Under the pieces are notes generated by a model. The model did not search any database and was not told where the DNA came from. It saw only the letters and a list, made by a program, of their open reading frames with translations. From positions 62,001 through 126,000 of the forward strand of contig JANXVZ010000021.1 in the NCBI GenBank assembly GCA_025351405.1: a DNA stretch of 64,000 bases, read 5' to 3'. Below, piece after piece: positions 1-64,000 of the stretch; position 1 is the first letter of the stretch; each line of letters starts with the position of its first letter. The stretch is from Sphingomonadales bacterium. Lineage in GTDB: Bacteria; Pseudomonadota; Alphaproteobacteria; Sphingomonadales; Sphingomonadaceae. A program made the translations under genes and the position numbers.

Positions 1-485
1 TCGCACTCGGTCATCTCGGCATGACGCCGGATCCGGCGCTGATCGCGCGCCTTGTCGGGGTATATCGTGGCCATGTTCCCGACATCGCCCTTGCGCCCGA
101 TGCAGCGGCCTGGCTTTCGGCGCCACCGCCGAACAGGGCGCTGGCGCTGCTGACCGATGGACCAGTCGCCAGCCAGTCTGCCAAGATAGCGGCATTGGGG
201 CTGGCAGATCATGGCCTGTCGCCCCTGGTGATGACCGGCACGCTCGGCGAGGGTTGTGGCAAGCCGCACCCGCGCGGTTTTTGCGTCATCGAGTCGGCAT
301 ATGGCCTGTCGCCGGACTGTTTCACTTATGTCGCGGACAATGCCGCCAAGGATTTTGTCACGCCGCGGCGCCGCGGCTGGCGAACGGTGCAGATCCGGCG
401 TGAAGGCAGGCTCCACCAGGCGTCGCCGATCGACGCCGAGCATGCTGCCGACCGTGTCATCACTTCGCTGGGCGAGATGGAATAG
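1..485 (+). CDS. HAD-family hydrolase, 5' end outside the window
   Basis: C-terminal part of a haloacid-dehalogenase-superfamily hydrolase. The frame is open from base 3 with no stop, so the gene probably begins upstream; the ATG at 21 would leave out the N-terminal DxD nucleophile motif. Visible are HAD motif II (LLTDG), the motif III lysine in a GKPHPRGF stretch and motif IV (YVADNAAKDF), all typical of small phosphatases. It lies 9 bases before a glycosyltransferase gene and probably shares its transcript. HAD enzymes next to glycosyltransferases often work on sugar phosphates or sugar nucleotides. The substrate cannot be read from this fragment. Confidence 0.8.
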   Translation, partial: ALGHLGMTPDPALIARLVGVYRGHVPDIALAPDAAAWLSAPPPNRALALLTDGPVASQSAKIAALGLADHGLSPLVMTGTLGEGCGKPHPRGFCVIESAYGLSPDCFTYVADNAAKDFVTPRRRGWRTVQIRREGRLHQASPIDAEHAADRVITSLGEME

Positions 486-494
486 GACGCTGCT

Positions 495-1601
495 ATGAGG
501 ATAGTCATGGTGCTGGCCGGCCTTGGTGCAGGAGGTGCCGAGCGGGTCATCGCCTTGCTGACAGCCCATTGGGTCAAGCAGGGGCATGACGTTACCGTCG
601 TGGCGTTCGACCGGGAAAGTGACCCGGTGTTTCACGATTTCGATCCGCGTGTGCGGCTTGTGCGGCTCGGCCTGCCGCCCGATTCAAAAAGCTTTGGCGG
701 TGCGCTGTTGCGCGCGACGCGCCGCGTGTTGCGGCTGCGGCAGGCTTTGCAGCGTTTGCAGCCGGACATGGTGATCGGATTTTTGCTCAAGACCAACATC
801 GTGACTTTGCTCGCCTGCCGCGGCTTGGGTGTTCGCGTCATGGTTTCGGAACGCAATCACCCTGTCCGGGGCACCGGCAACACCATTTGGCGTCGACTGC
901 GCGACTGGCTGTACCCCATGGCGGACGCGATCGTCCTGCAGACCGAGGCGAGCCTGGCGATGTATCCAGCCGAAATCGTCGCACGATCGACCGTCATCCC
1001 CAATCCGATCACGGCTTATGCCCGCCGGCCCGAGCCGATTGAAGGGCAAACGCTGGTCGCCGTCGGTCGCCTCGACCCGCAAAAGGGTTTCGACATGCTG
1101 CTCGAGGCCTTTGCAATGGTTGCGGGGCGGCATCCCGATTGGCGGCTGGTAATCTGGGGCGAGGGGCCGATTCGCCGCGAGCTCGAAGACCATCGCGACC
1201 GGTTGGGTCTCGGCGATCGCGTCGATATGCCCGGCACCACGCAAGTGCCTGGCGGCTGGGTCGAATCAGCTTCGGCATTCGTGCTTTCATCGCGCTTCGA
1301 AGGCTTTGGCAACGCCATCGCCGAAGCGCTGGCGGCGGGCCTGCCGATCGTGGCCTTTTCGTGCGAGTTCGGCATCGAGGCAATGCTGCGTGGTGGCCAA
1401 GACGGGTTATTGGTACCGCCGGAAAACGTGCCCGAACTTGCCGGCGCTATCGACCTGCTTTTGTCGAATAAGGCTCTGCGTGACGAATATTCCGTCAAAT
1501 CCCGGCAATCGGCGGTACGATTCGAACCCGAAACGGTATTTTCGCAGTGGGATAGGTTGCTCGGGAGCGTTTGCGCCAACCGGGCGAACGTCGGGGCCTG
1601 A
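495..1601 (+). CDS. Glycosyltransferase family 4 (GT-B fold)
   Basis: Cytosolic, membrane-associated GT4 retaining glycosyltransferase of 368 residues. The N-terminus has the LGAGGAERV loop of the acceptor domain. The nucleotide-sugar domain has VGRLDPQKGFD near residue 190 and SSRFEGFGNAIAEALAAGLP near residue 265, which carries the EX7E donor-binding signature. No signal peptide or membrane segment is seen. It follows the HAD hydrolase by 9 bases, which suggests a surface-polysaccharide or glycolipid cluster extending left of the window. Donor and acceptor sugars are unknown. The ATG at 495 fits the family N-terminus; a Met four codons later is possible. Confidence 0.9.
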   Translation: MRIVMVLAGLGAGGAERVIALLTAHWVKQGHDVTVVAFDRESDPVFHDFDPRVRLVRLGLPPDSKSFGGALLRATRRVLRLRQALQRLQPDMVIGFLLKTNIVTLLACRGLGVRVMVSERNHPVRGTGNTIWRRLRDWLYPMADAIVLQTEASLAMYPAEIVARSTVIPNPITAYARRPEPIEGQTLVAVGRLDPQKGFDMLLEAFAMVAGRHPDWRLVIWGEGPIRRELEDHRDRLGLGDRVDMPGTTQVPGGWVESASAFVLSSRFEGFGNAIAEALAAGLPIVAFSCEFGIEAMLRGGQDGLLVPPENVPELAGAIDLLLSNKALRDEYSVKSRQSAVRFEPETVFSQWDRLLGSVCANRANVGA

Positions 1602-1653
1602 TAATACTTTAGAGGTACGACCCTCGCCCCATGAACTCGGGACACGCAAAATA

Positions 1654-1681
1654 TTGTCAGATAGTTTAAAAATGATATAGG
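1654..1681 (+). promoter_or_regulatory. Putative sigma-70 promoter of the LuxR-type regulator
   Basis: TTGTCA at 1654-1659 and TATAGG at 1676-1681 with a 16-base spacer, inside an AT-rich stretch that stands out from the GC-rich surroundings. The start codon is about 80 bases downstream, after a strong AGGAGG ribosome-binding site at 1752-1757. The remainder of the 160-base gap shows no gene. Confidence 0.45.
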
Positions 1682-1764
1682 ATATTAACAAGTCGTAATG
1701 AAAACAGGGGTCGGCTGACGCAAACGGATCGGGCCAATGGCGCGATCGTATAGGAGGGGGCCGT

Positions 1765-2430
1765 ATGGTCAATGAAGATATCCGTGTGGTTGTCATAGGA
1801 CGCCACGAAATCGCTCGCGAAGGCCTGCGCAGGATTCTCGCAGACCGTGGTTTCGACGTCGAAGCCACCGCCAGTTACGACGGTGCAGACGGCAGGTCGG
1901 ACCCACCAAACCTGATCATCATTGAAGCCGACACCGTTGATGAAGGCGTCGATATCTGCAGCCTGCTGCGCAACGCCTTGCCGGACGTGCGGCTTTTGAT
2001 GATGACGGCGGTTTGCGACATCCAATCCATGTCGCGCGCCTTTGCCGCCGGCGTCGATGGTTACATGATGACCACGATCGCCTGTGAGCCGCTGGTAGCC
2101 GCCATCTCCTTGATCCTTGCCGGAGAAAAGATCGTGCCGACCCATATGGTCAGCGCGCTGCTCGAATCCCCGATGACGCTGCGGTCAAGCCCGACCAATC
2201 TTGCCAAGGCCAACGTCAACCTGTCGGGACGCGAGCTTGAAATCCTGCAACGTCTCGTCTGTGGCGAAGCCAACAAGATGATTTCGCGTCGCCTGTTGAT
2301 CAGCGAAGCCACGGTCAAGGTCCACGTCAAGGCGATCTTGCGCAAGCTGCACGTCTATAATCGCACCCAGGCAGCCATATGGGCGGTCACCAGCGGGTTG
2401 AGCGACACCAGCCTGACCCCGATGCAATAG
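1765..2430 (+). CDS. LuxR/NarL-type response regulator with a degenerate receiver
   Basis: A DNA-binding regulator of 221 residues: receiver-like domain (about 1-120) and LuxR-type helix-turn-helix (about 150-200, SGRELEILQRLVCGEANK then SEATVKVHVKAILRKL). The receiver lacks its usual chemistry. The acidic pair is Gly12-Arg13, the phospho-acceptor Asp is Glu54 and the conserved Lys is Thr103; the Thr switch residue (Thr81) is kept. It therefore probably works without phosphorylation, with Glu54 possibly mimicking the phosphorylated state. The position next to a glycosyltransferase suggests control of polysaccharide genes, but this is inference. The ATG is set by the AGGAGG site 8 bases upstream. 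Confidence 0.85.
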   Translation: MVNEDIRVVVIGRHEIAREGLRRILADRGFDVEATASYDGADGRSDPPNLIIIEADTVDEGVDICSLLRNALPDVRLLMMTAVCDIQSMSRAFAAGVDGYMMTTIACEPLVAAISLILAGEKIVPTHMVSALLESPMTLRSSPTNLAKANVNLSGRELEILQRLVCGEANKMISRRLLISEATVKVHVKAILRKLHVYNRTQAAIWAVTSGLSDTSLTPMQ

Positions 2431-2432
2431 CA

Positions 2433-2463
2433 GGTACCCCAAAAGGTACCCGCCGTTGGGCGG
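2433..2463. terminator. Hairpins between the convergent regulator and glmS genes
   Basis: Two small adjacent hairpins fill the 51-base convergent gap. GGTACC arms lie at 2433-2438 and 2445-2450, and CCGCC/GGCGG arms at 2450-2454 and 2459-2463. No T-run follows, so termination is possible but weak. Confidence 0.35.
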
Positions 2464-2481
2464 TTGAATGCTACCGAATAT

Positions 2482-4305
2482 TCACTCGACGGTGACGCTC
2501 TTTGCGAGGTTGCGCGGTTGATCGACATCGGTGCCTTTGGCGATGGCGACGTGATAGGCCAGCAGTTGTATCGGAATGGCTGACACCAGTGGGCTGATGA
2601 ACGGGTCGACTCCAGGCATCTCGATGCTGGCCGTGGCCTCGCTACCGTGCTCGGCGAGGCCGGCCGCATCCGACAGCAGATAGACAAGGCCGCCGCGTGC
2701 CATGACTTCCTGCATGTTGGACACGGTCTTGTCGAAACGTGGCCCGGACGGTGCGATGACGATAACCGGGACATTCTCGTCGATCAGCGCGATCGGACCG
2801 TGTTTCAACTCGCCGGCGGCATAGCCCTCGGCGTGGATGTAACTGATCTCCTTCAGCTTCAACGCGCCTTCCAGGGCCATTGGATAGTCTGGCCCGCGGC
2901 CGATATACAGGATGTCGCGGGCCTTGCTCAGCGGCACGGCAAGCGCGGCTATGGTTGCCTCTGATTTCATGGCGGCGTTCATGGCGGCAGGGACCTCGGT
3001 CAACAGCCTGACATGGCGGGCTTCTTCAGCCGGCGAGACATAGTTGCGCGCCTTGCCCAGCGCGATGGCAAAGGCTGCCAGCACCGATAGCTGGCAGGTG
3101 AAGGCCTTCGTCGAGGCTACGCCGATTTCCGGGCCGGCATGGGTCGGCAGGAGCAACTGTGCCTCTCGTGCCATGGTCGATGAAGCCACGTTGACGACGG
3201 CCGCGATAAATTGCCCGCCGGCCTTGGCATGGCGCAAGGCGGCAAGCGTATCGGCTGTCTCTCCCGATTGGGAAATGAACAGGCAGAGGCCACCCTCCTC
3301 ATAAACCGGGTCGCGATAGCGATATTCGCTGGCGTTCTCGATCTGCACCGGGATGCGGGCAAGACTTTCGATCCAATAGGTCGCGACATGGCCCGCCAGC
3401 AGCGCCGTCCCACACGCCACGATCTGGACGCGTTTCACCTTGGCAAGGTCGAAGGGCAGGGTGGGAAGCGATACGGTTTCCGCCAGCGGATCAAGGTAGA
3501 CGCCGAGCGTTTGCGCGACGACGATCGGCTGCTCGTGGATCTCCTTTTCCATATAGTGCCGATAATTGCCCTTTTCGATCACCGCAGCCGACGCCGACGA
3601 GATGATGATGGCCCGGTCGACCGGTTGATCGTCGCTATCGAAGACCTGGGCACCGTCTGTCGTCAGGCGTACCCAGTCGCCTTCTTCCAGATAGGCAATG
3701 CGGTTGGTGAAGGGCGCAAGGCCGAGTGCATCCGAGCCGAGGAACATCTCGCCCTGTCCATAGCCGAGCACCAGCGGCGAGCCGCGCCGGGCGCCGTACA
3801 TGACATGCGGATAGGCGCGGAACAGGATGGCGAAACTGAAGGCGCCGTGCAGGCGCTTCAAGGTATGTGCGACAGCAGCATCCGGTGTCATGCCGCCCTG
3901 GACTGCCATGGTCAGGAGATGCGCCACAACTTCGCTATCGGTTTCCGAGGTCAGCGTTCGGCCGGCAGCGAGCACTTCGGCCCGCAAGGCCTTGAAATTC
4001 TCGATGATGCCGTTGTGCACCAGCGCCACTTCCTCCGTGGCGTGGGGGTGGGCGTTGTCGGTTGTCGGGCCGCCGTGCGTTGCCCAGCGTGTGTGGGCGA
4101 TACCGGTATCGCCCGCCAGCGGGTCGGTGGCCAGGACCTTGACGAGATTGTCGAGCTTGCCCGAGGCACGGCGACGATCGATTCCACCGTCATGGATGGT
4201 GGCGATGCCCGACGAATCATAGCCGCGATACTCAAGCCGGCGCAGCCCGTCGATCAACCGATCGGCGACAGGTGCATGGGAGAGGATGCCGATGATGCCG
4301 CACAT
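2482..4305 (-). CDS. glmS: Glutamine--fructose-6-phosphate aminotransferase (isomerizing)
   Basis: Makes glucosamine-6-phosphate from fructose-6-phosphate and glutamine, the first committed step to UDP-GlcNAc for peptidoglycan and other amino-sugar polymers. The 607 residues match the family. The protein begins MCGIIGIL, so Cys2 becomes the N-terminal nucleophile of the class II glutaminase domain (about 1-220). Two SIS sugar-isomerase domains follow, with the SQSGETADT phosphate loop in the first, and the C-terminus ends LAKSVTVE, the usual GlmS tail. It lies 16 bases downstream of glmU on the same strand and is surely co-transcribed. No glmS ribozyme would be expected and none is seen in the short gap. 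Confidence 0.97.
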   Translation of the reverse strand: MCGIIGILSHAPVADRLIDGLRRLEYRGYDSSGIATIHDGGIDRRRASGKLDNLVKVLATDPLAGDTGIAHTRWATHGGPTTDNAHPHATEEVALVHNGIIENFKALRAEVLAAGRTLTSETDSEVVAHLLTMAVQGGMTPDAAVAHTLKRLHGAFSFAILFRAYPHVMYGARRGSPLVLGYGQGEMFLGSDALGLAPFTNRIAYLEEGDWVRLTTDGAQVFDSDDQPVDRAIIISSASAAVIEKGNYRHYMEKEIHEQPIVVAQTLGVYLDPLAETVSLPTLPFDLAKVKRVQIVACGTALLAGHVATYWIESLARIPVQIENASEYRYRDPVYEEGGLCLFISQSGETADTLAALRHAKAGGQFIAAVVNVASSTMAREAQLLLPTHAGPEIGVASTKAFTCQLSVLAAFAIALGKARNYVSPAEEARHVRLLTEVPAAMNAAMKSEATIAALAVPLSKARDILYIGRGPDYPMALEGALKLKEISYIHAEGYAAGELKHGPIALIDENVPVIVIAPSGPRFDKTVSNMQEVMARGGLVYLLSDAAGLAEHGSEATASIEMPGVDPFISPLVSAIPIQLLAYHVAIAKGTDVDQPRNLAKSVTVE

Positions 4306-4321
4306 GCGGGTGTTACTCCGG

Positions 4322-5668
4322 TTACTTGGTTTTTCGTGCCGTCATCATCGCCCGGAAGCGCTTTGCCCAGCCTGGCATGACCGCCTGCCTGCCACGCGCC
4401 AGCCCCAGCGCATCGGCCTCGACATCGGCGGTTACCACGCTGCCGGCGCCGACGATCGCGCCGTCGCCGATGCTCACGGGCGCCACCAGTGCAGAATTGG
4501 AACCGATGAAAGCGCCGGCGCCGATGCGGGTCTGGTATTTGAAAAAGCCGTCATAATTGCAGGTGATGGTGCCGGCACCGATGTTGGCTTTGGCACCCAC
4601 GGTTGCGTCGCCGATATAGGAAAGATGGTTGGCCTTCGCACCCGCGCCGAACACGGCTTTCTTTGTCTCGACGAAATTGCCGATCTTGGCATGCGCGCCT
4701 AGGATCGTGCCGGGACGCAGCCGCGCGAACGGCCCGATCTCGCACGACTCGCCTATGTCGGCGCCTTCGATGTGGCTATGGGCGCGGACATTGCAGCCGC
4801 TGGCGATGCGTACGCCGGGGCCGAACACCACGAACGGCTCGATGGTCACATCGCGAGCGATATCGGTGTCGTGGGCAAAGAATACGCTGGCCGGGTCGAT
4901 CAGGCTGACGCCATCCGCCATCGCCGCAGCACGGCGAGCCGCCTGCCAGAGGGCTTCCATCGCGGAAAGTTCGGCGCGACTGTTGACGCCGGCAACTTCA
5001 TCGGCTGTCGTTTCAACGACGTGCGCCACACCGCCATCGGTGCTGACCAATCCAATGATGTCCGGCAGATAATATTCCTGCGCGGCATTGTCGTTGCCGA
5101 CCCGCGCCAGCAAGCGCCACAAATCTGCCGACCTGACCGCCATCAATCCGGAGTTGCACAGGTCGACGGCACGCTCGGCGGCCGATGCGTCCTTGTATTC
5201 AACCATCTTTTCAATGACGCCATTTCTGGCGATTATACGGCCATAGGCAGCCCCGTCGGCCGGACGGAAGCCGAGCACGACGGCGGTCACCGTGTCGATC
5301 AGCGCATCCAGCATCGCCTGCATTGTTCCGGCGCTGACCAAGGGAACATCCCCGTAAAGCACCAGGATGTTGCCTTCGAACCCGGCGAGCAGCGCTTCGG
5401 CCTGCTGCACGGCATGGCCGGTGCCAAGCTGTGGCGACTGCACCGCCACATCCACGCCGCGCCCGGCAACCGCCGCTTCGACCTGCTCGCGCTGGGCGCC
5501 GACCACGACAATCTGCCGCTGCGGCGCGAGAATTTCGAGGCTGTCCAATAAATGCAACAACATCGGCTTAGCAGCGATGGGATGCAGCACCTTGTGCAAT
5601 TGCGATTTCATCCGCGTACCTTGCCCGGCGGCAAGGATGATGGCGGCGAGCGGGCGGGAAACTGTCAC
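4322..5668 (-). CDS. glmU: Bifunctional GlmU uridyltransferase / glucosamine-1-phosphate acetyltransferase
   Basis: Acetylates glucosamine-1-phosphate and then uridylylates it to UDP-GlcNAc. The N-terminal pyrophosphorylase domain has the LAAGQGTRMKS nucleotide-binding loop near residue 10; the C-terminal left-handed beta-helix shows hexapeptide repeats and the NFVETKKAVFG region of the acetyltransferase. The GTG at 5668 (448 residues) is preferred because the family starts just before LAAIILAAG; an upstream ATG at 5713 would add 15 unrelated residues. First gene of a glmU-glmS operon, divergent from gph with about 60 bases between the starts. Confidence 0.95.
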   Translation of the reverse strand: MTVSRPLAAIILAAGQGTRMKSQLHKVLHPIAAKPMLLHLLDSLEILAPQRQIVVVGAQREQVEAAVAGRGVDVAVQSPQLGTGHAVQQAEALLAGFEGNILVLYGDVPLVSAGTMQAMLDALIDTVTAVVLGFRPADGAAYGRIIARNGVIEKMVEYKDASAAERAVDLCNSGLMAVRSADLWRLLARVGNDNAAQEYYLPDIIGLVSTDGGVAHVVETTADEVAGVNSRAELSAMEALWQAARRAAAMADGVSLIDPASVFFAHDTDIARDVTIEPFVVFGPGVRIASGCNVRAHSHIEGADIGESCEIGPFARLRPGTILGAHAKIGNFVETKKAVFGAGAKANHLSYIGDATVGAKANIGAGTITCNYDGFFKYQTRIGAGAFIGSNSALVAPVSIGDGAIVGAGSVVTADVEADALGLARGRQAVMPGWAKRFRAMMTARKTK

Positions 5669-5727
5669 GCGCTTGCCCTGCCATATCGGCCTTGCCTTGG
5701 GAAGCATCCGCACCGCATGGAATCAAC

Positions 5728-6417
5728 ATGAACCTTTCCCTGCCCCAGACCGTCATCTTTGATCTCGATGGCACGCTTGTCGATACGGCGCCCGATCTGT
5801 GCGCCTCGATGAATCATGCCCTTGCCATGCTGGGGCGGCCCGCCGTTCCGGCGGCTGATGTCCGCCACATGGTCGGGTATGGCGCACGCAAGCTCATTGA
5901 ACGCGGGTTGGCCGCCACCGGCACGGTGACTCCCGAGCTCGTCGAAGCCGGCCTGCCGCATTTCCTCGACTATTACGCCGATCATATCGCTGACGGCTCA
6001 AGGCCTTTCGACGGGGTGGAGGTGGCGCTCGATGCGTTGTCGGCCGCGGGGAGTCGCCTTGCCATCTGCACCAACAAGCCGGTGCGCCTGTCGCATATGC
6101 TGGTGGAGGCACTGGGTTGGAGCGGGCGATTCGCCGCCAATCTCGGGTTTGATTCGGTGCCGCATGCAAAGCCGGACCCCGGCCACCTGTTTGCCACCAT
6201 AAACGCTGCGGGCGGCGTTCCCGGCACGTCGATATTCGTCGGCGATTCGATAACCGATACCGATACCGGCCGCGCCGCCGGCATCCCGGTCATCGCGGTC
6301 AGTTTTGGGTTTGCCGATCGGCCCGCAGCGGAACTTGGCGCCGATATGGTCATAGATCACTATGACGCGCTGTTACCGACGCTTGCGGCGCTTTCGAAAA
6401 AGCGTACTGCCGAATGA
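5728..6417 (+). CDS. gph: Phosphoglycolate phosphatase (HAD family)
   Basis: Hydrolyses 2-phosphoglycolate to glycolate. The 229 residues have the Gph layout: FDLDGTLVDTAPDL with nucleophile Asp12 and acid Asp14, a helical cap, TNKP (motif II), the motif III lysine in HAKPDPGHL, and GDSITDTDTGRAAG (motif IV). The ATG at 5728 puts the DxD at its usual place; an in-frame ATG at 5692 would add 12 unrelated residues and overlap the glmU promoter area. The stop overlaps the phoR start as ATGA, so gph and phoR are translationally coupled, a link between phosphate salvage and phosphate signalling worth noting. Confidence 0.9.
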   Translation: MNLSLPQTVIFDLDGTLVDTAPDLCASMNHALAMLGRPAVPAADVRHMVGYGARKLIERGLAATGTVTPELVEAGLPHFLDYYADHIADGSRPFDGVEVALDALSAAGSRLAICTNKPVRLSHMLVEALGWSGRFAANLGFDSVPHAKPDPGHLFATINAAGGVPGTSIFVGDSITDTDTGRAAGIPVIAVSFGFADRPAAELGADMVIDHYDALLPTLAALSKKRTAE

Positions 6418-7613
6418 CCGCGAGCGATATCGCATTGATGCTGCTGCTGGTGGCGACGGCGCTGATCATCGGCATCGGCGTCGGCCGCCGCCAGCGAGCC
6501 AGCGTGGGCACGGCAATCGTGGCTTCCCCGCCGTCGTCTTTGCCAGCGCCAAGCGTCGATTCGATCTCCATCGAGGCACTGGCCGATCCAGCCCTTATCG
6601 TCGAGGGTGACACGGCAGTCGCGGCCAACGCCGCCGCGCGCCAGCTGTTCGGAGACCGGGTGACGGGGGCCGACCTCCGATTGACCGTGCGCCACCCGAT
6701 TGTGCTCGATGCGCTGGCAGAAGTCCGCCGCCACGGCATCATCGTCGAGCGTGAAGTTTCGGGCCTGGGCAGCGGCAACAGCGCCTACCGCATGCGCGCG
6801 ATCGATTCCGGCAGCGCCGACAACGCGCGGGTGCTGCTGGTATTTGCCGATATTACCCAGTCGCGGTTGACCGAGCGGATGCGTGTCGATTTCGTCGCCA
6901 ATGCCAGCCATGAGTTGCGCACACCGCTGGCCACGCTTTCCGGGTTCATCGAGACCCTGCAAGGTCCAGCGGCGGAAGACGAGCCGGCGCGGCGGCGCTT
7001 TCTCGACATCATGGCGCGCGAGGCGGGGCGGATGTCGCGGTTGATCGACGACCTGCTGTCGTTGTCGCGAATCGAACTCGACAAACATGTGCGGCCGGTT
7101 ACGCAGCTCGATCTTGTCGGCGTCATCGCCGATGTCGGCAAGACGCTGGCAATGCGGCTCGATGCCGATGAGCGGCACTTGGTCATCGACGAAGCGGCGG
7201 ACCTGCCGGCGGTCATCGCCGACCGCGACCAGATCCTGCAGGTGCTGCACAATCTCGTCTCGAATGCGCTGAAATACGGGCGTAGCGGCACACCGATCAC
7301 CCTGCTGGCACGCCCCGAGGCCGCCCAGCCCGGCCAGCCCGCCATGGTGCGGTTGACCGTCATCGACGTCAGCGAGGGCATTGCGTCCGAACACCTGCCG
7401 CGGTTGACCGAGCGCTTCTACAGGGTTGATTCGCAGCGATCGCGCAAAATGGGCGGCACCGGGCTTGGCCTTGCCATCGTCAAGCACATTGTCGAACGCC
7501 ATCGCGGCCGTCTCGAGATCGAAAGCCGGGCTGGCGAGGGCACGCGCGTCTCGTTCACGCTGCCCCAGGCCGAGCGCGTCACCATCGCCGCCGAAGCGCA
7601 CAGCAGCGCCTGA
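6414..7613 (+). CDS. phoR: Phosphate-regulon sensor histidine kinase PhoR
   Basis: Inner-membrane sensor kinase that phosphorylates PhoB when phosphate is scarce. A single N-terminal membrane segment (about 5-24) is followed by a PAS-like domain. The dimerization helix carries phospho-acceptor His166 in a SHELRTPL box, and the HATPase domain has the N box (NLVSNALKYG) and the G2 box (GGTGLGLAIVKHI). The G1 box reads VIDVSEGI, so the first glycine of the usual DxGxG is Ser; the nucleotide-contacting Asp is kept. It overlaps gph by 4 bases and precedes the pst operon, with phoB placed last in the cluster. 399 residues, a normal size. Confidence 0.93.
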   Translation: MTASDIALMLLLVATALIIGIGVGRRQRASVGTAIVASPPSSLPAPSVDSISIEALADPALIVEGDTAVAANAAARQLFGDRVTGADLRLTVRHPIVLDALAEVRRHGIIVEREVSGLGSGNSAYRMRAIDSGSADNARVLLVFADITQSRLTERMRVDFVANASHELRTPLATLSGFIETLQGPAAEDEPARRRFLDIMAREAGRMSRLIDDLLSLSRIELDKHVRPVTQLDLVGVIADVGKTLAMRLDADERHLVIDEAADLPAVIADRDQILQVLHNLVSNALKYGRSGTPITLLARPEAAQPGQPAMVRLTVIDVSEGIASEHLPRLTERFYRVDSQRSRKMGGTGLGLAIVKHIVERHRGRLEIESRAGEGTRVSFTLPQAERVTIAAEAHSSA

Positions 7614-7627
7614 ACGGCCGGCAGGGC

Positions 7628-7682
7628 CTGTCACGGAACTGCAACATGATTGTCATATAAGACTCATGACGAGAGACTAGAG
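7628..7682 (+). promoter_or_regulatory. Extended Pho box and promoter of pstSCAB-phoU-phoB
   Basis: Four 7-base repeats with an 11-base period: CTGTCAC at 7628, CTGCAAC at 7639, TTGTCAT at 7650 and GACTCAT at 7661, each separated by 4 bases. This is the PhoB-binding pattern of two tandem Pho boxes. A CTAGAG -10-like element at 7677-7682 begins about 10 bases after the last repeat, the distance expected when PhoB replaces -35 recognition. The start of pstS is at 7775. Confidence 0.85.
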
Positions 7683-7698
7683 CATCGGCAAGGGATGC

Positions 7699-7712
7699 GG
7701 GGGTTGTCCCCC
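7699..7712 (+). promoter_or_regulatory. Leader hairpin upstream of pstS
   Basis: GGGGG at 7699-7703 pairs with CCCCC at 7708-7712 around a TTGT loop, inside the pstS untranslated leader. There is no T-run, so an mRNA-stability or structural role is more likely than termination. Confidence 0.4.
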
Positions 7713-7774
7713 TCCCGAACATGCGGCGCCCGCGCACCGCACGCAATTCCAGCGATTGTTGAGGGAGACCACCC

Positions 7775-8815
7775 GTGAATATTTCCAGGGCCATGATGGC
7801 CGCGAGCGTTGCCACCCTTTCGCTTGGGTTGGCCACTGCAGCCGAGGCCCGTACGCAGATTCGCATGGTCGGTTCGACGACGGTCTATCCATTCAGCAAG
7901 GCGGTCTCCGAACAGTTCGTCAGGACCAACCCCAAGTTCCAGCCTCCGGTGATCGAAGGCACCGGCACCGGCGCCGGCATGAAACTGTTCTGTGCTGGCG
8001 TCGGCGCGCAGTTCCCTGACATCGAAAATGCCTCGCGCCGTATCAAGGCTTCGGAAATCAAGGGCTGCGCTGCAAATGGTGTCACCCAGATTGCCGAAAT
8101 CCAGGTCGGCCTCGATGGCATCGCGTTCGGTACCTCCAAGAAGTCGCAGGCCTACCCGCTGACCACCCGCGATATCTATGCCGCCATCGCAGCCAACCCG
8201 TTCGGCGCTCCCAACAAGTCGAAGACCTGGAAGGACGTCAATGCCAAGCTGCCGGCGGTTCCGATCCTGGTCTATGGCCCATCGTCGATCTCGGGGACGC
8301 GCGATGCGCTCGGTGAATTGATCATGACGGCCGGCTGCAAGACCAACCCCGCCACCGCCGCCCTCGAAAAGTCCGACGGTGACAAGTTCAAGGCGATCTG
8401 CACCAAGGTTCGCGAAGACGGAAAATATGTCGAAACCGGCGACAATCCCAACCTCATCGTCCAGAAGCTCGAGGCCAACCCGAACACCATCGGAATCTTC
8501 GGCTACAGCTATGTCGAGGAAAACGCCGATCGCCTGCGCGCTTTCACGGTCAACGGCGTGGCGCCGAGCTTCGAGACGGTGTCGAGCTTCAAATACGCCG
8601 GTTCGCGTCCGCTGTTTGTCTATGTGAAGCTTCAGCATGTTCGCGCCGTACCCGGCATGAGGGAGTTCCTTGCCGAATATTCGAAGGAAAGCACCTGGGG
8701 TAAGGGAGGCTACCTGTCGCGGCTCGGCTTGATCCCGGCTCCCGATGCCATCCGTGTGAAATCGGCGGCCGTTGCTGCCAAGCTTACGCCCCTCGACCCG
8801 GCGACGATCAACTAG
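7775..8815 (+). CDS. pstS: Periplasmic phosphate-binding protein PstS
   Basis: Captures inorganic phosphate in the periplasm and hands it to PstCA. 346 residues with an N-terminal signal peptide cut near the AEA motif at about residue 25. The mature protein starts with the family GSTTVYPF motif, and has the GTGTGAGMKLFCAG and SGTRDALGE phosphate-contact segments. The start is a GTG at 7775 preceded by GAGGGAGA. It is the first gene of the PhoB-controlled operon and is separated from pstC by a strong hairpin that should favour PstS over the membrane components. Confidence 0.96.
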   Translation: MNISRAMMAASVATLSLGLATAAEARTQIRMVGSTTVYPFSKAVSEQFVRTNPKFQPPVIEGTGTGAGMKLFCAGVGAQFPDIENASRRIKASEIKGCAANGVTQIAEIQVGLDGIAFGTSKKSQAYPLTTRDIYAAIAANPFGAPNKSKTWKDVNAKLPAVPILVYGPSSISGTRDALGELIMTAGCKTNPATAALEKSDGDKFKAICTKVREDGKYVETGDNPNLIVQKLEANPNTIGIFGYSYVEENADRLRAFTVNGVAPSFETVSSFKYAGSRPLFVYVKLQHVRAVPGMREFLAEYSKESTWGKGGYLSRLGLIPAPDAIRVKSAAVAAKLTPLDPATIN

Positions 8816-8825
8816 GACGAGACTC

Positions 8826-8849
8826 GCGGGGGTGGAACGCCACCCCCGC
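8826..8849 (+). terminator. Intercistronic hairpin between pstS and pstC
   Basis: Perfect 10-base stem: 8826-8835 pairs with 8840-8849 around an AACG loop. The sequence after it (CATTCTTCC) is only weakly T-rich. It probably acts as a partial terminator or 3'-end protector, giving excess pstS mRNA over the downstream transporter genes. Confidence 0.7.
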
Positions 8850-8874
8850 CATTCTTCCGGGGGCATAGCGCGAC

Positions 8875-10272
8875 ATGTCATTGTCGGTGATTTTCCTGAT
8901 CATTCTCGGACTTGGCGCGGTCGCGTTCTTCGCCGGCCGGGCGCGGGGCAATCTGTTTGATCCGGCAGTGGGCGCGGCCGCGGGCGAGCGGCCGCATTCG
9001 CGTCCGGTCTATCACGGCTGGTATGTCGCGCTTGCCGCCATCCTGCCGGCGTTGCTGTTGCTGACAGCCTGGAGTTTCATGCAGCCACGCTTGCTCGATG
9101 CAGGGATCGTCGCGTCGATGCCGGCGGCTGACCAACCCAAGACCCAGATCGATCGCGACGCCATCATCGATGAGGTCAAGGGCCTGGCCTCCGGCGAATT
9201 GCAGGATGCCTTCAATCCCGCCTCCAAGGCAGCCGTACCCGTTTACGAAGCGGCACGGCAGCGGCTGACGCTCGGCGCGCTTGTTGCTGCCGTCATGATC
9301 GGGCTGGCGGGTGCCGGCTGGGCTTATACCAGGCTGCGGCCGGACTTCCGCGCCCGTACTCGCGTCGAGCGGATTGTCATGGGCATTCTTATCGCCGCTT
9401 CGTTGATCGCGGTGCTGACGACATTCGGCATCGTGCTGTCGTTGCTGTTCGAGAGCCTGCGTTTCTTCAAAACGGTGTCGCCGATCGAGTTTCTCTTCGG
9501 AACGCAATGGAGTCCGCAGACTGCCATCCGTGCGGATCAGGCCGGCAGTTCCGGCGCCTTTGGCGCTGTGCCGCTGTTCTGGGGAACCATATTCATCGGA
9601 GCGATCATTGCGATGGCCGTCGCCATCCCGTTCGGGCTGATGTCGGCAATCTGGCTGACACAATATGCACCCGCCAAATTGCGCAGCGTCCTCAAGCCGC
9701 TCCTCGAAATTCTCGCCGGCGTGCCAACCGTGGTCTATGGCTTTTTTGCAGCCTTGACCGTGGCGCCGGCGCTGCGGGACTTTGCTTTTGCCGTAGGTAT
9801 CCCGGGTGCGTCGTCCGAGAGCGCACTTGCCGCTGGTCTGGTGATGGGCGTGATGATCATCCCGTTCGTTTCGTCCATGGCCGACGATTCAATGGCGGCA
9901 GTGCCCCAGGCGATGCGGGACGGCAGCCTAGCTATGGGGGCCACCCCTTCCGAAACCATCAAGCGGGTGCTGGTGCCCGCGGCGCTGCCGGGTATAGTCG
10001 GCGGCGTACTGCTCGCGGTCAGCCGCGCGATCGGTGAAACCATGATCGTCGTCATGGCCGCCGGCCTCGCCGCCAACATGACCGCAAACCCTTTTGCCAC
10101 GGTGACAACCGTGACGACCCAGATTGTCACCTTGCTGACGGGCGATCAGGAGTTCGATTCGCCGAAAACGCTGTCGGCGTTCGCGCTCGGGCTCGTGCTG
10201 TTCGTCGTTACGCTCATCCTCAACATCGTCGCCCTGCGCGTCGTGAAGAAATATCGGGAAGCATATGAGTGA
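8875..10272 (+). CDS. pstC: Phosphate ABC transporter permease PstC
   Basis: Inner-membrane subunit of the high-affinity phosphate importer. At 465 residues it is the long form common in Alphaproteobacteria: an N-terminal membrane segment, a periplasmic stretch (about 60-140) and a six-helix core. The binding-protein-dependent permease loop that docks PstB is seen as AVPQAMRDGSLAMGATPSETIKRV (read in parts, near residue 345), followed by AIGETMIVVMAAG. The end overlaps pstA by 8 bases, which implies coupled translation. Confidence 0.95.
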   Translation: MSLSVIFLIILGLGAVAFFAGRARGNLFDPAVGAAAGERPHSRPVYHGWYVALAAILPALLLLTAWSFMQPRLLDAGIVASMPAADQPKTQIDRDAIIDEVKGLASGELQDAFNPASKAAVPVYEAARQRLTLGALVAAVMIGLAGAGWAYTRLRPDFRARTRVERIVMGILIAASLIAVLTTFGIVLSLLFESLRFFKTVSPIEFLFGTQWSPQTAIRADQAGSSGAFGAVPLFWGTIFIGAIIAMAVAIPFGLMSAIWLTQYAPAKLRSVLKPLLEILAGVPTVVYGFFAALTVAPALRDFAFAVGIPGASSESALAAGLVMGVMIIPFVSSMADDSMAAVPQAMRDGSLAMGATPSETIKRVLVPAALPGIVGGVLLAVSRAIGETMIVVMAAGLAANMTANPFATVTTVTTQIVTLLTGDQEFDSPKTLSAFALGLVLFVVTLILNIVALRVVKKYREAYE

Positions 10273-11581
10273 CACACTCGTCGCCGGCCTGCCGATGAGC
10301 CGCGCACATGCCTCGCCCATCGCGAAGGCTCCAACCGACTGGAAGGATCCTGCGATGCGGCGGCGCATCGGCGCGCGTTATTCGGCCGAACGGCGTTTCA
10401 AGGCGCTGGGGTTGGCGGCTGTGCTGATCTCCGTGCTGTTTCTGGCCTTCTTGCTCGTCAACATGGCGATCAACGGCATTCCCGGTTTCATGCGCACGGA
10501 AATCAGGCTGGCGGTACCGGTGTCGGCTGAAACGCTGCACCTGACACCCGAGGCACTTGCCGGGCCGGACAAGGAAGCAGCGCTTTCGGCAGCAGATTTC
10601 TCAGGTGTCCTGACCGCGGCCGCGGTCACCAAGTTTGGTGAGAACGGCACCGCCTTCATTTCTGATACGGCCTGGACGCAACTGCGCGTTGCAGTCACCG
10701 CCGACCCGTCGATCATCGGCAAGACTGTCACCTTATGGGTGCCTGCGTCGGGGAACCTCGATCTCGTTGCCAAGGGCAAGGATCCGTCGTCGAACGCTCC
10801 CCTGTTGCGCCAGGTCTATCCGCAGATCAAAAGGGAGGGTGCAGTCCGCACCAGCTTCAACGGCAACTTCCTGACCGCAGCCGACTCGTCCGACCCTGTC
10901 GCGGTGGGCATCTGGGGCGCGTTCAAGGGTTCGATGCTGACCATGCTGGTTACGCTGGTACTCAGCTTTCCGGTCGGCGTGCTGTCGGCGCTGTATCTCG
11001 AAGAATATGCGCCAAAGAATCGATGGACCGACATGATCGAGGTTTCGATCAACAACCTCGCCGCAGTGCCTTCGATCATCTTCGGCCTGCTCGGCCTGGC
11101 GGTGTTTCTGGGTACCTTCAACATGCCGCGGTCGGCGCCGCTGGTCGGCGGCCTTACGCTGGCGCTGATGACCATGCCGGTTATCGTCATCGCCGGACGC
11201 AATGCCATCAAGGCTGTGGCACCGTCGATCCGCGATGCCGCGCTCGGCATCGGTGCATCGCCCGTCCAGGTCGTGTTCCAGCACGTCCTGCCACTGGCAC
11301 TCCCCGGCATCCTGACCGGCACGATCATCGGCATGGCGCGGGCGCTGGGAGAAACCGCACCGCTTTTGCTGATCGGCATGCGTGCCTTTGTCGGCGCTCC
11401 ACCAAAAGGCATCCTTGATTCCGCGACCGTGCTGCCGATGCAGGTGTTCCTGTGGTCGAACGAACTCAACCGCAGTTTCGTCGAAAAGACCAGCGCTGCG
11501 ATCATCGTGCTGCTTGCTTTCCTGCTGATGATGAACGGCGTGGCGATTTATCTACGCAACAAATTCGAGAGGCGCTGGTGA
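10265..11581 (+). CDS. pstA: Phosphate ABC transporter permease PstA
   Basis: Second permease of the phosphate importer, 438 residues. The N-terminal membrane segment (about 45-70) is followed by a large non-membrane insert (about 75-215) not present in the short enterobacterial form, then the permease core. The coupling loop is recognisable near [16 protein letters not shown], and [16 protein letters not shown] is the usual PstA helix. It overlaps pstC upstream by 8 bases and pstB downstream by 4 bases (GTGA), so the transporter subunits are translated as a coupled set. Confidence 0.95.
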
Positions 11582-12393
11582 CCGAAATGGCAACAAATGC
11601 TCAAACGGTGACGCCATCGGCGGCAACCGATGCTGTCACCACCAAGATGACGGCGCGAGACGTCAGCGTATTCTACGGCGCCAAACAGGCGTTGAAGAGT
11701 GTCTCCATCGATGTCAGCCGCGAAAATGTCGTCGCCTTCATCGGGCCATCGGGCTGTGGCAAATCGACATTCCTGCGCTGCCTCAACCGCATGAACGACA
11801 CTGTCGCGTCGGCGCGGGTCGAAGGCGAGATAAAGCTCGATGGCGAAGACATCTACAGCGCCCAGATGGACGTTGTGCAGCTTCGCGCGCGCGTGGGCAT
11901 GGTATTCCAGAAGCCCAACCCGTTTCCCAAGTCGATCTACGAGAACGTGGCGTACGGGCCCCGCATTCATGGACTTGCGAAAACCAGGGCCGACATGGAC
12001 AATATCGTCGAAGGGTCCCTGCGCCGGGCCGGGCTGTGGGAAGAAGCCAAGGATCGCCTCCAGGAAAGCGGAACCGCCATGTCCGGTGGCCAGCAACAGC
12101 GGCTGTGCATCGCCCGCGCGATTGCGGTGGATCCAGAGGTCATCCTGATGGACGAGCCGTGCTCGGCGCTCGATCCGATCGCCACCGCCAAGATCGAGGA
12201 ACTGATCGACGACCTGCGGGGCAAATATGCCATCGTCATCGTCACGCACAACATGCAGCAGGCGGCGCGGGTCAGTCAGAAGACGGCGTTCTTCCACCTC
12301 GGCACCATGGTCGAATATGGCGACACATCGACCATCTTCACCAACCCGACAGAGCCGCGCACCAAGGACTACATAACCGGCCGCTACGGCTGA
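11578..12393 (+). CDS. pstB: Phosphate ABC transporter ATP-binding protein PstB
   Basis: Cytosolic ATPase that drives phosphate import. Walker A is GPSGCGKST near residue 55; the family loop [18 protein letters not shown], the signature [14 protein letters not shown] and Walker [14 protein letters not shown] follow, with the H-loop histidine in [12 protein letters not shown]. The GTG at 11578, overlapping the pstA stop, gives 271 residues; an ATG three codons later is an alternative. The reading frame is open much further upstream, but that part lies inside pstA and is not coding for this protein. Confidence 0.96.
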
Positions 12394-12416
12394 TTATCCC
12401 ATTCAAGGAGTTACCC

Positions 12417-13127
12417 GTGGCTGAAGTTACCGCCCATACCGTCAAGTCCTTCGACGACGACATCAAGCAGTTGCGCTCGATCATCACCCAGATGGGCGGG
12501 CTATGCGAGGCGCAGATTGTCAGCGCCATAGATGCACTGGTGTCGCGCAACACCGATGCGGCGGCAGCCGTCATTGCTGCCGACGAACGCATCGACATGC
12601 TCGAAGCCGAGGCCGAAGCCCTTGCCGTCCGCATCATAGCGCTCAGGGCGCCCATGGCGGATGACCTGCGGGAAATCATCGCGGCGCTGAAAATTTCGTC
12701 GGTGCTGGAACGCATCGGCGATTATGCCAAGAACATCGCCAAGCGTGCGGCCGCCCTGTCCACCGCACCGCCGGTCGGCCCAGTGGTCATCGTCCCTGAA
12801 ATGGGGCGCGTGGTCGTCGGCATGATCAAGGACGTTCTTGATGCTTTCGTCGATCGCGATGCCGACCTGGCGCTTGCGGTATGCCAGCGCGACCAGAAGG
12901 TGGACGACTTCTATAACAGCCTGTTCCGCTCGCTGCTGACGTTCATGATGGAAAACCCGCAGGCCATCACGCCGTCCACGCATCTGTTGTTCGTCGCCAA
13001 GAACCTCGAGCGCATGGGCGACCACGCCACCAACGTCGGCGAAATGGTGTATTTTGCCGTCACCGGTCAGCACATCGTCGATCGCCCCAAGACCGACGAC
13101 ACGTCGAGCTATTCGGTCAGCGGCTGA
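12417..13127 (+). CDS. phoU: Phosphate signalling protein PhoU
   Basis: Cytosolic helical protein that connects PstSCAB to PhoR and restrains the Pho response when phosphate is plentiful. 236 residues forming two PhoU repeats, each a three-helix bundle with acidic metal-binding motifs; the KNLERMGDHATNVGEM segment near residue 200 is the classic second-repeat signature, and SVLERIGDYAKNIAKR near residue 100 is the first. The GTG at 12417 sits 7 bases after an AAGGAG site, which decides the start against longer readings that run into pstB. Confidence 0.95.
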   Translation: MAEVTAHTVKSFDDDIKQLRSIITQMGGLCEAQIVSAIDALVSRNTDAAAAVIAADERIDMLEAEAEALAVRIIALRAPMADDLREIIAALKISSVLERIGDYAKNIAKRAAALSTAPPVGPVVIVPEMGRVVVGMIKDVLDAFVDRDADLALAVCQRDQKVDDFYNSLFRSLLTFMMENPQAITPSTHLLFVAKNLERMGDHATNVGEMVYFAVTGQHIVDRPKTDDTSSYSVSG

Positions 13128-13141
13128 CCCTTCGCAGGAGT

Positions 13142-13852
13142 ATGAGCGTGCGTCCGAAAATTCTGCTTGTCGAAGACGATGCCAATCTCGTTGAACTGAT
13201 CTGCTACAATCTGGAAAAAGAAGGCTTCGACGTCATTCGTACCGGCGATGGCGAGGAAGCGCTGGTGTTGGCCGAGGAGGACAAGCCCGACCTCGTAATC
13301 CTGGACTGGATGATCGCCAACCTGTCCGGGATCGAGGTCTGTCGTCGCCTCCGTCGCGCCCCCGGCACTGCCAACCTGCCGATTGTCATGCTGACCGCGC
13401 GTGCTGAGGAAGCCGACCGTATCCGTGGTCTCGAGACCGGCGCCGATGATTACGTCACCAAGCCGTTTTCACCCCGCGAACTCATCGCCAGGGTTCGTGC
13501 CGTACTGCGGCGGCTGCGACCGGCGCTTTCAGGCGGCAACCTAGACTATGCCGGCATCATCATGGACACCGCCGCGCACAAGGTGACGCGCGATGGCCAG
13601 AGCGTGCAACTCGGGCCGACCGAATTTCGGTTGCTGCGGCATTTCCTCGAACATCCCGGCCGGGTGTTCAGTCGCGAACAGTTGCTCGACGCGGTGTGGG
13701 GCAGGGACGTTTACGTCGAGCAACGCACGGTCGACGTCCATATCCGGCGTTTGCGCAAGGCCGTGAATGGCGAAGTGTTGCCCGATGTCATCCGGACCGT
13801 GCGATCGGCGGGCTATGCACTGGACCTTGAAGCGGTGCCGATGCGCACCTGA
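13142..13852 (+). CDS. phoB: Phosphate-regulon response regulator PhoB
   Basis: OmpR/PhoB-type transcription factor activated by PhoR. The receiver domain (1-120) has the acidic pair in LLVEDDAN, phospho-acceptor Asp55 (VILDWM), the Thr in MLTARAEE and the Lys in VTKPFSPREL. The C-terminal winged helix contains LGPTEFRLLRHFLEHPGRVFSRE read in pieces and the recognition helix with RTVDVHIRRLRKA. 236 residues. It should bind the Pho box at 7628-7667, making an autoregulated loop as the last gene of the operon; it starts 14 bases after phoU with a GCAGGAG site. Confidence 0.96.
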   Translation: MSVRPKILLVEDDANLVELICYNLEKEGFDVIRTGDGEEALVLAEEDKPDLVILDWMIANLSGIEVCRRLRRAPGTANLPIVMLTARAEEADRIRGLETGADDYVTKPFSPRELIARVRAVLRRLRPALSGGNLDYAGIIMDTAAHKVTRDGQSVQLGPTEFRLLRHFLEHPGRVFSREQLLDAVWGRDVYVEQRTVDVHIRRLRKAVNGEVLPDVIRTVRSAGYALDLEAVPMRT

Positions 13853-13939
13853 TTTTAAGCGTTAGCCACCCTATGCCCCCTTTCCGTTCTGGTCGCCCTA
13901 CGATAGAGGCGGCGGGCAACAATCGGGGCTGATTTCTCA

Positions 13940-14836
13940 ATGACTCTGCGTTTCGACAATCGCGTTGCCATCGTCACCGGTGCCGGTGGCGGTCTCGGCA
14001 AGGCCTATGCCATGGAACTGGCACGGCGTGGCGCCAAGGTCGTGGTCAACGATCTTGGTGGGGCGCGCGACGGATCGGGAAGCTCGCTTTCGGCGGCGCA
14101 GACGGTTGTCGACGCGATCATTGCCGAAGGCGGCGAAGCGATGGCGAATGGCGCGAGCGTTACCGATGCCGCCGCGGTGGAAAAGATGGTGGCGTTCGTG
14201 AAGGAGCGCTGGGGCCGTATCGACATCCTCATCAACAATGCCGGCATCCTGCGGGACAAGACGTTCGTGAAGATGAGCCATGATGATTTCCGCCAGGTCG
14301 TCGATGTGCATTTGATGGGATCGATGATCTGCACCAAGGCGGTCTGGGAGACCATGCGCGAACAGGCCTTTGGACGCATCCTGATGACGACGAGCTCGAC
14401 AGGGCTCTACGGCAATTTCGGCCAGGCGAACTATGGCGCCGCCAAGATGGGCCTCGTCGGGCTGATGAAGACGCTGGCGCTGGAAGGCGCGAAGTACAAT
14501 GTCCGCATCAACACGATCGCACCGCTGGCCGCGACGCGCATGACCGAGGATCTGCTGCCGCCCGAAATGCTGTCGCGCATGGGGCCGGAAACGGTTGCGC
14601 CCGCGGCGATTTATCTTGTCAGCGACGATGCCCCCACCAACGCCGTCATCAACGCCGGCGGCGGTGGCTTCGAACGCAGCTATGTGACCTTGACCCGGGG
14701 GATCCACGTCTCCGCCGAGGACATGACCGCAGAAACCATTGCCGCCAGGTTCGCCGAGATCAGCGACCGTACTGGCGAGGTCGTCCCCGATACCGGCGCG
14801 GCTCAGGGCGCAATGGCACTCGGCGGCGGTGCCTAG
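13940..14836 (+). CDS. SDR-family NAD(P)-dependent oxidoreductase (HSD17B4-like)
   Basis: Short-chain dehydrogenase of 298 residues, longer than the usual 250. The Rossmann motif is TGAGGGLGKAYA (about 12-23), followed by VVVNDLGGARDGSG, NNAG, and the catalytic Ser with YGAAK (Tyr/Lys). The VNDLGG loop and the length resemble the dehydrogenase domain of peroxisomal multifunctional enzyme 2, which oxidises 3-hydroxyacyl-CoA, so fatty-acyl-CoA oxidation is the best guess. The C-terminal 45 residues extend beyond the SDR fold. It follows phoB by 87 bases with no clear terminator, and its 3' end overlaps the convergent DUF2794 gene by 4 bases. Confidence 0.85.
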   Translation: MTLRFDNRVAIVTGAGGGLGKAYAMELARRGAKVVVNDLGGARDGSGSSLSAAQTVVDAIIAEGGEAMANGASVTDAAAVEKMVAFVKERWGRIDILINNAGILRDKTFVKMSHDDFRQVVDVHLMGSMICTKAVWETMREQAFGRILMTTSSTGLYGNFGQANYGAAKMGLVGLMKTLALEGAKYNVRINTIAPLAATRMTEDLLPPEMLSRMGPETVAPAAIYLVSDDAPTNAVINAGGGGFERSYVTLTRGIHVSAEDMTAETIAARFAEISDRTGEVVPDTGAAQGAMALGGGA

Positions 14837-15180
14837 GCTTCTACCAGCTTGACCAACCGGCGTTCGACCGGCGCCAGCACATTGGCAAGGTCGTGCCCAC
14901 GCTTCAGGGTCACGCCGCCTTCGCCATAGAGTATCCACTCGCCCTGTTTGAGCCGCAACGCCGGATCCTTGACGATGCGGACTTCGGGGTTTTCGGCCGA
15001 GCGTCGGAATGCCGAGAAGCTCGCGGTCTTTGCGCCCAGGTCAAGGGCGTAGTCACGCCAGTGGCCGGCGGCAACCATGCGGCCATAAAGTGACAATATC
15101 CGATCGAGTTCGGAGCGGGTAAAAGCGACCTGGGGCGGCGTTCGCAAAGGTGTGACGTTATCCAAATGCCAGGGTCCCAC
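14833..15180 (-). CDS. DUF2794-family protein
   Basis: Small soluble protein of 115 residues belonging to a domain family found mainly in Alphaproteobacteria. Recognisable features are the FTRSELDRILSLYGRMVAAG segment and the C-terminal LKRGHDLANVL. Its function is not known. No signal peptide or membrane segment is present. The likely start is GTG at 15180; translation may also begin at a later codon just before PQVAFTRSEL. It follows the serine acetyltransferase gene by 14 bases on the same strand and is probably co-transcribed. Confidence 0.8.
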   Translation of the reverse strand: MGPWHLDNVTPLRTPPQVAFTRSELDRILSLYGRMVAAGHWRDYALDLGAKTASFSAFRRSAENPEVRIVKDPALRLKQGEWILYGEGGVTLKRGHDLANVLAPVERRLVKLVEA

Positions 15181-15194
15181 CCGCCGGCAACATG

Positions 15195-15863
15195 TTACGC
15201 CGAGCGCTTCTTGTCGTCATCGGTCAGCGCATTCAGACGAGCGCGCAGCATTTCGACCTCGCACCGCAGCAGCTCGAACTTTTGCGTTTCGGGGTCATAC
15301 TTCTGGCTGCAGGGCGTGCCATAAGGCAGAAAGGGTTTGGCGTAGTCGCCGACATCGACGGGAACCGAGCGCGCCGGTATTCCGACCATGGTGGCGCCCT
15401 CTGGAACGTCCCGCGTGACGACGGCATTTGCCCCCACCCTGGCGCGGTTGCCCACAGTGATCGGCCCCAGAACCTGTGCACCGGACCCGATGATGACGCC
15501 GTCCTCCAGCGTCGGGTGGCGCTTGCCCGGGACCCCGTTGGCTGGATCGGTGCCGCCCAGGGTGACGCACTGGTAGATCGTGACATTGTTACCGATGACG
15601 GCCGTTTCGCCGATGACGACAAAGCCATGATCGATAAAGAAATTGCGTCCGATGGTGGCGCCCGGATGGATGTCGATGGCAGTCAGGAATCGCGAGGCAT
15701 GGTTGACGATCCGCGCCAGCAGGAACAGCCGCGCGTTGTACAAGCCATGGGCAATCCGGTGCAGGCCCAGCGCCAGCACACCGGGATAGGTCAGCACTTC
15801 CCAGCGTGACCGCGGGGCCGGATCGCGCGACTTGATCGAATCGAGATAGGTCAGCAGCGACAT
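15195..15863 (-). CDS. Serine O-acetyltransferase (CysE/EpsC-type)
   Basis: Left-handed beta-helix acetyltransferase of 222 residues that most likely makes O-acetylserine for cysteine synthesis. It has the short N-terminal helical part of the EpsC subgroup ([21 protein letters not shown]), then hexapeptide repeats with [25 protein letters not shown] and [16 protein letters not shown], the sequence that carries the catalytic His. The start is the ATG at 15863, which has an AGGAG site; the frame is open 19 codons further up without one. It is upstream of and probably co-transcribed with DUF2794, and divergent from the PRC-barrel gene. Confidence 0.88.
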
Positions 15864-15979
15864 TGCAGAACTCCTGCGCAACGTTCCTGCGCTGTCCGCG
15901 TGGGCACCTTGTCCCGACACGGCTCACCGCATTTTGCGCCGGTTTTACCCGTGTTTGCGATGGAGCGCCAGCACCACCG

Positions 15980-16005
15980 GGAACAGCGCGAAAGCCCCCG
16001 GCGTT
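15980..16005 (+). promoter_or_regulatory. Putative EcfG (general stress sigma) promoter of the PRC-barrel gene
   Basis: GGAAC at 15980-15984, a 17-base spacer, and CGTT at 16002-16005. This matches the GGAAC-N16/17-CGTT consensus of alphaproteobacterial EcfG sigma factors. The start codon is 33 bases downstream at 16039. Confidence 0.7.
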
Positions 16006-16038
16006 TCGGAGATATCGTTCAACCTTGGGAGAGAGACG

Positions 16039-16587
16039 ATGACTGACAACCGCTTTGTAGACGCATCAAATACACCCAACCGCGACACGGTGGTGGGATC
16101 GACCGGCAATGAGCCCGCCGCCCCAGTTCACATGGCAGGCGGCAATGAACGCGAACACGAGGACAGCAGCGCCTACGCGGCCGACTCCCGCGATAGTTGG
16201 CGCGACGCTGATCGTGACGCGACGACCGCCATTGATACCGACGAGACGCACGCGTTGATCGCGGCCGATAAGGTGCGGGGGACCAGTGTCTACGACCAGG
16301 ATGGTGACAAAATCGGCAGCGTTGATTCGGTGATGATCAACAAGGTTTCGGGCAAGGTTGCCTATGCCGTGATGTCCTTTGGGGGGTTCCTCGGCATCGG
16401 CGAACGCTTCCACCCGCTGCCGTGGGACGCACTGCGCTATGATACCGAGCTTGGCGGCTATCGCGTCAATCAGTCAGCAGACAAGTTGCGGGACGCGCCG
16501 AACTACGACCGCACGGAGGTCGACTCGTACGACTACGATCGCCGGGGCCGCGAACTGTCCGGCTATTATGGTTTTCCCAGCCTCTGA
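16039..16587 (+). CDS. PRC-barrel domain stress protein
   Basis: 182-residue soluble protein. The first 75 residues are polar and probably disordered. A PRC-barrel domain follows (about 80-140; RGTSVYDQDGDKIGSVDSVM then KVAYAVMSFGGFLGIGERFHPLPW), then a Tyr/Asp/Arg-rich tail. PRC-barrel proteins of this small type are typical members of the alphaproteobacterial general stress regulon; no enzymatic role is known. The upstream EcfG-like promoter supports this. The ATG at 16039 has a GGGAGAGAGA purine tract before it; the frame is open further up but overlaps the promoter. Confidence 0.85.
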   Translation: MTDNRFVDASNTPNRDTVVGSTGNEPAAPVHMAGGNEREHEDSSAYAADSRDSWRDADRDATTAIDTDETHALIAADKVRGTSVYDQDGDKIGSVDSVMINKVSGKVAYAVMSFGGFLGIGERFHPLPWDALRYDTELGGYRVNQSADKLRDAPNYDRTEVDSYDYDRRGRELSGYYGFPSL

Positions 16588-16608
16588 CGATTGGCTGACA
16601 CGGTAAGG

Positions 16609-16644
16609 AAGCGCCATGCCGGAAGCCCCGGCATGGCGCTTTTG
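16609..16644. terminator. Bidirectional terminator between PRC-barrel gene and ahpD
   Basis: Perfect 14-base stem: 16609-16622 pairs with 16628-16641 around a 5-base loop, with TTTT over 16640-16643. It lies in the short convergent gap and can end transcripts from both sides; the T-run is on the plus strand. Confidence 0.85.
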
Positions 16645-16650
16645 CGTGTC

Positions 16651-17169
16651 CTACAGCGCCTGCAGTGTCCGGGCGACGGCGTGGACGACAGCGGCAATTC
16701 GCACCGCAGCCTGGATCTTGTCAGGACCTACGCCGGCCGCAGCGAGCACCTTGTCGTGCGCGTCGATGCACATTCCGCAGCCGTTGACCGCCGAGACCGC
16801 GAGGCTGAACAGCTCGAAATCCGCCTTGTCGATGCCGGGCGAGCCGATGACGTTCATGCGCAGCTTTGCTGGCATGGTCTTGTAGTCGGGCCGCGACGCA
16901 AGATGGACGAACCGATAATAAATATTGTTCATCGCCATGATCGAGGCAGCGGCCTTGGCGGCGTTCAACGCTTCGGGCGCCAACTTGTCGGCGGCTTCTG
17001 CTTCGACGGCGTCGATGACCGGCTTGTACGCGCAGGCATGGGCGACGGCGACGAGCGTGCCCCACTTCTGCTGGTCGTTCAGCAACTGCTCGGTGAGCAG
17101 CGAACTGACATTGAGACGCAGGTCCTTGGCGTGATCAGGAAGCGTTTTGGCGAGATCTGAAAAAAGCAT
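16651..17169 (-). CDS. ahpD: Alkyl hydroperoxide reductase AhpD
   Basis: Thiol-disulfide partner that reduces AhpC, itself reduced by lipoylated dihydrolipoamide acyltransferase in the mycobacterial system. 172 residues, all-helical CMD fold. The active-site relay is fully present: Glu119, the CGMC motif with Cys131 and Cys134, and His138, matching Glu118/Cys130/Cys133/His137 of M. tuberculosis AhpD. The start is the ATG at 17169 with AGGAG upstream; the frame runs 9 codons further without a site. It lies downstream of ahpC, separated by a strong hairpin, so read-through or an own promoter is needed. Confidence 0.93.
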   Translation of the reverse strand: MLFSDLAKTLPDHAKDLRLNVSSLLTEQLLNDQQKWGTLVAVAHACAYKPVIDAVEAEAADKLAPEALNAAKAAASIMAMNNIYYRFVHLASRPDYKTMPAKLRMNVIGSPGIDKADFELFSLAVSAVNGCGMCIDAHDKVLAAAGVGPDKIQAAVRIAAVVHAVARTLQAL

Positions 17170-17268
17170 GCAAGTCTCCTGCTGTGCCACCGGCACAACA
17201 ACCCAAGGGATAATTTAGCCGGCGCGGGGCGGAGACGCCCACCCTGCTGGCCTGACTGATATGAAATT

Positions 17269-17310
17269 GCGCCCGGCGCAGCCTTGCAGAACTGCGGCTG
17301 CGCCGGGCGC
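17269..17310 (-). terminator. Terminator downstream of ahpC
   Basis: 15-base perfect stem: 17269-17283 pairs with 17296-17310 around a 12-base loop. On the minus strand the stem is followed by AATTTCAT. It begins just after the ahpC stop and should limit read-through into ahpD, so that AhpC is made in excess. Confidence 0.75.
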
Positions 17311-17317
17311 GGGCGCG

Positions 17318-17866
17318 TTACGCCGCGATCTTCAGCGTGTCCTGGCCCTCGGTCCAGTTGCACGGGCAAAGCTCGTCAGTCTGCAGCGCGTCAAGGATAC
17401 GCAGCGTTTCCGCCGGGTTGCGACCGACATTGAGGCCGTTGATGGTGACGTGCTGGATGACGTTTTCGGGATCGATGATGAAAGTGGCGCGCAGCGCGAC
17501 GCCGGCTTCCTTGACAACGATGCCGAGTGCATCCGCGAGCAGCTTGGAGTTGTCGGCCAGCCACGGGAAATCGGCGGCGGCAAGGCGCTCGTCGGATTTG
17601 CGCCATGCGAAATGCACGAAATCGGTATCGGTCGAGGCGCCGATCAGAACGGCCTCGCGGTCAGCAAAATCACCCTTGAGATCGCCGTAACCGATGATTT
17701 CGGTCGGGCAGACGAAAGTGAAATCCTTCGGCCAGTAGAAAAGGATCTTCCACTTGCCAGGATATGCGGTGGTGATATCGAGAGTTTCGCCGCCGGGGAG
17801 AGCGGCAACGCCCTGCTGGACGGGCAGTGCAAACGAGGGAATCTTGTCGCCAACGGTAAGGGCCAT
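17318..17866 (-). CDS. ahpC: Alkyl hydroperoxide reductase AhpC (peroxiredoxin)
   Basis: Two-Cys peroxiredoxin of 182 residues that reduces hydrogen peroxide, organic peroxides and peroxynitrite. The peroxidatic Cys53 is in FTFVCPTE. The C-terminal pair Cys167/Cys169 (ELCPCNW) is the arrangement of AhpD-dependent enzymes such as mycobacterial AhpC, rather than the enterobacterial AhpC that uses AhpF. The start is the ATG at 17866 with AGGAG; the frame is open 15 codons upstream into the promoter area. It is divergent from oxyR with 104 bases between the starts, the usual arrangement for OxyR control. Confidence 0.95.
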   Translation of the reverse strand: MALTVGDKIPSFALPVQQGVAALPGGETLDITTAYPGKWKILFYWPKDFTFVCPTEIIGYGDLKGDFADREAVLIGASTDTDFVHFAWRKSDERLAAADFPWLADNSKLLADALGIVVKEAGVALRATFIIDPENVIQHVTINGLNVGRNPAETLRILDALQTDELCPCNWTEGQDTLKIAA

Positions 17867-17934
17867 TTGATGCTCCTGTGGGGGTTGAAAACCTATTGTG
17901 CGTTGCACCATGGCGGCAACGCGCCTAGAAAGCT

Positions 17935-17962
17935 AATCGATAAAATCTCCGTTACAAATCGA
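17935..17962. promoter_or_regulatory. Candidate OxyR site between ahpC and oxyR
   Basis: The direct repeat AATCGA occurs at 17935-17940 and 17957-17962, offset by 22 bases (two helical turns), and TCGAT/ATCGA arms at 17937-17941 and 17958-17962 form a dyad. The spacing suits a LysR-type tetramer, but the classic OxyR ATAG/CTAT elements are not obvious. Confidence 0.35.
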
Positions 17963-17970
17963 ATTTCTCG

Positions 17971-18906
17971 ATGACATTTCTCCCCACGCTCAAGCAGCTC
18001 CAGTATCTGACGGCACTGCATATCCATGGCCATTTCGGTCATGCTGCAGATGCGTGCTTCGTGACGCAGAGTACCCTGTCGTCGGGGCTCCGCGAGTTGG
18101 AGAGCCTGCTCGGCGTCCAGCTTGTCGAGCGCAACCGGCGCGTCGTGCGTTTCACGCCGCTGGGTGAGCGCGTCGTGGCCAAGGCCTATGACGTGCTGCG
18201 CGAAGCCGATGTGCTGACCGGTCTTACGAAAGATGCCGACAGACCTCTGGCGGGCGACGTCCGCCTTGGCGTCATCCCGACCATCGCACCCTATCTGCTT
18301 CCAAAAGTATTGCCTGGTTTGCGGTCCGCCTATCCCGATCTGAAGCTTTACCTGCGCGAGGAAATCAGCGCGACGGCGTGCGAATCGCTGGCGCGCGGCA
18401 CCCTTGATGCCGTGCTGCTGGCGCTGCCGTGGGACTGCGGTGCCATCGAAACCATGCCGCTTTTCGACGACCCTTTCTTTCTTGTCTTCCATCCGGCCGA
18501 TCGTATCGATCCGCCGCCGACAGTGGCGCCCAATTCGATCGACGACACGCATTTGCTCCTGCTTGAAGATGGCCATTGCCTCAAGGACCAGGCGCTTGCA
18601 GCATGTGGCCGGCCAGAACTGCGTGCCGACCCAGGCGCGCGCGGCACGTCATTGGTGACTCTTGTCCAGATGGTCGCCGGGCGACTGGGACAGACGCTAA
18701 TCCCCAAGCTGGCGCTCGATGCCGGCGTAATCGAGGGTTCGGGCCTGATCGCGCGGCCGCTCACCGGTGGCGCGGCGCGGACCGTGGCGCTGGTATGGCG
18801 CCGCGGCAGCCCGCGCAGTGCGGAATTTCGACTGCTGGGCAACGCGCTCGCGCAGGTGGTGGACACCGTCGTCGCCCCGGCTATGGTGCCGCCGCAAATG
18901 CCGTAA
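17971..18906 (+). CDS. oxyR: Hydrogen-peroxide sensor OxyR (LysR family)
   Basis: LysR-type regulator of 311 residues that senses peroxide through a disulfide and activates ahpC. The N-terminal winged helix (about 1-65) has LKQLQYLTAL and FVTQSTLSSGLRELE; the effector domain carries Cys203 in GHCLKDQAL and Cys212, nine residues apart like Cys199/Cys208 of E. coli OxyR. These two cysteines distinguish it from other LysR proteins. Divergent from ahpC. The start is the ATG at 17971; no strong ribosome site is visible before it. It is followed 21 bases later by the quinone reductase gene and may be co-transcribed with it. Confidence 0.93.
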   Translation: MTFLPTLKQLQYLTALHIHGHFGHAADACFVTQSTLSSGLRELESLLGVQLVERNRRVVRFTPLGERVVAKAYDVLREADVLTGLTKDADRPLAGDVRLGVIPTIAPYLLPKVLPGLRSAYPDLKLYLREEISATACESLARGTLDAVLLALPWDCGAIETMPLFDDPFFLVFHPADRIDPPPTVAPNSIDDTHLLLLEDGHCLKDQALAACGRPELRADPGARGTSLVTLVQMVAGRLGQTLIPKLALDAGVIEGSGLIARPLTGGAARTVALVWRRGSPRSAEFRLLGNALAQVVDTVVAPAMVPPQMP

Positions 18907-18927
18907 GGCCTTTCGGGGAGAGATCAG

Positions 18928-19902
18928 ATGAAAGCCGTCCTGTGTGTCGAACATGGCCCGCCCGAAAAGTTGGTGGTCCAGGAAATTCCCACGCCCGAGC
19001 CCGGCAGGGGCCAGGTCCGCGTGCGGGTCCACGCCGCTGGCGTCAATTTTCCAGATACGCTGATTATCCAGAACCTGTACCAGTTCAAGCCGGCACTGCC
19101 TTTCTCCCCGGGCGGCGAGGCCGCTGGCATTGTCGATGCGGTGGGCGAGGGCGTTACCGATCTTGCCCTTGGCGACCGTGTCGTGGCGATGACGGGAAAT
19201 GGCTGTTTCGCCGAAGCCGTGATTGCCAACCGCGCCCAGGTTGTGCCCATTCCCGGTGACATGCCGTTCGACATCGCCAGTGGCTTCACCATGACCTACG
19301 GCACTTCGCACCATGCCCTGAAGCAGCGGGCGCGGTTGCAGCCGGGCGAAACGTTGCTGGTCCTCGGTGCTGCCGGCGGCGTCGGACTGACGGCAGTCGA
19401 GCTTGGCAAGTTGATGGGCGCGCGGGTCATCGCCGCGGCGTCATCCGACGAAAAACTTGCGTTGTGCCGGCAGTATGGCGCCGACGAAACGATCAATTAT
19501 TCGACCGAGGACCTGAAGGAGCGCATCAAGGCGCTCACTGGCGGCAAGGGGGTCGATGTCGTCTACGACCCCGTCGGTGACAAGCTCGCCGAGCCCGCAT
19601 TTCGCGGTATCGGCTGGAATGGCCGCTACCTCGTGGTCGGGTTTGCCGGCGGCAATATTCCGTCGCTGCCGCTCAACCTGCCACTGATCAAGGGCGCCTC
19701 GATCGTGGGGGTTTTCTGGGGCGCTTTCACCCAGGCCGAGCCGGCATTGCACAATGAGAACATGGCCGAATTGCTCGCGTGGTATCGCGCCGGCAAGCTC
19801 AAGCCACATGTCTCCCGGCACTTCAGCCTCGATGAGGGTCCAGCGGCGATCCGCTGGATGATGGATCGAAAAGCCACCGGAAAAGTGGTTCTGACAGTCT
19901 GA
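18928..19902 (+). CDS. NADPH:quinone oxidoreductase (zinc-free MDR family)
   Basis: 324-residue medium-chain dehydrogenase/reductase without the zinc cysteines and histidines of alcohol dehydrogenases. It has the N-terminal GroES-like fold (AAGVNFPDTL), the GGEAAGIVDAVG segment and the nucleotide-binding LGAAGGVGLTAVELG near residue 150. Two-electron reduction of quinones or alpha,beta-unsaturated carbonyls with NADPH would detoxify oxidative damage products, which fits its place directly behind oxyR (ATG 21 bases after its stop, with GGGGAGAGA before it). The natural substrate is not evident. Confidence 0.85.
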   Translation: MKAVLCVEHGPPEKLVVQEIPTPEPGRGQVRVRVHAAGVNFPDTLIIQNLYQFKPALPFSPGGEAAGIVDAVGEGVTDLALGDRVVAMTGNGCFAEAVIANRAQVVPIPGDMPFDIASGFTMTYGTSHHALKQRARLQPGETLLVLGAAGGVGLTAVELGKLMGARVIAAASSDEKLALCRQYGADETINYSTEDLKERIKALTGGKGVDVVYDPVGDKLAEPAFRGIGWNGRYLVVGFAGGNIPSLPLNLPLIKGASIVGVFWGAFTQAEPALHNENMAELLAWYRAGKLKPHVSRHFSLDEGPAAIRWMMDRKATGKVVLTV

Positions 19903-19906
19903 AACT

Positions 19907-20440
19907 TTGAGCATTTTTCCGCCAGGCGCCGATCCGCGCCCGCTGATCCTGACCGCGTTGTTGGAGCCGGCGGTCCAGGCGCGGTTCGAGGCGCTGCGGC
20001 GCGAACATTATCCTTCCGCGCTCAATCGTGTGCCCGCGCACGTGTCGCTGTTTCATCATCTGCCAGGGCGGGAGCTGGAGTCAGTCAAGCGCCGATTGAA
20101 GCTGCTGTGCGGGCAAATGCCACCTCCGACAATCGAGGTTACCGGGCTGCGGGCACTGGGCAAAGGCGTCGCATTCAAACTGCGGTCACCGGCGCTCGAT
20201 GCGTTCCACGACGCGCTGGCAGAGGGGTGGGACACGCTGCTGATACCGCAGGATCGAGCCGGCTATCTTGCCCATGTCACCGTACAGAACAAGGTGACGT
20301 CGGCAAAGGCGCGTTCGACACAGGCGGCGCTGGAGCGCAGCTTTGCGCCGTTCACGACCCGCGCCATCGCCGTGGAGATCTGGCGTTACCGCGATGGACC
20401 TTGGGAAGCGCTTGGCGCGGTAGCGTTCCGCGGGCGCTAG
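19907..20440 (+). CDS. 2'-5' RNA ligase-like 2H phosphoesterase
   Basis: 177-residue member of the 2H phosphoesterase superfamily. The two catalytic HxS/T motifs are visible as HVSLFHHL near residue 46 and HVTVQNKV near residue 124, placed as in YjdA/LigT-like proteins. Such enzymes act on 2'-5' or cyclic phosphate ends in RNA or small nucleotides; the substrate here is unknown. The likely start is TTG at 19907, 5 bases after the preceding stop; no in-frame ATG or GTG occurs before the conserved region, so the start is uncertain by a few codons. Its 3' end lies over the predicted bamD promoter. Confidence 0.78.
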   Translation: MSIFPPGADPRPLILTALLEPAVQARFEALRREHYPSALNRVPAHVSLFHHLPGRELESVKRRLKLLCGQMPPPTIEVTGLRALGKGVAFKLRSPALDAFHDALAEGWDTLLIPQDRAGYLAHVTVQNKVTSAKARSTQAALERSFAPFTTRAIAVEIWRYRDGPWEALGAVAFRGR

Positions 20441-20445
20441 CAGCG

Positions 20446-20474
20446 CTTGGCGCTTCGCCCTTGATGGGCTAGAG
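20446..20474 (+). promoter_or_regulatory. Putative promoter of bamD
   Basis: CTTGGC at 20446-20451, a 17-base spacer and CTAGAG at 20469-20474. The same spacing and similar hexamers precede rpsB and pyrH in this window. A start of transcription about 7 bases later would fall at 20481-20482, right at the bamD start codon at 20483. Confidence 0.5.
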
Positions 20475-20482
20475 CGGACGCC

Positions 20483-21259
20483 ATGATGTCCCGTGCGTTC
20501 CGCTCCACCGCCCTTGTTCTCATATCCGCGCTGGCGCTGTCCGCCTGCGCCACCAACAAGGGCAAGAAGGACCAGGCCTATATCGCTCGCGATGTGGAGA
20601 CGCTGTATAACGTTGCCAAGGACACGCTGGAAAAACGCCAATACAAACTCGCTGCTGCGCAATTTGATGAAGTCGAGCGCCAGCATCCGTATTCGGTCTG
20701 GGCACGTCGCGCCCAGCTGATGAGCGCGTTCTCCTATTTCGTCGCGCGGCAATATAACGATGCCGTGCTGTCGTCGCAGCGTTTTCTATCGCTGCACCCG
20801 GGCAGCCGGGAGGCGCCATACGCCTATTACATGATCGCGGTCAGCTATTACGAGCAGATCACCGATGTCCAGCGTGACCAGAAGATTACCCAGCAGGCGC
20901 TGGATGCGTTGAGCGAACTGGTTCGCCGGTACCCCAACAGCGACTATGCCGCCGATGCACGGCTGAAGATCGATCTGACGCGCGATCATCTTGCCGGAAA
21001 GGAAATGGAAGTCGGGCGGTTCTACGAGAACCAGGCGCTGTATCTCGCCGCCATAAGCCGCTTCCGCGTGGTTATCGACCAGTATGACACCACGAGCCAT
21101 ACGCCCGAAGCACTGCACAGGTTGGTCGAATGCTACCTCGCGCTTGGTCTGCCAGAAGAAGCCCGCAAGGCAGCAGCCGTTCTCGGATCGAACTACACGG
21201 GATCGAAATGGTATCAACGCAGCTATGCCCTGATCGCCAAGAAGGCGCCGGCGGCATAG
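20483..21259 (+). CDS. bamD: Outer-membrane assembly lipoprotein BamD
   Basis: Essential partner of BamA (also encoded here, at 52000) in inserting beta-barrel proteins into the outer membrane. 258 residues: a lipoprotein signal peptide ending in the lipobox LSAC (Cys near residue 22), then a stack of tetratricopeptide repeats, with the family signature ALRYPNSDYA-like segment RRYPNSDYAADA and GRFYENQALYLAAISRF. Two Met codons begin the frame; either could be used. There is no clear ribosome site, and the predicted transcript start is next to the start codon. Confidence 0.94.
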   Translation: MMSRAFRSTALVLISALALSACATNKGKKDQAYIARDVETLYNVAKDTLEKRQYKLAAAQFDEVERQHPYSVWARRAQLMSAFSYFVARQYNDAVLSSQRFLSLHPGSREAPYAYYMIAVSYYEQITDVQRDQKITQQALDALSELVRRYPNSDYAADARLKIDLTRDHLAGKEMEVGRFYENQALYLAAISRFRVVIDQYDTTSHTPEALHRLVECYLALGLPEEARKAAAVLGSNYTGSKWYQRSYALIAKKAPAA

Positions 21260-21272
21260 GCCGCCATACGGA

Positions 21273-21306
21273 GACCCCCGCCGCATTGGGGGGTGCGGCG
21301 GGGGTC
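21273..21306. terminator. Terminator between bamD and csbD
   Basis: Perfect 13-base stem: 21273-21285 pairs with 21294-21306 around an 8-base loop, in the convergent gap. It is followed by a small tandem repeat, GGGTC three times at 21302-21316, rather than a T-run. Probably shared by both genes. Confidence 0.7.
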
Positions 21307-21338
21307 GGGTCGGGTCAGGCTATCTTGTCGCTGCAGGC

Positions 21339-21512
21339 TTATTTGCCGCGCAACGCATCCTTGACCCCACCCACGCTGTTCTGAACCTTGCCGGCAACCT
21401 GATCGGCCTTGCCTTCGGTTTCCATCTTGGTGTCACCGACGAGTTTTCCGGTGGCTTCCTTGATCTTGCCGCCGATGTTCTTGGCAGCGCCTTCGATCCG
21501 GTCCTTGTCCAT
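21339..21512 (-). CDS. CsbD-family stress protein
   Basis: 57-residue, highly charged helical protein of the CsbD family, with the typical DRIEGAAKNIGGKIKEATGK start and the repeating alternation of Lys, Gly and Ala. Members are among the most strongly induced small proteins of bacterial general stress responses; the molecular role is unknown. The ATG at 21512 is set by an AGGAG site; the frame is open another 34 codons but those cover the promoter. A GGAAC/TGTT element sits about 31 bases upstream, which suggests EcfG control. Confidence 0.9.
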   Translation of the reverse strand: MDKDRIEGAAKNIGGKIKEATGKLVGDTKMETEGKADQVAGKVQNSVGGVKDALRGK

Positions 21513-21542
21513 CTGTCGTCTCCTGTGAATGACGAGAGCTTG

Positions 21543-21567
21543 AACATTCTGGACGTGGCGCGGTTCC
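21543..21567 (-). promoter_or_regulatory. Putative EcfG promoter of csbD
   Basis: On the minus strand, GGAAC (21567-21563), a 16-base spacer and TGTT (21546-21543), about 31 bases before the csbD ATG. The -10 differs from the CGTT consensus in one base. Confidence 0.6.
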
Positions 21568-21604
21568 CGCTTTAGGCTTGGCAAATTGTCGCAAGGGCTC
21601 GCCC

Positions 21605-21991
21605 ATGATCGCAACGCTTCTGACCGCCGGCCTTTGCGGATTGATATTTTTCGTGCTGTCTTGGCGGGTTGTCCAGGTTCGACAAAGCGCCAAGGTGCTG
21701 TTGGGTGATGCCGGCAACGTGCTGCTACTCGGCCGTATCCGCGCCCATGCCAATTTTGCCGAATATGTGCCGATCTGCCTCATCCTGCTCGGCGCCATCG
21801 AGGCAGCCTCGCGGCCTGAACATCACCCGATCCTGATGGGGGTCGGCATCACCCTCGTCGTGGTGCGGATCAGCCACGCCATCGGCATGACCTATGAAAC
21901 CGTCAACGTCTTCCGCATCATCGGTGCGGCGGGAACATGGCTGATACTTGTAGGGCTGAGCATCCGCGCCGTGATGCTCGCCCTGTCCTAG
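21605..21991 (+). CDS. MAPEG-family membrane protein
   Basis: 128-residue integral membrane protein with four hydrophobic helices. The loop between helices 1 and 2 has GNVLLLGRIRAHANFAEYVP, the MAPEG (membrane-associated proteins in eicosanoid and glutathione metabolism) motif with conserved Arg, His, Asn and Glu. Bacterial members related to YecN are thought to act as glutathione transferases or peroxidases, but physiological substrates are not established. The ATG at 21605 begins the first helix. Divergent from csbD. The stop is immediately adjacent to the stop of the convergent MBL gene, with no bases between them. Confidence 0.85.
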   Translation: MIATLLTAGLCGLIFFVLSWRVVQVRQSAKVLLGDAGNVLLLGRIRAHANFAEYVPICLILLGAIEAASRPEHHPILMGVGITLVVVRISHAIGMTYETVNVFRIIGAAGTWLILVGLSIRAVMLALS

Positions 21992-22660
21992 TCAGGCATT
22001 GGCCAGCACGGCATCCGCGACATAGGCATTGCTGCGTCGTTCGGCACCAAAGGTCGACATCGGGCCATGGCCGGGCACGAAGGCCGTTTCGGCGCCCAGC
22101 GGCCATAGCCGCGAGGTGATCGAGCGGATGAGGTCGCCATGGTTGCCGCGCGGAAAATCGGTGCGGCCGATGGAGCCCTGGAACAGCACGTCCCCGACGA
22201 TGGCGAGGTTGGAGCCCGCGTGGTGAAAGATGACGTGGCCCGGCGTATGCCCGGGGCAATGGTGGACATCGAGGACGAGGTTGCCGATCGTGACCGTGTC
22301 GCCTTCGAACAGCCAGCGATCAGGGGTGAAAGCGGTGGCGCCATCGATGCCATATTGGGCCCCGGTTGCAGGCGCCATGTCGATCCAGAACTTGTCATCG
22401 GGGTGCGGGCCTTCGATCGGCACTCCCAGATCAGCGGCAAGAACGCCGGCAAGACCGCAATGATCAATATGGCCATGGGTGATCAACAGCTTTTCGACCG
22501 TGACACCATGCTGTTTCGCAACGGCCTTCAGCCGATCGAGGTCGCCGCCGGGATCGGTGAAAGCGCCCCGCATGGTCTTTGTGCACCAGATCAGGGTGCA
22601 ATTCTGCTGAAGGGCGGTCACCGGCACGATGACGGCCTGCAGGGGAGGAATATCTGCCAT
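21992..22660 (-). CDS. MBL-fold metallo-hydrolase (glyoxalase II-like)
   Basis: 222-residue metallo-beta-lactamase-fold hydrolase of the YcbL/glyoxalase-II-like group. Metal ligands are THGHIDH near residue 66 (HxHxDH), the His in CPGHTPGH, the Asp in IVGDVLF and the final His in PGHGP. It probably hydrolyses a thioester such as S-lactoylglutathione; persulfide dioxygenase or lactonase activity cannot be excluded. The ATG at 22660 begins at the fold; the longer open frame upstream overlaps the pabB start region. The 99 bases between this gene and the divergent pabB-pabC start hold no other gene. Confidence 0.87.
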   Translation of the reverse strand: MADIPPLQAVIVPVTALQQNCTLIWCTKTMRGAFTDPGGDLDRLKAVAKQHGVTVEKLLITHGHIDHCGLAGVLAADLGVPIEGPHPDDKFWIDMAPATGAQYGIDGATAFTPDRWLFEGDTVTIGNLVLDVHHCPGHTPGHVIFHHAGSNLAIVGDVLFQGSIGRTDFPRGNHGDLIRSITSRLWPLGAETAFVPGHGPMSTFGAERRSNAYVADAVLANA

Positions 22661-22759
22661 GGTTTCGATGTGGCGGGTCCGACCGCAGGTGGCAAGGGGG
22701 GGCGAACAGACGCACGGGCAGGCGTTCCCTAACGGTGTGCGTGCCGCTAGGAACGCCGG

Positions 22760-26965
<4,206 letters not shown>

Positions 26966-27021
26966 CCGATGGAACGGGGTAACAGGCAGTTCGAAAGGCC
27001 GCAGCAGTTTCAGCGCAAGAC

Positions 27022-30000
27022 TTACTCCGCTGGTTGCGAGGCCGGCTTGGTCACGCCCGCAGGCCTTTTAACGCCTTCGTTGTTGGTGAACCAGCGTTTC
27101 ATCCGCGGTGCCAGCCATTCCTCCGCACCGATGGCAAGGCTGAAGCTTGCAGGAACGATGATGAGGGTCAGGGCGGTCGATACGATCAGGCCACCGATAA
27201 CGACAATCGCCATCGGGGCGCGAAAGCTGGAATCGCCGCCCAGCGAAAGGGCAATTGGCAACATCCCGGCCACCATGGCGACGGTCGTCATGATGATAGG
27301 CTGGACGCGCTTGTGGCCGGCCTCCATGATCGCCGCGGTGCGCTCGGCGCCGTGTTTCATTTCCTCGATAGCCATGTCGACGAGCAGGATCGAGTTCTTG
27401 GCGACGATGCCGAGCAGCATCAGCAAGCCGATGAATACCGGCAGCGAGATTGCGTTGCCGGTCAGGTGCAGCGCCAGCCCGCCACCCAGCGGCGCCAGCA
27501 GCAGCGAACCCATGTTGACGAAAGGCGGCAGCACCCGCTTGTACAGCAACACCAGCACGGCAAAGACCAGCAACACGCCGGCGATGACGGCGATGACGAA
27601 GTTGACGAGCAGTTCTGCCTGCCATTTGTCTTGGCCAAGCGTAATCTTTTCCACGCCAGGCGGCAGATGCTTGAGCGTGTACAAGGCGTCGATCTTGGGC
27701 TGCGCATCGCCGCTGACGAGGCCCGGAGCCAGATCGGCGCCGATCAGCACGCGGCGCTGCTGGTTGTAGCGACGCAATTCGGTGGCACCGGCGCCAAAGC
27801 TGATCTTCGCCACAACCTTCAGCGGCACCGAGCCGCCCGATGCCGTTGGCACCGGCAGATTTTCAAGCGTGTCGATACTGCGCCGCGAATCTTCGGCAAG
27901 CGCGACCCGGATCGGGATCTGGCGGTCCGACAGCGAGAATTTCGCAACATTCTGGTCGATATCGCCCAGGGTGGCGATGCGGATGGTTTCCGATAGCGCC
28001 GCAGTGGTCACACCCATCTGGGCCGCTATGTCGAAGAGTGGCTTGATGGTGATTTCCGGACGACGGATGTCGCCTTCGATTCGTGGCTGGCGGACCTGCG
28101 TCAGTCCGCGCATCTCCTCAACAACCTTCAGCGCGGTCGTTTCAAGCAGCGCCGGATCCGACCCCGAAAGCACGACCGAAAGGTCGCGCCCGCCAAAACT
28201 GCCATTCTGTGACTGGAAGTTGACGCGGGCATCGGCAATTGCCTGCAGCTTGGGCGACATCGCGCGCTCGAACTCGATACTGCTGACAGGGCGATCCTTC
28301 TTCAGCGTCATGAAGATGCTAGCGCTGCCGATGTCGATGTCGGCAAACGGCTTGTCGACGACCGGCGATGTCTTGAGGATGGCGATGGCCTGGTCCGACA
28401 CGGCGATGGTTTGCGCCAGCGTCGCCCCCGGTGGCAACGCCACGCTGACCTGGCTGAAATCGGAATCGCGGTTGGGCTGGAAGGTCAGCGGCAGGGTCGC
28501 GAATGTCCACACCGTTACACCCATGGCTACGACGCCGAGCAGCACGGTCTTCCAGCGGTTCCGCAAGCACCAGCGCAGGATGGCCATGTACCAGTGCACC
28601 CAGCGGCCCTCGCCATGTTCAGCATGGCCATGGCTTTTGAGGAAGAATGCCGCCAGCATCGGCGTGATCAGGCGCGCGACGGCAAGACTGAGCAGCACCG
28701 AAACGACGATGGTGAAGCCGAAGTTCTTGAAAAATTGGCCGCTGATGCCCGGCATGAGTCCGACCGGCAGGAATACGGCGACGATTGCCATTGTCGTGGC
28801 GACCACGGCCAGCCCGATCTCGTCGGCGGCATCCATGGCAGCCTGGTAGGCCGTCTTGCCCATGCGCATGTGCCTGACGATATTCTCGATCTCGACGATG
28901 GCGTCATCGACCAGAACGCCGGCGACTAGGCTGAGCGCCAACAGACTGAGACTGTTGAGCGAGAAACCCAGCAGGTTCATGAACCAGAACGCCGGGATCG
29001 CCGACAGTGGGATGGCGACCGCCGATATCAGCGTTGCGCGCCAATCGCGCAGGAACAGGAACACCACGACGACGGCCAGCACAGCGCCTTCGACCATTGC
29101 GGCGATGGCCGAATGATATTGCTGCTTGGTGTATTCGACGGAAGTGAACAACTCCGTGAACTTGACCTTGGGATTTTCCTTCTGAAGCTCGGCAATGGCC
29201 TTCTTGGCATTGTCATAGACGGTAACGTCCGACGAACCCTTGGACTTGGTCAGCGAGAAGCTGAGCACCTGTCGCCCGTCCATCTTGGAAATCGAGCGCT
29301 GTTCGGCGTAGCTGTCCTTGACCTCGGCGATGTCGCCAAGCCGAATCGTGCGCCCGCCACTGACCGAGATCTGCGTTTGCCCCAGCGTGCGCGCATCGTT
29401 GGCGTTGCCCAGCACGCGGACAGACTGTTCGGATCCGGCAATCTCGGTACGGCCACCGGCAGCGTTGAGGTTGACGAGGCGCAACTGATCGTTGACCTGG
29501 CTCGCGGTCAATCCATACGCCTGCATGCGCGACGGATCGAGTACGACCCGGATTTCGCGACTGACGCCGCCACTGCGCCGCACCTGCGCCATGCCCGGAA
29601 TCGAGAGCAGTTTCTTGGCGACCGTGTTGTCGACATACCAGCTCAACTGCTCAAGGGTCATGTCGACGGCTTCGGCGGAAATGAAAGCGATGGGTCCGCC
29701 GGAAATGTCGACGCGCTGCACCTGCGGCTGCAGGATGCCCTGCGGCAGATCACTGCGGATGTTGGCAATGGCATCGCGGACATCGTTGACGCCGCGATCC
29801 ACCGGTGTTCCGATGGCGAACTGGACGGTGGTGCGTGACTGACCCTCGCTTACGTAGGAGGTGATTTCATCGACGCCGTTGATTCCGCGCACTGCGGCTT
29901 CGACCCGCTGGGTGACCTGTGTTTCCATCTCGGTCGGCGCGGCGCCGGGCTGATTGACGAAAATCTGAGCTGCCGGAAAATCGATGTCAGGATTGTCGTT

Positions 30001-30105
30001 GACGTCCATCGAGATGAAACTGACAACGCCCGCCAACGTAAGCCCCAGGAACAGCACGATGGGCGGGATCGGGTTCTTGATTGCCCAACTCGAAATATTG
30101 CGCAT
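27022..30105 (-). CDS. RND efflux transporter permease (HAE1 family)
   Basis: 1027-residue inner-membrane pump that extrudes hydrophobic or amphiphilic compounds using the proton gradient. It has the two-fold RND layout of twelve helices and two large periplasmic loops. The proton-relay Asp pair lies in SLVAGVLVDDAIVEIENI in helix 4, and the second half contains GLLMLLGIVAKNSILLVD. The N-terminus MRNISSWAIKNP is typical of AcrB-like pumps in Alphaproteobacteria. It follows its periplasmic adaptor by 11 bases. No outer-membrane TolC-type gene is nearby; the pump must share one. Substrates cannot be inferred. Confidence 0.93.
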   Translation of the reverse strand: MRNISSWAIKNPIPPIVLFLGLTLAGVVSFISMDVNDNPDIDFPAAQIFVNQPGAAPTEMETQVTQRVEAAVRGINGVDEITSYVSEGQSRTTVQFAIGTPVDRGVNDVRDAIANIRSDLPQGILQPQVQRVDISGGPIAFISAEAVDMTLEQLSWYVDNTVAKKLLSIPGMAQVRRSGGVSREIRVVLDPSRMQAYGLTASQVNDQLRLVNLNAAGGRTEIAGSEQSVRVLGNANDARTLGQTQISVSGGRTIRLGDIAEVKDSYAEQRSISKMDGRQVLSFSLTKSKGSSDVTVYDNAKKAIAELQKENPKVKFTELFTSVEYTKQQYHSAIAAMVEGAVLAVVVVFLFLRDWRATLISAVAIPLSAIPAFWFMNLLGFSLNSLSLLALSLVAGVLVDDAIVEIENIVRHMRMGKTAYQAAMDAADEIGLAVVATTMAIVAVFLPVGLMPGISGQFFKNFGFTIVVSVLLSLAVARLITPMLAAFFLKSHGHAEHGEGRWVHWYMAILRWCLRNRWKTVLLGVVAMGVTVWTFATLPLTFQPNRDSDFSQVSVALPPGATLAQTIAVSDQAIAILKTSPVVDKPFADIDIGSASIFMTLKKDRPVSSIEFERAMSPKLQAIADARVNFQSQNGSFGGRDLSVVLSGSDPALLETTALKVVEEMRGLTQVRQPRIEGDIRRPEITIKPLFDIAAQMGVTTAALSETIRIATLGDIDQNVAKFSLSDRQIPIRVALAEDSRRSIDTLENLPVPTASGGSVPLKVVAKISFGAGATELRRYNQQRRVLIGADLAPGLVSGDAQPKIDALYTLKHLPPGVEKITLGQDKWQAELLVNFVIAVIAGVLLVFAVLVLLYKRVLPPFVNMGSLLLAPLGGGLALHLTGNAISLPVFIGLLMLLGIVAKNSILLVDMAIEEMKHGAERTAAIMEAGHKRVQPIIMTTVAMVAGMLPIALSLGGDSSFRAPMAIVVIGGLIVSTALTLIIVPASFSLAIGAEEWLAPRMKRWFTNNEGVKRPAGVTKPASQPAE

Positions 30106-30116
30106 GGTACCGGGCC

Positions 30117-31322
30117 TCAGGCAGCGGGTTTGGCGAGGACGGGCTTGATCGTCTCGCCGGGGCGCAGGAATGCAGCGGCACTGGCGACGACACGTTCCGT
30201 ACCGTCAAGGCCCGACGCCACGGAAACACCCTGGTCCCCGACCGCACCGACGGTAATACCGCGCCGTTCGACCTTGTTTCCGGCGCCCACGACAAGGACA
30301 TAGCTGCCCTTGTCGTCAACCTGCACTGCCGATTGCGGCAGCACGGCTCGACGCGACTCGCCGGTCGCGATGCTGGCGCGGGCGAACGCGCCGACGCGCA
30401 GACCCGGTGCATAGGCCAAGGCGATCCGGGCGATACCTTGCCGTGAAGTCGCATCAATGACCGGATCGATCAGCCAGATGCGGCCATGATATTCGGTCGT
30501 CGACCCAACGGGGGTAACCGATGCCGGCATGCCGGGCTTCAGCCGCGCGATGTCCTGTTCGGCTACCTGCGCGCGCATTTCAAGAACGCCGCCTTCGGCA
30601 ATGCGGAACAGCGCACCGCTGCCGGGGCTGACAACCTGGCCGGCTTCCACCGAGCGTGCGAGCACAAGCCCGGCGGTTGGTGCCCGGACATCGAGACGTT
30701 CGAGCCGGGCGTTCGATTCAGCCAGCTGTGCCTGGGCAATGGCGACCTTGGCGCGGGCGCCATCGCGGGAGGCCGTCTTCCGATCGATATCGGCCTTTGA
30801 GATGAATCCCTTGCCGACAAGCGCCTGGGCACGGCTGAGCTCCGATTCGGCAAGTGCTGCATCGGCCTGGGCCGAACGGATGCCGGCCGCGAGCTGGACG
30901 GATTGCTGAACCTGGACGGCGCGATCGATGCGCGCCAGCACCTGGCCCTTGCCGACTGCCTGGCCGGGATCGACCAGAACCTCGACAACCCGCCCACCTT
31001 CACCCTGCACACCGACAGCGGCATCGCGGCGCGCCGCGATCGAGCCGGGAGCAGTGAGGGCATCGGCAACATTGGTCGCGCCTGGAATGATCACCGTAAC
31101 TTCCGGTACGGGGCTGGCCGTCGGTGCCACAACGGGCTTCGGCGCGAAGATCTTCCACGCCGCAAAAGCTGCCACAGCAAGGACCAGTGCAATGATCACG
31201 GGGCGCAACCAGGGACGACGGCTCGCCGAACCGCTTTCATAAGCCGCCGACGTGGCCGGGCGCAGCGGATAGACATCCGCCTCGATCGATTCTGGCAGCT
31301 TGCTATGCATGTTCATGCTCAT
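30117..31322 (-). CDS. RND efflux periplasmic adaptor (membrane fusion protein)
   Basis: 401-residue HlyD/AcrA-like protein linking the RND pump to an outer-membrane channel. A membrane anchor lies at about 43-62 after a 40-residue cytosolic tail, without a lipobox. A lipoyl/barrel-sandwich domain (GEGGRVVEVLVDPGQAVGKG), a helical hairpin (about 140-195) and beta-barrel domains follow, with LDVRAPTAGLVLARSVEAGQ at the second half of the lipoyl fold. Start ATG at 31322 with AAGGA 8 bases upstream. First gene of the efflux operon; a good promoter is visible at 31344-31371. Confidence 0.92.
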   Translation of the reverse strand: MSMNMHSKLPESIEADVYPLRPATSAAYESGSASRRPWLRPVIIALVLAVAAFAAWKIFAPKPVVAPTASPVPEVTVIIPGATNVADALTAPGSIAARRDAAVGVQGEGGRVVEVLVDPGQAVGKGQVLARIDRAVQVQQSVQLAAGIRSAQADAALAESELSRAQALVGKGFISKADIDRKTASRDGARAKVAIAQAQLAESNARLERLDVRAPTAGLVLARSVEAGQVVSPGSGALFRIAEGGVLEMRAQVAEQDIARLKPGMPASVTPVGSTTEYHGRIWLIDPVIDATSRQGIARIALAYAPGLRVGAFARASIATGESRRAVLPQSAVQVDDKGSYVLVVGAGNKVERRGITVGAVGDQGVSVASGLDGTERVVASAAAFLRPGETIKPVLAKPAA

Positions 31323-31343
31323 CAGTCCTTAGGCAGGGACTGT

Positions 31344-31371
31344 ATTATCCGAATACGTCACCCGCCGCAAG
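31344..31371 (-). promoter_or_regulatory. Putative sigma-70 promoter of the RND operon
   Basis: On the minus strand: CTTGCG (31371-31366), a 16-base spacer and GATAAT (31349-31344), 5 of 6 to TATAAT. The adaptor start codon is about 20 bases beyond. No regulator gene for the pump is adjacent. Confidence 0.5.
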
Positions 31372-31424
31372 CTGTTCATAGCGCAGGTGTGTGTCGCTGC
31401 GAAGCGAATAACGGCGCGCGCCCG

Positions 31425-31449
31425 GGAACGTCTCGAACGGTGCGACGTT
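31425..31449 (+). promoter_or_regulatory. Putative EcfG promoter of the GlsB-type gene
   Basis: GGAAC at 31425-31429, a 16-base spacer and CGTT at 31446-31449: an exact match to the consensus. The gene starts at 31538, leaving a leader of about 80 bases. The remainder of the 215-base divergent gap contains only the RND promoter. Confidence 0.7.
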
Positions 31450-31537
31450 AACAGCGTCCGCAGCTTGCATCGAAATGCTTCGAGGGGCAAGGTAATGAAC
31501 GCAATATCGCACCGTGCGGGACGGAAGGAACACTGCC

Positions 31538-31798
31538 ATGCTTAGTCTTATCGGCACCGCCATCGTCGGGATCATCGTTGGCGCCATCGCAAAGCTTCTC
31601 ATGCCGGGCAAGGACCCGGGCGGCATATTGGTTACGATGTTGATCGGCATTGCCGGGGCGTTCCTCGCGCGTTTTGTCGGCAGTGGCGTTTTCGGCTGGT
31701 ATCGCGATGGCACTGCCCCTGGCTGGATCGCGTCGATCCTGGGTGCGATCCTGCTGTTGTGGATCTGGCGCCTGATCAACCGCAATCGCACGGTCTGA
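31538..31798 (+). CDS. GlsB/YeaQ/YmgE-type stress membrane protein
   Basis: 86-residue membrane protein (transglycosylase-associated family) with three hydrophobic helices and the Gly-rich GIIVGAIAKLLMPGKDPGG motif, then GWIASILGAILLLWIWR. Members are small stress-induced envelope proteins; despite the family name no transglycosylase activity is established. The ATG at 31538 follows AGGAAC; the frame is open 8 codons further. The exact EcfG-like promoter upstream indicates general-stress control. A strong terminator follows at 31850. Confidence 0.88.
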   Translation: MLSLIGTAIVGIIVGAIAKLLMPGKDPGGILVTMLIGIAGAFLARFVGSGVFGWYRDGTAPGWIASILGAILLLWIWRLINRNRTV

Positions 31799-31849
31799 AC
31801 ATTTCGGCCTTGCAGCGTTCAGCGCTGCGAAAGCTTTTATGAACGAAGG

Positions 31850-31887
31850 AACGTCCTGTCGGTGCTATCACCGGCGGGACGTTTTTT
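31850..31887 (+). terminator. Rho-independent terminator after the GlsB-type gene
   Basis: Outer stem AACGTCC (31850-31856) with GGACGTT (31877-31883), an inner CGGTG/CACCG stem (31860-31864, 31869-31873) and T6 at 31882-31887. A smaller hairpin (GCAGCG/CGCTGC) at 31812-31828 precedes it. Confidence 0.88.
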
Positions 31888-31912
31888 CTCCCACGACCGA
31901 AGGGTGACGACA

Positions 31913-32611
31913 ATGAACAACCGGGCCTGGATCGCTGCCGTTGCAGCCACGATGGCGAGCGCCGCCGGGGCGCAAGCCGTTACTGTACCGGCGCCAACGC
32001 TGCTGACGGTAAGTGCCGAGGGCCGCGTGACGCGGGCGCCCGACCTTGCAGAGGTTACTGGCGGAGTGTTGACAACGGCGCCCACTGCATCGGCCGCGAT
32101 GAGCGAAAATGCCGTGCGCATGAGCGCTGTCGTCGCCGCATTGCGCAAGGCGGGGGTGGCCGATCGTGATATTCAGACCTCGGGGCTAAACCTGCAGCCG
32201 CAATATCGCTACGACAACAACCAGCCGCCGACGCTGACCGGTTATCAGGCGACCAACAATGTCTCGCTGCGTATCCGCAAGCTGGCCGATGCCGGCAAGC
32301 TTCTCGATACGCTGGTGAGCGTCGGGGCCAACCAGATCAACGGGCCGAATTTCCGCGTTGAAAACAGTGACAAGGCGCTTGACGAAGCGCGTGTGGCGGC
32401 GGTCGCAACCGCCCGCGCCAGGGCGGTACTGTATGCCAACGCCGCCGGGCTCCACATCAAGCGCATCGCATCGATCAGCGAGTCGGGCGGTGAACAGCCG
32501 CGGCCGATGATGATGACGATGCGCGCCGACAAGGCATCGGCATCGACGCCGGTCGAGCCCGGTGAGGTGGCATTGACGATCACCGTGACGATGGCGTTCG
32601 AGCTCGAATAA
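31913..32611 (+). CDS. Periplasmic SIMPL-domain (DUF541) protein
   Basis: 232 residues with a signal peptide (MNNRAWIAAVAATMASAAGAQA, cleaved near residue 23) and one SIMPL/DUF541 domain: TVSAEGRVTRAPDLAEVTGG, then SGLNLQPQYRYDNNQPPTLTGYQATN read in parts, and a C-terminal VALTITVTMAFEL strand. These proteins sit in the periplasm or outer membrane and are linked to oxidative-stress protection in a few species (YggE); the biochemical role is unknown. Start ATG at 31913. It begins 26 bases after the terminator, so it must have its own promoter, which is not obvious. It ends 3 bases from the convergent SDR gene. Confidence 0.86.
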   Translation: MNNRAWIAAVAATMASAAGAQAVTVPAPTLLTVSAEGRVTRAPDLAEVTGGVLTTAPTASAAMSENAVRMSAVVAALRKAGVADRDIQTSGLNLQPQYRYDNNQPPTLTGYQATNNVSLRIRKLADAGKLLDTLVSVGANQINGPNFRVENSDKALDEARVAAVATARARAVLYANAAGLHIKRIASISESGGEQPRPMMMTMRADKASASTPVEPGEVALTITVTMAFELE

Positions 32612-32614
32612 GCC

Positions 32615-33391
32615 TTACGCGATCGTCGCGCCGCCATCGATGACGAAGCATTGGCCGGTGGCGAAACCACCGGCCTTGCCCGCCAGCAGCACCGCCATGC
32701 CGGCAATCTCGTCCGGAACGCCAATGCGGCGCAGCGGCGCGCCGCTGGTCGAGGCCTTGAGGATTTCGGGGTTGTCCCAAAGTGCCTTGGCGAAGTCGGT
32801 CTTGATAAGGCCCGGCGCGATGCAGTTGACCCGCACATTGTCGGGGCCGAATTCGGCCGCCAGGTTGCGCGCCAGTTGCATGTCGGCCGCCTTCGATATG
32901 CAATAGGCGCCGATGACGGTGGACGCCTTCAGCCCTCCGACCGACGAGATGATGGTGATGCTGCCATCCTTCCTCGCCCTCATCGCTGGCGCGACCATCG
33001 TCACAATCCAATGGTTGGAGACGATGTTGTTCTGCAGGATCTTGGTGAACTGATCGTCGGTGATGCCTTCCTGCGGCCCGAAATACGGGTTTGATGCAGC
33101 GTTGCAGACCAGCGCGTCGATCTTGCCGAAGCGTGCAATGGTGGCACCCACCAGGGCTTGCAGGCTGGCCTTGTCGGCGATGTTGGCAGGAATCGACACG
33201 GCAGCCTCGCGCCCCACCGCGGCGTTGATTTCCGCAACTGCCGCTTCACAGGCATCGGCCTTGCGGCTGGAGACCACGACATTGGCACCGTGCTCGGCCA
33301 TGCGATGCGCGATCGCCTTGCCGATGCCGCGCGACGACCCGGTGATCAGTGCGGTCTGGCCGGTCAGGTCGAAAAGCGCTGGCAACGTCAT
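32615..33391 (-). CDS. SDR-family oxidoreductase
   Basis: Classical short-chain dehydrogenase of 258 residues: TGSSRGIGKAIAHRMAEHG cofactor loop near residue 15, CNAAS in place of NNAG, catalytic Ser in ISSVGG and YCISK for Tyr/Lys, and CIAPGLIKTDFAKAL after it. An Arg/Lys after the first strand (VSSRKADAC) suggests NADP(H) preference. The substrate is unknown; the resemblance is to 3-oxoacyl reductase-like enzymes. The start is the ATG at 33391 with GGAGAGA upstream. It is divergent from an MFS transporter, with a nested palindrome between them, which suggests joint regulation. Confidence 0.85.
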   Translation of the reverse strand: MTLPALFDLTGQTALITGSSRGIGKAIAHRMAEHGANVVVSSRKADACEAAVAEINAAVGREAAVSIPANIADKASLQALVGATIARFGKIDALVCNAASNPYFGPQEGITDDQFTKILQNNIVSNHWIVTMVAPAMRARKDGSITIISSVGGLKASTVIGAYCISKAADMQLARNLAAEFGPDNVRVNCIAPGLIKTDFAKALWDNPEILKASTSGAPLRRIGVPDEIAGMAVLLAGKAGGFATGQCFVIDGGATIA

Positions 33392-33423
33392 GATGTCTCT
33401 CCCCAAATCAATTGCGCGCGGTT

Positions 33424-33484
33424 ATGGCGCGTCGCCGCAACCGTGTCACCCGTTGCTGGTGACAAGCGCGATGCGGCGCGCCAT
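33424..33484. promoter_or_regulatory. Nested palindrome between divergent SDR and MFS genes
   Basis: Inner arms TGTCACC (33444-33450) and GGTGACA (33458-33464); outer arms ATGGCGCG (33424-33431) and CGCGCCAT (33477-33484). Both pairs share the same centre at 33454. The arms are perfect. It fills most of the 104-base divergent gap and is a good operator candidate. Confidence 0.55.
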
Positions 33485-33495
33485 GGTGCCGCGCA

Positions 33496-34737
33496 ATGTC
33501 TAGTTCCATCCTTACTCATCTTGGGCGTCCCGGCGTCCGCGCCACCTGGCTGGCCTGCCTGTTCTTCACCGGCTTCGGATGCCTTGTGCCTTTTCTGCCT
33601 GTATGGCTGGAGAAGGCACACGGCTTTTCCGGCTCGCAGATCGGGCTGGTGCTCGCCATCGGCGGTTTCTCGCGAATCATCGCCGGCCCGCTCACCGCTG
33701 CATGGGCCGATGGCCGCAAGGATCGCCGGGCCCCGATGTTCCTGTTTTCAGGATTGCTGACATTGGGTTTCGCGTCGCTCTGGTTCGTCGAGAGCTTTGC
33801 CGCGGTATTTGCCATCATCCTGTTGATGGACGTGGCGTTCTGGGGCCTGCTCCCAGTCGTCGAGGCAGCACTGCTGCGGCTGACGCGCTATGGCTGGCCG
33901 CGCTACGGCTTGGCTCGCGGCCTCGCCTCGGCCGCCTTTGTTGTCGGTTCGAGTGCAGTCGGCGTGTTGATCGATCGCTTCGGGACCTGGGCGATCTGGG
34001 GGTGGCTGTTCGGTGTCTCGGCGCTGCTCATCGTGGCGGCGGCATGGATGCAGCCCGAACCGGTGGCGGGTGACCGCGAAGCGCCGTTCACGACGCGGCT
34101 CGCGGCGGGGGTCGGAATGCTCAAGGATCGCAAGTTTGCGCTGCTGATCTTTGCCGCCGGCTTGATCCAGGCGACGCACAGCTATTTTTACGTTGCAGGC
34201 ACGCTGATCTGGACCAACGACCAGCACCTGTCATCGACCTTGAGCGGAAACCTCTGGTCGGTGGGCGTGCTGGCGGAGGTCGGTTTCCTCATCTTCATGG
34301 CGCGCTGGACCGAAAAATTCGCACCCGAAACGCTCATCGTCATCGGCGGCATCTCGGCGATCATCCGCTGGACGGCGCTGGCCATGCTGCCGCCTGTCTG
34401 GGTGCTGTATCCCCTGCAGATCATGCACGCGGGCACCTTTGCCGCCACCTTCCTCGGTGCCATGCGGATGATCCAGGCGATACACGGCGACGAGCGCACG
34501 CCGACAGCGCAGATGATCTACATGGCGCTGGCATCGGCGCCCGCGCAGGCGGTGACGACGCTGCTTTCGGGTGAGCTATATCAATATCTCAAGGCCAGCG
34601 GGCAGGGTGCGCTGGGCTATCTCTCCATGTCGGCGGTAGCTTGCGTGGGGCTGTTCCTCGCCGTCCTGTTGTGGTTGCGGCGCAACGACGATGTCCCGGT
34701 CAGGGCCTGGGCCATGCAGGCCGAAGCAGGCCGCTAG
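33496..34737 (+). CDS. MFS transporter (PPP / HcaT-like)
   Basis: 413-residue twelve-helix transporter resembling the phenylpropionate permease (MFS_1-like) group: TGFGCLVPFLPVWLEKAHGFS at the first loop, SRIIAGPLTAAWADGRKDRR at the conserved loop 2-3, and WPRYGLARGLASAAFVVGSS in the middle. It probably imports a small aromatic or carboxylic compound, though the substrate cannot be told. The start is ATG at 33496, without a strong ribosome site. Divergent from the SDR gene across a palindrome, so the two may serve one catabolic purpose. The convergent Anbu gene ends 26 bases downstream. Confidence 0.85.
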   Translation: MSSSILTHLGRPGVRATWLACLFFTGFGCLVPFLPVWLEKAHGFSGSQIGLVLAIGGFSRIIAGPLTAAWADGRKDRRAPMFLFSGLLTLGFASLWFVESFAAVFAIILLMDVAFWGLLPVVEAALLRLTRYGWPRYGLARGLASAAFVVGSSAVGVLIDRFGTWAIWGWLFGVSALLIVAAAWMQPEPVAGDREAPFTTRLAAGVGMLKDRKFALLIFAAGLIQATHSYFYVAGTLIWTNDQHLSSTLSGNLWSVGVLAEVGFLIFMARWTEKFAPETLIVIGGISAIIRWTALAMLPPVWVLYPLQIMHAGTFAATFLGAMRMIQAIHGDERTPTAQMIYMALASAPAQAVTTLLSGELYQYLKASGQGALGYLSMSAVACVGLFLAVLLWLRRNDDVPVRAWAMQAEAGR

Positions 34738-34763
34738 CGCCGGGCGGCAGCAACGACGTCACG

Positions 34764-35531
34764 TCAATCCGGCGGCAGCCTTGGATCGGGTTCGCTGGCA
34801 TAGGGCGGCGGTGGGATGGCGGCCGCGGCGGCGCGCAACGCGTTCGACCAGCGATCGGTCAATTCGCGGTAATAATCCTCCTCCTCATCGACACGGTGGA
34901 TCATCTCGATCCGCGACACGCCGGAGCGCACCGAAATGATGTCGATGGGCAGGCCGACGGCGAGGTTCGATCGCATCGTCGAGTTGAACGAAATCAACGC
35001 CACCTTGATTGCTTCGGCAAGCGGTGTTTCGTAGTTGAGCATGCGGTCGAGAACGGGCTTGCCGTATTTGTGCTCGCCGATCTGCAGGAACGGCGTGTCG
35101 GACTGGCACTCGATGAAATTGCCCGCCCCGTAAATCTGGAACAAGCGTGGTTTGCGGCCGTCGATCGAGCCGCCGAACAGCAATGTCGCGGTGGTGCCGA
35201 CTTTTTCATCCTGCACGACCTTGTCGACTGCAGCCTTGGCGTCGTGCAGTGCCTGGCCGACAATCTGTGCCGCGCGAAACACCGATGGCGCCGTATCCAG
35301 CGTTTCGGCTTCGTCGCAGCCCGGCATCATCACGCCTTCGGCAAGCTGGCTGATCGCGGTCTGGGTCACCGACAGGCTGCCCGCCGACGCCACCACCATG
35401 ACCCTGCCGGGCCGTGTCTCGATGACCCGCAGCTTTCGGTAGGTCGAAATATTGTCCACGCCGGCGTTGGTGCGGGTGTCCGCCATCATCACCAGCCCTT
35501 CGCGGACAAGCGCTCCTACGCAATAGGTCAT
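34764..35531 (-). CDS. anbu: Anbu: bacterial proteasome-like peptidase
   Basis: Bacterial homologue of proteasome beta subunits (COG3484), 255 residues. It begins MTYCVGALVREG: removal of Met would expose Thr1, with Asp17 (MMADTR) and Lys32 (TYRKL) at the positions of the catalytic triad of the Ntn-hydrolase fold. DEKVGTTATLLFGG is the second typical strand. The ATG at 35531 is required for the N-terminal Thr; the same frame is open a further 530 bases inside the next gene. Known Anbu proteins assemble into helical or open-ring particles; peptidase activity has been hard to show. Last gene of a four-gene operon. Confidence 0.93.
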   Translation of the reverse strand: MTYCVGALVREGLVMMADTRTNAGVDNISTYRKLRVIETRPGRVMVVASAGSLSVTQTAISQLAEGVMMPGCDEAETLDTAPSVFRAAQIVGQALHDAKAAVDKVVQDEKVGTTATLLFGGSIDGRKPRLFQIYGAGNFIECQSDTPFLQIGEHKYGKPVLDRMLNYETPLAEAIKVALISFNSTMRSNLAVGLPIDIISVRSGVSRIEMIHRVDEEEDYYRELTDRWSNALRAAAAAIPPPPYASEPDPRLPPD

Positions 35532-35581
35532 CGAAACAGCCTCCCCGATGGACGGACTCTTCTGGTCTGGTCCGATTGTTG

Positions 35582-36448
35582 TCACGCCTCGATCTGACCC
35601 TGTGCCTGCGACAGTGTCTGCCCCTGCTGGGACTGGACTTGCCCGATTTGCAGGTCGCGGGCCGTCACCTCGACGGTCATCGATTCGCGCCCGCCGCCGC
35701 GCCTGGCGCCTCGCACGGGCGCGGCATCGAGATAATCGAGCCCGACAGCGACCCGCAGATAGGCGTCGGTGGTCGACATGCCGTTGGTCGGGTCGAAACC
35801 GACCCAGCCGAGGTCCGGTATGTAGGATTCGGTCCAGGCGTGCCCGGCCGGCTGGGTGACAAGGCCGTCTGATCGCACCAGGTGGCCCGAGACATAGCGT
35901 GACGGGATGCCGAGGTGCCGGGCCGCGGCGACGAAGATGTGACTGTAATCCTGGCAAACGCCGGCGCCGAGGCCGAAGGCATGGACGGCGTCGGTGTAGC
36001 TGTGGGTGACATCGGCATCGAAGCTCATATGTTCGTAAAGGGCGTTGAGCAGGCCGTGGCACGCGGTCAACGGATCATCGTCACCATGCCTGCGGGCAAA
36101 GGCGCTTATGGCCTCGTCGGCGGTGGTCAACGGTGTCGTGCGCAGGAAGACCATCTCTGGCAGGGGTTCCGGGGTGCCGCGCAGCACGCCGCCGGTCTCG
36201 CTGGTGTCGACCTCGCCGGAAACGTGCAGCGACAGCCGGTTGAGGGCATGGTCGGCGTAGAAAATGTGGACGATGTTGCCGAAGGCGTCGTGTCCGCGCC
36301 GCAAATGGCCGTCGGCATCGATATCGAGCCGCCAATGGACGATATGCTGGTCGTCGTGGCCGGCCGGCTCGACGCGCAGCAATTGCACGACCTCGCTTGC
36401 CGGCAGCGAATAGTCATATGTCGTGGTGTAATCGACCCGGATCCGCAT
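35582..36448 (-). CDS. Transglutaminase-like cysteine peptidase of the Anbu operon
   Basis: 288 residues with an N-terminal beta domain (bacterial transglutaminase-like N, about 1-90) and a papain-fold core. The complete triad is visible: Cys165 in GAGVCQDYSH, His203 in AGHAWTE and Asp219 in GFDPTNG. In this operon context such proteins are predicted peptidases or amidases rather than cross-linking enzymes. A Gln/Ser-rich tail ends the protein. No signal peptide, so it is cytosolic. It starts 8 bases after the alpha-E gene and precedes anbu by 50 bases. Confidence 0.92.
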   Translation of the reverse strand: MRIRVDYTTTYDYSLPASEVVQLLRVEPAGHDDQHIVHWRLDIDADGHLRRGHDAFGNIVHIFYADHALNRLSLHVSGEVDTSETGGVLRGTPEPLPEMVFLRTTPLTTADEAISAFARRHGDDDPLTACHGLLNALYEHMSFDADVTHSYTDAVHAFGLGAGVCQDYSHIFVAAARHLGIPSRYVSGHLVRSDGLVTQPAGHAWTESYIPDLGWVGFDPTNGMSTTDAYLRVAVGLDYLDAAPVRGARRGGGRESMTVEVTARDLQIGQVQSQQGQTLSQAQGQIEA

Positions 36449-36456
36449 TGCCGTTC

Positions 36457-37398
36457 CTAGAACAAATACTGGTCGGCGACGGCTTCACCGAGGCGATTGT
36501 TATCGACGATGAAGCGCGTGAGAAATTCGTGCAGTCCGCCGGCAAAGATCGCATCGATGTTGGATTGGCTGAGCCGGGCATGGCCGGCCGCGGCGAGGCG
36601 GTGAGCCGGGCCGCGCTTGCCCGTCACGCTGGCAAGCTGGTCGAGCTGGCGCAATATCTCGTCGTAGCAACTGGCGAGGCTGCGCGGGATCTGGCGGTTG
36701 AGGATCAACAGGTCCGCGACCAGCCATGGTTTGACCGAATCGCGATACACCCAGCGATAGGCGGTCATCGCCGACACGGTTCGCAGGATGGTCGTCCACT
36801 GGAAATAATCGAGGCTGCCTCCAACGGTATCGCCGCGTGGCAACAACAGGTGATATTTGACGTCGAGCAGTCGCGCCGAATTGTCGGCCCGTTCAATGGC
36901 GCTGCCGAGGCTGGTGAACCAGAAGGCATCGCCGCGCAGCATGGTGCGGTGCGCAGCCCCTTCGAACGCGGAGACGGCGTGCTTGACCAGGTCGAGTAGC
37001 GGGCCGAGTGCTTCGCGGCTTTCAAGGTGGGTGCCGTAGCGCGAGACTTCGAGCCAGGCGGTGTTGATCGCCTCCCAGCCTTCCTCGGTCAACGCGGTGC
37101 GCACGGCCCGCGCATTCGATCGCGCCGCCTCGAGGCATGATCGTATCGAGCTGGGATTTGACGGATCGAGGGTGAGGAAATCGCTGATTTCGGCTTCATC
37201 AAGGGTCAGCCCGCGTTCCTTGTGGGCACGGGTCATCCAGGTTGCGGCAAGCGCAGATTCCCAGGCGTTGCCGGCGCCGCCATAGGATGTCGGCAGCGCA
37301 GCAAGCCGCTGGGTCGCTTCGATCAACCGCGCGGTGAAGTCGGCACGCTCAAGGTAGCGGCCCATCCAGTAAAGGTTGCTGGCGGAGCGGGAGAGCAT
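36457..37398 (-). CDS. Alpha-E domain protein (DUF403) of the Anbu operon
   Basis: 313-residue all-helical protein (COG2307, alpha-E). It begins MLSRSASNLYWMGRYLERADFTARLIEA, read in two parts, the family hallmark, and repeats a similar LGSAIERADNSARLLDVKY motif mid-protein. The function is unknown; it always travels with the permuted ATP-grasp protein and is thought to form a complex with it in making or attaching a peptide. Second gene of the operon, 46 bases after the ATP-grasp gene. Confidence 0.92.
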   Translation of the reverse strand: MLSRSASNLYWMGRYLERADFTARLIEATQRLAALPTSYGGAGNAWESALAATWMTRAHKERGLTLDEAEISDFLTLDPSNPSSIRSCLEAARSNARAVRTALTEEGWEAINTAWLEVSRYGTHLESREALGPLLDLVKHAVSAFEGAAHRTMLRGDAFWFTSLGSAIERADNSARLLDVKYHLLLPRGDTVGGSLDYFQWTTILRTVSAMTAYRWVYRDSVKPWLVADLLILNRQIPRSLASCYDEILRQLDQLASVTGKRGPAHRLAAAGHARLSQSNIDAIFAGGLHEFLTRFIVDNNRLGEAVADQYLF

Positions 37399-37444
37399 TT
37401 AACCTTCTCCCGCGGCGAGCCAGGTGAAGCGATGGCGCCCCGCG

Positions 37445-38899
37445 TCAATCATCGACCACCCATGTATCTTTCGTCCCTCCGCCCTGGCTCGAATTGACCA
37501 CCAGCGACCCGGGCGTCATCGCCACGCGTGTCAGCCCGCCGGGAACGATATGCACGCCGTTGGTCCCCGTCAGCACGAACGGCCGCAAATCGACATGGCG
37601 CGCCGCGATGCCGGCATCGGTCGCGGTCGGGCAGGTGCTGAGCGCCAGTGTCGGCTGGGCGATGAATTTGTCGGGCTGGGCCTTCAGCTTGGCGGCAAAG
37701 GCGGCAAGTGTCGCGGCCGGGGCATGGGGGCCGATCAGCATCCCGTAGCCGCCGGAGCCGTCGACCTCCTTGACCACCAACTCGGCAAGGTGATCGAGCA
37801 CATAGCCCAGCGCTTCGGGCTCACGACAGCGCCAGGTCGGCACATTGTTGAGCAGGGGTTCCTCGCCGGTGTAAAAACGGATGATCTCGGGCATGTACGA
37901 ATAAATGGCCTTGTCGTCGGCGACACCGGTGCCGACGGCATTCGCCAGGGTAACGTTGCCCGCACCATAGGCTGCCATCAGCCCGGGCACCCCAAGCATC
38001 GAGGCGGGGTTGAAAACCAACGGGTCGATGAAGGCGTCGTCGAGACGGCGATAGATGACATCGACCCGTTCCGGCCCTTCGGTGGTGCGCATGTAGACGA
38101 TATCGTCGCGGACAAAGAGGTCGGAGCCTTCGACAAGTTCGATACCGAGCTTGTCGGCAAGGAAACTGTGTTCGTAAAAGGCGCTGTTGTGGCTCCCCGG
38201 TGTCAGCAGCACGCACACCGGCGCATTGCCGCCTCGCGCCTTGCGCGGAGAGACCGACGCAAGCGTTTCAAGCAGGGCTTCGGGGTATGTTTCCACCGGA
38301 GCCACTTTCAACGAGTTGAACAGTTCCGGCACCAGCTTGAGCATGACCTCGCGATTTTCGAGCATGTACGAGACCCCCGATGGCGTGCGGGCATTGTCCT
38401 CGAGCACATAAAATTCGTCGGGACCGGTGCGGACAAGATCGATGCCGGCAATATGGGTCCAGATGCCGCCGGGGGGCTTCCTGCCGGCCATGTGCAGGCA
38501 ATAGCCCGGATTGTGCAGCACCAGTTCTTCGGGCAAAATCCCAGCACGCAGAATATCGCGCGGCCCGTAAACATCGGCGAGAAACGCATTAAGGGCGGCG
38601 ACCCGCTGCTTCAGCCCCTGCTCGAGGATGTTCCATTCGCTCCGCGCCAAAATCCGCGGCACGATATCGAAAGGGATCAGGCGCTCGGTCGCATCGGGAT
38701 CGCCATAGACGGCAAAGGTAATGCCGATGCGGCGAAAGAAAAGCTCGGCCTGCCGGCGCCTTGCCGCCATGACCGCCGGGGGCGACTGGTCGATCCACGC
38801 TTGAATGGAGCGATAGGCGAGGCTGACATCGACATCGCTGGCGCGGCCATAGGCACTGCCTATACCGTACATTTCGTCAAAGGCCGTCGCTGCTGGCAT
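37445..38899 (-). CDS. Circularly permuted ATP-grasp protein (DUF404/DUF407) of the Anbu operon
   Basis: 484-residue protein of COG2308, a circularly permuted ATP-grasp fold expected to form amide (peptide) bonds with ATP. Features: FDIVPRILARSEWNILEQGLKQRV read in parts near residue 75, the YVLEDNARTPSGVSYMLENR segment near 165 carrying the Glu-Asp-Asn metal-binding residues, and the C-terminal DGSGGYGMLIGPHA ATP-binding loop. First gene of the operon; AGGAGCGG precedes the ATG at 38899. The substrate is unknown. Confidence 0.92.
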   Translation of the reverse strand: MPAATAFDEMYGIGSAYGRASDVDVSLAYRSIQAWIDQSPPAVMAARRRQAELFFRRIGITFAVYGDPDATERLIPFDIVPRILARSEWNILEQGLKQRVAALNAFLADVYGPRDILRAGILPEELVLHNPGYCLHMAGRKPPGGIWTHIAGIDLVRTGPDEFYVLEDNARTPSGVSYMLENREVMLKLVPELFNSLKVAPVETYPEALLETLASVSPRKARGGNAPVCVLLTPGSHNSAFYEHSFLADKLGIELVEGSDLFVRDDIVYMRTTEGPERVDVIYRRLDDAFIDPLVFNPASMLGVPGLMAAYGAGNVTLANAVGTGVADDKAIYSYMPEIIRFYTGEEPLLNNVPTWRCREPEALGYVLDHLAELVVKEVDGSGGYGMLIGPHAPAATLAAFAAKLKAQPDKFIAQPTLALSTCPTATDAGIAARHVDLRPFVLTGTNGVHIVPGGLTRVAMTPGSLVVNSSQGGGTKDTWVVDD

Positions 38900-38923
38900 T
38901 CCCGCTCCTGTGTCGCCGGTGCG

Positions 38924-38953
38924 ATACTGTGCGGTGCAGCGTAAACCGGCAAG
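38924..38953 (-). promoter_or_regulatory. Putative promoter of the Anbu operon
   Basis: On the minus strand: CTTGCC (38953-38948), an 18-base spacer and CAGTAT (38929-38924), with the ATG 25 bases further on. A modest match. Confidence 0.35.
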
Positions 38954-38982
38954 GGCCTAATGTTGCAGCAGGGCGCAACGTT

Positions 38983-39014
38983 GCCGCCGCCTGCAACGCG
39001 ATGCAGGCGGCGGC
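38983..39014 (-). terminator. Terminator of the DUF6600 gene
   Basis: Perfect 12-base stem, 38983-38994 with 39003-39014, loop of 8 bases, starting 9 bases after the DUF6600 stop. No T-run follows on the minus strand. It separates this gene from the Anbu operon. Confidence 0.55.
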
Positions 39015-39022
39015 TGGGGCGG

Positions 39023-40348
39023 CTATTGCGGGCGTTCGTTCTCATGCGGCCCGGTCGTCCGCGCTGTCGGCTGTTGGCGTTCCTGCCGTTCCTGGCGCTG
39101 TTGTTGGGGCTGGGCCTGGGGTTGTGGCCGCTGCTGTGGTGCCGGTGCGAAGTTGCGCATCGGTTGCGGCTGGCCCTGGAACTGCGGCGCGGGACGCGAC
39201 GACTGCATCGTTCCTGCAGCGATCGCGCCGCTGACGGTATTGCCGCCAGCCGGCCGGCCACCGGGGTAGCCTCCACCCTGATAGCCGCCGCCCGGCGGGC
39301 GGTAACCCTGGCCCGGCACGCCGGCGGGTTCGCCGACAATCACCGGGCGCGTTGCCGATGGTTGGCCTGCGTTCCACGCCGGTCGCTGCCCTGCGGCCGG
39401 CCGGCCATTGTAACCCGGACGTCCGCTCTCAGGGCGATAGCCGCCGTTCCAGCCAGGATTACCCTGGGTCGGCCGTCCGTTCTGGCTGTCGTTGCCATGA
39501 CCGTTCCAGCCAGGGCGAGCCTGGCCGGCAAGCCCGCCGCCAATGACACCGCTGACTCCGCCGTTCTGGCCGGGTCTGCCGTCGCCATTCCAGCCGCCCG
39601 GCCTGCCGCCACCCGGCCTGCCGTCATTGGGTCTGCCATCATGGAGGCGACCGTCCTGCCATCCGCCGGGGCGGCCACCGCCATGGTTGTTGCTGCCATT
39701 GCCGTTGTGCCAGTCCCCGCGGTTTTCCCAGCGGCTGCGCGCCCAGAAATCACGCCCGCGGTCCCAGCCGACAATCCGGCCGCCAAAGCGTGGCTGATAG
39801 AGATAGCTTCGCGGAACCCAGACCCAGCTTGGCGCATACCAACTGTCGTAGTTGTCATATCCGCCGCCAAAACCAATTCCGACCGAAACGTTCAGGCCCG
39901 GCGGAATCGGCGCCCAGCCGGCGTATTCGTCCGAATCGCGGAATGCCACCCATGAGGGCGCCCATTGCGTGCCGGGCACCCACACCCAGCCGACCGCGGG
40001 TTCATAACCCCAGCGGCCATAATGGTCGGTAATCTCGCCAAAGGGTTCGTCGCTGATCCAGTACTGGTTTTCGCCCCACCGGCCGTTGGTGTAGGGACGC
40101 CAGTCGGGGGCGACATTGGGCTGGAAGGCATTGCCCCAGCGGCTGTTGACCCAGCGACCATAAGGCGCCAGCTGTTCGTAAAATACATCAACCGAAACGA
40201 CGTCCTGCCCCTGCGGATAGGCGCCATCGCTGTAGCCGCCGGGCGGCGGCGCGCCATAGCCATTGTCGTAACCCTGGGCATAGCCATCATAAGCACAGCC
40301 TGCGGTCATCAGCAGCGCGGCGACGGGCAGTAAACGAAACGGTGTCAT
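39023..40348 (-). CDS. DUF6600-domain lipoprotein with Gly/Pro-rich tail
   Basis: 441 residues in three parts. A lipoprotein-type signal (MTPFRLLPVAALLMTAGC, Cys18; the -3 residue is Thr, slightly atypical). An aromatic-rich domain (about 45-165) with repeated GRW/GRWGYEP and GWVWVPGTQWAPSWVAFR motifs, recognisable as DUF6600. A long low-complexity tail rich in Gly, Pro, Asn, Arg and Gln with DGRP and GRPG repeats. Probably outer-membrane or periplasmic; function unknown. The ATG at 40348 has GGAGG 9 bases before it; the longer frame upstream lacks a site and overlaps the divergent gene's leader. Confidence 0.82.
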   Translation of the reverse strand: MTPFRLLPVAALLMTAGCAYDGYAQGYDNGYGAPPPGGYSDGAYPQGQDVVSVDVFYEQLAPYGRWVNSRWGNAFQPNVAPDWRPYTNGRWGENQYWISDEPFGEITDHYGRWGYEPAVGWVWVPGTQWAPSWVAFRDSDEYAGWAPIPPGLNVSVGIGFGGGYDNYDSWYAPSWVWVPRSYLYQPRFGGRIVGWDRGRDFWARSRWENRGDWHNGNGSNNHGGGRPGGWQDGRLHDGRPNDGRPGGGRPGGWNGDGRPGQNGGVSGVIGGGLAGQARPGWNGHGNDSQNGRPTQGNPGWNGGYRPESGRPGYNGRPAAGQRPAWNAGQPSATRPVIVGEPAGVPGQGYRPPGGGYQGGGYPGGRPAGGNTVSGAIAAGTMQSSRPAPQFQGQPQPMRNFAPAPQQRPQPQAQPQQQRQERQERQQPTARTTGPHENERPQ

Positions 40349-40484
40349 CTGTGTGAACCTCCAATTGCAACAAGGTTTACGCCGGCCCGGCTTTCGGCGC
40401 GATGAATAGCTTGGCCCGGCTTGATATTGCATCGGCGGCGCCTTCCGCTCACACATGGAGGCTGGAAACGGGGGAAGAACGATC

Positions 40485-40880
40485 ATGACCACCGAATTGC
40501 ACCTGCTTGCTGCGGCGCTCATCCTGGCGGTCGTCCAGATATTGTTGTTCGATGTGGCCCGTACCGGCCAATACGGCATCAAGTGGAACACCGGCGCGCG
40601 TGACGAGGCGATGCCGCCGCTCTCTGCAGGTGCGGAGCGACTGCAGCGCGCCCAGAACAATCTTTTCGAAACCCTGCCATTGTTCATTGCAGCCGTGCTT
40701 GGCCTGCACGCCGCCGGGGTGTCGAACCCGACGACGATCCTGGGCGCGCAGCTATGGTTCTGGGGCCGCGTCGCCTATGTGCCGCTCTATGCCTTTGGCG
40801 TGAAGATGCTGCGCTCGATTGTCTGGCTTATCAGCTTTGCCGGATTGGTGATGTTGATCGCGGCATTCTTCGGGGCGTGA
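40485..40880 (+). CDS. MAPEG-family membrane protein
   Basis: 131-residue membrane protein with four helices and the MAPEG-type ERLQRAQNNLFETLPLFIA segment between helices 1 and 2, carrying the conserved Asn and Glu. It is longer and quite different in sequence from the other MAPEG protein at 21605, so they are not recent duplicates. A glutathione-linked role is possible but unproven. The ATG at 40485 is preferred to a site 10 codons upstream. Divergent from the DUF6600 gene (136-base gap with no obvious promoter); a small ATGGCG/CGCCAT hairpin at 40886-40900 lies in the convergent gap after it. Confidence 0.83.
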   Translation: MTTELHLLAAALILAVVQILLFDVARTGQYGIKWNTGARDEAMPPLSAGAERLQRAQNNLFETLPLFIAAVLGLHAAGVSNPTTILGAQLWFWGRVAYVPLYAFGVKMLRSIVWLISFAGLVMLIAAFFGA

Positions 40881-40931
40881 ACACGATGGCGATGCGCCAT
40901 GCAGCCGGGCACCGCGTAAGCGGATCGGCGG

Positions 40932-41348
40932 TCAGCGCGCCATCTCCATGATGATCGCCCATTCGGTCGCCAGCACGGGCGTCACCGAAAGCCGGAACTG
41001 GCGGAACATCGTCATCCCCGCCAGCGCCGGATTTGCCTTCATTGCCGCCAGGGTTACCGGTGTCGCCAGGGCGCATACCGGGGCCATCTCGACCGCGACG
41101 AAACGCCCGGCCGGATCCGACGGGTCGAGGAATGCGGGTTTGACCACTTCCGCAATGCCGACAACGGCCAACCCGACGTTTGAATGATAGTACAGCGCCT
41201 GGTCGCCGACTCGCATCGCCTTCAGGTATAGCGCCGCCTGGTTGTTGCGCACTCCGTCCCAGACTGTTCGGCCATCGCGCACCAGATCGGAAAAGGCGTA
41301 TTTCTCTGGCTCCGACTTGACCAGCCAATATGACGGCGTAGCGATCAT
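40932..41348 (-). CDS. EVE-domain protein
   Basis: 138-residue single-domain protein of the EVE family (PUA/ASCH-like fold, as in human THYN1). The start SYWLVKSEPEKYAFSDL, VWDGVRNNQAALYLKAM and ALYYHSN are the family pocket-forming motifs. EVE domains are thought to bind modified bases, such as methylated cytosine, in DNA or RNA; stand-alone forms have no assigned role. The ATG at 41348 matches the family start, while the open frame extends 46 codons further without support. Divergent from the VIT gene. Confidence 0.9.
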   Translation of the reverse strand: MIATPSYWLVKSEPEKYAFSDLVRDGRTVWDGVRNNQAALYLKAMRVGDQALYYHSNVGLAVVGIAEVVKPAFLDPSDPAGRFVAVEMAPVCALATPVTLAAMKANPALAGMTMFRQFRLSVTPVLATEWAIIMEMAR

Positions 41349-41455
41349 GGTGTCCTGTTCGTTTGCGATTGATGCCTTTAAACGCGATATGACGGCGGCG
41401 GCACGATGTCCCGCAAAATTCACCCGAAATCGAACGATTGCCTGGAGACCCGGCC

Positions 41456-42145
41456 ATGCCAGCCCCTGAACGCCATCTTGTCTCACGCATCGGCTGGCTG
41501 CGCGCCGCAGTGCTCGGGGCGAACGACGGGATCGTCTCCACCGCCAGCCTGATCGTCGGGGTCGCTGCAGCCGCGCCGCAGCCGGGCGCCATCGCCATCG
41601 CCGGCGCGGCCGGGCTGGTAGCCGGGGCCATGTCCATGGCGGCGGGCGAATATGTCTCGGTCAGCTCGCAGGCCGATACCGAGCGCGCTGATCTCGCCCG
41701 TGAGCGCGGCGAGCAGGAAAGCGATCCAACGGGCGAGCATGCCGAGCTTGCGGCAATCTATCGTGGCCGCGGTCTCGATGTCGCGACCGCCGACGCGGTT
41801 GCCACGCAGATGATGGCCGCCGATGCACTCGGTGCCCATGCCCGTGACGAGCTCGGCATCTCCGAGATTACGACAGCCCGTCCGGTACAGGCAGCGCTGA
41901 CGTCGGCCGCGACATTCACCGCAGGGGCTGCGCTGCCGCTCCTGCTGGTCTTCATCGTGCCGCAACCGCATCTTGTCGTGGTCGAATCGATCGCCGCGCT
42001 GCTATTCCTTGCCGTCCTTGGCGCCATCGGCGCACGTATCGGCGGTGCGAATATGATGCGTGCCGTGGTTCGCGTGACATTCTGGGGTGCCCTGGCGCTG
42101 GCGATCACCGCCGGTATCGGACGGCTTGTGGGGACGGCGGTATAG
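41456..42145 (+). CDS. VIT1/CCC1-family metal transporter
   Basis: 229-residue membrane protein of the vacuolar iron transporter family. The N-terminal RAAVLGANDGIVSTASLIVG and GAMSMAAGEYVSVSSQADTE helices contain the conserved Asp, Met and Glu residues of the metal path; five hydrophobic helices are visible in total. A charged cytosolic stretch (about 70-130) lies between helices 2 and 3, as in metal-binding forms. It probably exports Fe(II) or Mn(II) from the cytosol. The ATG at 41456 is chosen with GGAG at a suitable distance; a TTG 6 codons earlier would overlap that site. Confidence 0.88.
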   Translation: MPAPERHLVSRIGWLRAAVLGANDGIVSTASLIVGVAAAAPQPGAIAIAGAAGLVAGAMSMAAGEYVSVSSQADTERADLARERGEQESDPTGEHAELAAIYRGRGLDVATADAVATQMMAADALGAHARDELGISEITTARPVQAALTSAATFTAGAALPLLLVFIVPQPHLVVVESIAALLFLAVLGAIGARIGGANMMRAVVRVTFWGALALAITAGIGRLVGTAV

Positions 42146-42150
42146 GGCCG

Positions 42151-42177
42151 GGCGCTGGCCACACCGGCCGTCGCGCC
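42151..42177 (+). terminator. Hairpin after the VIT gene
   Basis: GGCGC (42151-42155) pairs with GCGCC (42173-42177), and an inner GGCC/GGCC pair (42157-42160, 42165-42168) extends it. ATAAAAATG follows, so the T-run is missing. Weak terminator candidate. Confidence 0.4.
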
Positions 42178-42201
42178 ATAAAAATGAGTGGCACTTGAAT
42201 G

Positions 42202-42253
42202 ATGCGTAGTGTAAGAACGCATTACTGGGGAGTGAAGTGTCCCGAAGGGGACA
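42202..42253 (+). promoter_or_regulatory. Dyad and leader hairpin before the CYP153 gene
   Basis: ATGCGT (42202-42207) and ACGCAT (42217-42222) form an inverted repeat with a 9-base spacer, a possible operator. TGTCCC (42238-42243) and GGGACA (42248-42253) form a hairpin with a GAAG loop just before the ribosome site GGGAGAGA. Alkane- or fatty-acid-dependent control is conceivable but not shown. Confidence 0.4.
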
Positions 42254-42266
42254 TCGGGAGAGACAT

Positions 42267-43598
42267 ATGGCGAGCAAGCATACCCTGTCGCGCGAAGAAG
42301 CCCCGCCGCAATGGCCACTGCCGCCGCGCCACCGGCCGCAACTCGCCGATCACAAGCCCGAAACGCTGACCGCCTATCTCGCGACGGCACCACTTGGCGA
42401 TGTCGATATCGCCGACCCGCTGTGGTGGGAAACCGATACGCACTGGACGTTTTTCAAACGCTTGCGTGACGAGGCGCCGATTCATTTCACCAGCCTGAAC
42501 AGTGAACGGCACCGCGGCTACTGGTCGGTTACCCGCTGGGCGGATATCATGGCTGTCGACACCAACCACCAGGTGTTTTCATCGGATGCCCATCTTGGCG
42601 GCATCACGCTGTTCGACATGGACAGCGATTTCATCATGCCGATGTTCATCGCCATGGACCAGCCCAAGCACGACGTGCAGCGCAAGGCCGTCAACCCGAT
42701 CGTGTCGGGGGCCAACCTCGCAGCGTTCGAATCCTTGATCCGCGAGCGCACCGAGGCGGTGCTCGATGGCTTGCCGCGCGGCGAAGTCTTCGATTGGGTC
42801 GATCGTGTCTCGATCGAATTGACCAGCCGGATGCTGGCGACGCTATTCGATTTCCCCCAGGAACATCGCCGCAAGCTGACCTATTGGTCCGACATCGCCA
42901 CTGCCGATCCTGAAGTACCAGGCAATTTGCAGAAGGAGGAGCGCCAAGCCGTGCTGCTCGGCATGTTGCAGGAGTTCATGGGACTGTGGAATGCCCGCGT
43001 GAACGATCCCGAACCCAAGGGTGACCTGATTTCCATGCTCGCCCACAACCCGGCGACGCGCGACATGCCGCCGATGGAATTCATGGGCAATCTTGTGCTG
43101 CTCATCGTCGGCGGCAACGACACGACGCGCAACTCGATCACCGGCGGGCTCAAGTTCCTCAATGACAACCCGGCTGAATATGCCAAGCTGCGCGCCAACC
43201 ATGCCCTGATCGAGCCGATGGTATCGGAAATCATCCGCTACCAGACGCCGTTGGCGCATATGCGCCGCACAGCGCTGGAGGATTCGATCCTGGGTGGCCA
43301 GCACATTCGCAAGGGTGACAAGGTCATCATGTGGTATGTGTCGGGCAACCGTGACGAGCGTGCGATCGACAGTCCCGATGCCTTCATCATCGATCGGGTT
43401 CGCCCGCGCCAGCACATGGCCTTCGGCTTCGGTATCCACCGCTGTGTCGGCAACCGCCTCGCCGAATTGCAGCTCAAGATTCTGTGGGAAGAGATCATGA
43501 AGCGCTTCGACAACATCGAGGTCGTCGCCGAGCCGGAGCGGGTGCCATCGGCCTTCGTCAAGGGCTACAAATCGCTGATGGTCCGCATTCCGGCCTGA
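42267..43598 (+). CDS. Cytochrome P450, CYP153-type alkane/fatty-acid terminal hydroxylase
   Basis: 443-residue soluble P450 expected to hydroxylate the terminal carbon of medium-chain alkanes or fatty acids. The heme-binding loop is FGFGIHRCVGNRL with Cys393 as the axial ligand; the oxygen-activating I-helix reads VGGNDTTRNSITGG; the K-helix ExxR is in SEIIRYQTPLAHMRR. The CYP153 signatures GYWSVTRWADIMAVDTNH, FIAMDQPKHDVQRKAV and MWYVSGNRDERAI are all present. The ATG at 42267 follows GGGAGAGA; a GTG 10 codons earlier lies in a hairpin. The ferredoxin gene follows 28 bases later. Confidence 0.92.
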   Translation: MASKHTLSREEAPPQWPLPPRHRPQLADHKPETLTAYLATAPLGDVDIADPLWWETDTHWTFFKRLRDEAPIHFTSLNSERHRGYWSVTRWADIMAVDTNHQVFSSDAHLGGITLFDMDSDFIMPMFIAMDQPKHDVQRKAVNPIVSGANLAAFESLIRERTEAVLDGLPRGEVFDWVDRVSIELTSRMLATLFDFPQEHRRKLTYWSDIATADPEVPGNLQKEERQAVLLGMLQEFMGLWNARVNDPEPKGDLISMLAHNPATRDMPPMEFMGNLVLLIVGGNDTTRNSITGGLKFLNDNPAEYAKLRANHALIEPMVSEIIRYQTPLAHMRRTALEDSILGGQHIRKGDKVIMWYVSGNRDERAIDSPDAFIIDRVRPRQHMAFGFGIHRCVGNRLAELQLKILWEEIMKRFDNIEVVAEPERVPSAFVKGYKSLMVRIPA

Positions 43599-43626
43599 TT
43601 TCCCAAGACTTTTTGCAGGATCTGCA

Positions 43627-43947
43627 ATGGCAAGCATCACCTATGTCGAATTCAATGGCACCCCGCACAAGGTCGAGGTGCCGGACGGCATCTCGCTGAT
43701 GGAAGGGGCCTTGCAGAACGGTGTGCCCGGCATCGATGGCGATTGCGGCGGCAATGCCGCTTGCGCCACCTGCCACGTCTATGTCGATGCCGACTGGGCA
43801 GGCAAGACCGGCAGCCGCAGCGAGCAGGAAGAGGCGATGCTCGACCTCGCCAGCGACGTGCGGCCGGCCAGCCGGCTCGCCTGCCAGATATTCGCCAGCG
43901 GCGACGTCGACGGGCTGGTGCTGCATATGCCCGAGACGCAGCACTGA
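43627..43947 (+). CDS. [2Fe-2S] ferredoxin, electron donor to the P450
   Basis: 106-residue adrenodoxin/putidaredoxin-type ferredoxin. The cluster ligands are Cys40, Cys46, Cys49 and Cys86, with the family spacing C-x5-C-x2-C-x36-C (DCGGNAACATCHVYVD, RLACQIFAS). It should transfer electrons to the CYP153 protein encoded just upstream in the same transcript. The NAD(P)H-dependent ferredoxin reductase that completes the chain in other CYP153 operons is not in this window. Start ATG at 43627 with GCAGGATCTGCA before it. Confidence 0.92.
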   Translation: MASITYVEFNGTPHKVEVPDGISLMEGALQNGVPGIDGDCGGNAACATCHVYVDADWAGKTGSRSEQEEAMLDLASDVRPASRLACQIFASGDVDGLVLHMPETQH

Positions 43948-43999
43948 CCGCGTGGCATAGGCTTTAATACATCGAGACGATTGCCCGGGGGATATTGCC

Positions 44000-44521
44000 A
44001 TGCCGTTATCACTTCACGACGCCTTCATCCCGTCCGCTCGTCAGATCGTGGCGGCCTGCGCCGCGCTGATCGACAAGGCCGAAGCCCATTGCACCGAACA
44101 TGGGGTCGATCCGGCCGAGATGATCTCCGCCCAGCTGGCGCCCGACATGGCCGCGGTGCCATTCCAGGTCTATTCGGTTGCCCATCACACCGCCGGCGCC
44201 ATCGTCGGGGTACGAGCCGGCAAGTTCACACCCGATCGGCCCCATGGCGAGCAAAGCTTTGCCTCCCTGAAAGCAATGGTTGCCACCGCCGGGGCAGAAC
44301 TGGCGGCACTCGATCCGGCAGAACTCGATACGTATATTGGCAAGCCGGTGACGTTCATGCTTGGCGCCATGGAAATGCCTTTCAAGGCGGAAAATTTCCT
44401 GCTGTCGTTCAGCCAGCCGAACTACTATTTCCATGCCACGACCTTCTACGACATCCTGCGTCACAAGGGCGTCAAGATCGGCAAGCGCGATTTCATGGGA
44501 ATGCCGCGTATCGGGCTTTAG
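44000..44521 (+). CDS. DUF1993-family protein
   Basis: 173-residue cytosolic protein recognised as DUF1993 by its N-terminal HDAFIPSARQIVAACAALIDKA and the C-terminal NYYFHATTFYDILRHKGVKIGKRDF, read in parts. The fold is related to the DinB four-helix bundle, and the conserved histidine and acidic residues may bind a metal. The function is unknown. It starts 52 bases after the ferredoxin gene on the same strand and could be the last gene of that operon, but the tie to P450 metabolism is unsupported. The 164-base gap after it carries the rpsB promoter and leader. Confidence 0.82.
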   Translation: MPLSLHDAFIPSARQIVAACAALIDKAEAHCTEHGVDPAEMISAQLAPDMAAVPFQVYSVAHHTAGAIVGVRAGKFTPDRPHGEQSFASLKAMVATAGAELAALDPAELDTYIGKPVTFMLGAMEMPFKAENFLLSFSQPNYYFHATTFYDILRHKGVKIGKRDFMGMPRIGL

Positions 44522-44531
44522 CTGCGGCGCG

Positions 44532-44560
44532 CTTGACCTGCGGCGCTGCGCCCGCTAATC
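44532..44560 (+). promoter_or_regulatory. Putative rpsB promoter
   Basis: CTTGAC at 44532-44537, a 17-base spacer and CTAATC at 44555-44560. It agrees with the CTTGAC-N17-CTA pattern of alphaproteobacterial housekeeping promoters. Leader of about 120 bases to the start at 44686. Confidence 0.5.
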
Positions 44561-44607
44561 GCGCCGCCACCGGCAATCGTGTCGGTAACCACATGCAGGG
44601 GCAACCC

Positions 44608-44671
44608 ATCCGGTGTCGGCCTGGTCCTTGACAGGGCAAGTCGAACATCTCCTGCAGCGGACCAACCGGAT
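44608..44671 (+). promoter_or_regulatory. Structured rpsB leader, possible S2 autoregulatory element
   Basis: ATCCGGT (44608-44614) pairs with ACCGGAT (44665-44671), GGTCC (44623-44627) with GGACC (44659-44663), and CTTG/CAAG (44627-44640) form an inner loop. The outer stem ends right before the GAGGAGAC ribosome site, so folding or S2 binding could block translation. Confidence 0.45.
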
Positions 44672-44685
44672 AGAGGAGACAGACT

Positions 44686-45528
44686 ATGGCGACTCCCGTC
44701 GTCTCGATGGCGCAGCTTTTGGAAGCCGGCGCCCACTTCGGCCACCAGACCCACCGCTGGAACCCGAAGATGAAGCCTTACATCTTCGGTGACCGCAACG
44801 GCGTTCACATCATCGACCTTTCTCAGAGCGTTCCGTTGTTCGCCCGCGCGCTTGATTTCGTCCGCGGCACCGTCCAGTCGGGCGGCAAGGTCTTGTTCGT
44901 CGGCACCAAACGCCAGGCGCAGGAGCCTATCGCCGAGGCCGCACGTCGGTCCGGCCAGCATTACGTCAACCATCGCTGGCTCGGCGGCATGCTGACCAAC
45001 TGGAAGACGATTTCGGGTTCGATCAAGAAGTTCAAACAGCTCGAGGAACAGCTTTCGGGCGACACCGTCGGGCTGACCAAGAAGGAAATTCTGAAGCTCA
45101 CCCGTGAACGTGACAAGTTCGAGCTTTCGCTCGGCGGCATCCGCGACATGGGCGGCCTTCCCGATGTCATCTTCATCATTGACGTGAACAAGGAAGAGCT
45201 CGCGGTCAAGGAAGCCAACGTCCTTGGTATCCCGGTTGTCGCCATCCTCGACACCAACACCGATCCTTCCGGCATCGCCTTCCCGGTTCCGGGCAATGAC
45301 GACGCCAGCCGCGCCATCATGCTGTACGTCAACGCCATTGCCGATACCGTCATCGATGCCCGCCAGGGCCGTGCCGCCGATCGTGGCCTCGACCTTGGTG
45401 CGATGGCTGAGCCGCCGGTCGAGATCGCCATCTCCGAGCCGGTCGCCGACGCCGTCGAAGCTGCGCCGGTGACAATGGTTGATGCCGTCGAGGCGCCTGC
45501 TGCGGCCGAAGTCGAAACGCAAGCCTGA
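44686..45528 (+). CDS. rpsB: 30S ribosomal protein S2
   Basis: S2 of 280 residues, the last protein to join the small subunit. The N-terminal [25 protein letters not shown] (read in parts) and [17 protein letters not shown], then [12 protein letters not shown] and the C-terminal [13 protein letters not shown] signature identify it clearly. It has an acidic Ala/Glu/Val-rich tail (about 245-280) longer than the E. coli protein. ATG at 44686 with GAGGAGAC upstream. Precedes tsf in the universal rpsB-tsf order. Confidence 0.97.
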
Positions 45529-45535
45529 GGCCCGC

Positions 45536-45655
45536 CGCCGCTATCCATGCGGCGCCGTGACATGAGCATGGCCGGGCTTCCGTTCGCGGGCGCCCGGTCC
45601 TTGCTGTAAAATTTGCCGCTTTCACGAAAATGTAATGCTGGCCGTCCATCGGCCA
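45536..45655 (+). promoter_or_regulatory. rpsB-tsf intergenic hairpins
   Basis: The 154-base gap holds a 6-base hairpin CGCCGC/GCGGCG (45536-45554) just after rpsB, and TGGCCG/CGGCCA (45639-45655) 28 bases before tsf. Neither has a T-run. The first may reduce read-through; the second lies in the tsf leader. Confidence 0.4.
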
Positions 45656-45682
45656 CCCCATATCCAACCAAGGAGCCACGAC

Positions 45683-46609
45683 ATGGCCGATATCACCGCA
45701 GCAATGGTGAAGGACCTGCGCGACCGTACCGGCGCCGGCATGATGGACTGCAAGAAGGCGCTCAACGAAACCGCCGGTGACACCGAAGCGGCCGTTGACT
45801 GGCTGCGCACCAAGGGCCTCGCTGCTGCTGCCAAGAAGGCCGGCCGCACCGCCGCCGAAGGCCTGATCGGCGTCACCACCGCCGGCACCCGCGGTGCCGT
45901 CGTCGAGGTCAATTCCGAAACCGATTTCGTCGCCAAGAACGAGACATTCCAGGGCTTTGTGCGCACCGTCACCGCCATCGCGTCAGAACTGGGCAGCGAT
46001 GTCGCAGCGCTGCTGGCAGCCTCCTATCCGGAGAGCGATGGCAGCGTTCACGACAAGCTTACGCACAATATTGCCACCATCGGCGAGCACCAGACGCTGC
46101 GCCGTGCCGCTATCGTCGAAGTCGGCCAGGGCATCGTGACGTCGTATGTCCACAATGCCACCGTCTCGGGCCTTGGCAAGATCGGCGTTCTCGTCGGCCT
46201 TGAATCGTCCGCCCCGGCAGAGATCCTCGAGCCTCTCGGCAAGCAGATCGCCATGCACATCGCTGCCGCCAACCCGCTGGCGCTCGATGAAACCGGCCTT
46301 GATGCCGAACTGGTCGAGCGCGAGCGCGCCATCGCCCGTGAAAAGGCCGCCGCGTCGGGCAAGCCCGCCGACATAGTCGAGCGCATGATTGAGGGTGGCG
46401 TGCGCAAATATGCCCAGGAAAACTCGCTGATGACGCAGGTCTTCGTTATCGACGGCAAGTCCAAGGTCAGCGATATCGTCGCCGCCGCCGCAAAGACCGC
46501 CGGCACGCCGATCGTCGTCAAGTCGTTTGTCCGCCTGCAGCTGGGCGAAGGCATCGAGCGCGAGGAAAAGGATTTCGCAGCAGAAGTGGCTGCGGCTGCG
46601 GGAATTTAA
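45683..46609 (+). CDS. tsf: Translation elongation factor Ts
   Basis: Guanine nucleotide exchange factor for EF-Tu, 308 residues. The N-terminal UBA-like domain has [19 protein letters not shown], and the core domain [17 protein letters not shown]; the C-terminal [21 protein letters not shown] is typical of the alphaproteobacterial form. ATG at 45683, 7 bases after AAGGAG; upstream in-frame codons belong to the leader. Transcription probably ends at the long hairpin at 46617-46684. Confidence 0.97.
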
Positions 46610-46616
46610 GCGGTTT

Positions 46617-46684
46617 CAGCAGCCATTCGGGGCGTCGGGCGGGCATTATCGGGCCTGCCCGGGTCCCGAATGTCGGGGCTGCTG
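46617..46684 (+). terminator. Long hairpin between tsf and pyrH
   Basis: CAGCAGCC-ATTCGGG (46617-46631) pairs with CCCGAAT (46665-46671) and GGCTGCTG (46677-46684); a 5-base bulge breaks the 3' arm, and GGGC/GCCC can pair inside. TGTTAAAT follows. It probably terminates rpsB-tsf transcripts. Confidence 0.65.
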
Positions 46685-46713
46685 ATGTTAAATCCACCGC
46701 GTTCGCGCTAATC

Positions 46714-46742
46714 CTTGGCACCGTGCCCGCACGTGACTAGTG
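46714..46742 (+). promoter_or_regulatory. Putative promoter of pyrH and the downstream superoperon
   Basis: CTTGGC at 46714-46719, a 17-base spacer and CTAGTG at 46737-46742. The same hexamer pattern as bamD. The pyrH ATG is at 46782, about 33 bases after the expected transcript start. Confidence 0.5.
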
Positions 46743-46781
46743 TGCGCGCCACACCCGACCTTTGGAGCCAATAAAGTCGTC

Positions 46782-47516
46782 ATGCCAAGGTCTGCCTACA
46801 AGCGTATCCTGCTGAAACTGTCCGGCGAAGCGCTGATGGGGCAGGGCCAGTATGGCATCGATCCGGCCGAGACGGCACGTATCGCCGGCGAGGTAAAGCT
46901 GGCTGTTGCGGCTGGCTACCAGATTTGCCTGGTCGTGGGCGGCGGTAATATTTTCCGCGGGTTGGCGGCAGCGGCAAAGGGTTTCGACCGTGGTTCGGCT
47001 GACTATATGGGTATGCTGGCGACGGTGATGAACGCGCTTGCGGTGCAGAACGCGCTGGAACAGATCGGCGTTGAAACCCGTGTCCAGTCGGCCATTCCGA
47101 TGCCCAGCGTCTGCGAGCCCTACATCCGCCGTCGCGCCGAACGGCATATGGAGAAGGGCCGCGTCGTCATCTTTGCCGCCGGTACCGGCAACCCGTTCTT
47201 CACCACCGATACCGGCGCCGCCCTGCGTGCCGCTGAAATGCAGTGCGACGCACTGTTGAAGGGCACATCGGTCGATGGCGTCTATGATGCCGATCCAAAG
47301 AAAGTGCCGACGGCAAGGCGTTACGAAACACTGAGCTATACCACCGTGCTCGCCAATGATCTGAAGGTGATGGACGCCAGTGCCATCGCCATGTGCCGCG
47401 ACAGCGACATACCGATCATCGTCTTCAACATTCGCGAGGCCGGCACGCTGGCGGCGGTGTTGAAGGGCGAAGGAACATCGACGATCATCAGCAACGAGGA
47501 GCCGCGTTTTGGCTGA
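46782..47516 (+). CDS. pyrH: UMP kinase
   Basis: Phosphorylates UMP to UDP; hexameric amino-acid-kinase-fold enzyme of 244 residues. Signatures: [13 protein letters not shown] at the start, GGGNIFRG near residue 55, [17 protein letters not shown] near residue 145 and [13 protein letters not shown] near residue 205. ATG at 46782 preceded by TTTGGAGCC. First gene of a tightly packed row; its last 8 bases overlap frr. Confidence 0.97.
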
Positions 47517-48078
47517 ATTCGAACCAGGGCCATGGAAGGCCGACCTCGAGCGCCGCACCACTGGCGCTATCGAGGCGTTGAAGCATGATCTGGGTGGCTT
47601 GCGCACCGGGCGCGCGTCGACGACGCTGCTCGATCCGGTAACGGTCGAGGTCTATGGATCGGCCATGCCGTTGTCTCAGGTGGCAACCGTGACGGCGCCC
47701 GAATCGCGGATGTTGTCGGTCCAGGTCTGGGACAAGTCGAACGTCACGCCTGTGGACAAGGCCATCCGTTCCGCAGGCCTTGGCCTGAACCCCATTGTCG
47801 ACGGCCAGACCCTTCGCCTGCCTATCCCCGACCTGACCGAGGAGCGCCGCAAGGAGCTTGCCAAGCTGGCGTCGTCTTATGCCGAAAAAGCCAAGATTGC
47901 CGCCCGCAACGTTCGCCGCGATGGCATGGAAACGCTGAAAGCCGCTGAAAAGAAGGGCAAGATCAGCCAAGACGAGCAAAAGAAGCTTGAAACCGAGGTC
48001 CAGAAAATGACCGACAAGGCGGTTGCCGATATCGACAGCGCCGCCACCGCCAAGGAAAAGGAAATCCTCGGCAAGTGA
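47509..48078 (+). CDS. frr: Ribosome recycling factor
   Basis: Releases ribosomes from mRNA after termination, together with EF-G. 189 residues of the usual L-shaped fold: [52 protein letters not shown] and the C-terminal [11 protein letters not shown] helix. The start is TTG at 47509, overlapping pyrH by 8 bases; no other in-frame start fits. The stop overlaps the uppS GTG start (GTGA). Confidence 0.96.
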
Positions 48079-48812
48079 GCCTCGCGGTCGCCTCCACCCA
48101 AGCCGGCGGCACCGCCAGCAGCTTGCGCCATCTTGCCATCATCATGGATGGCAACGGCCGCTGGGCGAAGGCAAAGCGGCTGCCACGGTTGGCGGGGCAC
48201 CGCGCCGGGGTCGAGGCGGTGCGCCGCGTCGTCGAGGCGGCGCCCGATCTCGGCATCGAAATCCTCACGCTTTATGCGTTCTCGAGCGAAAACTGGAAGC
48301 GTCCCGCCGACGAAGTTTCGGACCTCATGGGGCTGTTGCGCCATTATATCCGATCCGAAATCAAGGAGCTTCACCGCAACGGCGTGCGACTGAGCTTCAT
48401 CGGCGATTGGAAGGCGTTGCAGTCCGATCTTGTCGAGCTGCTCGAGGATGCCCGCCAGCTTACAGCCAACAATACCGGGCTGCGACTGGTGATGGCACTC
48501 AATTACGGCGGGCAGGACGAGATGGTGCGCGCTGTCCGAACCCTTGCCGCGGATGTCGCGGCGGGCAGGCTCGACCCGGCAGCTATAGACACCGACATGG
48601 TCGGCGACCGGCTCGACACGGCCGGGATGCCGCCGCCGGACCTGGTATTGCGCACATCCGGCGAGCAACGCCTGTCGAATTTCCTGCTCTGGCAATCGGC
48701 TTATGCCGAGTTCGTCGCCACCGATATCCTCTGGCCCGATTTCGACCGCGTTGCGCTGGCCGATGCCGTTGCCGAATTCGCTACGCGCGAGCGTCGTTTT
48801 GGCGGGCGTTGA
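48075..48812 (+). CDS. uppS: Isoprenyl transferase (undecaprenyl diphosphate synthase)
   Basis: Makes the C55 lipid carrier for peptidoglycan and other surface polymers from FPP and IPP. 245 residues with [21 protein letters not shown], where the Asp binds Mg-diphosphate; [24 protein letters not shown], and the C-terminal [21 protein letters not shown] with the Arg and Glu residues of the IPP site. The GTG at 48075 overlaps the frr stop by 4 bases. It stands between frr and cdsA, the usual position. Confidence 0.96.
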
Positions 48813-48816
48813 AGCG

Positions 48817-49650
48817 GTGACAGTGCCGATCGTGCCGACATCGACCCGCAATCCGTTGCTGACCCGCATTGCCACCGGTATCGTCCTGATCGCGGTGGCA
48901 ATCGCCGCAGTGTGGCTGGGCGGGACGGTGTTTTCCGCGCTGGTTGCAGCCGCGATACTGACCATGTTTGCCGAATGGGCGGTCATGCATCGCATGGGAC
49001 GCGGCTTGCGGCTGGCGGGGCTTGCGGTGCTTGCTGGCGTGGTGCTGCTGATGACGCTGGTCAGCGTCAACGAGGCTGTGGTCGCCCTTGCGGGTGGTGC
49101 CGGCCTGTTGGGTCTCTTCGCACGCCGCATGCAGCGCGGCAGCGGTTTCTGGGTGTCGGCGGGGGTGCTCTACTGCGGCCTGCCGGCAATCGCGCTGGTC
49201 TGGTTGCGCGGGCACAGCCTCGGGCTCGAGGCCGTGATCTGGCTGCTGGCAATCGTGTGGACGACGGATATCGCGGCGTTCTTCGCCGGTCGCGCCATCG
49301 GCGGTGCGAAACTGATGCCCAGCGTCAGCCCGAACAAGACATGGGCGGGCGCCATCGGCGGCGTCATTGGCGCGGCAGTGGTAGGCGGCGGCCTCGCCGC
49401 GGCGCTGCTGGTTGGCCATTATGGCGCGTCGGCAGTCCGAATTCCCGAATTCGTCGCGCTCGCCATTGCCTTGTCTGTGCTGTCGATACTGGGGGACCTG
49501 TTCGAGAGCGGGCTGAAGCGCCGCGCCGGGGTCAAGGATTCGGGCACGATCCTGCCTGGTCACGGCGGCGTGCTCGATCGTCTTGACGGGTTGGTGCCGG
49601 TTGCGGTCGCCGGCGGGCTGGCGTTTGCCTGGACGGGTTGGGCCGGTTGA
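48817..49650 (+). CDS. cdsA: Phosphatidate cytidylyltransferase
   Basis: Integral membrane enzyme making CDP-diacylglycerol from phosphatidate and CTP, the precursor of all phospholipids. About 277 residues with seven or more hydrophobic helices. The CDP-alcohol signature is at the C-terminus: VSPNKTWAGAIGG, then SILGDLFESGLKRRAGVKDSGTILPGHGGVLDRLDGL read in parts, with the two metal-binding Asp residues. GTG at 48817, 4 bases after the uppS stop, is the best start; longer frames overlap uppS. The stop shares one base with the dxr ATG. Confidence 0.94.
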   Translation: MTVPIVPTSTRNPLLTRIATGIVLIAVAIAAVWLGGTVFSALVAAAILTMFAEWAVMHRMGRGLRLAGLAVLAGVVLLMTLVSVNEAVVALAGGAGLLGLFARRMQRGSGFWVSAGVLYCGLPAIALVWLRGHSLGLEAVIWLLAIVWTTDIAAFFAGRAIGGAKLMPSVSPNKTWAGAIGGVIGAAVVGGGLAAALLVGHYGASAVRIPEFVALAIALSVLSILGDLFESGLKRRAGVKDSGTILPGHGGVLDRLDGLVPVAVAGGLAFAWTGWAG

Positions 49651-50807
49651 TGAAGACGCTGACAATCCTTGGTGCGACGGGCTCGGTGGGCAGCCAGGCG
49701 CTCGACCTGGTGGCGCGCAATCCCGGGCGCTGGCAGGTCGATGCGTTGACAGCGAACAGCGACGCATCGGGGCTGGCAGCGGCAGCGCTGGCCAGCGGCG
49801 CGCGCTATGCCGCGATTGCCGATCCGGCGGCGTATCCCGCCCTGAAAGCTGCGCTTGCCGGCTCACCCTGCGAATCCGCCGCCGGCCCCGAGGCCATCTG
49901 TGAAGCCGCGAGGCGTCCGTCCGACATTGTGCTGACCGCGATTGTCGGGGCCGCCGGCCTTGCGCCAACGCTGGCTGCGGTCGAACGCGGTGCGACGCTG
50001 GCCATCGCCAACAAGGAAACGCTGGTGTGTGCCGGCCCCGTGGTCACATCTGCCGCCAAGGTGTCGGGTGCCGTGCTGCTTCCCGTCGATAGCGAGCACA
50101 ACGCCGTTTTCCAGGTCTTCGACCATGCGCGGCCGGATCGCATCCGCAAGATCATCCTGACCGCCAGCGGCGGGCCGTTTCGATGCCTGAGCCGGGCCGA
50201 GATGGCGCAGGTCACGGTCGCGGACGCATGCAAACACCCGATCTGGTCGATGGGCGCCAAAATCTCGGTCGATTCGGCAACGTTGATGAACAAGGGCCTG
50301 GAACTGATCGAGGCGCATCATCTGTTTCCGGTCGGCATCGATCGGCTCGACGTCATTGTCCATCCGCAATCGGTGGTGCATTCGATGGTCGAATATATCG
50401 ATGGCTCGGTACTGGCCCAGCTCGGCACCCCCGACATGCGAATTCCGTTGGCGTATGCGATGGCGTGGCCCGAAAGAATTGCCACCCCGGCGGCGCGTCT
50501 CGACCTGGCTTCGATTGCCAGGCTGGAGTTCGAAGCGCCTGATCTTGCCCGGTTTCCGGCGCTGGCACTGGCCTGGGATGCGCTCCGCGCCGGCGGCTCG
50601 GCGCCGTGCATCCTGAATGCCGCCAACGAGATTGCCGTGGCGGCGTTCATCTCCGGGCAAGTTGGATTCCTCGATATCGATGCCATCGTGGCGGCAACGC
50701 TGGCACGGGTCGCCTCGGGACCGGTCGGGTCGCTGGACGAGGTGGTGGAAGTCGATGCGGCGGCGAGAGCCGAGGCGAGGCAGCAGGCGAGGGAGAGGGC
50801 GCGTTGA
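49650..50807 (+). CDS. dxr: 1-deoxy-D-xylulose-5-phosphate reductoisomerase
   Basis: Second step of the MEP pathway to isoprenoids: converts DXP to MEP with NADPH. 385 residues: ILGATGSVGSQALDLV nucleotide-binding motif, IANKETLVCAG, LPVDSEHNAVFQV and TASGGPFR active-site segments, then VDSATLMNKGLELIEAHHLF, and the C-terminal NAANEIAVAAFISGQ. The ATG at 49650 shares its A with the cdsA stop, so translation is coupled. It supplies isoprenoid units for uppS, encoded two genes upstream. Confidence 0.97.
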   Translation: MKTLTILGATGSVGSQALDLVARNPGRWQVDALTANSDASGLAAAALASGARYAAIADPAAYPALKAALAGSPCESAAGPEAICEAARRPSDIVLTAIVGAAGLAPTLAAVERGATLAIANKETLVCAGPVVTSAAKVSGAVLLPVDSEHNAVFQVFDHARPDRIRKIILTASGGPFRCLSRAEMAQVTVADACKHPIWSMGAKISVDSATLMNKGLELIEAHHLFPVGIDRLDVIVHPQSVVHSMVEYIDGSVLAQLGTPDMRIPLAYAMAWPERIATPAARLDLASIARLEFEAPDLARFPALALAWDALRAGGSAPCILNAANEIAVAAFISGQVGFLDIDAIVAATLARVASGPVGSLDEVVEVDAAARAEARQQARERAR

Positions 50808-51946
50808 CCGATTTGCTGCCGCAGCCCGGCGTGTTTTTCACGCTGGCCAGCTACATCCTCATGATCGGCATCCTCGTCTTCGTCCATGAAGGCGGTCACT
50901 ATCTCGCCGGGCGGTTCTTTGGCGCCAGAATCGACAGCTTCGCCTTTGGTTTCGGCCCGGAACTGATCGGGCGCACCGACAAGCGCGGCGTGCGCTGGAA
51001 ACTGAATGCCATCCCGCTTGGCGGCTATGTCAAGTTCACCGGCGACATGAACGCCGCCAGCCAGCCCGATCCGGAGATCGCTGCGCTGCCGGCCGAGGCG
51101 CGCGCCAGTCTGTTCATTTCCAAGCCGATGTGGCAGCGCGCCATCATCATCGCCGCCGGTCCCGCCATCAATTTCGTCTTCGCCATTGCCATCCTTTCGG
51201 GGTTTTACATGGCGCTCGGCCACCCGTTGACGCCGGCGGTGATCGCCAAGGTCGAACCGGGCAGTGCCGCGGCAGCAGCGGGCCTCCAGGCCGGTGATCG
51301 CATCACCGCGATCGATGGCGACAGTGTCAGCCGTTTCGAGGATATCGTCGGCGCTGTCATGGTCGCTACGGGCGCGCCGATGGCACTGACCTATGAACGT
51401 GGCGGCAGTGAACACGCCATCGTCGTCACGCCGCGGATGGTTACCGACAGCGATCGCTTCGGCAATGTCGTCAGGCATGGTCGGCTTGGCCTGCGCCCCG
51501 GTGTTCAGGTCGTTGAAACGGTCAACCCGGTTGCTGCCATCGGCTATGGCATCAGCGATACCGGCACCATCATCGGCGGTATCGCGACGACATTGAAACA
51601 GATCATCGTCGGTGATCGCAGTGTAAAGGACCTCGGCGGACCGCTTAAGACGGGTCAGATCACCGCGCAGGCGGCTTCGCTCGGCGTGTTGTCGTTCATC
51701 TCGTTCATGGCGTTTTTCTCGATCAACCTCGGTTTCCTCAACCTGTTACCGATACCGATGCTGGACGGCGGCCATCTCTTCCTCTACGCGGTCGAGGCCA
51801 TCAGACGGCAGCCGCTCGGCGCGAAGGTCCAGGAATGGGCGTTCATGTCCGGATTTGCGGCGCTTATGTCGGTGATGGTGATCCTGACATGGAGCGATCT
51901 TGGATCGTACGGTGTGTGGGAACGGCTGGCAGGGTGGTTCAGCTGA
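50804..51946 (+). CDS. rseP: RIP zinc metalloprotease RseP
   Basis: Site-2-type intramembrane protease of the inner membrane, 380 residues. Zinc ligands: His28 and His32 in FVHEGGHYLAG, and the Asp in NLLPIPMLDGGHL near residue 320. A PDZ domain lies between (AKVEPGSAAAAAGLQAGDRI). In other bacteria it cleaves anti-sigma factors or remnant signal peptides. The TTG start at 50804 overlaps the dxr stop as TTGA; the longer open frame upstream lies within dxr. Followed by bamA 53 bases later. Confidence 0.94.
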   Translation: MTDLLPQPGVFFTLASYILMIGILVFVHEGGHYLAGRFFGARIDSFAFGFGPELIGRTDKRGVRWKLNAIPLGGYVKFTGDMNAASQPDPEIAALPAEARASLFISKPMWQRAIIIAAGPAINFVFAIAILSGFYMALGHPLTPAVIAKVEPGSAAAAAGLQAGDRITAIDGDSVSRFEDIVGAVMVATGAPMALTYERGGSEHAIVVTPRMVTDSDRFGNVVRHGRLGLRPGVQVVETVNPVAAIGYGISDTGTIIGGIATTLKQIIVGDRSVKDLGGPLKTGQITAQAASLGVLSFISFMAFFSINLGFLNLLPIPMLDGGHLFLYAVEAIRRQPLGAKVQEWAFMSGFAALMSVMVILTWSDLGSYGVWERLAGWFS

Positions 51947-51999
51947 CGATGATGGAATTCTATGTGTCGAGTGCGGGTGGCAGCAAGGACGGGTCAAGC

Positions 52000-54561
52000 G
52001 TGAATCAGGGTCCTGGACGCAAGCCGCAAACGGCGCCGCGTCTTATTTCTGCACTGCTTATCTCGACGATGCTGGCAACGCCGGCTTTGGCGCAGCGTCC
52101 GCGCAAGCCCGATGCGGCGCCACCGCCACCGCCCGCCGCCGACGCACCGCGTCCCACGGTCGCCAATGCCACCGGAACAGTGCGCGCCGTCCTCGTGCGC
52201 GGCACCGAACGCCTCGAGCCCGAGACGGTGCGGTCATACCTCAATCTCAACATCGGCGAGCCTTATGATCGCGAGCGTCTCGACCAGGCGCTCAAGGCGC
52301 TGTTTGCCTCGGAATTGTTCGCAGATGCGACAATCCGCGACGATAATGGCTCGTTGACGGTCGAGGTCCGCGAAAACCCGGTCATCAACCGGATCGTGAT
52401 CGAGGGCGCCAAGCGGGTCAAGGAAGACAAGATCCGCGAAGAAATCCGCATCGCGCCGCGCCAGATCTTCACGCGCAGCAAGGCGCGGGCCGATGTCGGG
52501 CGCATCCTTGAGCTTTATCGCCGTTCGGGGCGGTTTGCCGCGTCGATCGAGCCAAAGATCGTCCAACTCGAACAGAACCGCGTCGATGTGGTGTTCGAAA
52601 TCAGCGAGGGACCGAAATCCAAGGTTCGCCAGATCAACGTCCTCGGCAACAGCAAGTTTTCCGATGACGCGATCCGCAAGGCAATGGCGACCAAGCAGGC
52701 GCGGCCATGGCGCTTCTTCAGCTCCAACGACACCTACGATCCTGATCGGCTGGCTTATGACCAGCAGAAGCTGCGTCAGTTCTACCTGACCAATGGCTAC
52801 GCCGATTTCCGGGTTGTGTCATCGGTGGCGGAGCTTACGCCGGACCGCCGGGACTTTATCGTCACCTATGTCGTCGATGAAGGTGAACGCTACAAGTTCG
52901 GCAAGGTCGAGCTTGACAGCCAGATCCGCGATATCAAGCCAAAGGATTTCCAGCCGCTCATCAGGATCAAGCAGGGTGACTGGTACGACGCCCAGAAGAT
53001 CGAGAACACCGTCGATGGCCTGACCGAGACCGCCGGTCTGCTCGGCTATGCCTTTGCCGATGTGCGGCCGCAGTTCGATCGCGACAAGGACAAGCGCGAG
53101 ATGAACGTGACCTTCGCCATTGGCGAAGCGCCGCGCGTTTATGTCGAGCGTGTCCAGATCAACGGCAATACCCAGACGCTCGACAAGGTCATCCGCCGCG
53201 AGTTCCGGCTGACGGAGGGCGACGCCTTCAACAGCGTCAAGGTCAAGCGCTCCCGCGACCGGCTGCAGGGTCTGGGCTATTTCCAGGAAAAGCTGGAGAT
53301 CGAGCAGAAGCCCGGGTCAGCGCCCGACAAGGTCATCCTCGAAGCCAATGTGCAGGAAAAGCCGACCGGCGAGTTGCAGGTATCCGCGGGCTATTCCAGC
53401 CTCGAGAATTTCATCCTGTCGCTGTCGATCAAGCAGCGCAACTTCCGCGGTCGCGGCCAGGAACTTCGCGCGTCCGCCAATATATCGAGCTATTCGAAAT
53501 CGATCGAGGCGGGCTTTACCGAGCCCTATCTGTTCGGGCGCAACCTGGCGCTCGGTTTCGACGTGTTCCGCCGTGACTACCGCTCGTTCCGTTATACCAC
53601 CACCAGCACGCGCGACACGACCTACACCCAGGTGTCGACCGGCTTCCAGGTGCGAACCGGCTTCCCGATCACCGAATATTGGGCAGCCTCGTTCCGCTAT
53701 GGGCTGTCGCGTGACCAGATCAACCTCGACCAGGCGACCTATTACACCAACGGCATCTGCGACCCGCTCAAGGCCGGACGTTACCTGTGCGATGCCGTTG
53801 GCGACCGCACGACCTCGTCTGTTGGCTACAGCCTGATCTTTGACAACCTCAACAACCGCCTGCGGCCTTCGGCGGGGCAGCGTTTCTCGATCAGCCAGGA
53901 CCTTGCCGGCATTCCCATCGGCGTCAAATATGTCCGGACACGCGGCAATTATGACTGGTATCACGCGCTATTCGGCTCGGGCTTCGTGCTCAACCTCGGC
54001 GGTGAAGCCGGCTATATCAAGGGCTATGGCGGCGATGATGTCCGCCTCACGGATCGTTTCTTCCTCGGCGAACCCCAGATGCGCGGCTTCGGCATCCGCG
54101 GCGTCGGCCCGCGTGTCATCCGCAAGTTCCTGAACGCGGACGGCACCACCATCGAGGACAAGAAGCAGTGGACCGATGATGCCATCGGCGGCCGTGCCTA
54201 TTACCTGGGCCGTGCCGAAATCCAGATCCCGCTCGGCGCTGCCGGTGCGGAGTTGGGCTTGCGACCATCGATCTTCACCGATGTCGGTGCAGTGTGGAGC
54301 GTCAAGACCCCGCAGCTGGTTTGCCTCAGCGGGCCAACCACTGTCAGCCCGGGCTGTCTCCCGAACTCGACCTCGGCCGGATCGACCGGGTTCAAGGAAT
54401 TCTACTATGGCAACACGCCCAAGCCGCGGCTTTCGGTCGGGATTGGCGTGTCGTGGAATTCGCCGTTCGGGCCATTCCGATTCGATCTTGCCAAAGCGCT
54501 GCTGAAGCAACAAGGCGACGACACCCAGGTTTTCCAATTCAACGTAGGGACTCAATTCTGA
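52000..54561 (+). CDS. bamA: Outer-membrane protein assembly factor BamA
   Basis: Omp85-family barrel that inserts proteins into the outer membrane, partner of BamD (20483). With the GTG at 52000 (AAGGAC before it) the protein has 853 residues and begins with a signal peptide (RLISALLISTMLATPALAQ). A Pro-rich linker, five POTRA domains (about 50-430) and a 16-strand barrel follow. The loop 6 VRGF-like motif is MRGFGIRGVGPR near residue 697. The barrel ends in VFQFNVGTQF with the terminal Phe typical of outer-membrane proteins. An ATG at 51949 would give a longer, poorer signal. Confidence 0.95.
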   Translation: MNQGPGRKPQTAPRLISALLISTMLATPALAQRPRKPDAAPPPPPAADAPRPTVANATGTVRAVLVRGTERLEPETVRSYLNLNIGEPYDRERLDQALKALFASELFADATIRDDNGSLTVEVRENPVINRIVIEGAKRVKEDKIREEIRIAPRQIFTRSKARADVGRILELYRRSGRFAASIEPKIVQLEQNRVDVVFEISEGPKSKVRQINVLGNSKFSDDAIRKAMATKQARPWRFFSSNDTYDPDRLAYDQQKLRQFYLTNGYADFRVVSSVAELTPDRRDFIVTYVVDEGERYKFGKVELDSQIRDIKPKDFQPLIRIKQGDWYDAQKIENTVDGLTETAGLLGYAFADVRPQFDRDKDKREMNVTFAIGEAPRVYVERVQINGNTQTLDKVIRREFRLTEGDAFNSVKVKRSRDRLQGLGYFQEKLEIEQKPGSAPDKVILEANVQEKPTGELQVSAGYSSLENFILSLSIKQRNFRGRGQELRASANISSYSKSIEAGFTEPYLFGRNLALGFDVFRRDYRSFRYTTTSTRDTTYTQVSTGFQVRTGFPITEYWAASFRYGLSRDQINLDQATYYTNGICDPLKAGRYLCDAVGDRTTSSVGYSLIFDNLNNRLRPSAGQRFSISQDLAGIPIGVKYVRTRGNYDWYHALFGSGFVLNLGGEAGYIKGYGGDDVRLTDRFFLGEPQMRGFGIRGVGPRVIRKFLNADGTTIEDKKQWTDDAIGGRAYYLGRAEIQIPLGAAGAELGLRPSIFTDVGAVWSVKTPQLVCLSGPTTVSPGCLPNSTSAGSTGFKEFYYGNTPKPRLSVGIGVSWNSPFGPFRFDLAKALLKQQGDDTQVFQFNVGTQF

Positions 54562-55120
54562 TGAAGAAGATGCTTATTGCCGTGGCACTCGCCACCTCCG
54601 TTCTTGCCGCACCGGTTGCCGCCCAGACGCTGCCGCCCGCCGTCATCGTCATCGTCGACATGGACCAGGTGTTCCAGACATCGGCTGCCGGCAAGCAGGC
54701 GCAGGCCGAACTGAAGACCCGTCTCGACGGTATCCAGGCCCGCGTCACCTCGTTGACGACACAGTTCGGCACCGAGGAGCAGACGCTCGCCAAGACCCGG
54801 CCCACTGCCGCCGGCCCGGCCGCCACCGCCTGGGAAACCAAGGCACGTGACTTCCAGACCCGCAAGACCCAGGCCGAGCAGGAACTGCGCAATCGCGATC
54901 GTGATTTCCAGGCCAGCCGCCAGTATGTCCTCAAGCAGATCAACGAAGGCGCCCAGCCCATCATCACCACGGTGATGAAGGAGCGCGGTGCGACCATCGC
55001 CCTCGCCGAAGGCGCGACGCTGCAGCATTCCGCGTCGATCGACGTGACGGCCGATGTCGTCGCGCGTCTCGACAAGGCCCTGCCGCGCGTCTCGACGACC
55101 GCGCCTGCCGCTCCCGCCAA

Positions 55121-55124
<4 letters not shown>
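54561..55124 (+). CDS. skp: Periplasmic chaperone Skp (OmpH family)
   Basis: 187-residue OmpH-like chaperone for unfolded outer-membrane proteins. Signal peptide [22 protein letters not shown] cleaved after residue 21-22; then a small beta body ([20 protein letters not shown]) with long coiled-coil arms rich in Gln, Lys, Arg and Glu (about 40-150) and a short Ala/Pro tail. The ATG shares one base with the bamA stop. Gene order bamA-skp-fabZ. Confidence 0.9.
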
Positions 55125-55597
<473 letters not shown>

Positions 55598-55621
55598 CAG
55601 CCGCAGTTACCCCGGCGGCTG
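55598..55621. terminator. Hairpin between fabZ and the VOC gene
   Basis: CAGCCGC (55598-55604) pairs with GCGGCTG (55615-55621), 10-base loop. It overlaps the 3' end of the minus-strand VOC gene. No T-run. Confidence 0.4.
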
Positions 55622-55969
55622 CCAGAGCTCGACCCGCAAACCGTCGCAATCGATAATCCAGCCGAACTTGCCGTATTCGTCGTCTTGCCGCGCTTCCACC
55701 ACGGTAACCCCGGCGGCTTGCAATTGGGCCAGCAATGCATCGAGATCATCGACCCGCATATTGGCCATGAAGGCCTGCGGACCCGGACCGAAATAGTCCG
55801 ACGATGCGGCAAACGGACTCCAGATCGTGGCGCCGTTCGGGTCGTTCCACGCCAGGCTTGCGCCCCATTCGCACTCTTCGATGCCGAGATGCTCGGCATA
55901 CCAGCGCCGCGTCGCCGCCGGATCGGCAACCTTGTAGAACAGCCCGCCGATACCGGTGACCTTCGCCAT
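55607..55969 (-). CDS. VOC-family (glyoxalase/dioxygenase-like) protein
   Basis: 120-residue vicinal-oxygen-chelate domain protein with the two beta-alpha-beta-beta-beta modules: IGGLFYKVADPAATRRWYAEHLGI at the start and MANMRVDDLDALLAQLQAAGV, then FGWIIDCDGLRVELWQPP at the end. The Glu in VELWQP is a usual metal ligand. Substrate unknown; such small proteins bind or modify diverse compounds. The ATG at 55969 fits the fold start; the longer frame is not supported. Confidence 0.85.
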   Translation of the reverse strand: MAKVTGIGGLFYKVADPAATRRWYAEHLGIEECEWGASLAWNDPNGATIWSPFAASSDYFGPGPQAFMANMRVDDLDALLAQLQAAGVTVVEARQDDEYGKFGWIIDCDGLRVELWQPPG

Positions 55970-56047
55970 TCCGCCGTCCCTCCGGTGATTTGTATCGAGT
56001 CTAACCCCCGATACCCGCGGCGGCAATTGGTGGACGTAAAATCCCGA

Positions 56048-56914
56048 TCAGGCCTCGGCAAGGACCTCCCGATCGGCGCGTGATGCCCAGATGCACGCCC
56101 CGGCGATGATCGCGGCGCCTGCCCACACCTGCGGACGCACAGGTTCTGCAAAGAACAGCCAGCCGAGCAGCGCCGCCCAGGGAAGCGCGGTAAACTCCAT
56201 CACCGCCAGCGCCTGCGCCTCGACCCGTGCATAGGCGCGCGAGACCAGTTGCATGCCGATGTTGCCGAGCAGTCCCAGCATCATGAACCAGCCCAGCGCC
56301 CCGGCGCTCGGTGGCGGCGCCCCGATGGCGAACGGTGCCAGGAACAGCATCGGCACGGCGGCGCCCAGCAGGGTGATGATGGTCGAGCCATCGGCTTTGG
56401 CGCGGGCACGCATGACGATCAACGACCCGGCATAGACGACCGCCGAAAACAGCACCGCGCCAAGCGCAAGCAGGCGATCGCCCGAAAAATCCGGTGCGCC
56501 CTGGACGGTGACGACAACCCCGACAAACCCCAGCAGGGCCGCAGCGACATAACGCGGCTGCATCCTTTCGCCCAGGAACAGGCTTGCCAGCGGCGGCACC
56601 AGCAACGGCGCGATGAAGGACAGGGTGATCGCTTCCGCCAGTGGCAGCTTGGTCAACGACCAGTAGAACGACAGCGCCATCGCCGCGATCATGCCGCCGC
56701 GCAGCAGGTGTGCCGGCATCATCTCGCGCGTCAGCCGCGGCCGCCCCTGCGCCTGCCACACGACCAGCGCCAGCAGGGTACCGGCAACATAACGTGCCAG
56801 TGTGATCGAGGTAACGGGATTGTCGCCTGCAACGTGCTTGACGACGGCATCCATGCCGCACAGCGCGCCGAGCCCGACGGCGGATTGGGCAAAGGCGATG
56901 GGGCGGCCGGACAT
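56048..56914 (-). CDS. DMT-superfamily (EamA) transporter
   Basis: 288-residue inner-membrane transporter with ten hydrophobic helices in two EamA repeats. The first repeat ends in SFYWSLTKLPLAEAITLSFIAPLLV and the second in YARVEAQALAVMEFTALPWAALLGWLFFAE, both standard EamA patterns. Likely an exporter of small metabolites such as amino acids; the substrate is unknown. It lies 49 bases downstream of mobA on the same strand, with nothing clear in the gap. Confidence 0.88.
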   Translation of the reverse strand: MSGRPIAFAQSAVGLGALCGMDAVVKHVAGDNPVTSITLARYVAGTLLALVVWQAQGRPRLTREMMPAHLLRGGMIAAMALSFYWSLTKLPLAEAITLSFIAPLLVPPLASLFLGERMQPRYVAAALLGFVGVVVTVQGAPDFSGDRLLALGAVLFSAVVYAGSLIVMRARAKADGSTIITLLGAAVPMLFLAPFAIGAPPPSAGALGWFMMLGLLGNIGMQLVSRAYARVEAQALAVMEFTALPWAALLGWLFFAEPVRPQVWAGAAIIAGACIWASRADREVLAEA

Positions 56915-56962
56915 GAATTGGCGATAGCCGGGTCAGTGGGTGGGTGCCAGTGGCGTTTGTGC

Positions 56963-57469
56963 CTAAGCCAGGTCCTCGGGCCGGTTGATATTGTGCAAGG
57001 CCCCACAATCGACCTCGCGGGCCTCGCACGCGTCCGCCCAGCTCTGGAGCGAGCGGCGACCGCCGCTCGCGATCCGGGCAAGCAGCGACGATGCCAGACT
57101 CGCCGGCCAAAGCCCTATGCTGCGTTGACCCATCGCCACCGCAGGCCCGGCACCAAGCCGAGCGGCCAGATCCGATGGAAGCCCGAGCGTGTCGCACGGC
57201 ACGCACAACACCGCGTCGAAGTCGCGCAGTCTGGCGGTCACCAATGCCGCGCACAGGCCGCCCAACGGCCCAAGGCCAGTCGTCGGCAAGTCCGTGATGG
57301 TTTCGTAGGGTGGCCAGTCATGCCCGCAGATCACCATCGCCTCGACCTGCGGCGCCAGCGCGGCGGCGACATGCGCCAGCAGCGGCTGGCCGGCGAAAAG
57401 CGCCATCGCCTTGTCGCTGCCAAATCGTTTCGATTCGCCGCCGGCGAGGACAGCGCCCAATATCCTCAA
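56963..57469 (-). CDS. mobA: Molybdenum cofactor guanylyltransferase MobA
   Basis: Transfers GMP to molybdopterin to form the guanine dinucleotide cofactor. 168 residues, a little short. It has the [19 protein letters not shown] nucleotide loop at the N-terminus, [12 protein letters not shown] and VPCDTLGLP, and HNINRPEDL at the end, a common MobA tail. The start is TTG at 57469 overlapping the isovaleryl-CoA dehydrogenase stop by 4 bases; the longer frame upstream is inside that gene. It ends the liu transcript although unrelated to leucine breakdown. Confidence 0.85.
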
Positions 57470-58632
57470 GCGCTTTCCTCGAACAGCTCGCGACCGATGA
57501 GATAGCGCCGGATTTCGCTGGTGCCGGCGCCGATCTCGTACAGCTTGGCATCGCGCAGCAGGCGTCCCGTGGGATAATCGTTGATATAGCCGTTTCCGCC
57601 GAGGCACTGGATCGCCTCCAGCGCCATCCATGTCGCCTTTTCGGCCGAATACAGGATGCAGCCGGCCGCATCCTTGCGGGTGGTTTCGCCGCGGTCACAG
57701 GCTTCGGCGACGGCGTAGGTATAGGCGCGCGCCGTCGATTGGGCGACATACATGTCGGCCAGTTTGCCCTGCATCAGCTGGAAAGTGCCTATCGGCGCTC
57801 CAAACTGCGACCGGTCATGGACATAGGGGACGACGACATCCATGCACGCCGCCATGATCCCCAATGGCCCGCCCGACAGCACGACGCGCTCGTAATCAAG
57901 CCCGGACATCAGCACCTTGGCGCCCATGCCGACGCCGCCGAGGACGTTTTCCGCGGGCACTTCGCAATCCTCGAACACCAGCTCGCAAGTGTTGGAGCCG
58001 CGCATGCCGAGCTTGTCGAGCTTTTGCGCGGTGGAAAACCCCTTCATGCCGCGCTCGATCAGGAACGCGGTGATACCCCTCGGCCCGGCTTCAGGATCGG
58101 TCTTGCCATAGACGACCAGCGTGTTGGCGTCCGGTCCGTTGGTGATCCAGAACTTGTTGCCGTTGAGGACATAGGCATCGTTGCCCTTCCGCTCGGCGCG
58201 CATTTTCATCGAGATGACGTCGGAGCCGCTGCCCGGCTCGGACATGGCAAGGCTGCCGACATGCTCGCCGCTGATCAACCTCGGGAGATAGCGCGCCTTT
58301 TGATCGGCGGTGCCCCACCGGGCGATCTGGTTGATGCAAAGGTTGGAATGCGCGCCATAGCTGAGGCCAACGGCGGCCGAGGCGCGGCTGATTTCCTCGA
58401 TCGCGACGACATGGGCGAGATAGCCCAGCCCGGCGCCGCCATCGGCCTCCTTGACGGTAATGCCGTGGAGCCCCAGCTCGCCCAGCTTTTTCCAGAGGTC
58501 GGTCGGGAAGTTGTTCGACGTATCGATTTCGGCGGCGCGCGGTGCGATTTCCGCGGCGGCGAAGGCGCGGACGCTGTCGCGGATCATGTCGATGGTTTCG
58601 CCATGGGCGAAGCGGAGCTGGGTATAGGTCAT
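57466..58632 (-). CDS. liuA: Isovaleryl-CoA dehydrogenase
   Basis: FAD-dependent acyl-CoA dehydrogenase of leucine breakdown: isovaleryl-CoA to 3-methylcrotonyl-CoA. 388 residues. [38 protein letters not shown] read in parts, and [13 protein letters not shown]-like [33 protein letters not shown] (in parts) are all family motifs. The catalytic Glu lies in LDYERVVL near residue 250, the position particular to isovaleryl-CoA enzymes, rather than the C-terminal Glu of other acyl-CoA dehydrogenases. Next to the methylcrotonyl-CoA carboxylase gene (49 bases). Confidence 0.94.
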
Positions 58633-58681
58633 GGCCGGTGTCTAGACCTTGTAGCCGGGGCAGGGAAGCCGGTCGGATGTC

Positions 58682-60670
58682 TCAGCCGACCGGACCGGCT
58701 TCGATTTCAACGAGCAACATCCCGTCGGCGACCTGGTCGCCCTCGACGATATGCACCGCGCCGACCACGCCCGCGGCCCGCGCCGTCAGCCGGTGCTCCA
58801 TCTTCATCGCTTCGAGCACCAGGAGGCGATCACCTGCCGCAACCTCCTGCCCGGCAACGACGTCGACCGCCAAAACGCGCCCCGGCATCGGCGCGATGAT
58901 GCGACCGTCGCTTGCCCCGGCGACGGCATCCTTGCGCGGTGCGCGGCGCCCGAGCCGCCAGCTTTGCCCGCCGATCCGAACTTCGACGCTTTCGACGCCG
59001 GCGATGACGAAGCCGTGCAGCAGCGTACCCGACAGATCGGCCTCGATACTGCCATCGGCCCTGCGCCGTGCGCCGATCTCGCCGATGCCGTCGAGCCCCG
59101 CAACCCGCCAGCGCCCGCCGACATGGCGGAGCGTCAGCGCATGGACGGCTGCACCGTTCCAGAACCGCATGCTGCGCTGTTCGGGCAAATTGAGGCGAAA
59201 GCCGTTGCGCGCAAACGGCGATCCGGCTTCGGCGGGCTGGTCCGCATCGAGCACGTCTGCCAGCGCTGCCAGCAGAACGGCAGTGTCCGCCAGCGCGGCA
59301 TCCGGCCCAAGGCTGTCGGCGTGGCGCCCGATGAAACCGGTATCGACGTCACCGGCGCGGAACGCCGGATGGTTGGCGAGGCGGGCAAGAAAGGCGCGAT
59401 TGGACTTCAGCCCTTCAACGACGGTGCCGTCGAGCGCACCGACCAGCCGGTCGATCGCAGTGGCGCGATCGGGCCCCCAGGCGATGACCTTGGCAATCAT
59501 CGGGTCATAGTCGAGACCGATGCTGCTGCCCGTCTCGACGCCTGTGTCGATGCGCACGCCGTCGCCGGCGCCAAAGACCAGGCGGCTGAGCACGCCGGTC
59601 GAAGGCAGAAAGCCGTTGTCGGCATCTTCGGCATACAGCCGCGCTTCCATCGCATGGCCGGTTACCGTCAACGCGTCCTGCGACAGCGGCAGCATTTCGC
59701 CGCGCGCCACCCGAAGCTGCCATTCGACCAGGTCCTGGCCGGTGATCATCTCGGTGACGGGGTGTTCGACCTGCAGGCGGGTATTCATTTCCATGAAGTA
59801 AAAGGCCGGGTCACCGTTGGTATCGACAGTGTCGAGATCGAGAATGAATTCGACCGTCCCGGCGCCTTCGTAACGGATGGCGGTCGCCGCGGTTACGGCG
59901 GCAATCCCCAGCGTGTGGCGCAGGCGCTCGGATAGGCCGGGCGCGGGCGCCTCCTCGATGACCTTCTGGTGGCGGCGTTGCAGCGAGCAATCGCGCTCGA
60001 ACAGGTGGACGACATTGCCGTGCCGATCGGCGAACACCTGCACCTCGACATGGCGCGGGCGCTGGATGAGCTTTTCGAGCATGACGCCGGCGTTGCCAAA
60101 GCTCGCCTGGCCCTCGCGCTGCGCGGCCATCAGCGCTTCCTGGAACGCTGCGGCATTGTCTACCGCGCGCATGCCCTTGCCGCCGCCGCCGGCAACGGCC
60201 TTGATCAGCAGCGGATAGCCGACGCTTTCGGCCGCGCGCTGCAGGCGGACGAGCGACTGGTCGGTGCCCTGATAGCCGGGCGTGATCGGCACCCCGGCCT
60301 TTTTCATCGCGGCCTTGGCGCTGTCCTTCAATGCCATGACCCGCATCGCGGCTTCGGGGGGCCCAACCCATATCAGGCCCGCCTTTTTCACATCGCGGGC
60401 GAAATCGGCGTTTTCAGACAGGAAACCATAGCCGGGATGAATGGCATCGGCTCCGGTGCGACGGGCAGCGGCAATGATCTTGGCGCCGTCGAGGTAGGAT
60501 TCGCGCGCCGCCGCCGGGCCGATGGCAACGGATTGATCGGCCTCGCGGACATGGGGGCTGGCGGCGTCGGCTTCGGAATAGACGGCGACGGTGGCGACCC
60601 CCATGCGGCGGGCGCTGCGGATGATCCGCCGGGCGATCTCGCCGCGATTGGCGATGAGAAGTTTATGCAT
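58682..60670 (-). CDS. liuD: Methylcrotonyl-CoA carboxylase, biotin-carrying subunit
   Basis: Alpha subunit of the biotin enzyme that carboxylates 3-methylcrotonyl-CoA to 3-methylglutaconyl-CoA. 662 residues: biotin carboxylase domain (1-445) with KLLIANRGEIARRIIRSARRMG read in parts, the Gly-rich ATP loop AVAGGGGKGMR, ERDCSLQRRHQKVIEEAPAP and FYFMEMNTRLQVEHPVTE; a BT linker; and a biotinyl domain ending with the biotin lysine (about 621) in EAMKMEHRL. Overlaps liuC by 8 bases. Its partner is the carboxyltransferase at 61915. Confidence 0.95.
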   Translation of the reverse strand: MHKLLIANRGEIARRIIRSARRMGVATVAVYSEADAASPHVREADQSVAIGPAAARESYLDGAKIIAAARRTGADAIHPGYGFLSENADFARDVKKAGLIWVGPPEAAMRVMALKDSAKAAMKKAGVPITPGYQGTDQSLVRLQRAAESVGYPLLIKAVAGGGGKGMRAVDNAAAFQEALMAAQREGQASFGNAGVMLEKLIQRPRHVEVQVFADRHGNVVHLFERDCSLQRRHQKVIEEAPAPGLSERLRHTLGIAAVTAATAIRYEGAGTVEFILDLDTVDTNGDPAFYFMEMNTRLQVEHPVTEMITGQDLVEWQLRVARGEMLPLSQDALTVTGHAMEARLYAEDADNGFLPSTGVLSRLVFGAGDGVRIDTGVETGSSIGLDYDPMIAKVIAWGPDRATAIDRLVGALDGTVVEGLKSNRAFLARLANHPAFRAGDVDTGFIGRHADSLGPDAALADTAVLLAALADVLDADQPAEAGSPFARNGFRLNLPEQRSMRFWNGAAVHALTLRHVGGRWRVAGLDGIGEIGARRRADGSIEADLSGTLLHGFVIAGVESVEVRIGGQSWRLGRRAPRKDAVAGASDGRIIAPMPGRVLAVDVVAGQEVAAGDRLLVLEAMKMEHRLTARAAGVVGAVHIVEGDQVADGMLLVEIEAGPVG

Positions 60671-61457
60671 TTGTGGCCCAACCCGGCTTGCGCTTGTCGA
60701 AGAACGCCGCCAGCCCTTCGCGGCCCTCGTCCGACGCGCGCCGCGCCGCGATTGCCGCTGCCGTATGGGCCCGCAATTCGTCGGTCACCGGCCTGCCTGC
60801 AACGGCGCGCACCAGCGCCTTGGCATCGGCGACAGCGCCGGGAGCGGCGGCGCCGAGATGCGCCAGCCAATCGGCAACGATGCCGTCGGCGTCGTCGCCA
60901 TCAACGCCGATCTCGTGCACCAGCCCGATGGATTTTGCCGCTACCGCGCCAAAGCCTTCGGCCGTCAGGAACAACCGCCGTGCCTGCGCTGCGCCGATCT
61001 TGGCGATGACGAAGGGTGAAATCGTCGCCGGGGACAGCCCCAATCGCACTTCCGACAGCCGGAACTGGACGCCTTCGATTGCCACCACCATGTCGGCGCA
61101 CGCCACCAGTCCGACCCCACCGCCGGCAACGACGCCGTGCGCGCGCACGATCACCGGCTTGGGACAGGTATCGATGGCGAGCATCATGTCCGACAGTTTC
61201 ATCGCATCGGCGCGATTTTCGGCCTCGGTCCAGCCGCCGGCACGGCGCATCCAGTCGATATCCGCCCCGGCGCAAAAGGACTTGCCGGCCCCGGCGAGAA
61301 TGATGGCGCGCACCACAGGGTCTGTACCGAGCGAGGTGAAGGCCGCGGTGACCTCGGCAATCATCGCCTCGTCGAAGGCGTTGTGGCGTTCGGGGCGCGC
61401 GAGGGTGACCCGGGCGATGCCGCGTGCGTCGATTTCGATGTGCAGGGCGTCGTTCAT
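60663..61457 (-). CDS. liuC: Enoyl-CoA hydratase family protein, probable methylglutaconyl-CoA hydratase
   Basis: Hydrates 3-methylglutaconyl-CoA to HMG-CoA in leucine breakdown. 264-residue crotonase: GIARVTLARPERHNAFDEAMI, the oxyanion-hole GAGKSFCAGADIDWMRR, and a VVAGGGVGLVACADMVVA active-site segment; the catalytic Glu is in the LSEVRLGLSPATISPFV region. The operon position gives the specific assignment. The ATG at 61457 shares its A with the upstream stop; overlap with liuD by 8 bases. Confidence 0.9.
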   Translation of the reverse strand: MNDALHIEIDARGIARVTLARPERHNAFDEAMIAEVTAAFTSLGTDPVVRAIILAGAGKSFCAGADIDWMRRAGGWTEAENRADAMKLSDMMLAIDTCPKPVIVRAHGVVAGGGVGLVACADMVVAIEGVQFRLSEVRLGLSPATISPFVIAKIGAAQARRLFLTAEGFGAVAAKSIGLVHEIGVDGDDADGIVADWLAHLGAAAPGAVADAKALVRAVAGRPVTDELRAHTAAAIAARRASDEGREGLAAFFDKRKPGWATNA

Positions 61458-61912
61458 CAGGCGCATCCATCCGGTTCGATAGTCCACATGGCGTTGCCGA
61501 TCTTCCATGTGCCATTGGTCTTGACGAGGTCGAAGACGTCGATGCCGCAATGCGAAAGCTTGTCGCCGACGGCAAAGCTGTATTTTGCCCAGACGACGGC
61601 GAGCGGGCCCTCGATGAGGACAGTCGGGTTGTAGATTTGCTCGCGCAGCGGCGGCCCCGGCTTGCTGATCATGTCACCCAAGCCGGTACGGCTGCGGCTT
61701 TGCAGGCGCCAGCCATCCTCGGTGGCCAGCATGACGTTGGCGTTGGCCTCCGGCAGCATGATGTCTTCCAGCGCGGCGCGATCGGCGCTGTGGATGGCGC
61801 CGAACAGCGATTGCACGGCGGCGAGGACCGCAGTGCGCTCTGCCGGATCAGGCGCTGCGGCGGCGGGCGCGGCGAGCAACAGCAGGCCGGTGGCGAGAAT
61901 GCGCTGGTGCAT
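61457..61912 (-). CDS. Secreted SnoaL/NTF2-like protein of the liu operon
   Basis: 151 residues with a clear signal peptide (MHQRILATGLLLLAAPAAAA, cut near residue 20). The mature part is a cone-shaped NTF2-like fold: AVLAAVQSLFGAIHSADRAALEDIMLPEA, then LAVVWAKYSF and GIDVFDLVKTNGTWKIGNAMWTIE. Members often bind or isomerise small hydrophobic ligands; the function here is unknown. It lies between liuB and liuC with no gaps, so it is produced with the catabolic enzymes although it is exported. ATG at 61912. Confidence 0.82.
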   Translation of the reverse strand: MHQRILATGLLLLAAPAAAAPDPAERTAVLAAVQSLFGAIHSADRAALEDIMLPEANANVMLATEDGWRLQSRSRTGLGDMISKPGPPLREQIYNPTVLIEGPLAVVWAKYSFAVGDKLSHCGIDVFDLVKTNGTWKIGNAMWTIEPDGCA

Positions 61913-61914
61913 CG

Positions 61915-63495
61915 TCACATCCGGAACGTGCCGAAGCGCGTCTCGGCAACCGGCTGCTGCAGGCTGGCCGCCAGTGACAGCGCGACGACGGTGCGGGTAT
62001 CGGCCGGATCGATGACGCCATCGTCCCACAACCGCGCCGAGGCGTGATAGGGGTGTCCCTCGCGCTCATACTGGTCGCGAATCGGCGCCTTGAAGGCTTC
62101 CTCCTCGGCCTTGTTGCGGAAACCGCCGCTTTTCACCGTCGCCAGCACCGATGCCGCCTGTTCGCCGCCCATGACGCTGATCCGCGCATTGGGCCACATC
62201 CACAGGAAGCGTGGGGAATAGGCGCGGCCGCACATGCCGTAGTTTCCGGCGCCGAAGCTGCCGCCGGTGATGACGGTGATCTTGGGGACGGCGGCGCAGG
62301 CGACGGCGGTGACCAGCTTGGCGCCATGCTTGGCGATGCCTTCGTTCTCGAAGCGCTTTCCGACCATAAAGCCCGAGATATTCTGCAGGAACAGCAGGGG
62401 GATACGGCGCGCGCACGCCAGCTCGATGAAATGCGCACCCTTCAGCGCGGATTCGGAAAACAGGATGCCGTTGTTGGCGATGATGCCGACTGGCATGCCC
62501 TCGATATGGCCAAAGCCGGTGACCAGGGTCTCGCCATAGCGCGCCTTGAATTCGTGAAGCTCCGAACCATCGACGATGCGTGCAATGACCTCGCGGACAT
62601 CGACCGGGTGGCGGGTATCGAGCGGCGCAAGGGCGTGGAGGTCGCTGGCGGGATAAAGCGGCTGGCGCGCCGGTTGGGCGACGATGGGCGCAGGACGGGG
62701 CAGGGTGGCGATGATGTTGCGAGCGATGCGCAGCGCGTCGTCGTCGTCTTCCGCCAGATGGTCGGCGACGCCCGACAGCCGGGTATGGACATCGCCGCCG
62801 CCAAGCTCCTCGGCGGTGACTTCCTCGCCGGTGGCAGCCTTGACCAGCGGCGGCCCGCCGAGGAAAATCGTCCCCTGGTCGCGCACGATGATGGTTTCGT
62901 CGGACATGGCGGGCACATAGGCGCCGCCGGCCGTGCAACTGCCCATCACCACGGCGATCTGCGATATGCCCTGTGCCGACATATTGGCCTGGTTGAAGAA
63001 GATACGGCCGAAATGGTCGCGATCAGGAAAGACCTCGTCCTGGCGCGGCAGGTTGGCGCCGCCCGAATCGACGAGATAGACGCAGGGCAGGCCGTTCTGT
63101 GCCGCAATTTCCTGGGCGCGCAGGTGCTTCTTGACCGTCAGCGGGTAATAGCTGCCGCCCTTCACCGTCGGGTCGTTGGCGATGATCAGGCATAGCCGAC
63201 CGGAGACCTGGCCGACCCCGGCGATCATCCCGGCAGCCGGAACCTCCTCGCCATAGACGCCATGCGCTGCCAATTGCCCGATTTCGAGAAACGCCGTGCC
63301 CGGATCGAGCAAGCCATCGACCCGCTGGCGGGGAAGCAGTTTTCCGCGTGCGACATGGCGGTCGCGCGATGCCTGCGGGCCACCGTCGGCGATAGTGCCG
63401 ACAAGGCGCCGCAGCTCGGCGACCAGTGTCGCCATGGCGGCGGCGTTGGCGCGTGTATCGGGGCTGGGTTGGAGCGCTCGGCCGAGGATGGGCAT
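61915..63495 (-). CDS. liuB: Methylcrotonyl-CoA carboxylase, carboxyltransferase subunit
   Basis: Beta subunit of methylcrotonyl-CoA carboxylase, 526 residues with the usual start [20 protein letters not shown]. Two crotonase-like carboxyltransferase halves: [39 protein letters not shown] and [17 protein letters not shown] in the first; [19 protein letters not shown] and [22 protein letters not shown] in the second. The GGANLP and [10 protein letters not shown] motifs separate it from propionyl-CoA carboxylase. First gene of the operon. A start 14 codons upstream is possible, but the ATG at 63495 fits the family. Confidence 0.94.
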
Positions 63496-63603
63496 CCGCT
63501 TGCTATGGCGCAGGTGGCGAACTTCCTCAACCGGCATCAGCCGATGCTGCGACAGGACATTTGCGTTTTGCGGCGAGGGCCGTTAAGTGCGCGCCTTGCT
63601 TTT

Positions 63604-63621
63604 GGCTGGTCGGAACCAGCC
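63604..63621 (+). promoter_or_regulatory. rpmE leader hairpin
   Basis: Perfect 7-base stem GGCTGGT (63604-63610) / ACCAGCC (63615-63621) with a CGGA loop, 22 bases before the rpmE start codon. No T-run, so it is a leader structure rather than a terminator; L31 leaders in other phyla are autoregulatory. Confidence 0.4.
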
Positions 63622-63643
63622 GAATTATCGAAAGAGCGCTCCC

Positions 63644-63874
63644 ATGAAGTCCGGCATTCACCCCGACTACCACGCCATCACCGTCAAGATGACCGATGGT
63701 TCGACCTACCAGACCCGTTCCACCTACGGCAAGGAAGGCGACACGCTGGCGCTCGATATCGATCCGACGTCGCACCCGGCCTGGGTTGGCGGCGCGGGCA
63801 AGATGCTCGATGCCGGTGGCCAGGTGGCACGCTTCAACAAGCGTTTTTCGGGTTTCGGCCTCACCAAGAAATAG
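63644..63874 (+). CDS. rpmE: 50S ribosomal protein L31
   Basis: 76-residue L31 at the subunit bridge. [20 protein letters not shown] and [19 protein letters not shown] are typical. It has none of the zinc-binding cysteines, as is standard for the alphaproteobacterial form. ATG at 63644, with only a weak purine-rich tract before it; the frame is open 19 codons further into the leader. Divergent from the liu operon. Confidence 0.96.
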
Positions 63875-63904
63875 TCGGGCGCACGTCCTTCACCGGGGGC
63901 GTGT

Positions 63905-64000
63905 TCAGTCGACAAGCTCCCGGGCGGCGGCATAGTCCGCCTTGCCATTCGGCGCGCGCGGTACTTTTGCCACGATGACGATGCGCTTGGGGGTCTTGTA
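63905..64000 (-). CDS. C-terminal end of an AMP-forming acyl-CoA synthetase-like protein (partial)
   Basis: The last 31 codons of a minus-strand gene that runs beyond the window. The sequence YKTPKRIVIVAKVPRAPNGK, then ADYAAARELVD, is the C-terminal subdomain of ANL adenylating enzymes; the Lys in PNGK is the catalytic lysine that acts on the adenylate. Acyl-CoA synthetase is the most likely member. The 30 bases before it separate it from rpmE, convergently. Confidence 0.8.
   Translation of the reverse strand, partial: YKTPKRIVIVAKVPRAPNGKADYAAARELVD

Follow-up and report, generated by a model that had tools for sequence, protein, structure and literature searches.

PMC5666114 and PMC6376114 describe the Anbu operon, with reference to Valas and Bourne 2008 and Iyer et al. 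2009. In the accessible parts of the literature, Anbu is an open ring without an AAA+ partner. Purified Anbu left every standard substrate uncleaved in two studies; degradation by Anbu and a peptidase role of the transglutaminase-like protein (TG), both part of the original prediction, are putative. The ATP-grasp protein released phosphate from ATP, with no stimulation by Anbu, glutamine or glutamate, and no operon proteins are reported to form a stable complex with each other. The TG in the published complex search carried a FLAG tag, which, sitting at the C-terminus, could mask the tail discussed below.

Two other described operons are comparable. Genes PP_2685-PP_2688 of P. putida KT2440 form one operon with proteasome beta-like, TG and ATP-grasp type 2 products according to the accessible text, and PP_2687, called hypothetical there, is probably alpha-E. 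This operon is induced by nitrogen limitation, attributed to NtrB/NtrC (PMC7801951, PMC8050072 and PMC3325844, accessible parts); in one data set, Anbu rose only 1.1- to 4.8-fold and its partners 11- to 37-fold. The Rlo operon of P. aeruginosa likewise joins a protease, a TG-fold protein and an ATP-grasp protein, and mutations in the genes for the ATP-grasp protein and the inactive TG rescue the loss of the proteases (PMC12239564, accessible part). This suppression is a genetic precedent for a ligase-against-protease logic. However, as far as that source describes it, Rlo has a retropepsin protease, an inactive membrane-bound TG and a RimK-like ATP-grasp, with no alpha-E and no Anbu.

Gene content and order of the locus

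The window, i.e., the whole 64-kb stretch of DNA analysed, carries on its minus strand a complete set of ATP-grasp, alpha-E, TG and Anbu genes, in that order, with gaps of 46, 8 and 50 bases, respectively (Table 1). Coordinates and Pfam matches agree with the one-strand arrangement originally predicted, and the catalytic residues said to be intact, T1/D17/K32 of Anbu and C165/H203/D219 of TG, are read in the sequence. The TG triad is invariant across 16 sequences. All 26 loci fetched from relatives that have the complete set, 25 from the window's family and 1 from its order, keep the same gene order and strand; hence, the arrangement is not due to chance.

Table 1. Features of the operon, in window positions
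Feature	Coordinates	Strand	Basis
Circularly permuted type 2 ATP-grasp protein, first gene; 484 aa	37445..38899	-	CP_ATPgrasp_2 PF14403 E=1.2e-163
Alpha-E protein, second gene; 313 aa	36457..37398	-	PF04168 E=6.6e-92
Alpha-E repeat 1, residues 1-150, motif E17-R18 ... R24	36949..37398	-	hhalign
Alpha-E repeat 2, residues 151-313, motif E169-R170 ... R176	36460..36948	-	hhalign
Transglutaminase-like protein (TG), third gene; 288 aa	35582..36448	-	Transglut_core PF01841 E=3.4e-23; Bact_transglu_N PF08379 E=3.6e-18
Gln-rich C-terminal tail of TG, residues 267-288, 9 Gln in 22	35585..35650	-	composition; QxQ pairs
Anbu, predicted proteasome-like Thr1 hydrolase, fourth gene; 255 aa	34764..35531	-	Pfam Proteasome E=3e-7; T1/D17/K32
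Sigma-70-like promoter candidate before ATP-grasp, TTGCC ... CAGTAT	38924..38952	-	spaced pattern in family

The operon in print, in the accessible text of its descriptions, has the same four families, the same order and the same Anbu catalytic residues, with no AAA+ gene, and its gene content shows no difference from that of the window. The locus is thus an Anbu operon of a kind already in print and not a new system. Of the original description as an incompletely described system, the unsolved part stands, whereas the system as such had been published. The idea that the ligase pair makes a product and the hydrolases break it matches a conjecture already in print, as quoted in PMC5666114 and PMC6376114 (accessible parts).

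The start of Anbu was placed at 35531, within a longer open frame of 432 aa, because its homologues begin with MTYC (MSYC in L155). The protein matches structures 5loy, 5nyj, 5nyf, 5nyw and 5lox, all with E<=1e-52. It has no propeptide, and mature T1, D17 and K32 are present, the last appearing as K32(33) in the residue list of PMC6376114 (accessible part). The S1 pocket (T20, Y30, S48, L52, T55) differs by three conservative changes from that of the Anbu-1 subtype (T20, F30, T48, L52, S55; PMC5666114, accessible part).

A scan of 20 neighbouring proteins, from 24.5 to 50.8 kb, showed ordinary functions and no recognised nitrogen regulator. Among these neighbours are an aminotransferase, an AcrB-type pump, SDR, an MFS transporter, DUF6600, MAPEG, EVE, VIT1, P450, ribosomal protein S2, EF-Ts and others. 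No Rfam family was found at gathering scores in the 64-kb window.

The ligase pair and the place of Anbu

By sequence, the window ATP-grasp protein matches 3n6x, named a putative glutathionylspermidine synthase, with E=4.7e-185, and an alignment of 26 sequences has 97 invariant columns, including K377, R439 and N469. Within the same genus there is a paralogue in which ATP-grasp and alpha-E are fused (841 aa, model pLDDT 85). Its matches include 3n6x, glutathione synthetases (best E=1e-10), E. coli glutathionylspermidine synthetase and trypanothione synthetase. The overall fold of the ATP-grasp protein is glutathione synthetase-like, as judged from the sequence match of the window protein and the model of the fused paralogue. 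The likeness to glutathionylspermidine and glutathione synthetases, compared via this paralogue, lies in the ligase fold; in contrast to them, the window ligase would work with alpha-E, and identity to characterised enzymes is about 10-14%. Since natural fusions exist, ATP-grasp and alpha-E are likely one machine.

The alpha-E protein is all helical in its AlphaFold2 model (mean pLDDT 92). Sequence comparison of its two halves establishes an internal duplication: hhalign aligned repeats 1 and 2 over 148 columns with a probability of 99.3 and E=5e-20, against a probability of at most 1.3 in 12 control comparisons, and an odd/even split of the alignment rows again gave 99.3. There was no trustworthy match to a solved structure sharing the alpha-E fold among the matches listed.

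Alpha-E was present in 57 of the 58 genomes with Anbu, and 33 of the 90 genomes with alpha-E lacked Anbu. In betaproteobacteria, Anbu was the only one of the four within the fetched DNA at 45 of 80 loci, 30 of which had at least 5 kb upstream and at least 3 kb downstream. The Anbu HMM left out the fragment L074 as well as L075 and L076, whose identity to Anbu is 29 and 26%, respectively. Although the system bears its name, Anbu is an accessory, optional part of the module, and the original description needs changing on this point.

These counts bear on the scheme first proposed in print (accessible parts), in which proteins receive a peptide tag from ATP-grasp/alpha-E and are degraded or freed of the tag by Anbu. 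Anbu is a proteasome relative with an intact catalytic set and is hardly found without alpha-E, as this scheme would have it; however, over a third of alpha-E genomes dispense with Anbu, the published open ring has no AAA+ partner and cleaved no tested substrate (accessible parts), and the 10 neighbouring proteins scanned include no unfoldase. We regard this scheme as unlikely. The trio could also make or break a small amide metabolite, glutathionylspermidine-like or a nitrogen store, with Anbu and the tail as side features. The ligase fold class, shared with glutathione, glutathionylspermidine and trypanothione synthetases, is consistent with this, and in a study of marine metagenomes these domains are placed with urea metabolism (PMC3597751, accessible part), but neither the conserved alternating-Gln tail nor the rarity of Anbu without alpha-E finds an explanation, and the metabolite route, too, is improbable.

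The glutamine tail of TG

In Proteobacteria, to which the tail claim applies, a Gln stands within the last two residues of TG in 65 of the 66 fetched operons, compared to 9 of 194 partner proteins of the same loci (ATP-grasp 1/63, alpha-E 5/65, Anbu 3/66). Of these 66 adjacent loci, 37 were drawn from the phylum sample and 29 from the relatives set, namely 28 from the window's family plus G042. The window TG itself ends QIEA; its last Gln occupies the fourth-last position, so that the last two residues have none. In 73 homologous tails, 148 QxQ pairs were observed versus 70.7 ± 6.2 expected, about 12 SD above composition, and such alternation of Gln gives a one-faced strand.

An origin of the tail as a microsatellite was considered and rejected: exact hexanucleotide repeats occur at 3 of 142 QxQx positions, which makes slippage unlikely, both Gln codons are used and the partners of Q vary.

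A strict tie between the tail and Anbu found no support either. Among 28 betaproteobacterial four-gene operons, 15 have the Gln end and 13 lack it, and it is kept by 7 of 10 operon-type TGs that have no adjacent Anbu. A tree test of the tie had too few independent contrasts (median p = 1). For the test set, 79 standalone alpha-E loci from 78 genomes were fetched, and G153 in addition, 11 further alpha-E genomes being left out. The score limit for TG rows, 225, was set once the scores were known, and 105 of 128 rows passed it; of the 23 below, 21 lie in other contexts and 2 (L166, L234) in four-gene betaproteobacterial operons.

It is quite unlikely, in our estimate, that the tail docks in the grooves between the subunits of Anbu and activates it in the way that HslU tails activate HslV. 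TG directly precedes Anbu, the strand is one-faced and a groove in YbAnbu could take an HslU-like tail (PMC6376114, accessible part). In betaproteobacteria with standalone Anbu, only 2 of 19 loci with standalone alpha-E have an operon-like TG directly downstream of it (1.5 kb examined), and neither of the two has Gln in its last two residues, which also fits. However, docking sits poorly with the betaproteobacterial operons lacking the Gln end and with trio loci that keep the tail without adjacent Anbu, e.g., S. meliloti pSymB (L262).

A TG that acts as its own carrier is very improbable. In this reading, TG itself or Anbu would deamidate a tail Gln, ATP-grasp/alpha-E would then couple that end to an amine, an amino acid or a target protein, and Anbu would cut off the product. 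Known prokaryotic schemes of protein end modification include pupylation and the LysW/RimK type; a carrier TG, if true, would add a further one, serving nitrogen economy, with a proteasome-like enzyme as the releasing hydrolase. The Pup-proteasome system likewise combines a conserved C-terminal Gln region, an ATP-dependent ligase and a proteasome-type hydrolase. In contrast to Pup, the window tail belongs to a 288-aa enzyme and not to a small tag protein, and the operon's ligase is CP_ATPgrasp_2, not PafA, with no AAA+ in the operon.

Probable nitrogen control in relatives and proposed mechanism

Sigma-54-type sites lie ahead of the operon in 27 of the 80 regions from the phylum sample and in 15 of the 32 from betaproteobacteria, versus about 1% of random windows. 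The scan first took in all regions; in its repeat, dinucleotide shuffles and random windows from these loci served for comparison. NtrC-like sites occur in 17 of 33 betaproteobacterial regions (2.9% of control windows) and are rare in the phylum sample (5/81); where betaproteobacterial regions have both, the NtrC-like site is upstream of sigma-54 in 8 of 8. The module is most likely nitrogen-controlled in many relatives.

Unlike the P. putida operon, the window's family has no sigma-54-type site in 28 upstream regions; the single site among the 29 regions of the relatives set is in G042, which belongs to the order but not the family. Upstream of the window's first gene, the best -24/-12 site scored 7 of 12, short of a sigma-54-type site. 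No rpoN is detectable in the window's genome, so nitrogen control cannot be claimed for it. The spaced pattern of the sigma-70-like candidate occurs in 17 of 21 family upstream regions, window included (0.7% of shuffles), a descriptive figure as the pattern was drawn up after viewing these regions. The purpose, left blank originally, is partly filled by the nitrogen response of the P. putida operon (accessible parts).

The locus most likely represents an amide-ligase/hydrolase module of predicted chemistry, with the TG tail as a candidate contact or substrate. The full account that we tentatively prefer, as a serious but uncertain possibility, is an ATP-grasp/alpha-E ligase core with an amide-acting tailed TG, an accessory Anbu and, in many Proteobacteria, a sigma-54/NtrC nitrogen switch. 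Judging from fold and conserved residues, ATP-grasp and its helical partner alpha-E would form an ATP-dependent ligase of the glutathione-synthetase/glutathionylspermidine-synthetase fold class that activates a carboxylate, probably a peptide or protein end, and joins an amine to it. Amide bonds would be hydrolysed or transferred by the TG-like Cys-His-Asp enzyme, its Gln tail may be the site where a partner acts or docks, and Anbu may be an accessory Thr hydrolase clearing the product or trimming the tail. Nitrogen shortage would switch the module on via sigma-54/NtrC in many Proteobacteria, as in print for P. putida (accessible parts) and as the footprints suggest for many more; in the window's family, the sigma-70-like candidate would stand in place of this footprint.

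No published description was found of the Gln tail, the alpha-E duplication or the breadth of the sigma-54-type promoters, though an earlier mention may exist in Iyer 2009 or Hervas 2009. As far as the accessible literature was searched, Anbu has structures but no substrate in print, and the conserved Gln tail on its neighbour provides a definite molecule to examine. The sigma-54/NtrC footprints point to a growth condition for the substrate search. Alpha-E, with no detected solved relative, becomes a two-repeat module, the symmetry of which could guide mutagenesis.

The operon and its predicted proteins

The four-gene Anbu operon put forward in the original prediction was borne out. The genes for ATP-grasp, alpha-E, a transglutaminase-like protein (TG) and the proteasome-like hydrolase Anbu lie on one strand, with intergenic gaps of 46, 8 and 50 bases, and the catalytic residues are intact both in mature Anbu (T1, D17 and K32) and in TG (C165, H203 and D219). 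The Anbu start is backed by homologues starting with MTYC (MSYC in one). A search of the 3.02-Mb genome (48 contigs, 98% complete) found one alpha-E gene, one TG carrying this N-terminal domain, the Anbu of the operon and, on a different contig, one further proteasome-family gene. The locus adds a member to a system that is already known but unsolved. Directly upstream lies a gene for a DUF6600 protein with a long tail, rich in Gly/Asn/Arg/Pro and then in Gln/Pro.

Positions of the operon and of related features
Feature	Sequence	Position	Strand	Basis
ATP-grasp (circularly permuted type 2), alpha-E, TG-like and Anbu genes, in this order	window	38899 down to 34764	minus	gene and domain calls
Anbu start	window	35531	minus	homologous starts
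DUF6600 protein gene	window	39023–40531	minus	
Anbu C-terminal fragment (query residues 125–252)	L074, locus of same-genus genome G001	4761–5171		

No solved relative of alpha-E was found by sequence search, and fold searches with its all-helical model (mean pLDDT 92) yielded no trustworthy match. The two halves of the protein align with each other over 148 columns (probability 99.3, E = 5e-20), and splitting the alpha-E rows into two sets left this result unchanged. Twelve controls (the reversed alignment, five column-shuffled ones, halves of the other three proteins and three cross-comparisons with ATP-grasp) all gave probabilities of 1.3 or less. An ER motif is present in both repeats (E17-R18 and E169-R170). 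The structure 3n6x, named putative glutathionylspermidine synthase, matches residues 27–484 of the ATP-grasp protein. The model of a same-genus fused ATP-grasp/alpha-E paralogue (pLDDT 85, pTM 0.81) matches 3n6x as well, followed by glutathione, glutathionylspermidine and trypanothione synthetases. Such enzymes convert a carboxylate to an acyl phosphate and then couple it to an amine.

Distribution and gene order

Anbu and alpha-E were each found in 36 of 60 relatives, including the genome under study. Order and strand are identical in the 26 fetched loci with all four genes (25 from the family and 1 from the order), and others among the fetched loci are interrupted by contig ends. In the family member G034 (L065, L081), the other three genes share one contig and Anbu lies alone on another, and the Gln tail of TG is kept. 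The same-genus genome G001 has Anbu reduced to a C-terminal fragment, and no alpha-E was found there. Two loci of the order (L075, L076) encode divergent proteasome-like proteins starting with MTYCLGI, with 29 and 26% identity to Anbu and an altered RTN motif after D17; the other three genes are absent from the fetched DNA.

In a sample of 160 proteobacterial genomes, alpha-E occurs in 90, Anbu in 58 and both in 57, G153 being the sole Anbu genome without alpha-E. On these counts, alpha-E and its ATP-grasp form the core, and Anbu is the part that depends on it. Among 80 named betaproteobacterial Anbu loci, the plain four-gene order is present in 28, and Anbu is alone among the four in the fetched DNA of 45 (30 of them with at least 5 kb upstream and at least 3 kb downstream). 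Alpha-E is present in 18 of 19 searched lone-Anbu genomes. At the 19 standalone alpha-E loci fetched from these genomes, with 1.5 kb examined, an operon-like TG lies directly downstream in two (scores 233 and 221), neither with Gln in its last two residues, and a TG of another subfamily lies downstream in two more. Three genomes (G078, G141 and G075) carry ATP-grasp and alpha-E (L082, L087 and L113) with no TG within the fetched 12 kb and with Anbu far away. In a second arrangement (L127, L132, L139, L142 and L143), Anbu neighbours a gene that fuses ATP-grasp with alpha-E, as well as TG-like genes of other kinds; none of these TG-like genes with a readable end has a Gln end.

Promoters and nitrogen regulation

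A match to at least 10 of 12 consensus bases, with GG and GC fixed, counted as a sigma-54-type site if it lay no more than 200 bp from the start of the ATP-grasp gene. Such sites occur in 27 of 80 regions of the phylum sample (1.2% in dinucleotide shuffles, 0.8% in random windows of the same loci) and in 15 of 32 regions from betaproteobacteria (1.4% in random windows), four scoring 12/12. NtrC-like palindromes are present in 17 of 33 regions from betaproteobacteria (2.9% at random); in all 8 that contain both elements, the palindrome is upstream of the sigma-54 site. They are rare in the phylum sample (5/81, random 1.8%). No sigma-54-type site precedes the lone betaproteobacterial Anbu genes (0/44).

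The window's family has no such site in 28 regions, the best site of the window scoring 7; in its place, a sigma-70-like pattern is common to 17 of 21 upstream regions. In the 98% complete genome under study, neither of two models (PF04552 and TIGR02395) found rpoN; of the 60 genomes searched, the remaining 59 all have PF04552. The gene may truly have been lost, or it may fall in a gap of the draft assembly.

For the counterpart operon of P. putida KT2440, published reports give PP_2685 and PP_2688 up 4.4 and 4.0 log2 on nitrate versus ammonium (PMC8050072). Under nitrogen limitation they list PP_2686-2688 up 11 to 37 (apparently fold), assigned to NtrB/NtrC, with PP_2685 itself up 1.1 to 4.8 (PMC7801951), and, in a third study, PP2685-2687 up 6.6 to 11.1 (PMC3325844). 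In B. cenocepacia H111, a TG-like cluster is described as sigma-54- and NtrC-dependent (PMC5491218); since it contains a large TG protein, it may correspond to the paralogous cluster and not to the Anbu operon.

The glutamine tail and proposed function

The C-terminal tail of TG is Gln-rich, with Gln at alternate positions; in the window, 9 Gln fall in the final 22 residues, versus 1.6% Gln in the body. Gln is among the last two residues in 65 of 66 fetched loci with adjacent alpha-E, TG and Anbu (29 from the relatives, 37 from the phylum sample), versus 1/63 for ATP-grasp, 5/65 for alpha-E and 3/66 for Anbu from these loci. When the window, 28 loci from betaproteobacteria and two plasmid records are counted in as well, the Gln end is found in 82 of 97 adjacent loci. 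The other 15 are L085, 13 of the 28 betaproteobacterial operons and the window, where the last Gln occupies the fourth position counted back from the C-terminus. In the 73 of 105 operon-type tails with at least 3 Gln, 148 QxQ pairs were counted (70.7 ± 6.2 expected from composition), with exact hexanucleotide repeats at 3 of 142 positions; the excess of pairs and the scarcity of repeats make the alternation look selected.

Operon-type TGs without adjacent Anbu keep the Gln end in 7 of 10 cases, S. meliloti pSymB among them. Together with its absence from some adjacent loci, this indicates that the tail follows the TG subfamily and not Anbu. Along the tree there are 9 changes in tail state and 7 in adjacency to Anbu, and an independent-pairs test, itself without power, gave a median p of 1.

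The best-supported account is an amide-bond ligase/hydrolase module, nitrogen-controlled in many Proteobacteria. The proteins of the operon would make or break amide bonds, every chemical step of which we infer, and Anbu would be an accessory part. In the published pull-down, TG bore a C-terminal FLAG tag (PMC6376114), so the free tail was left untried. The tail of TG is the first place to seek a substrate or a docking event.
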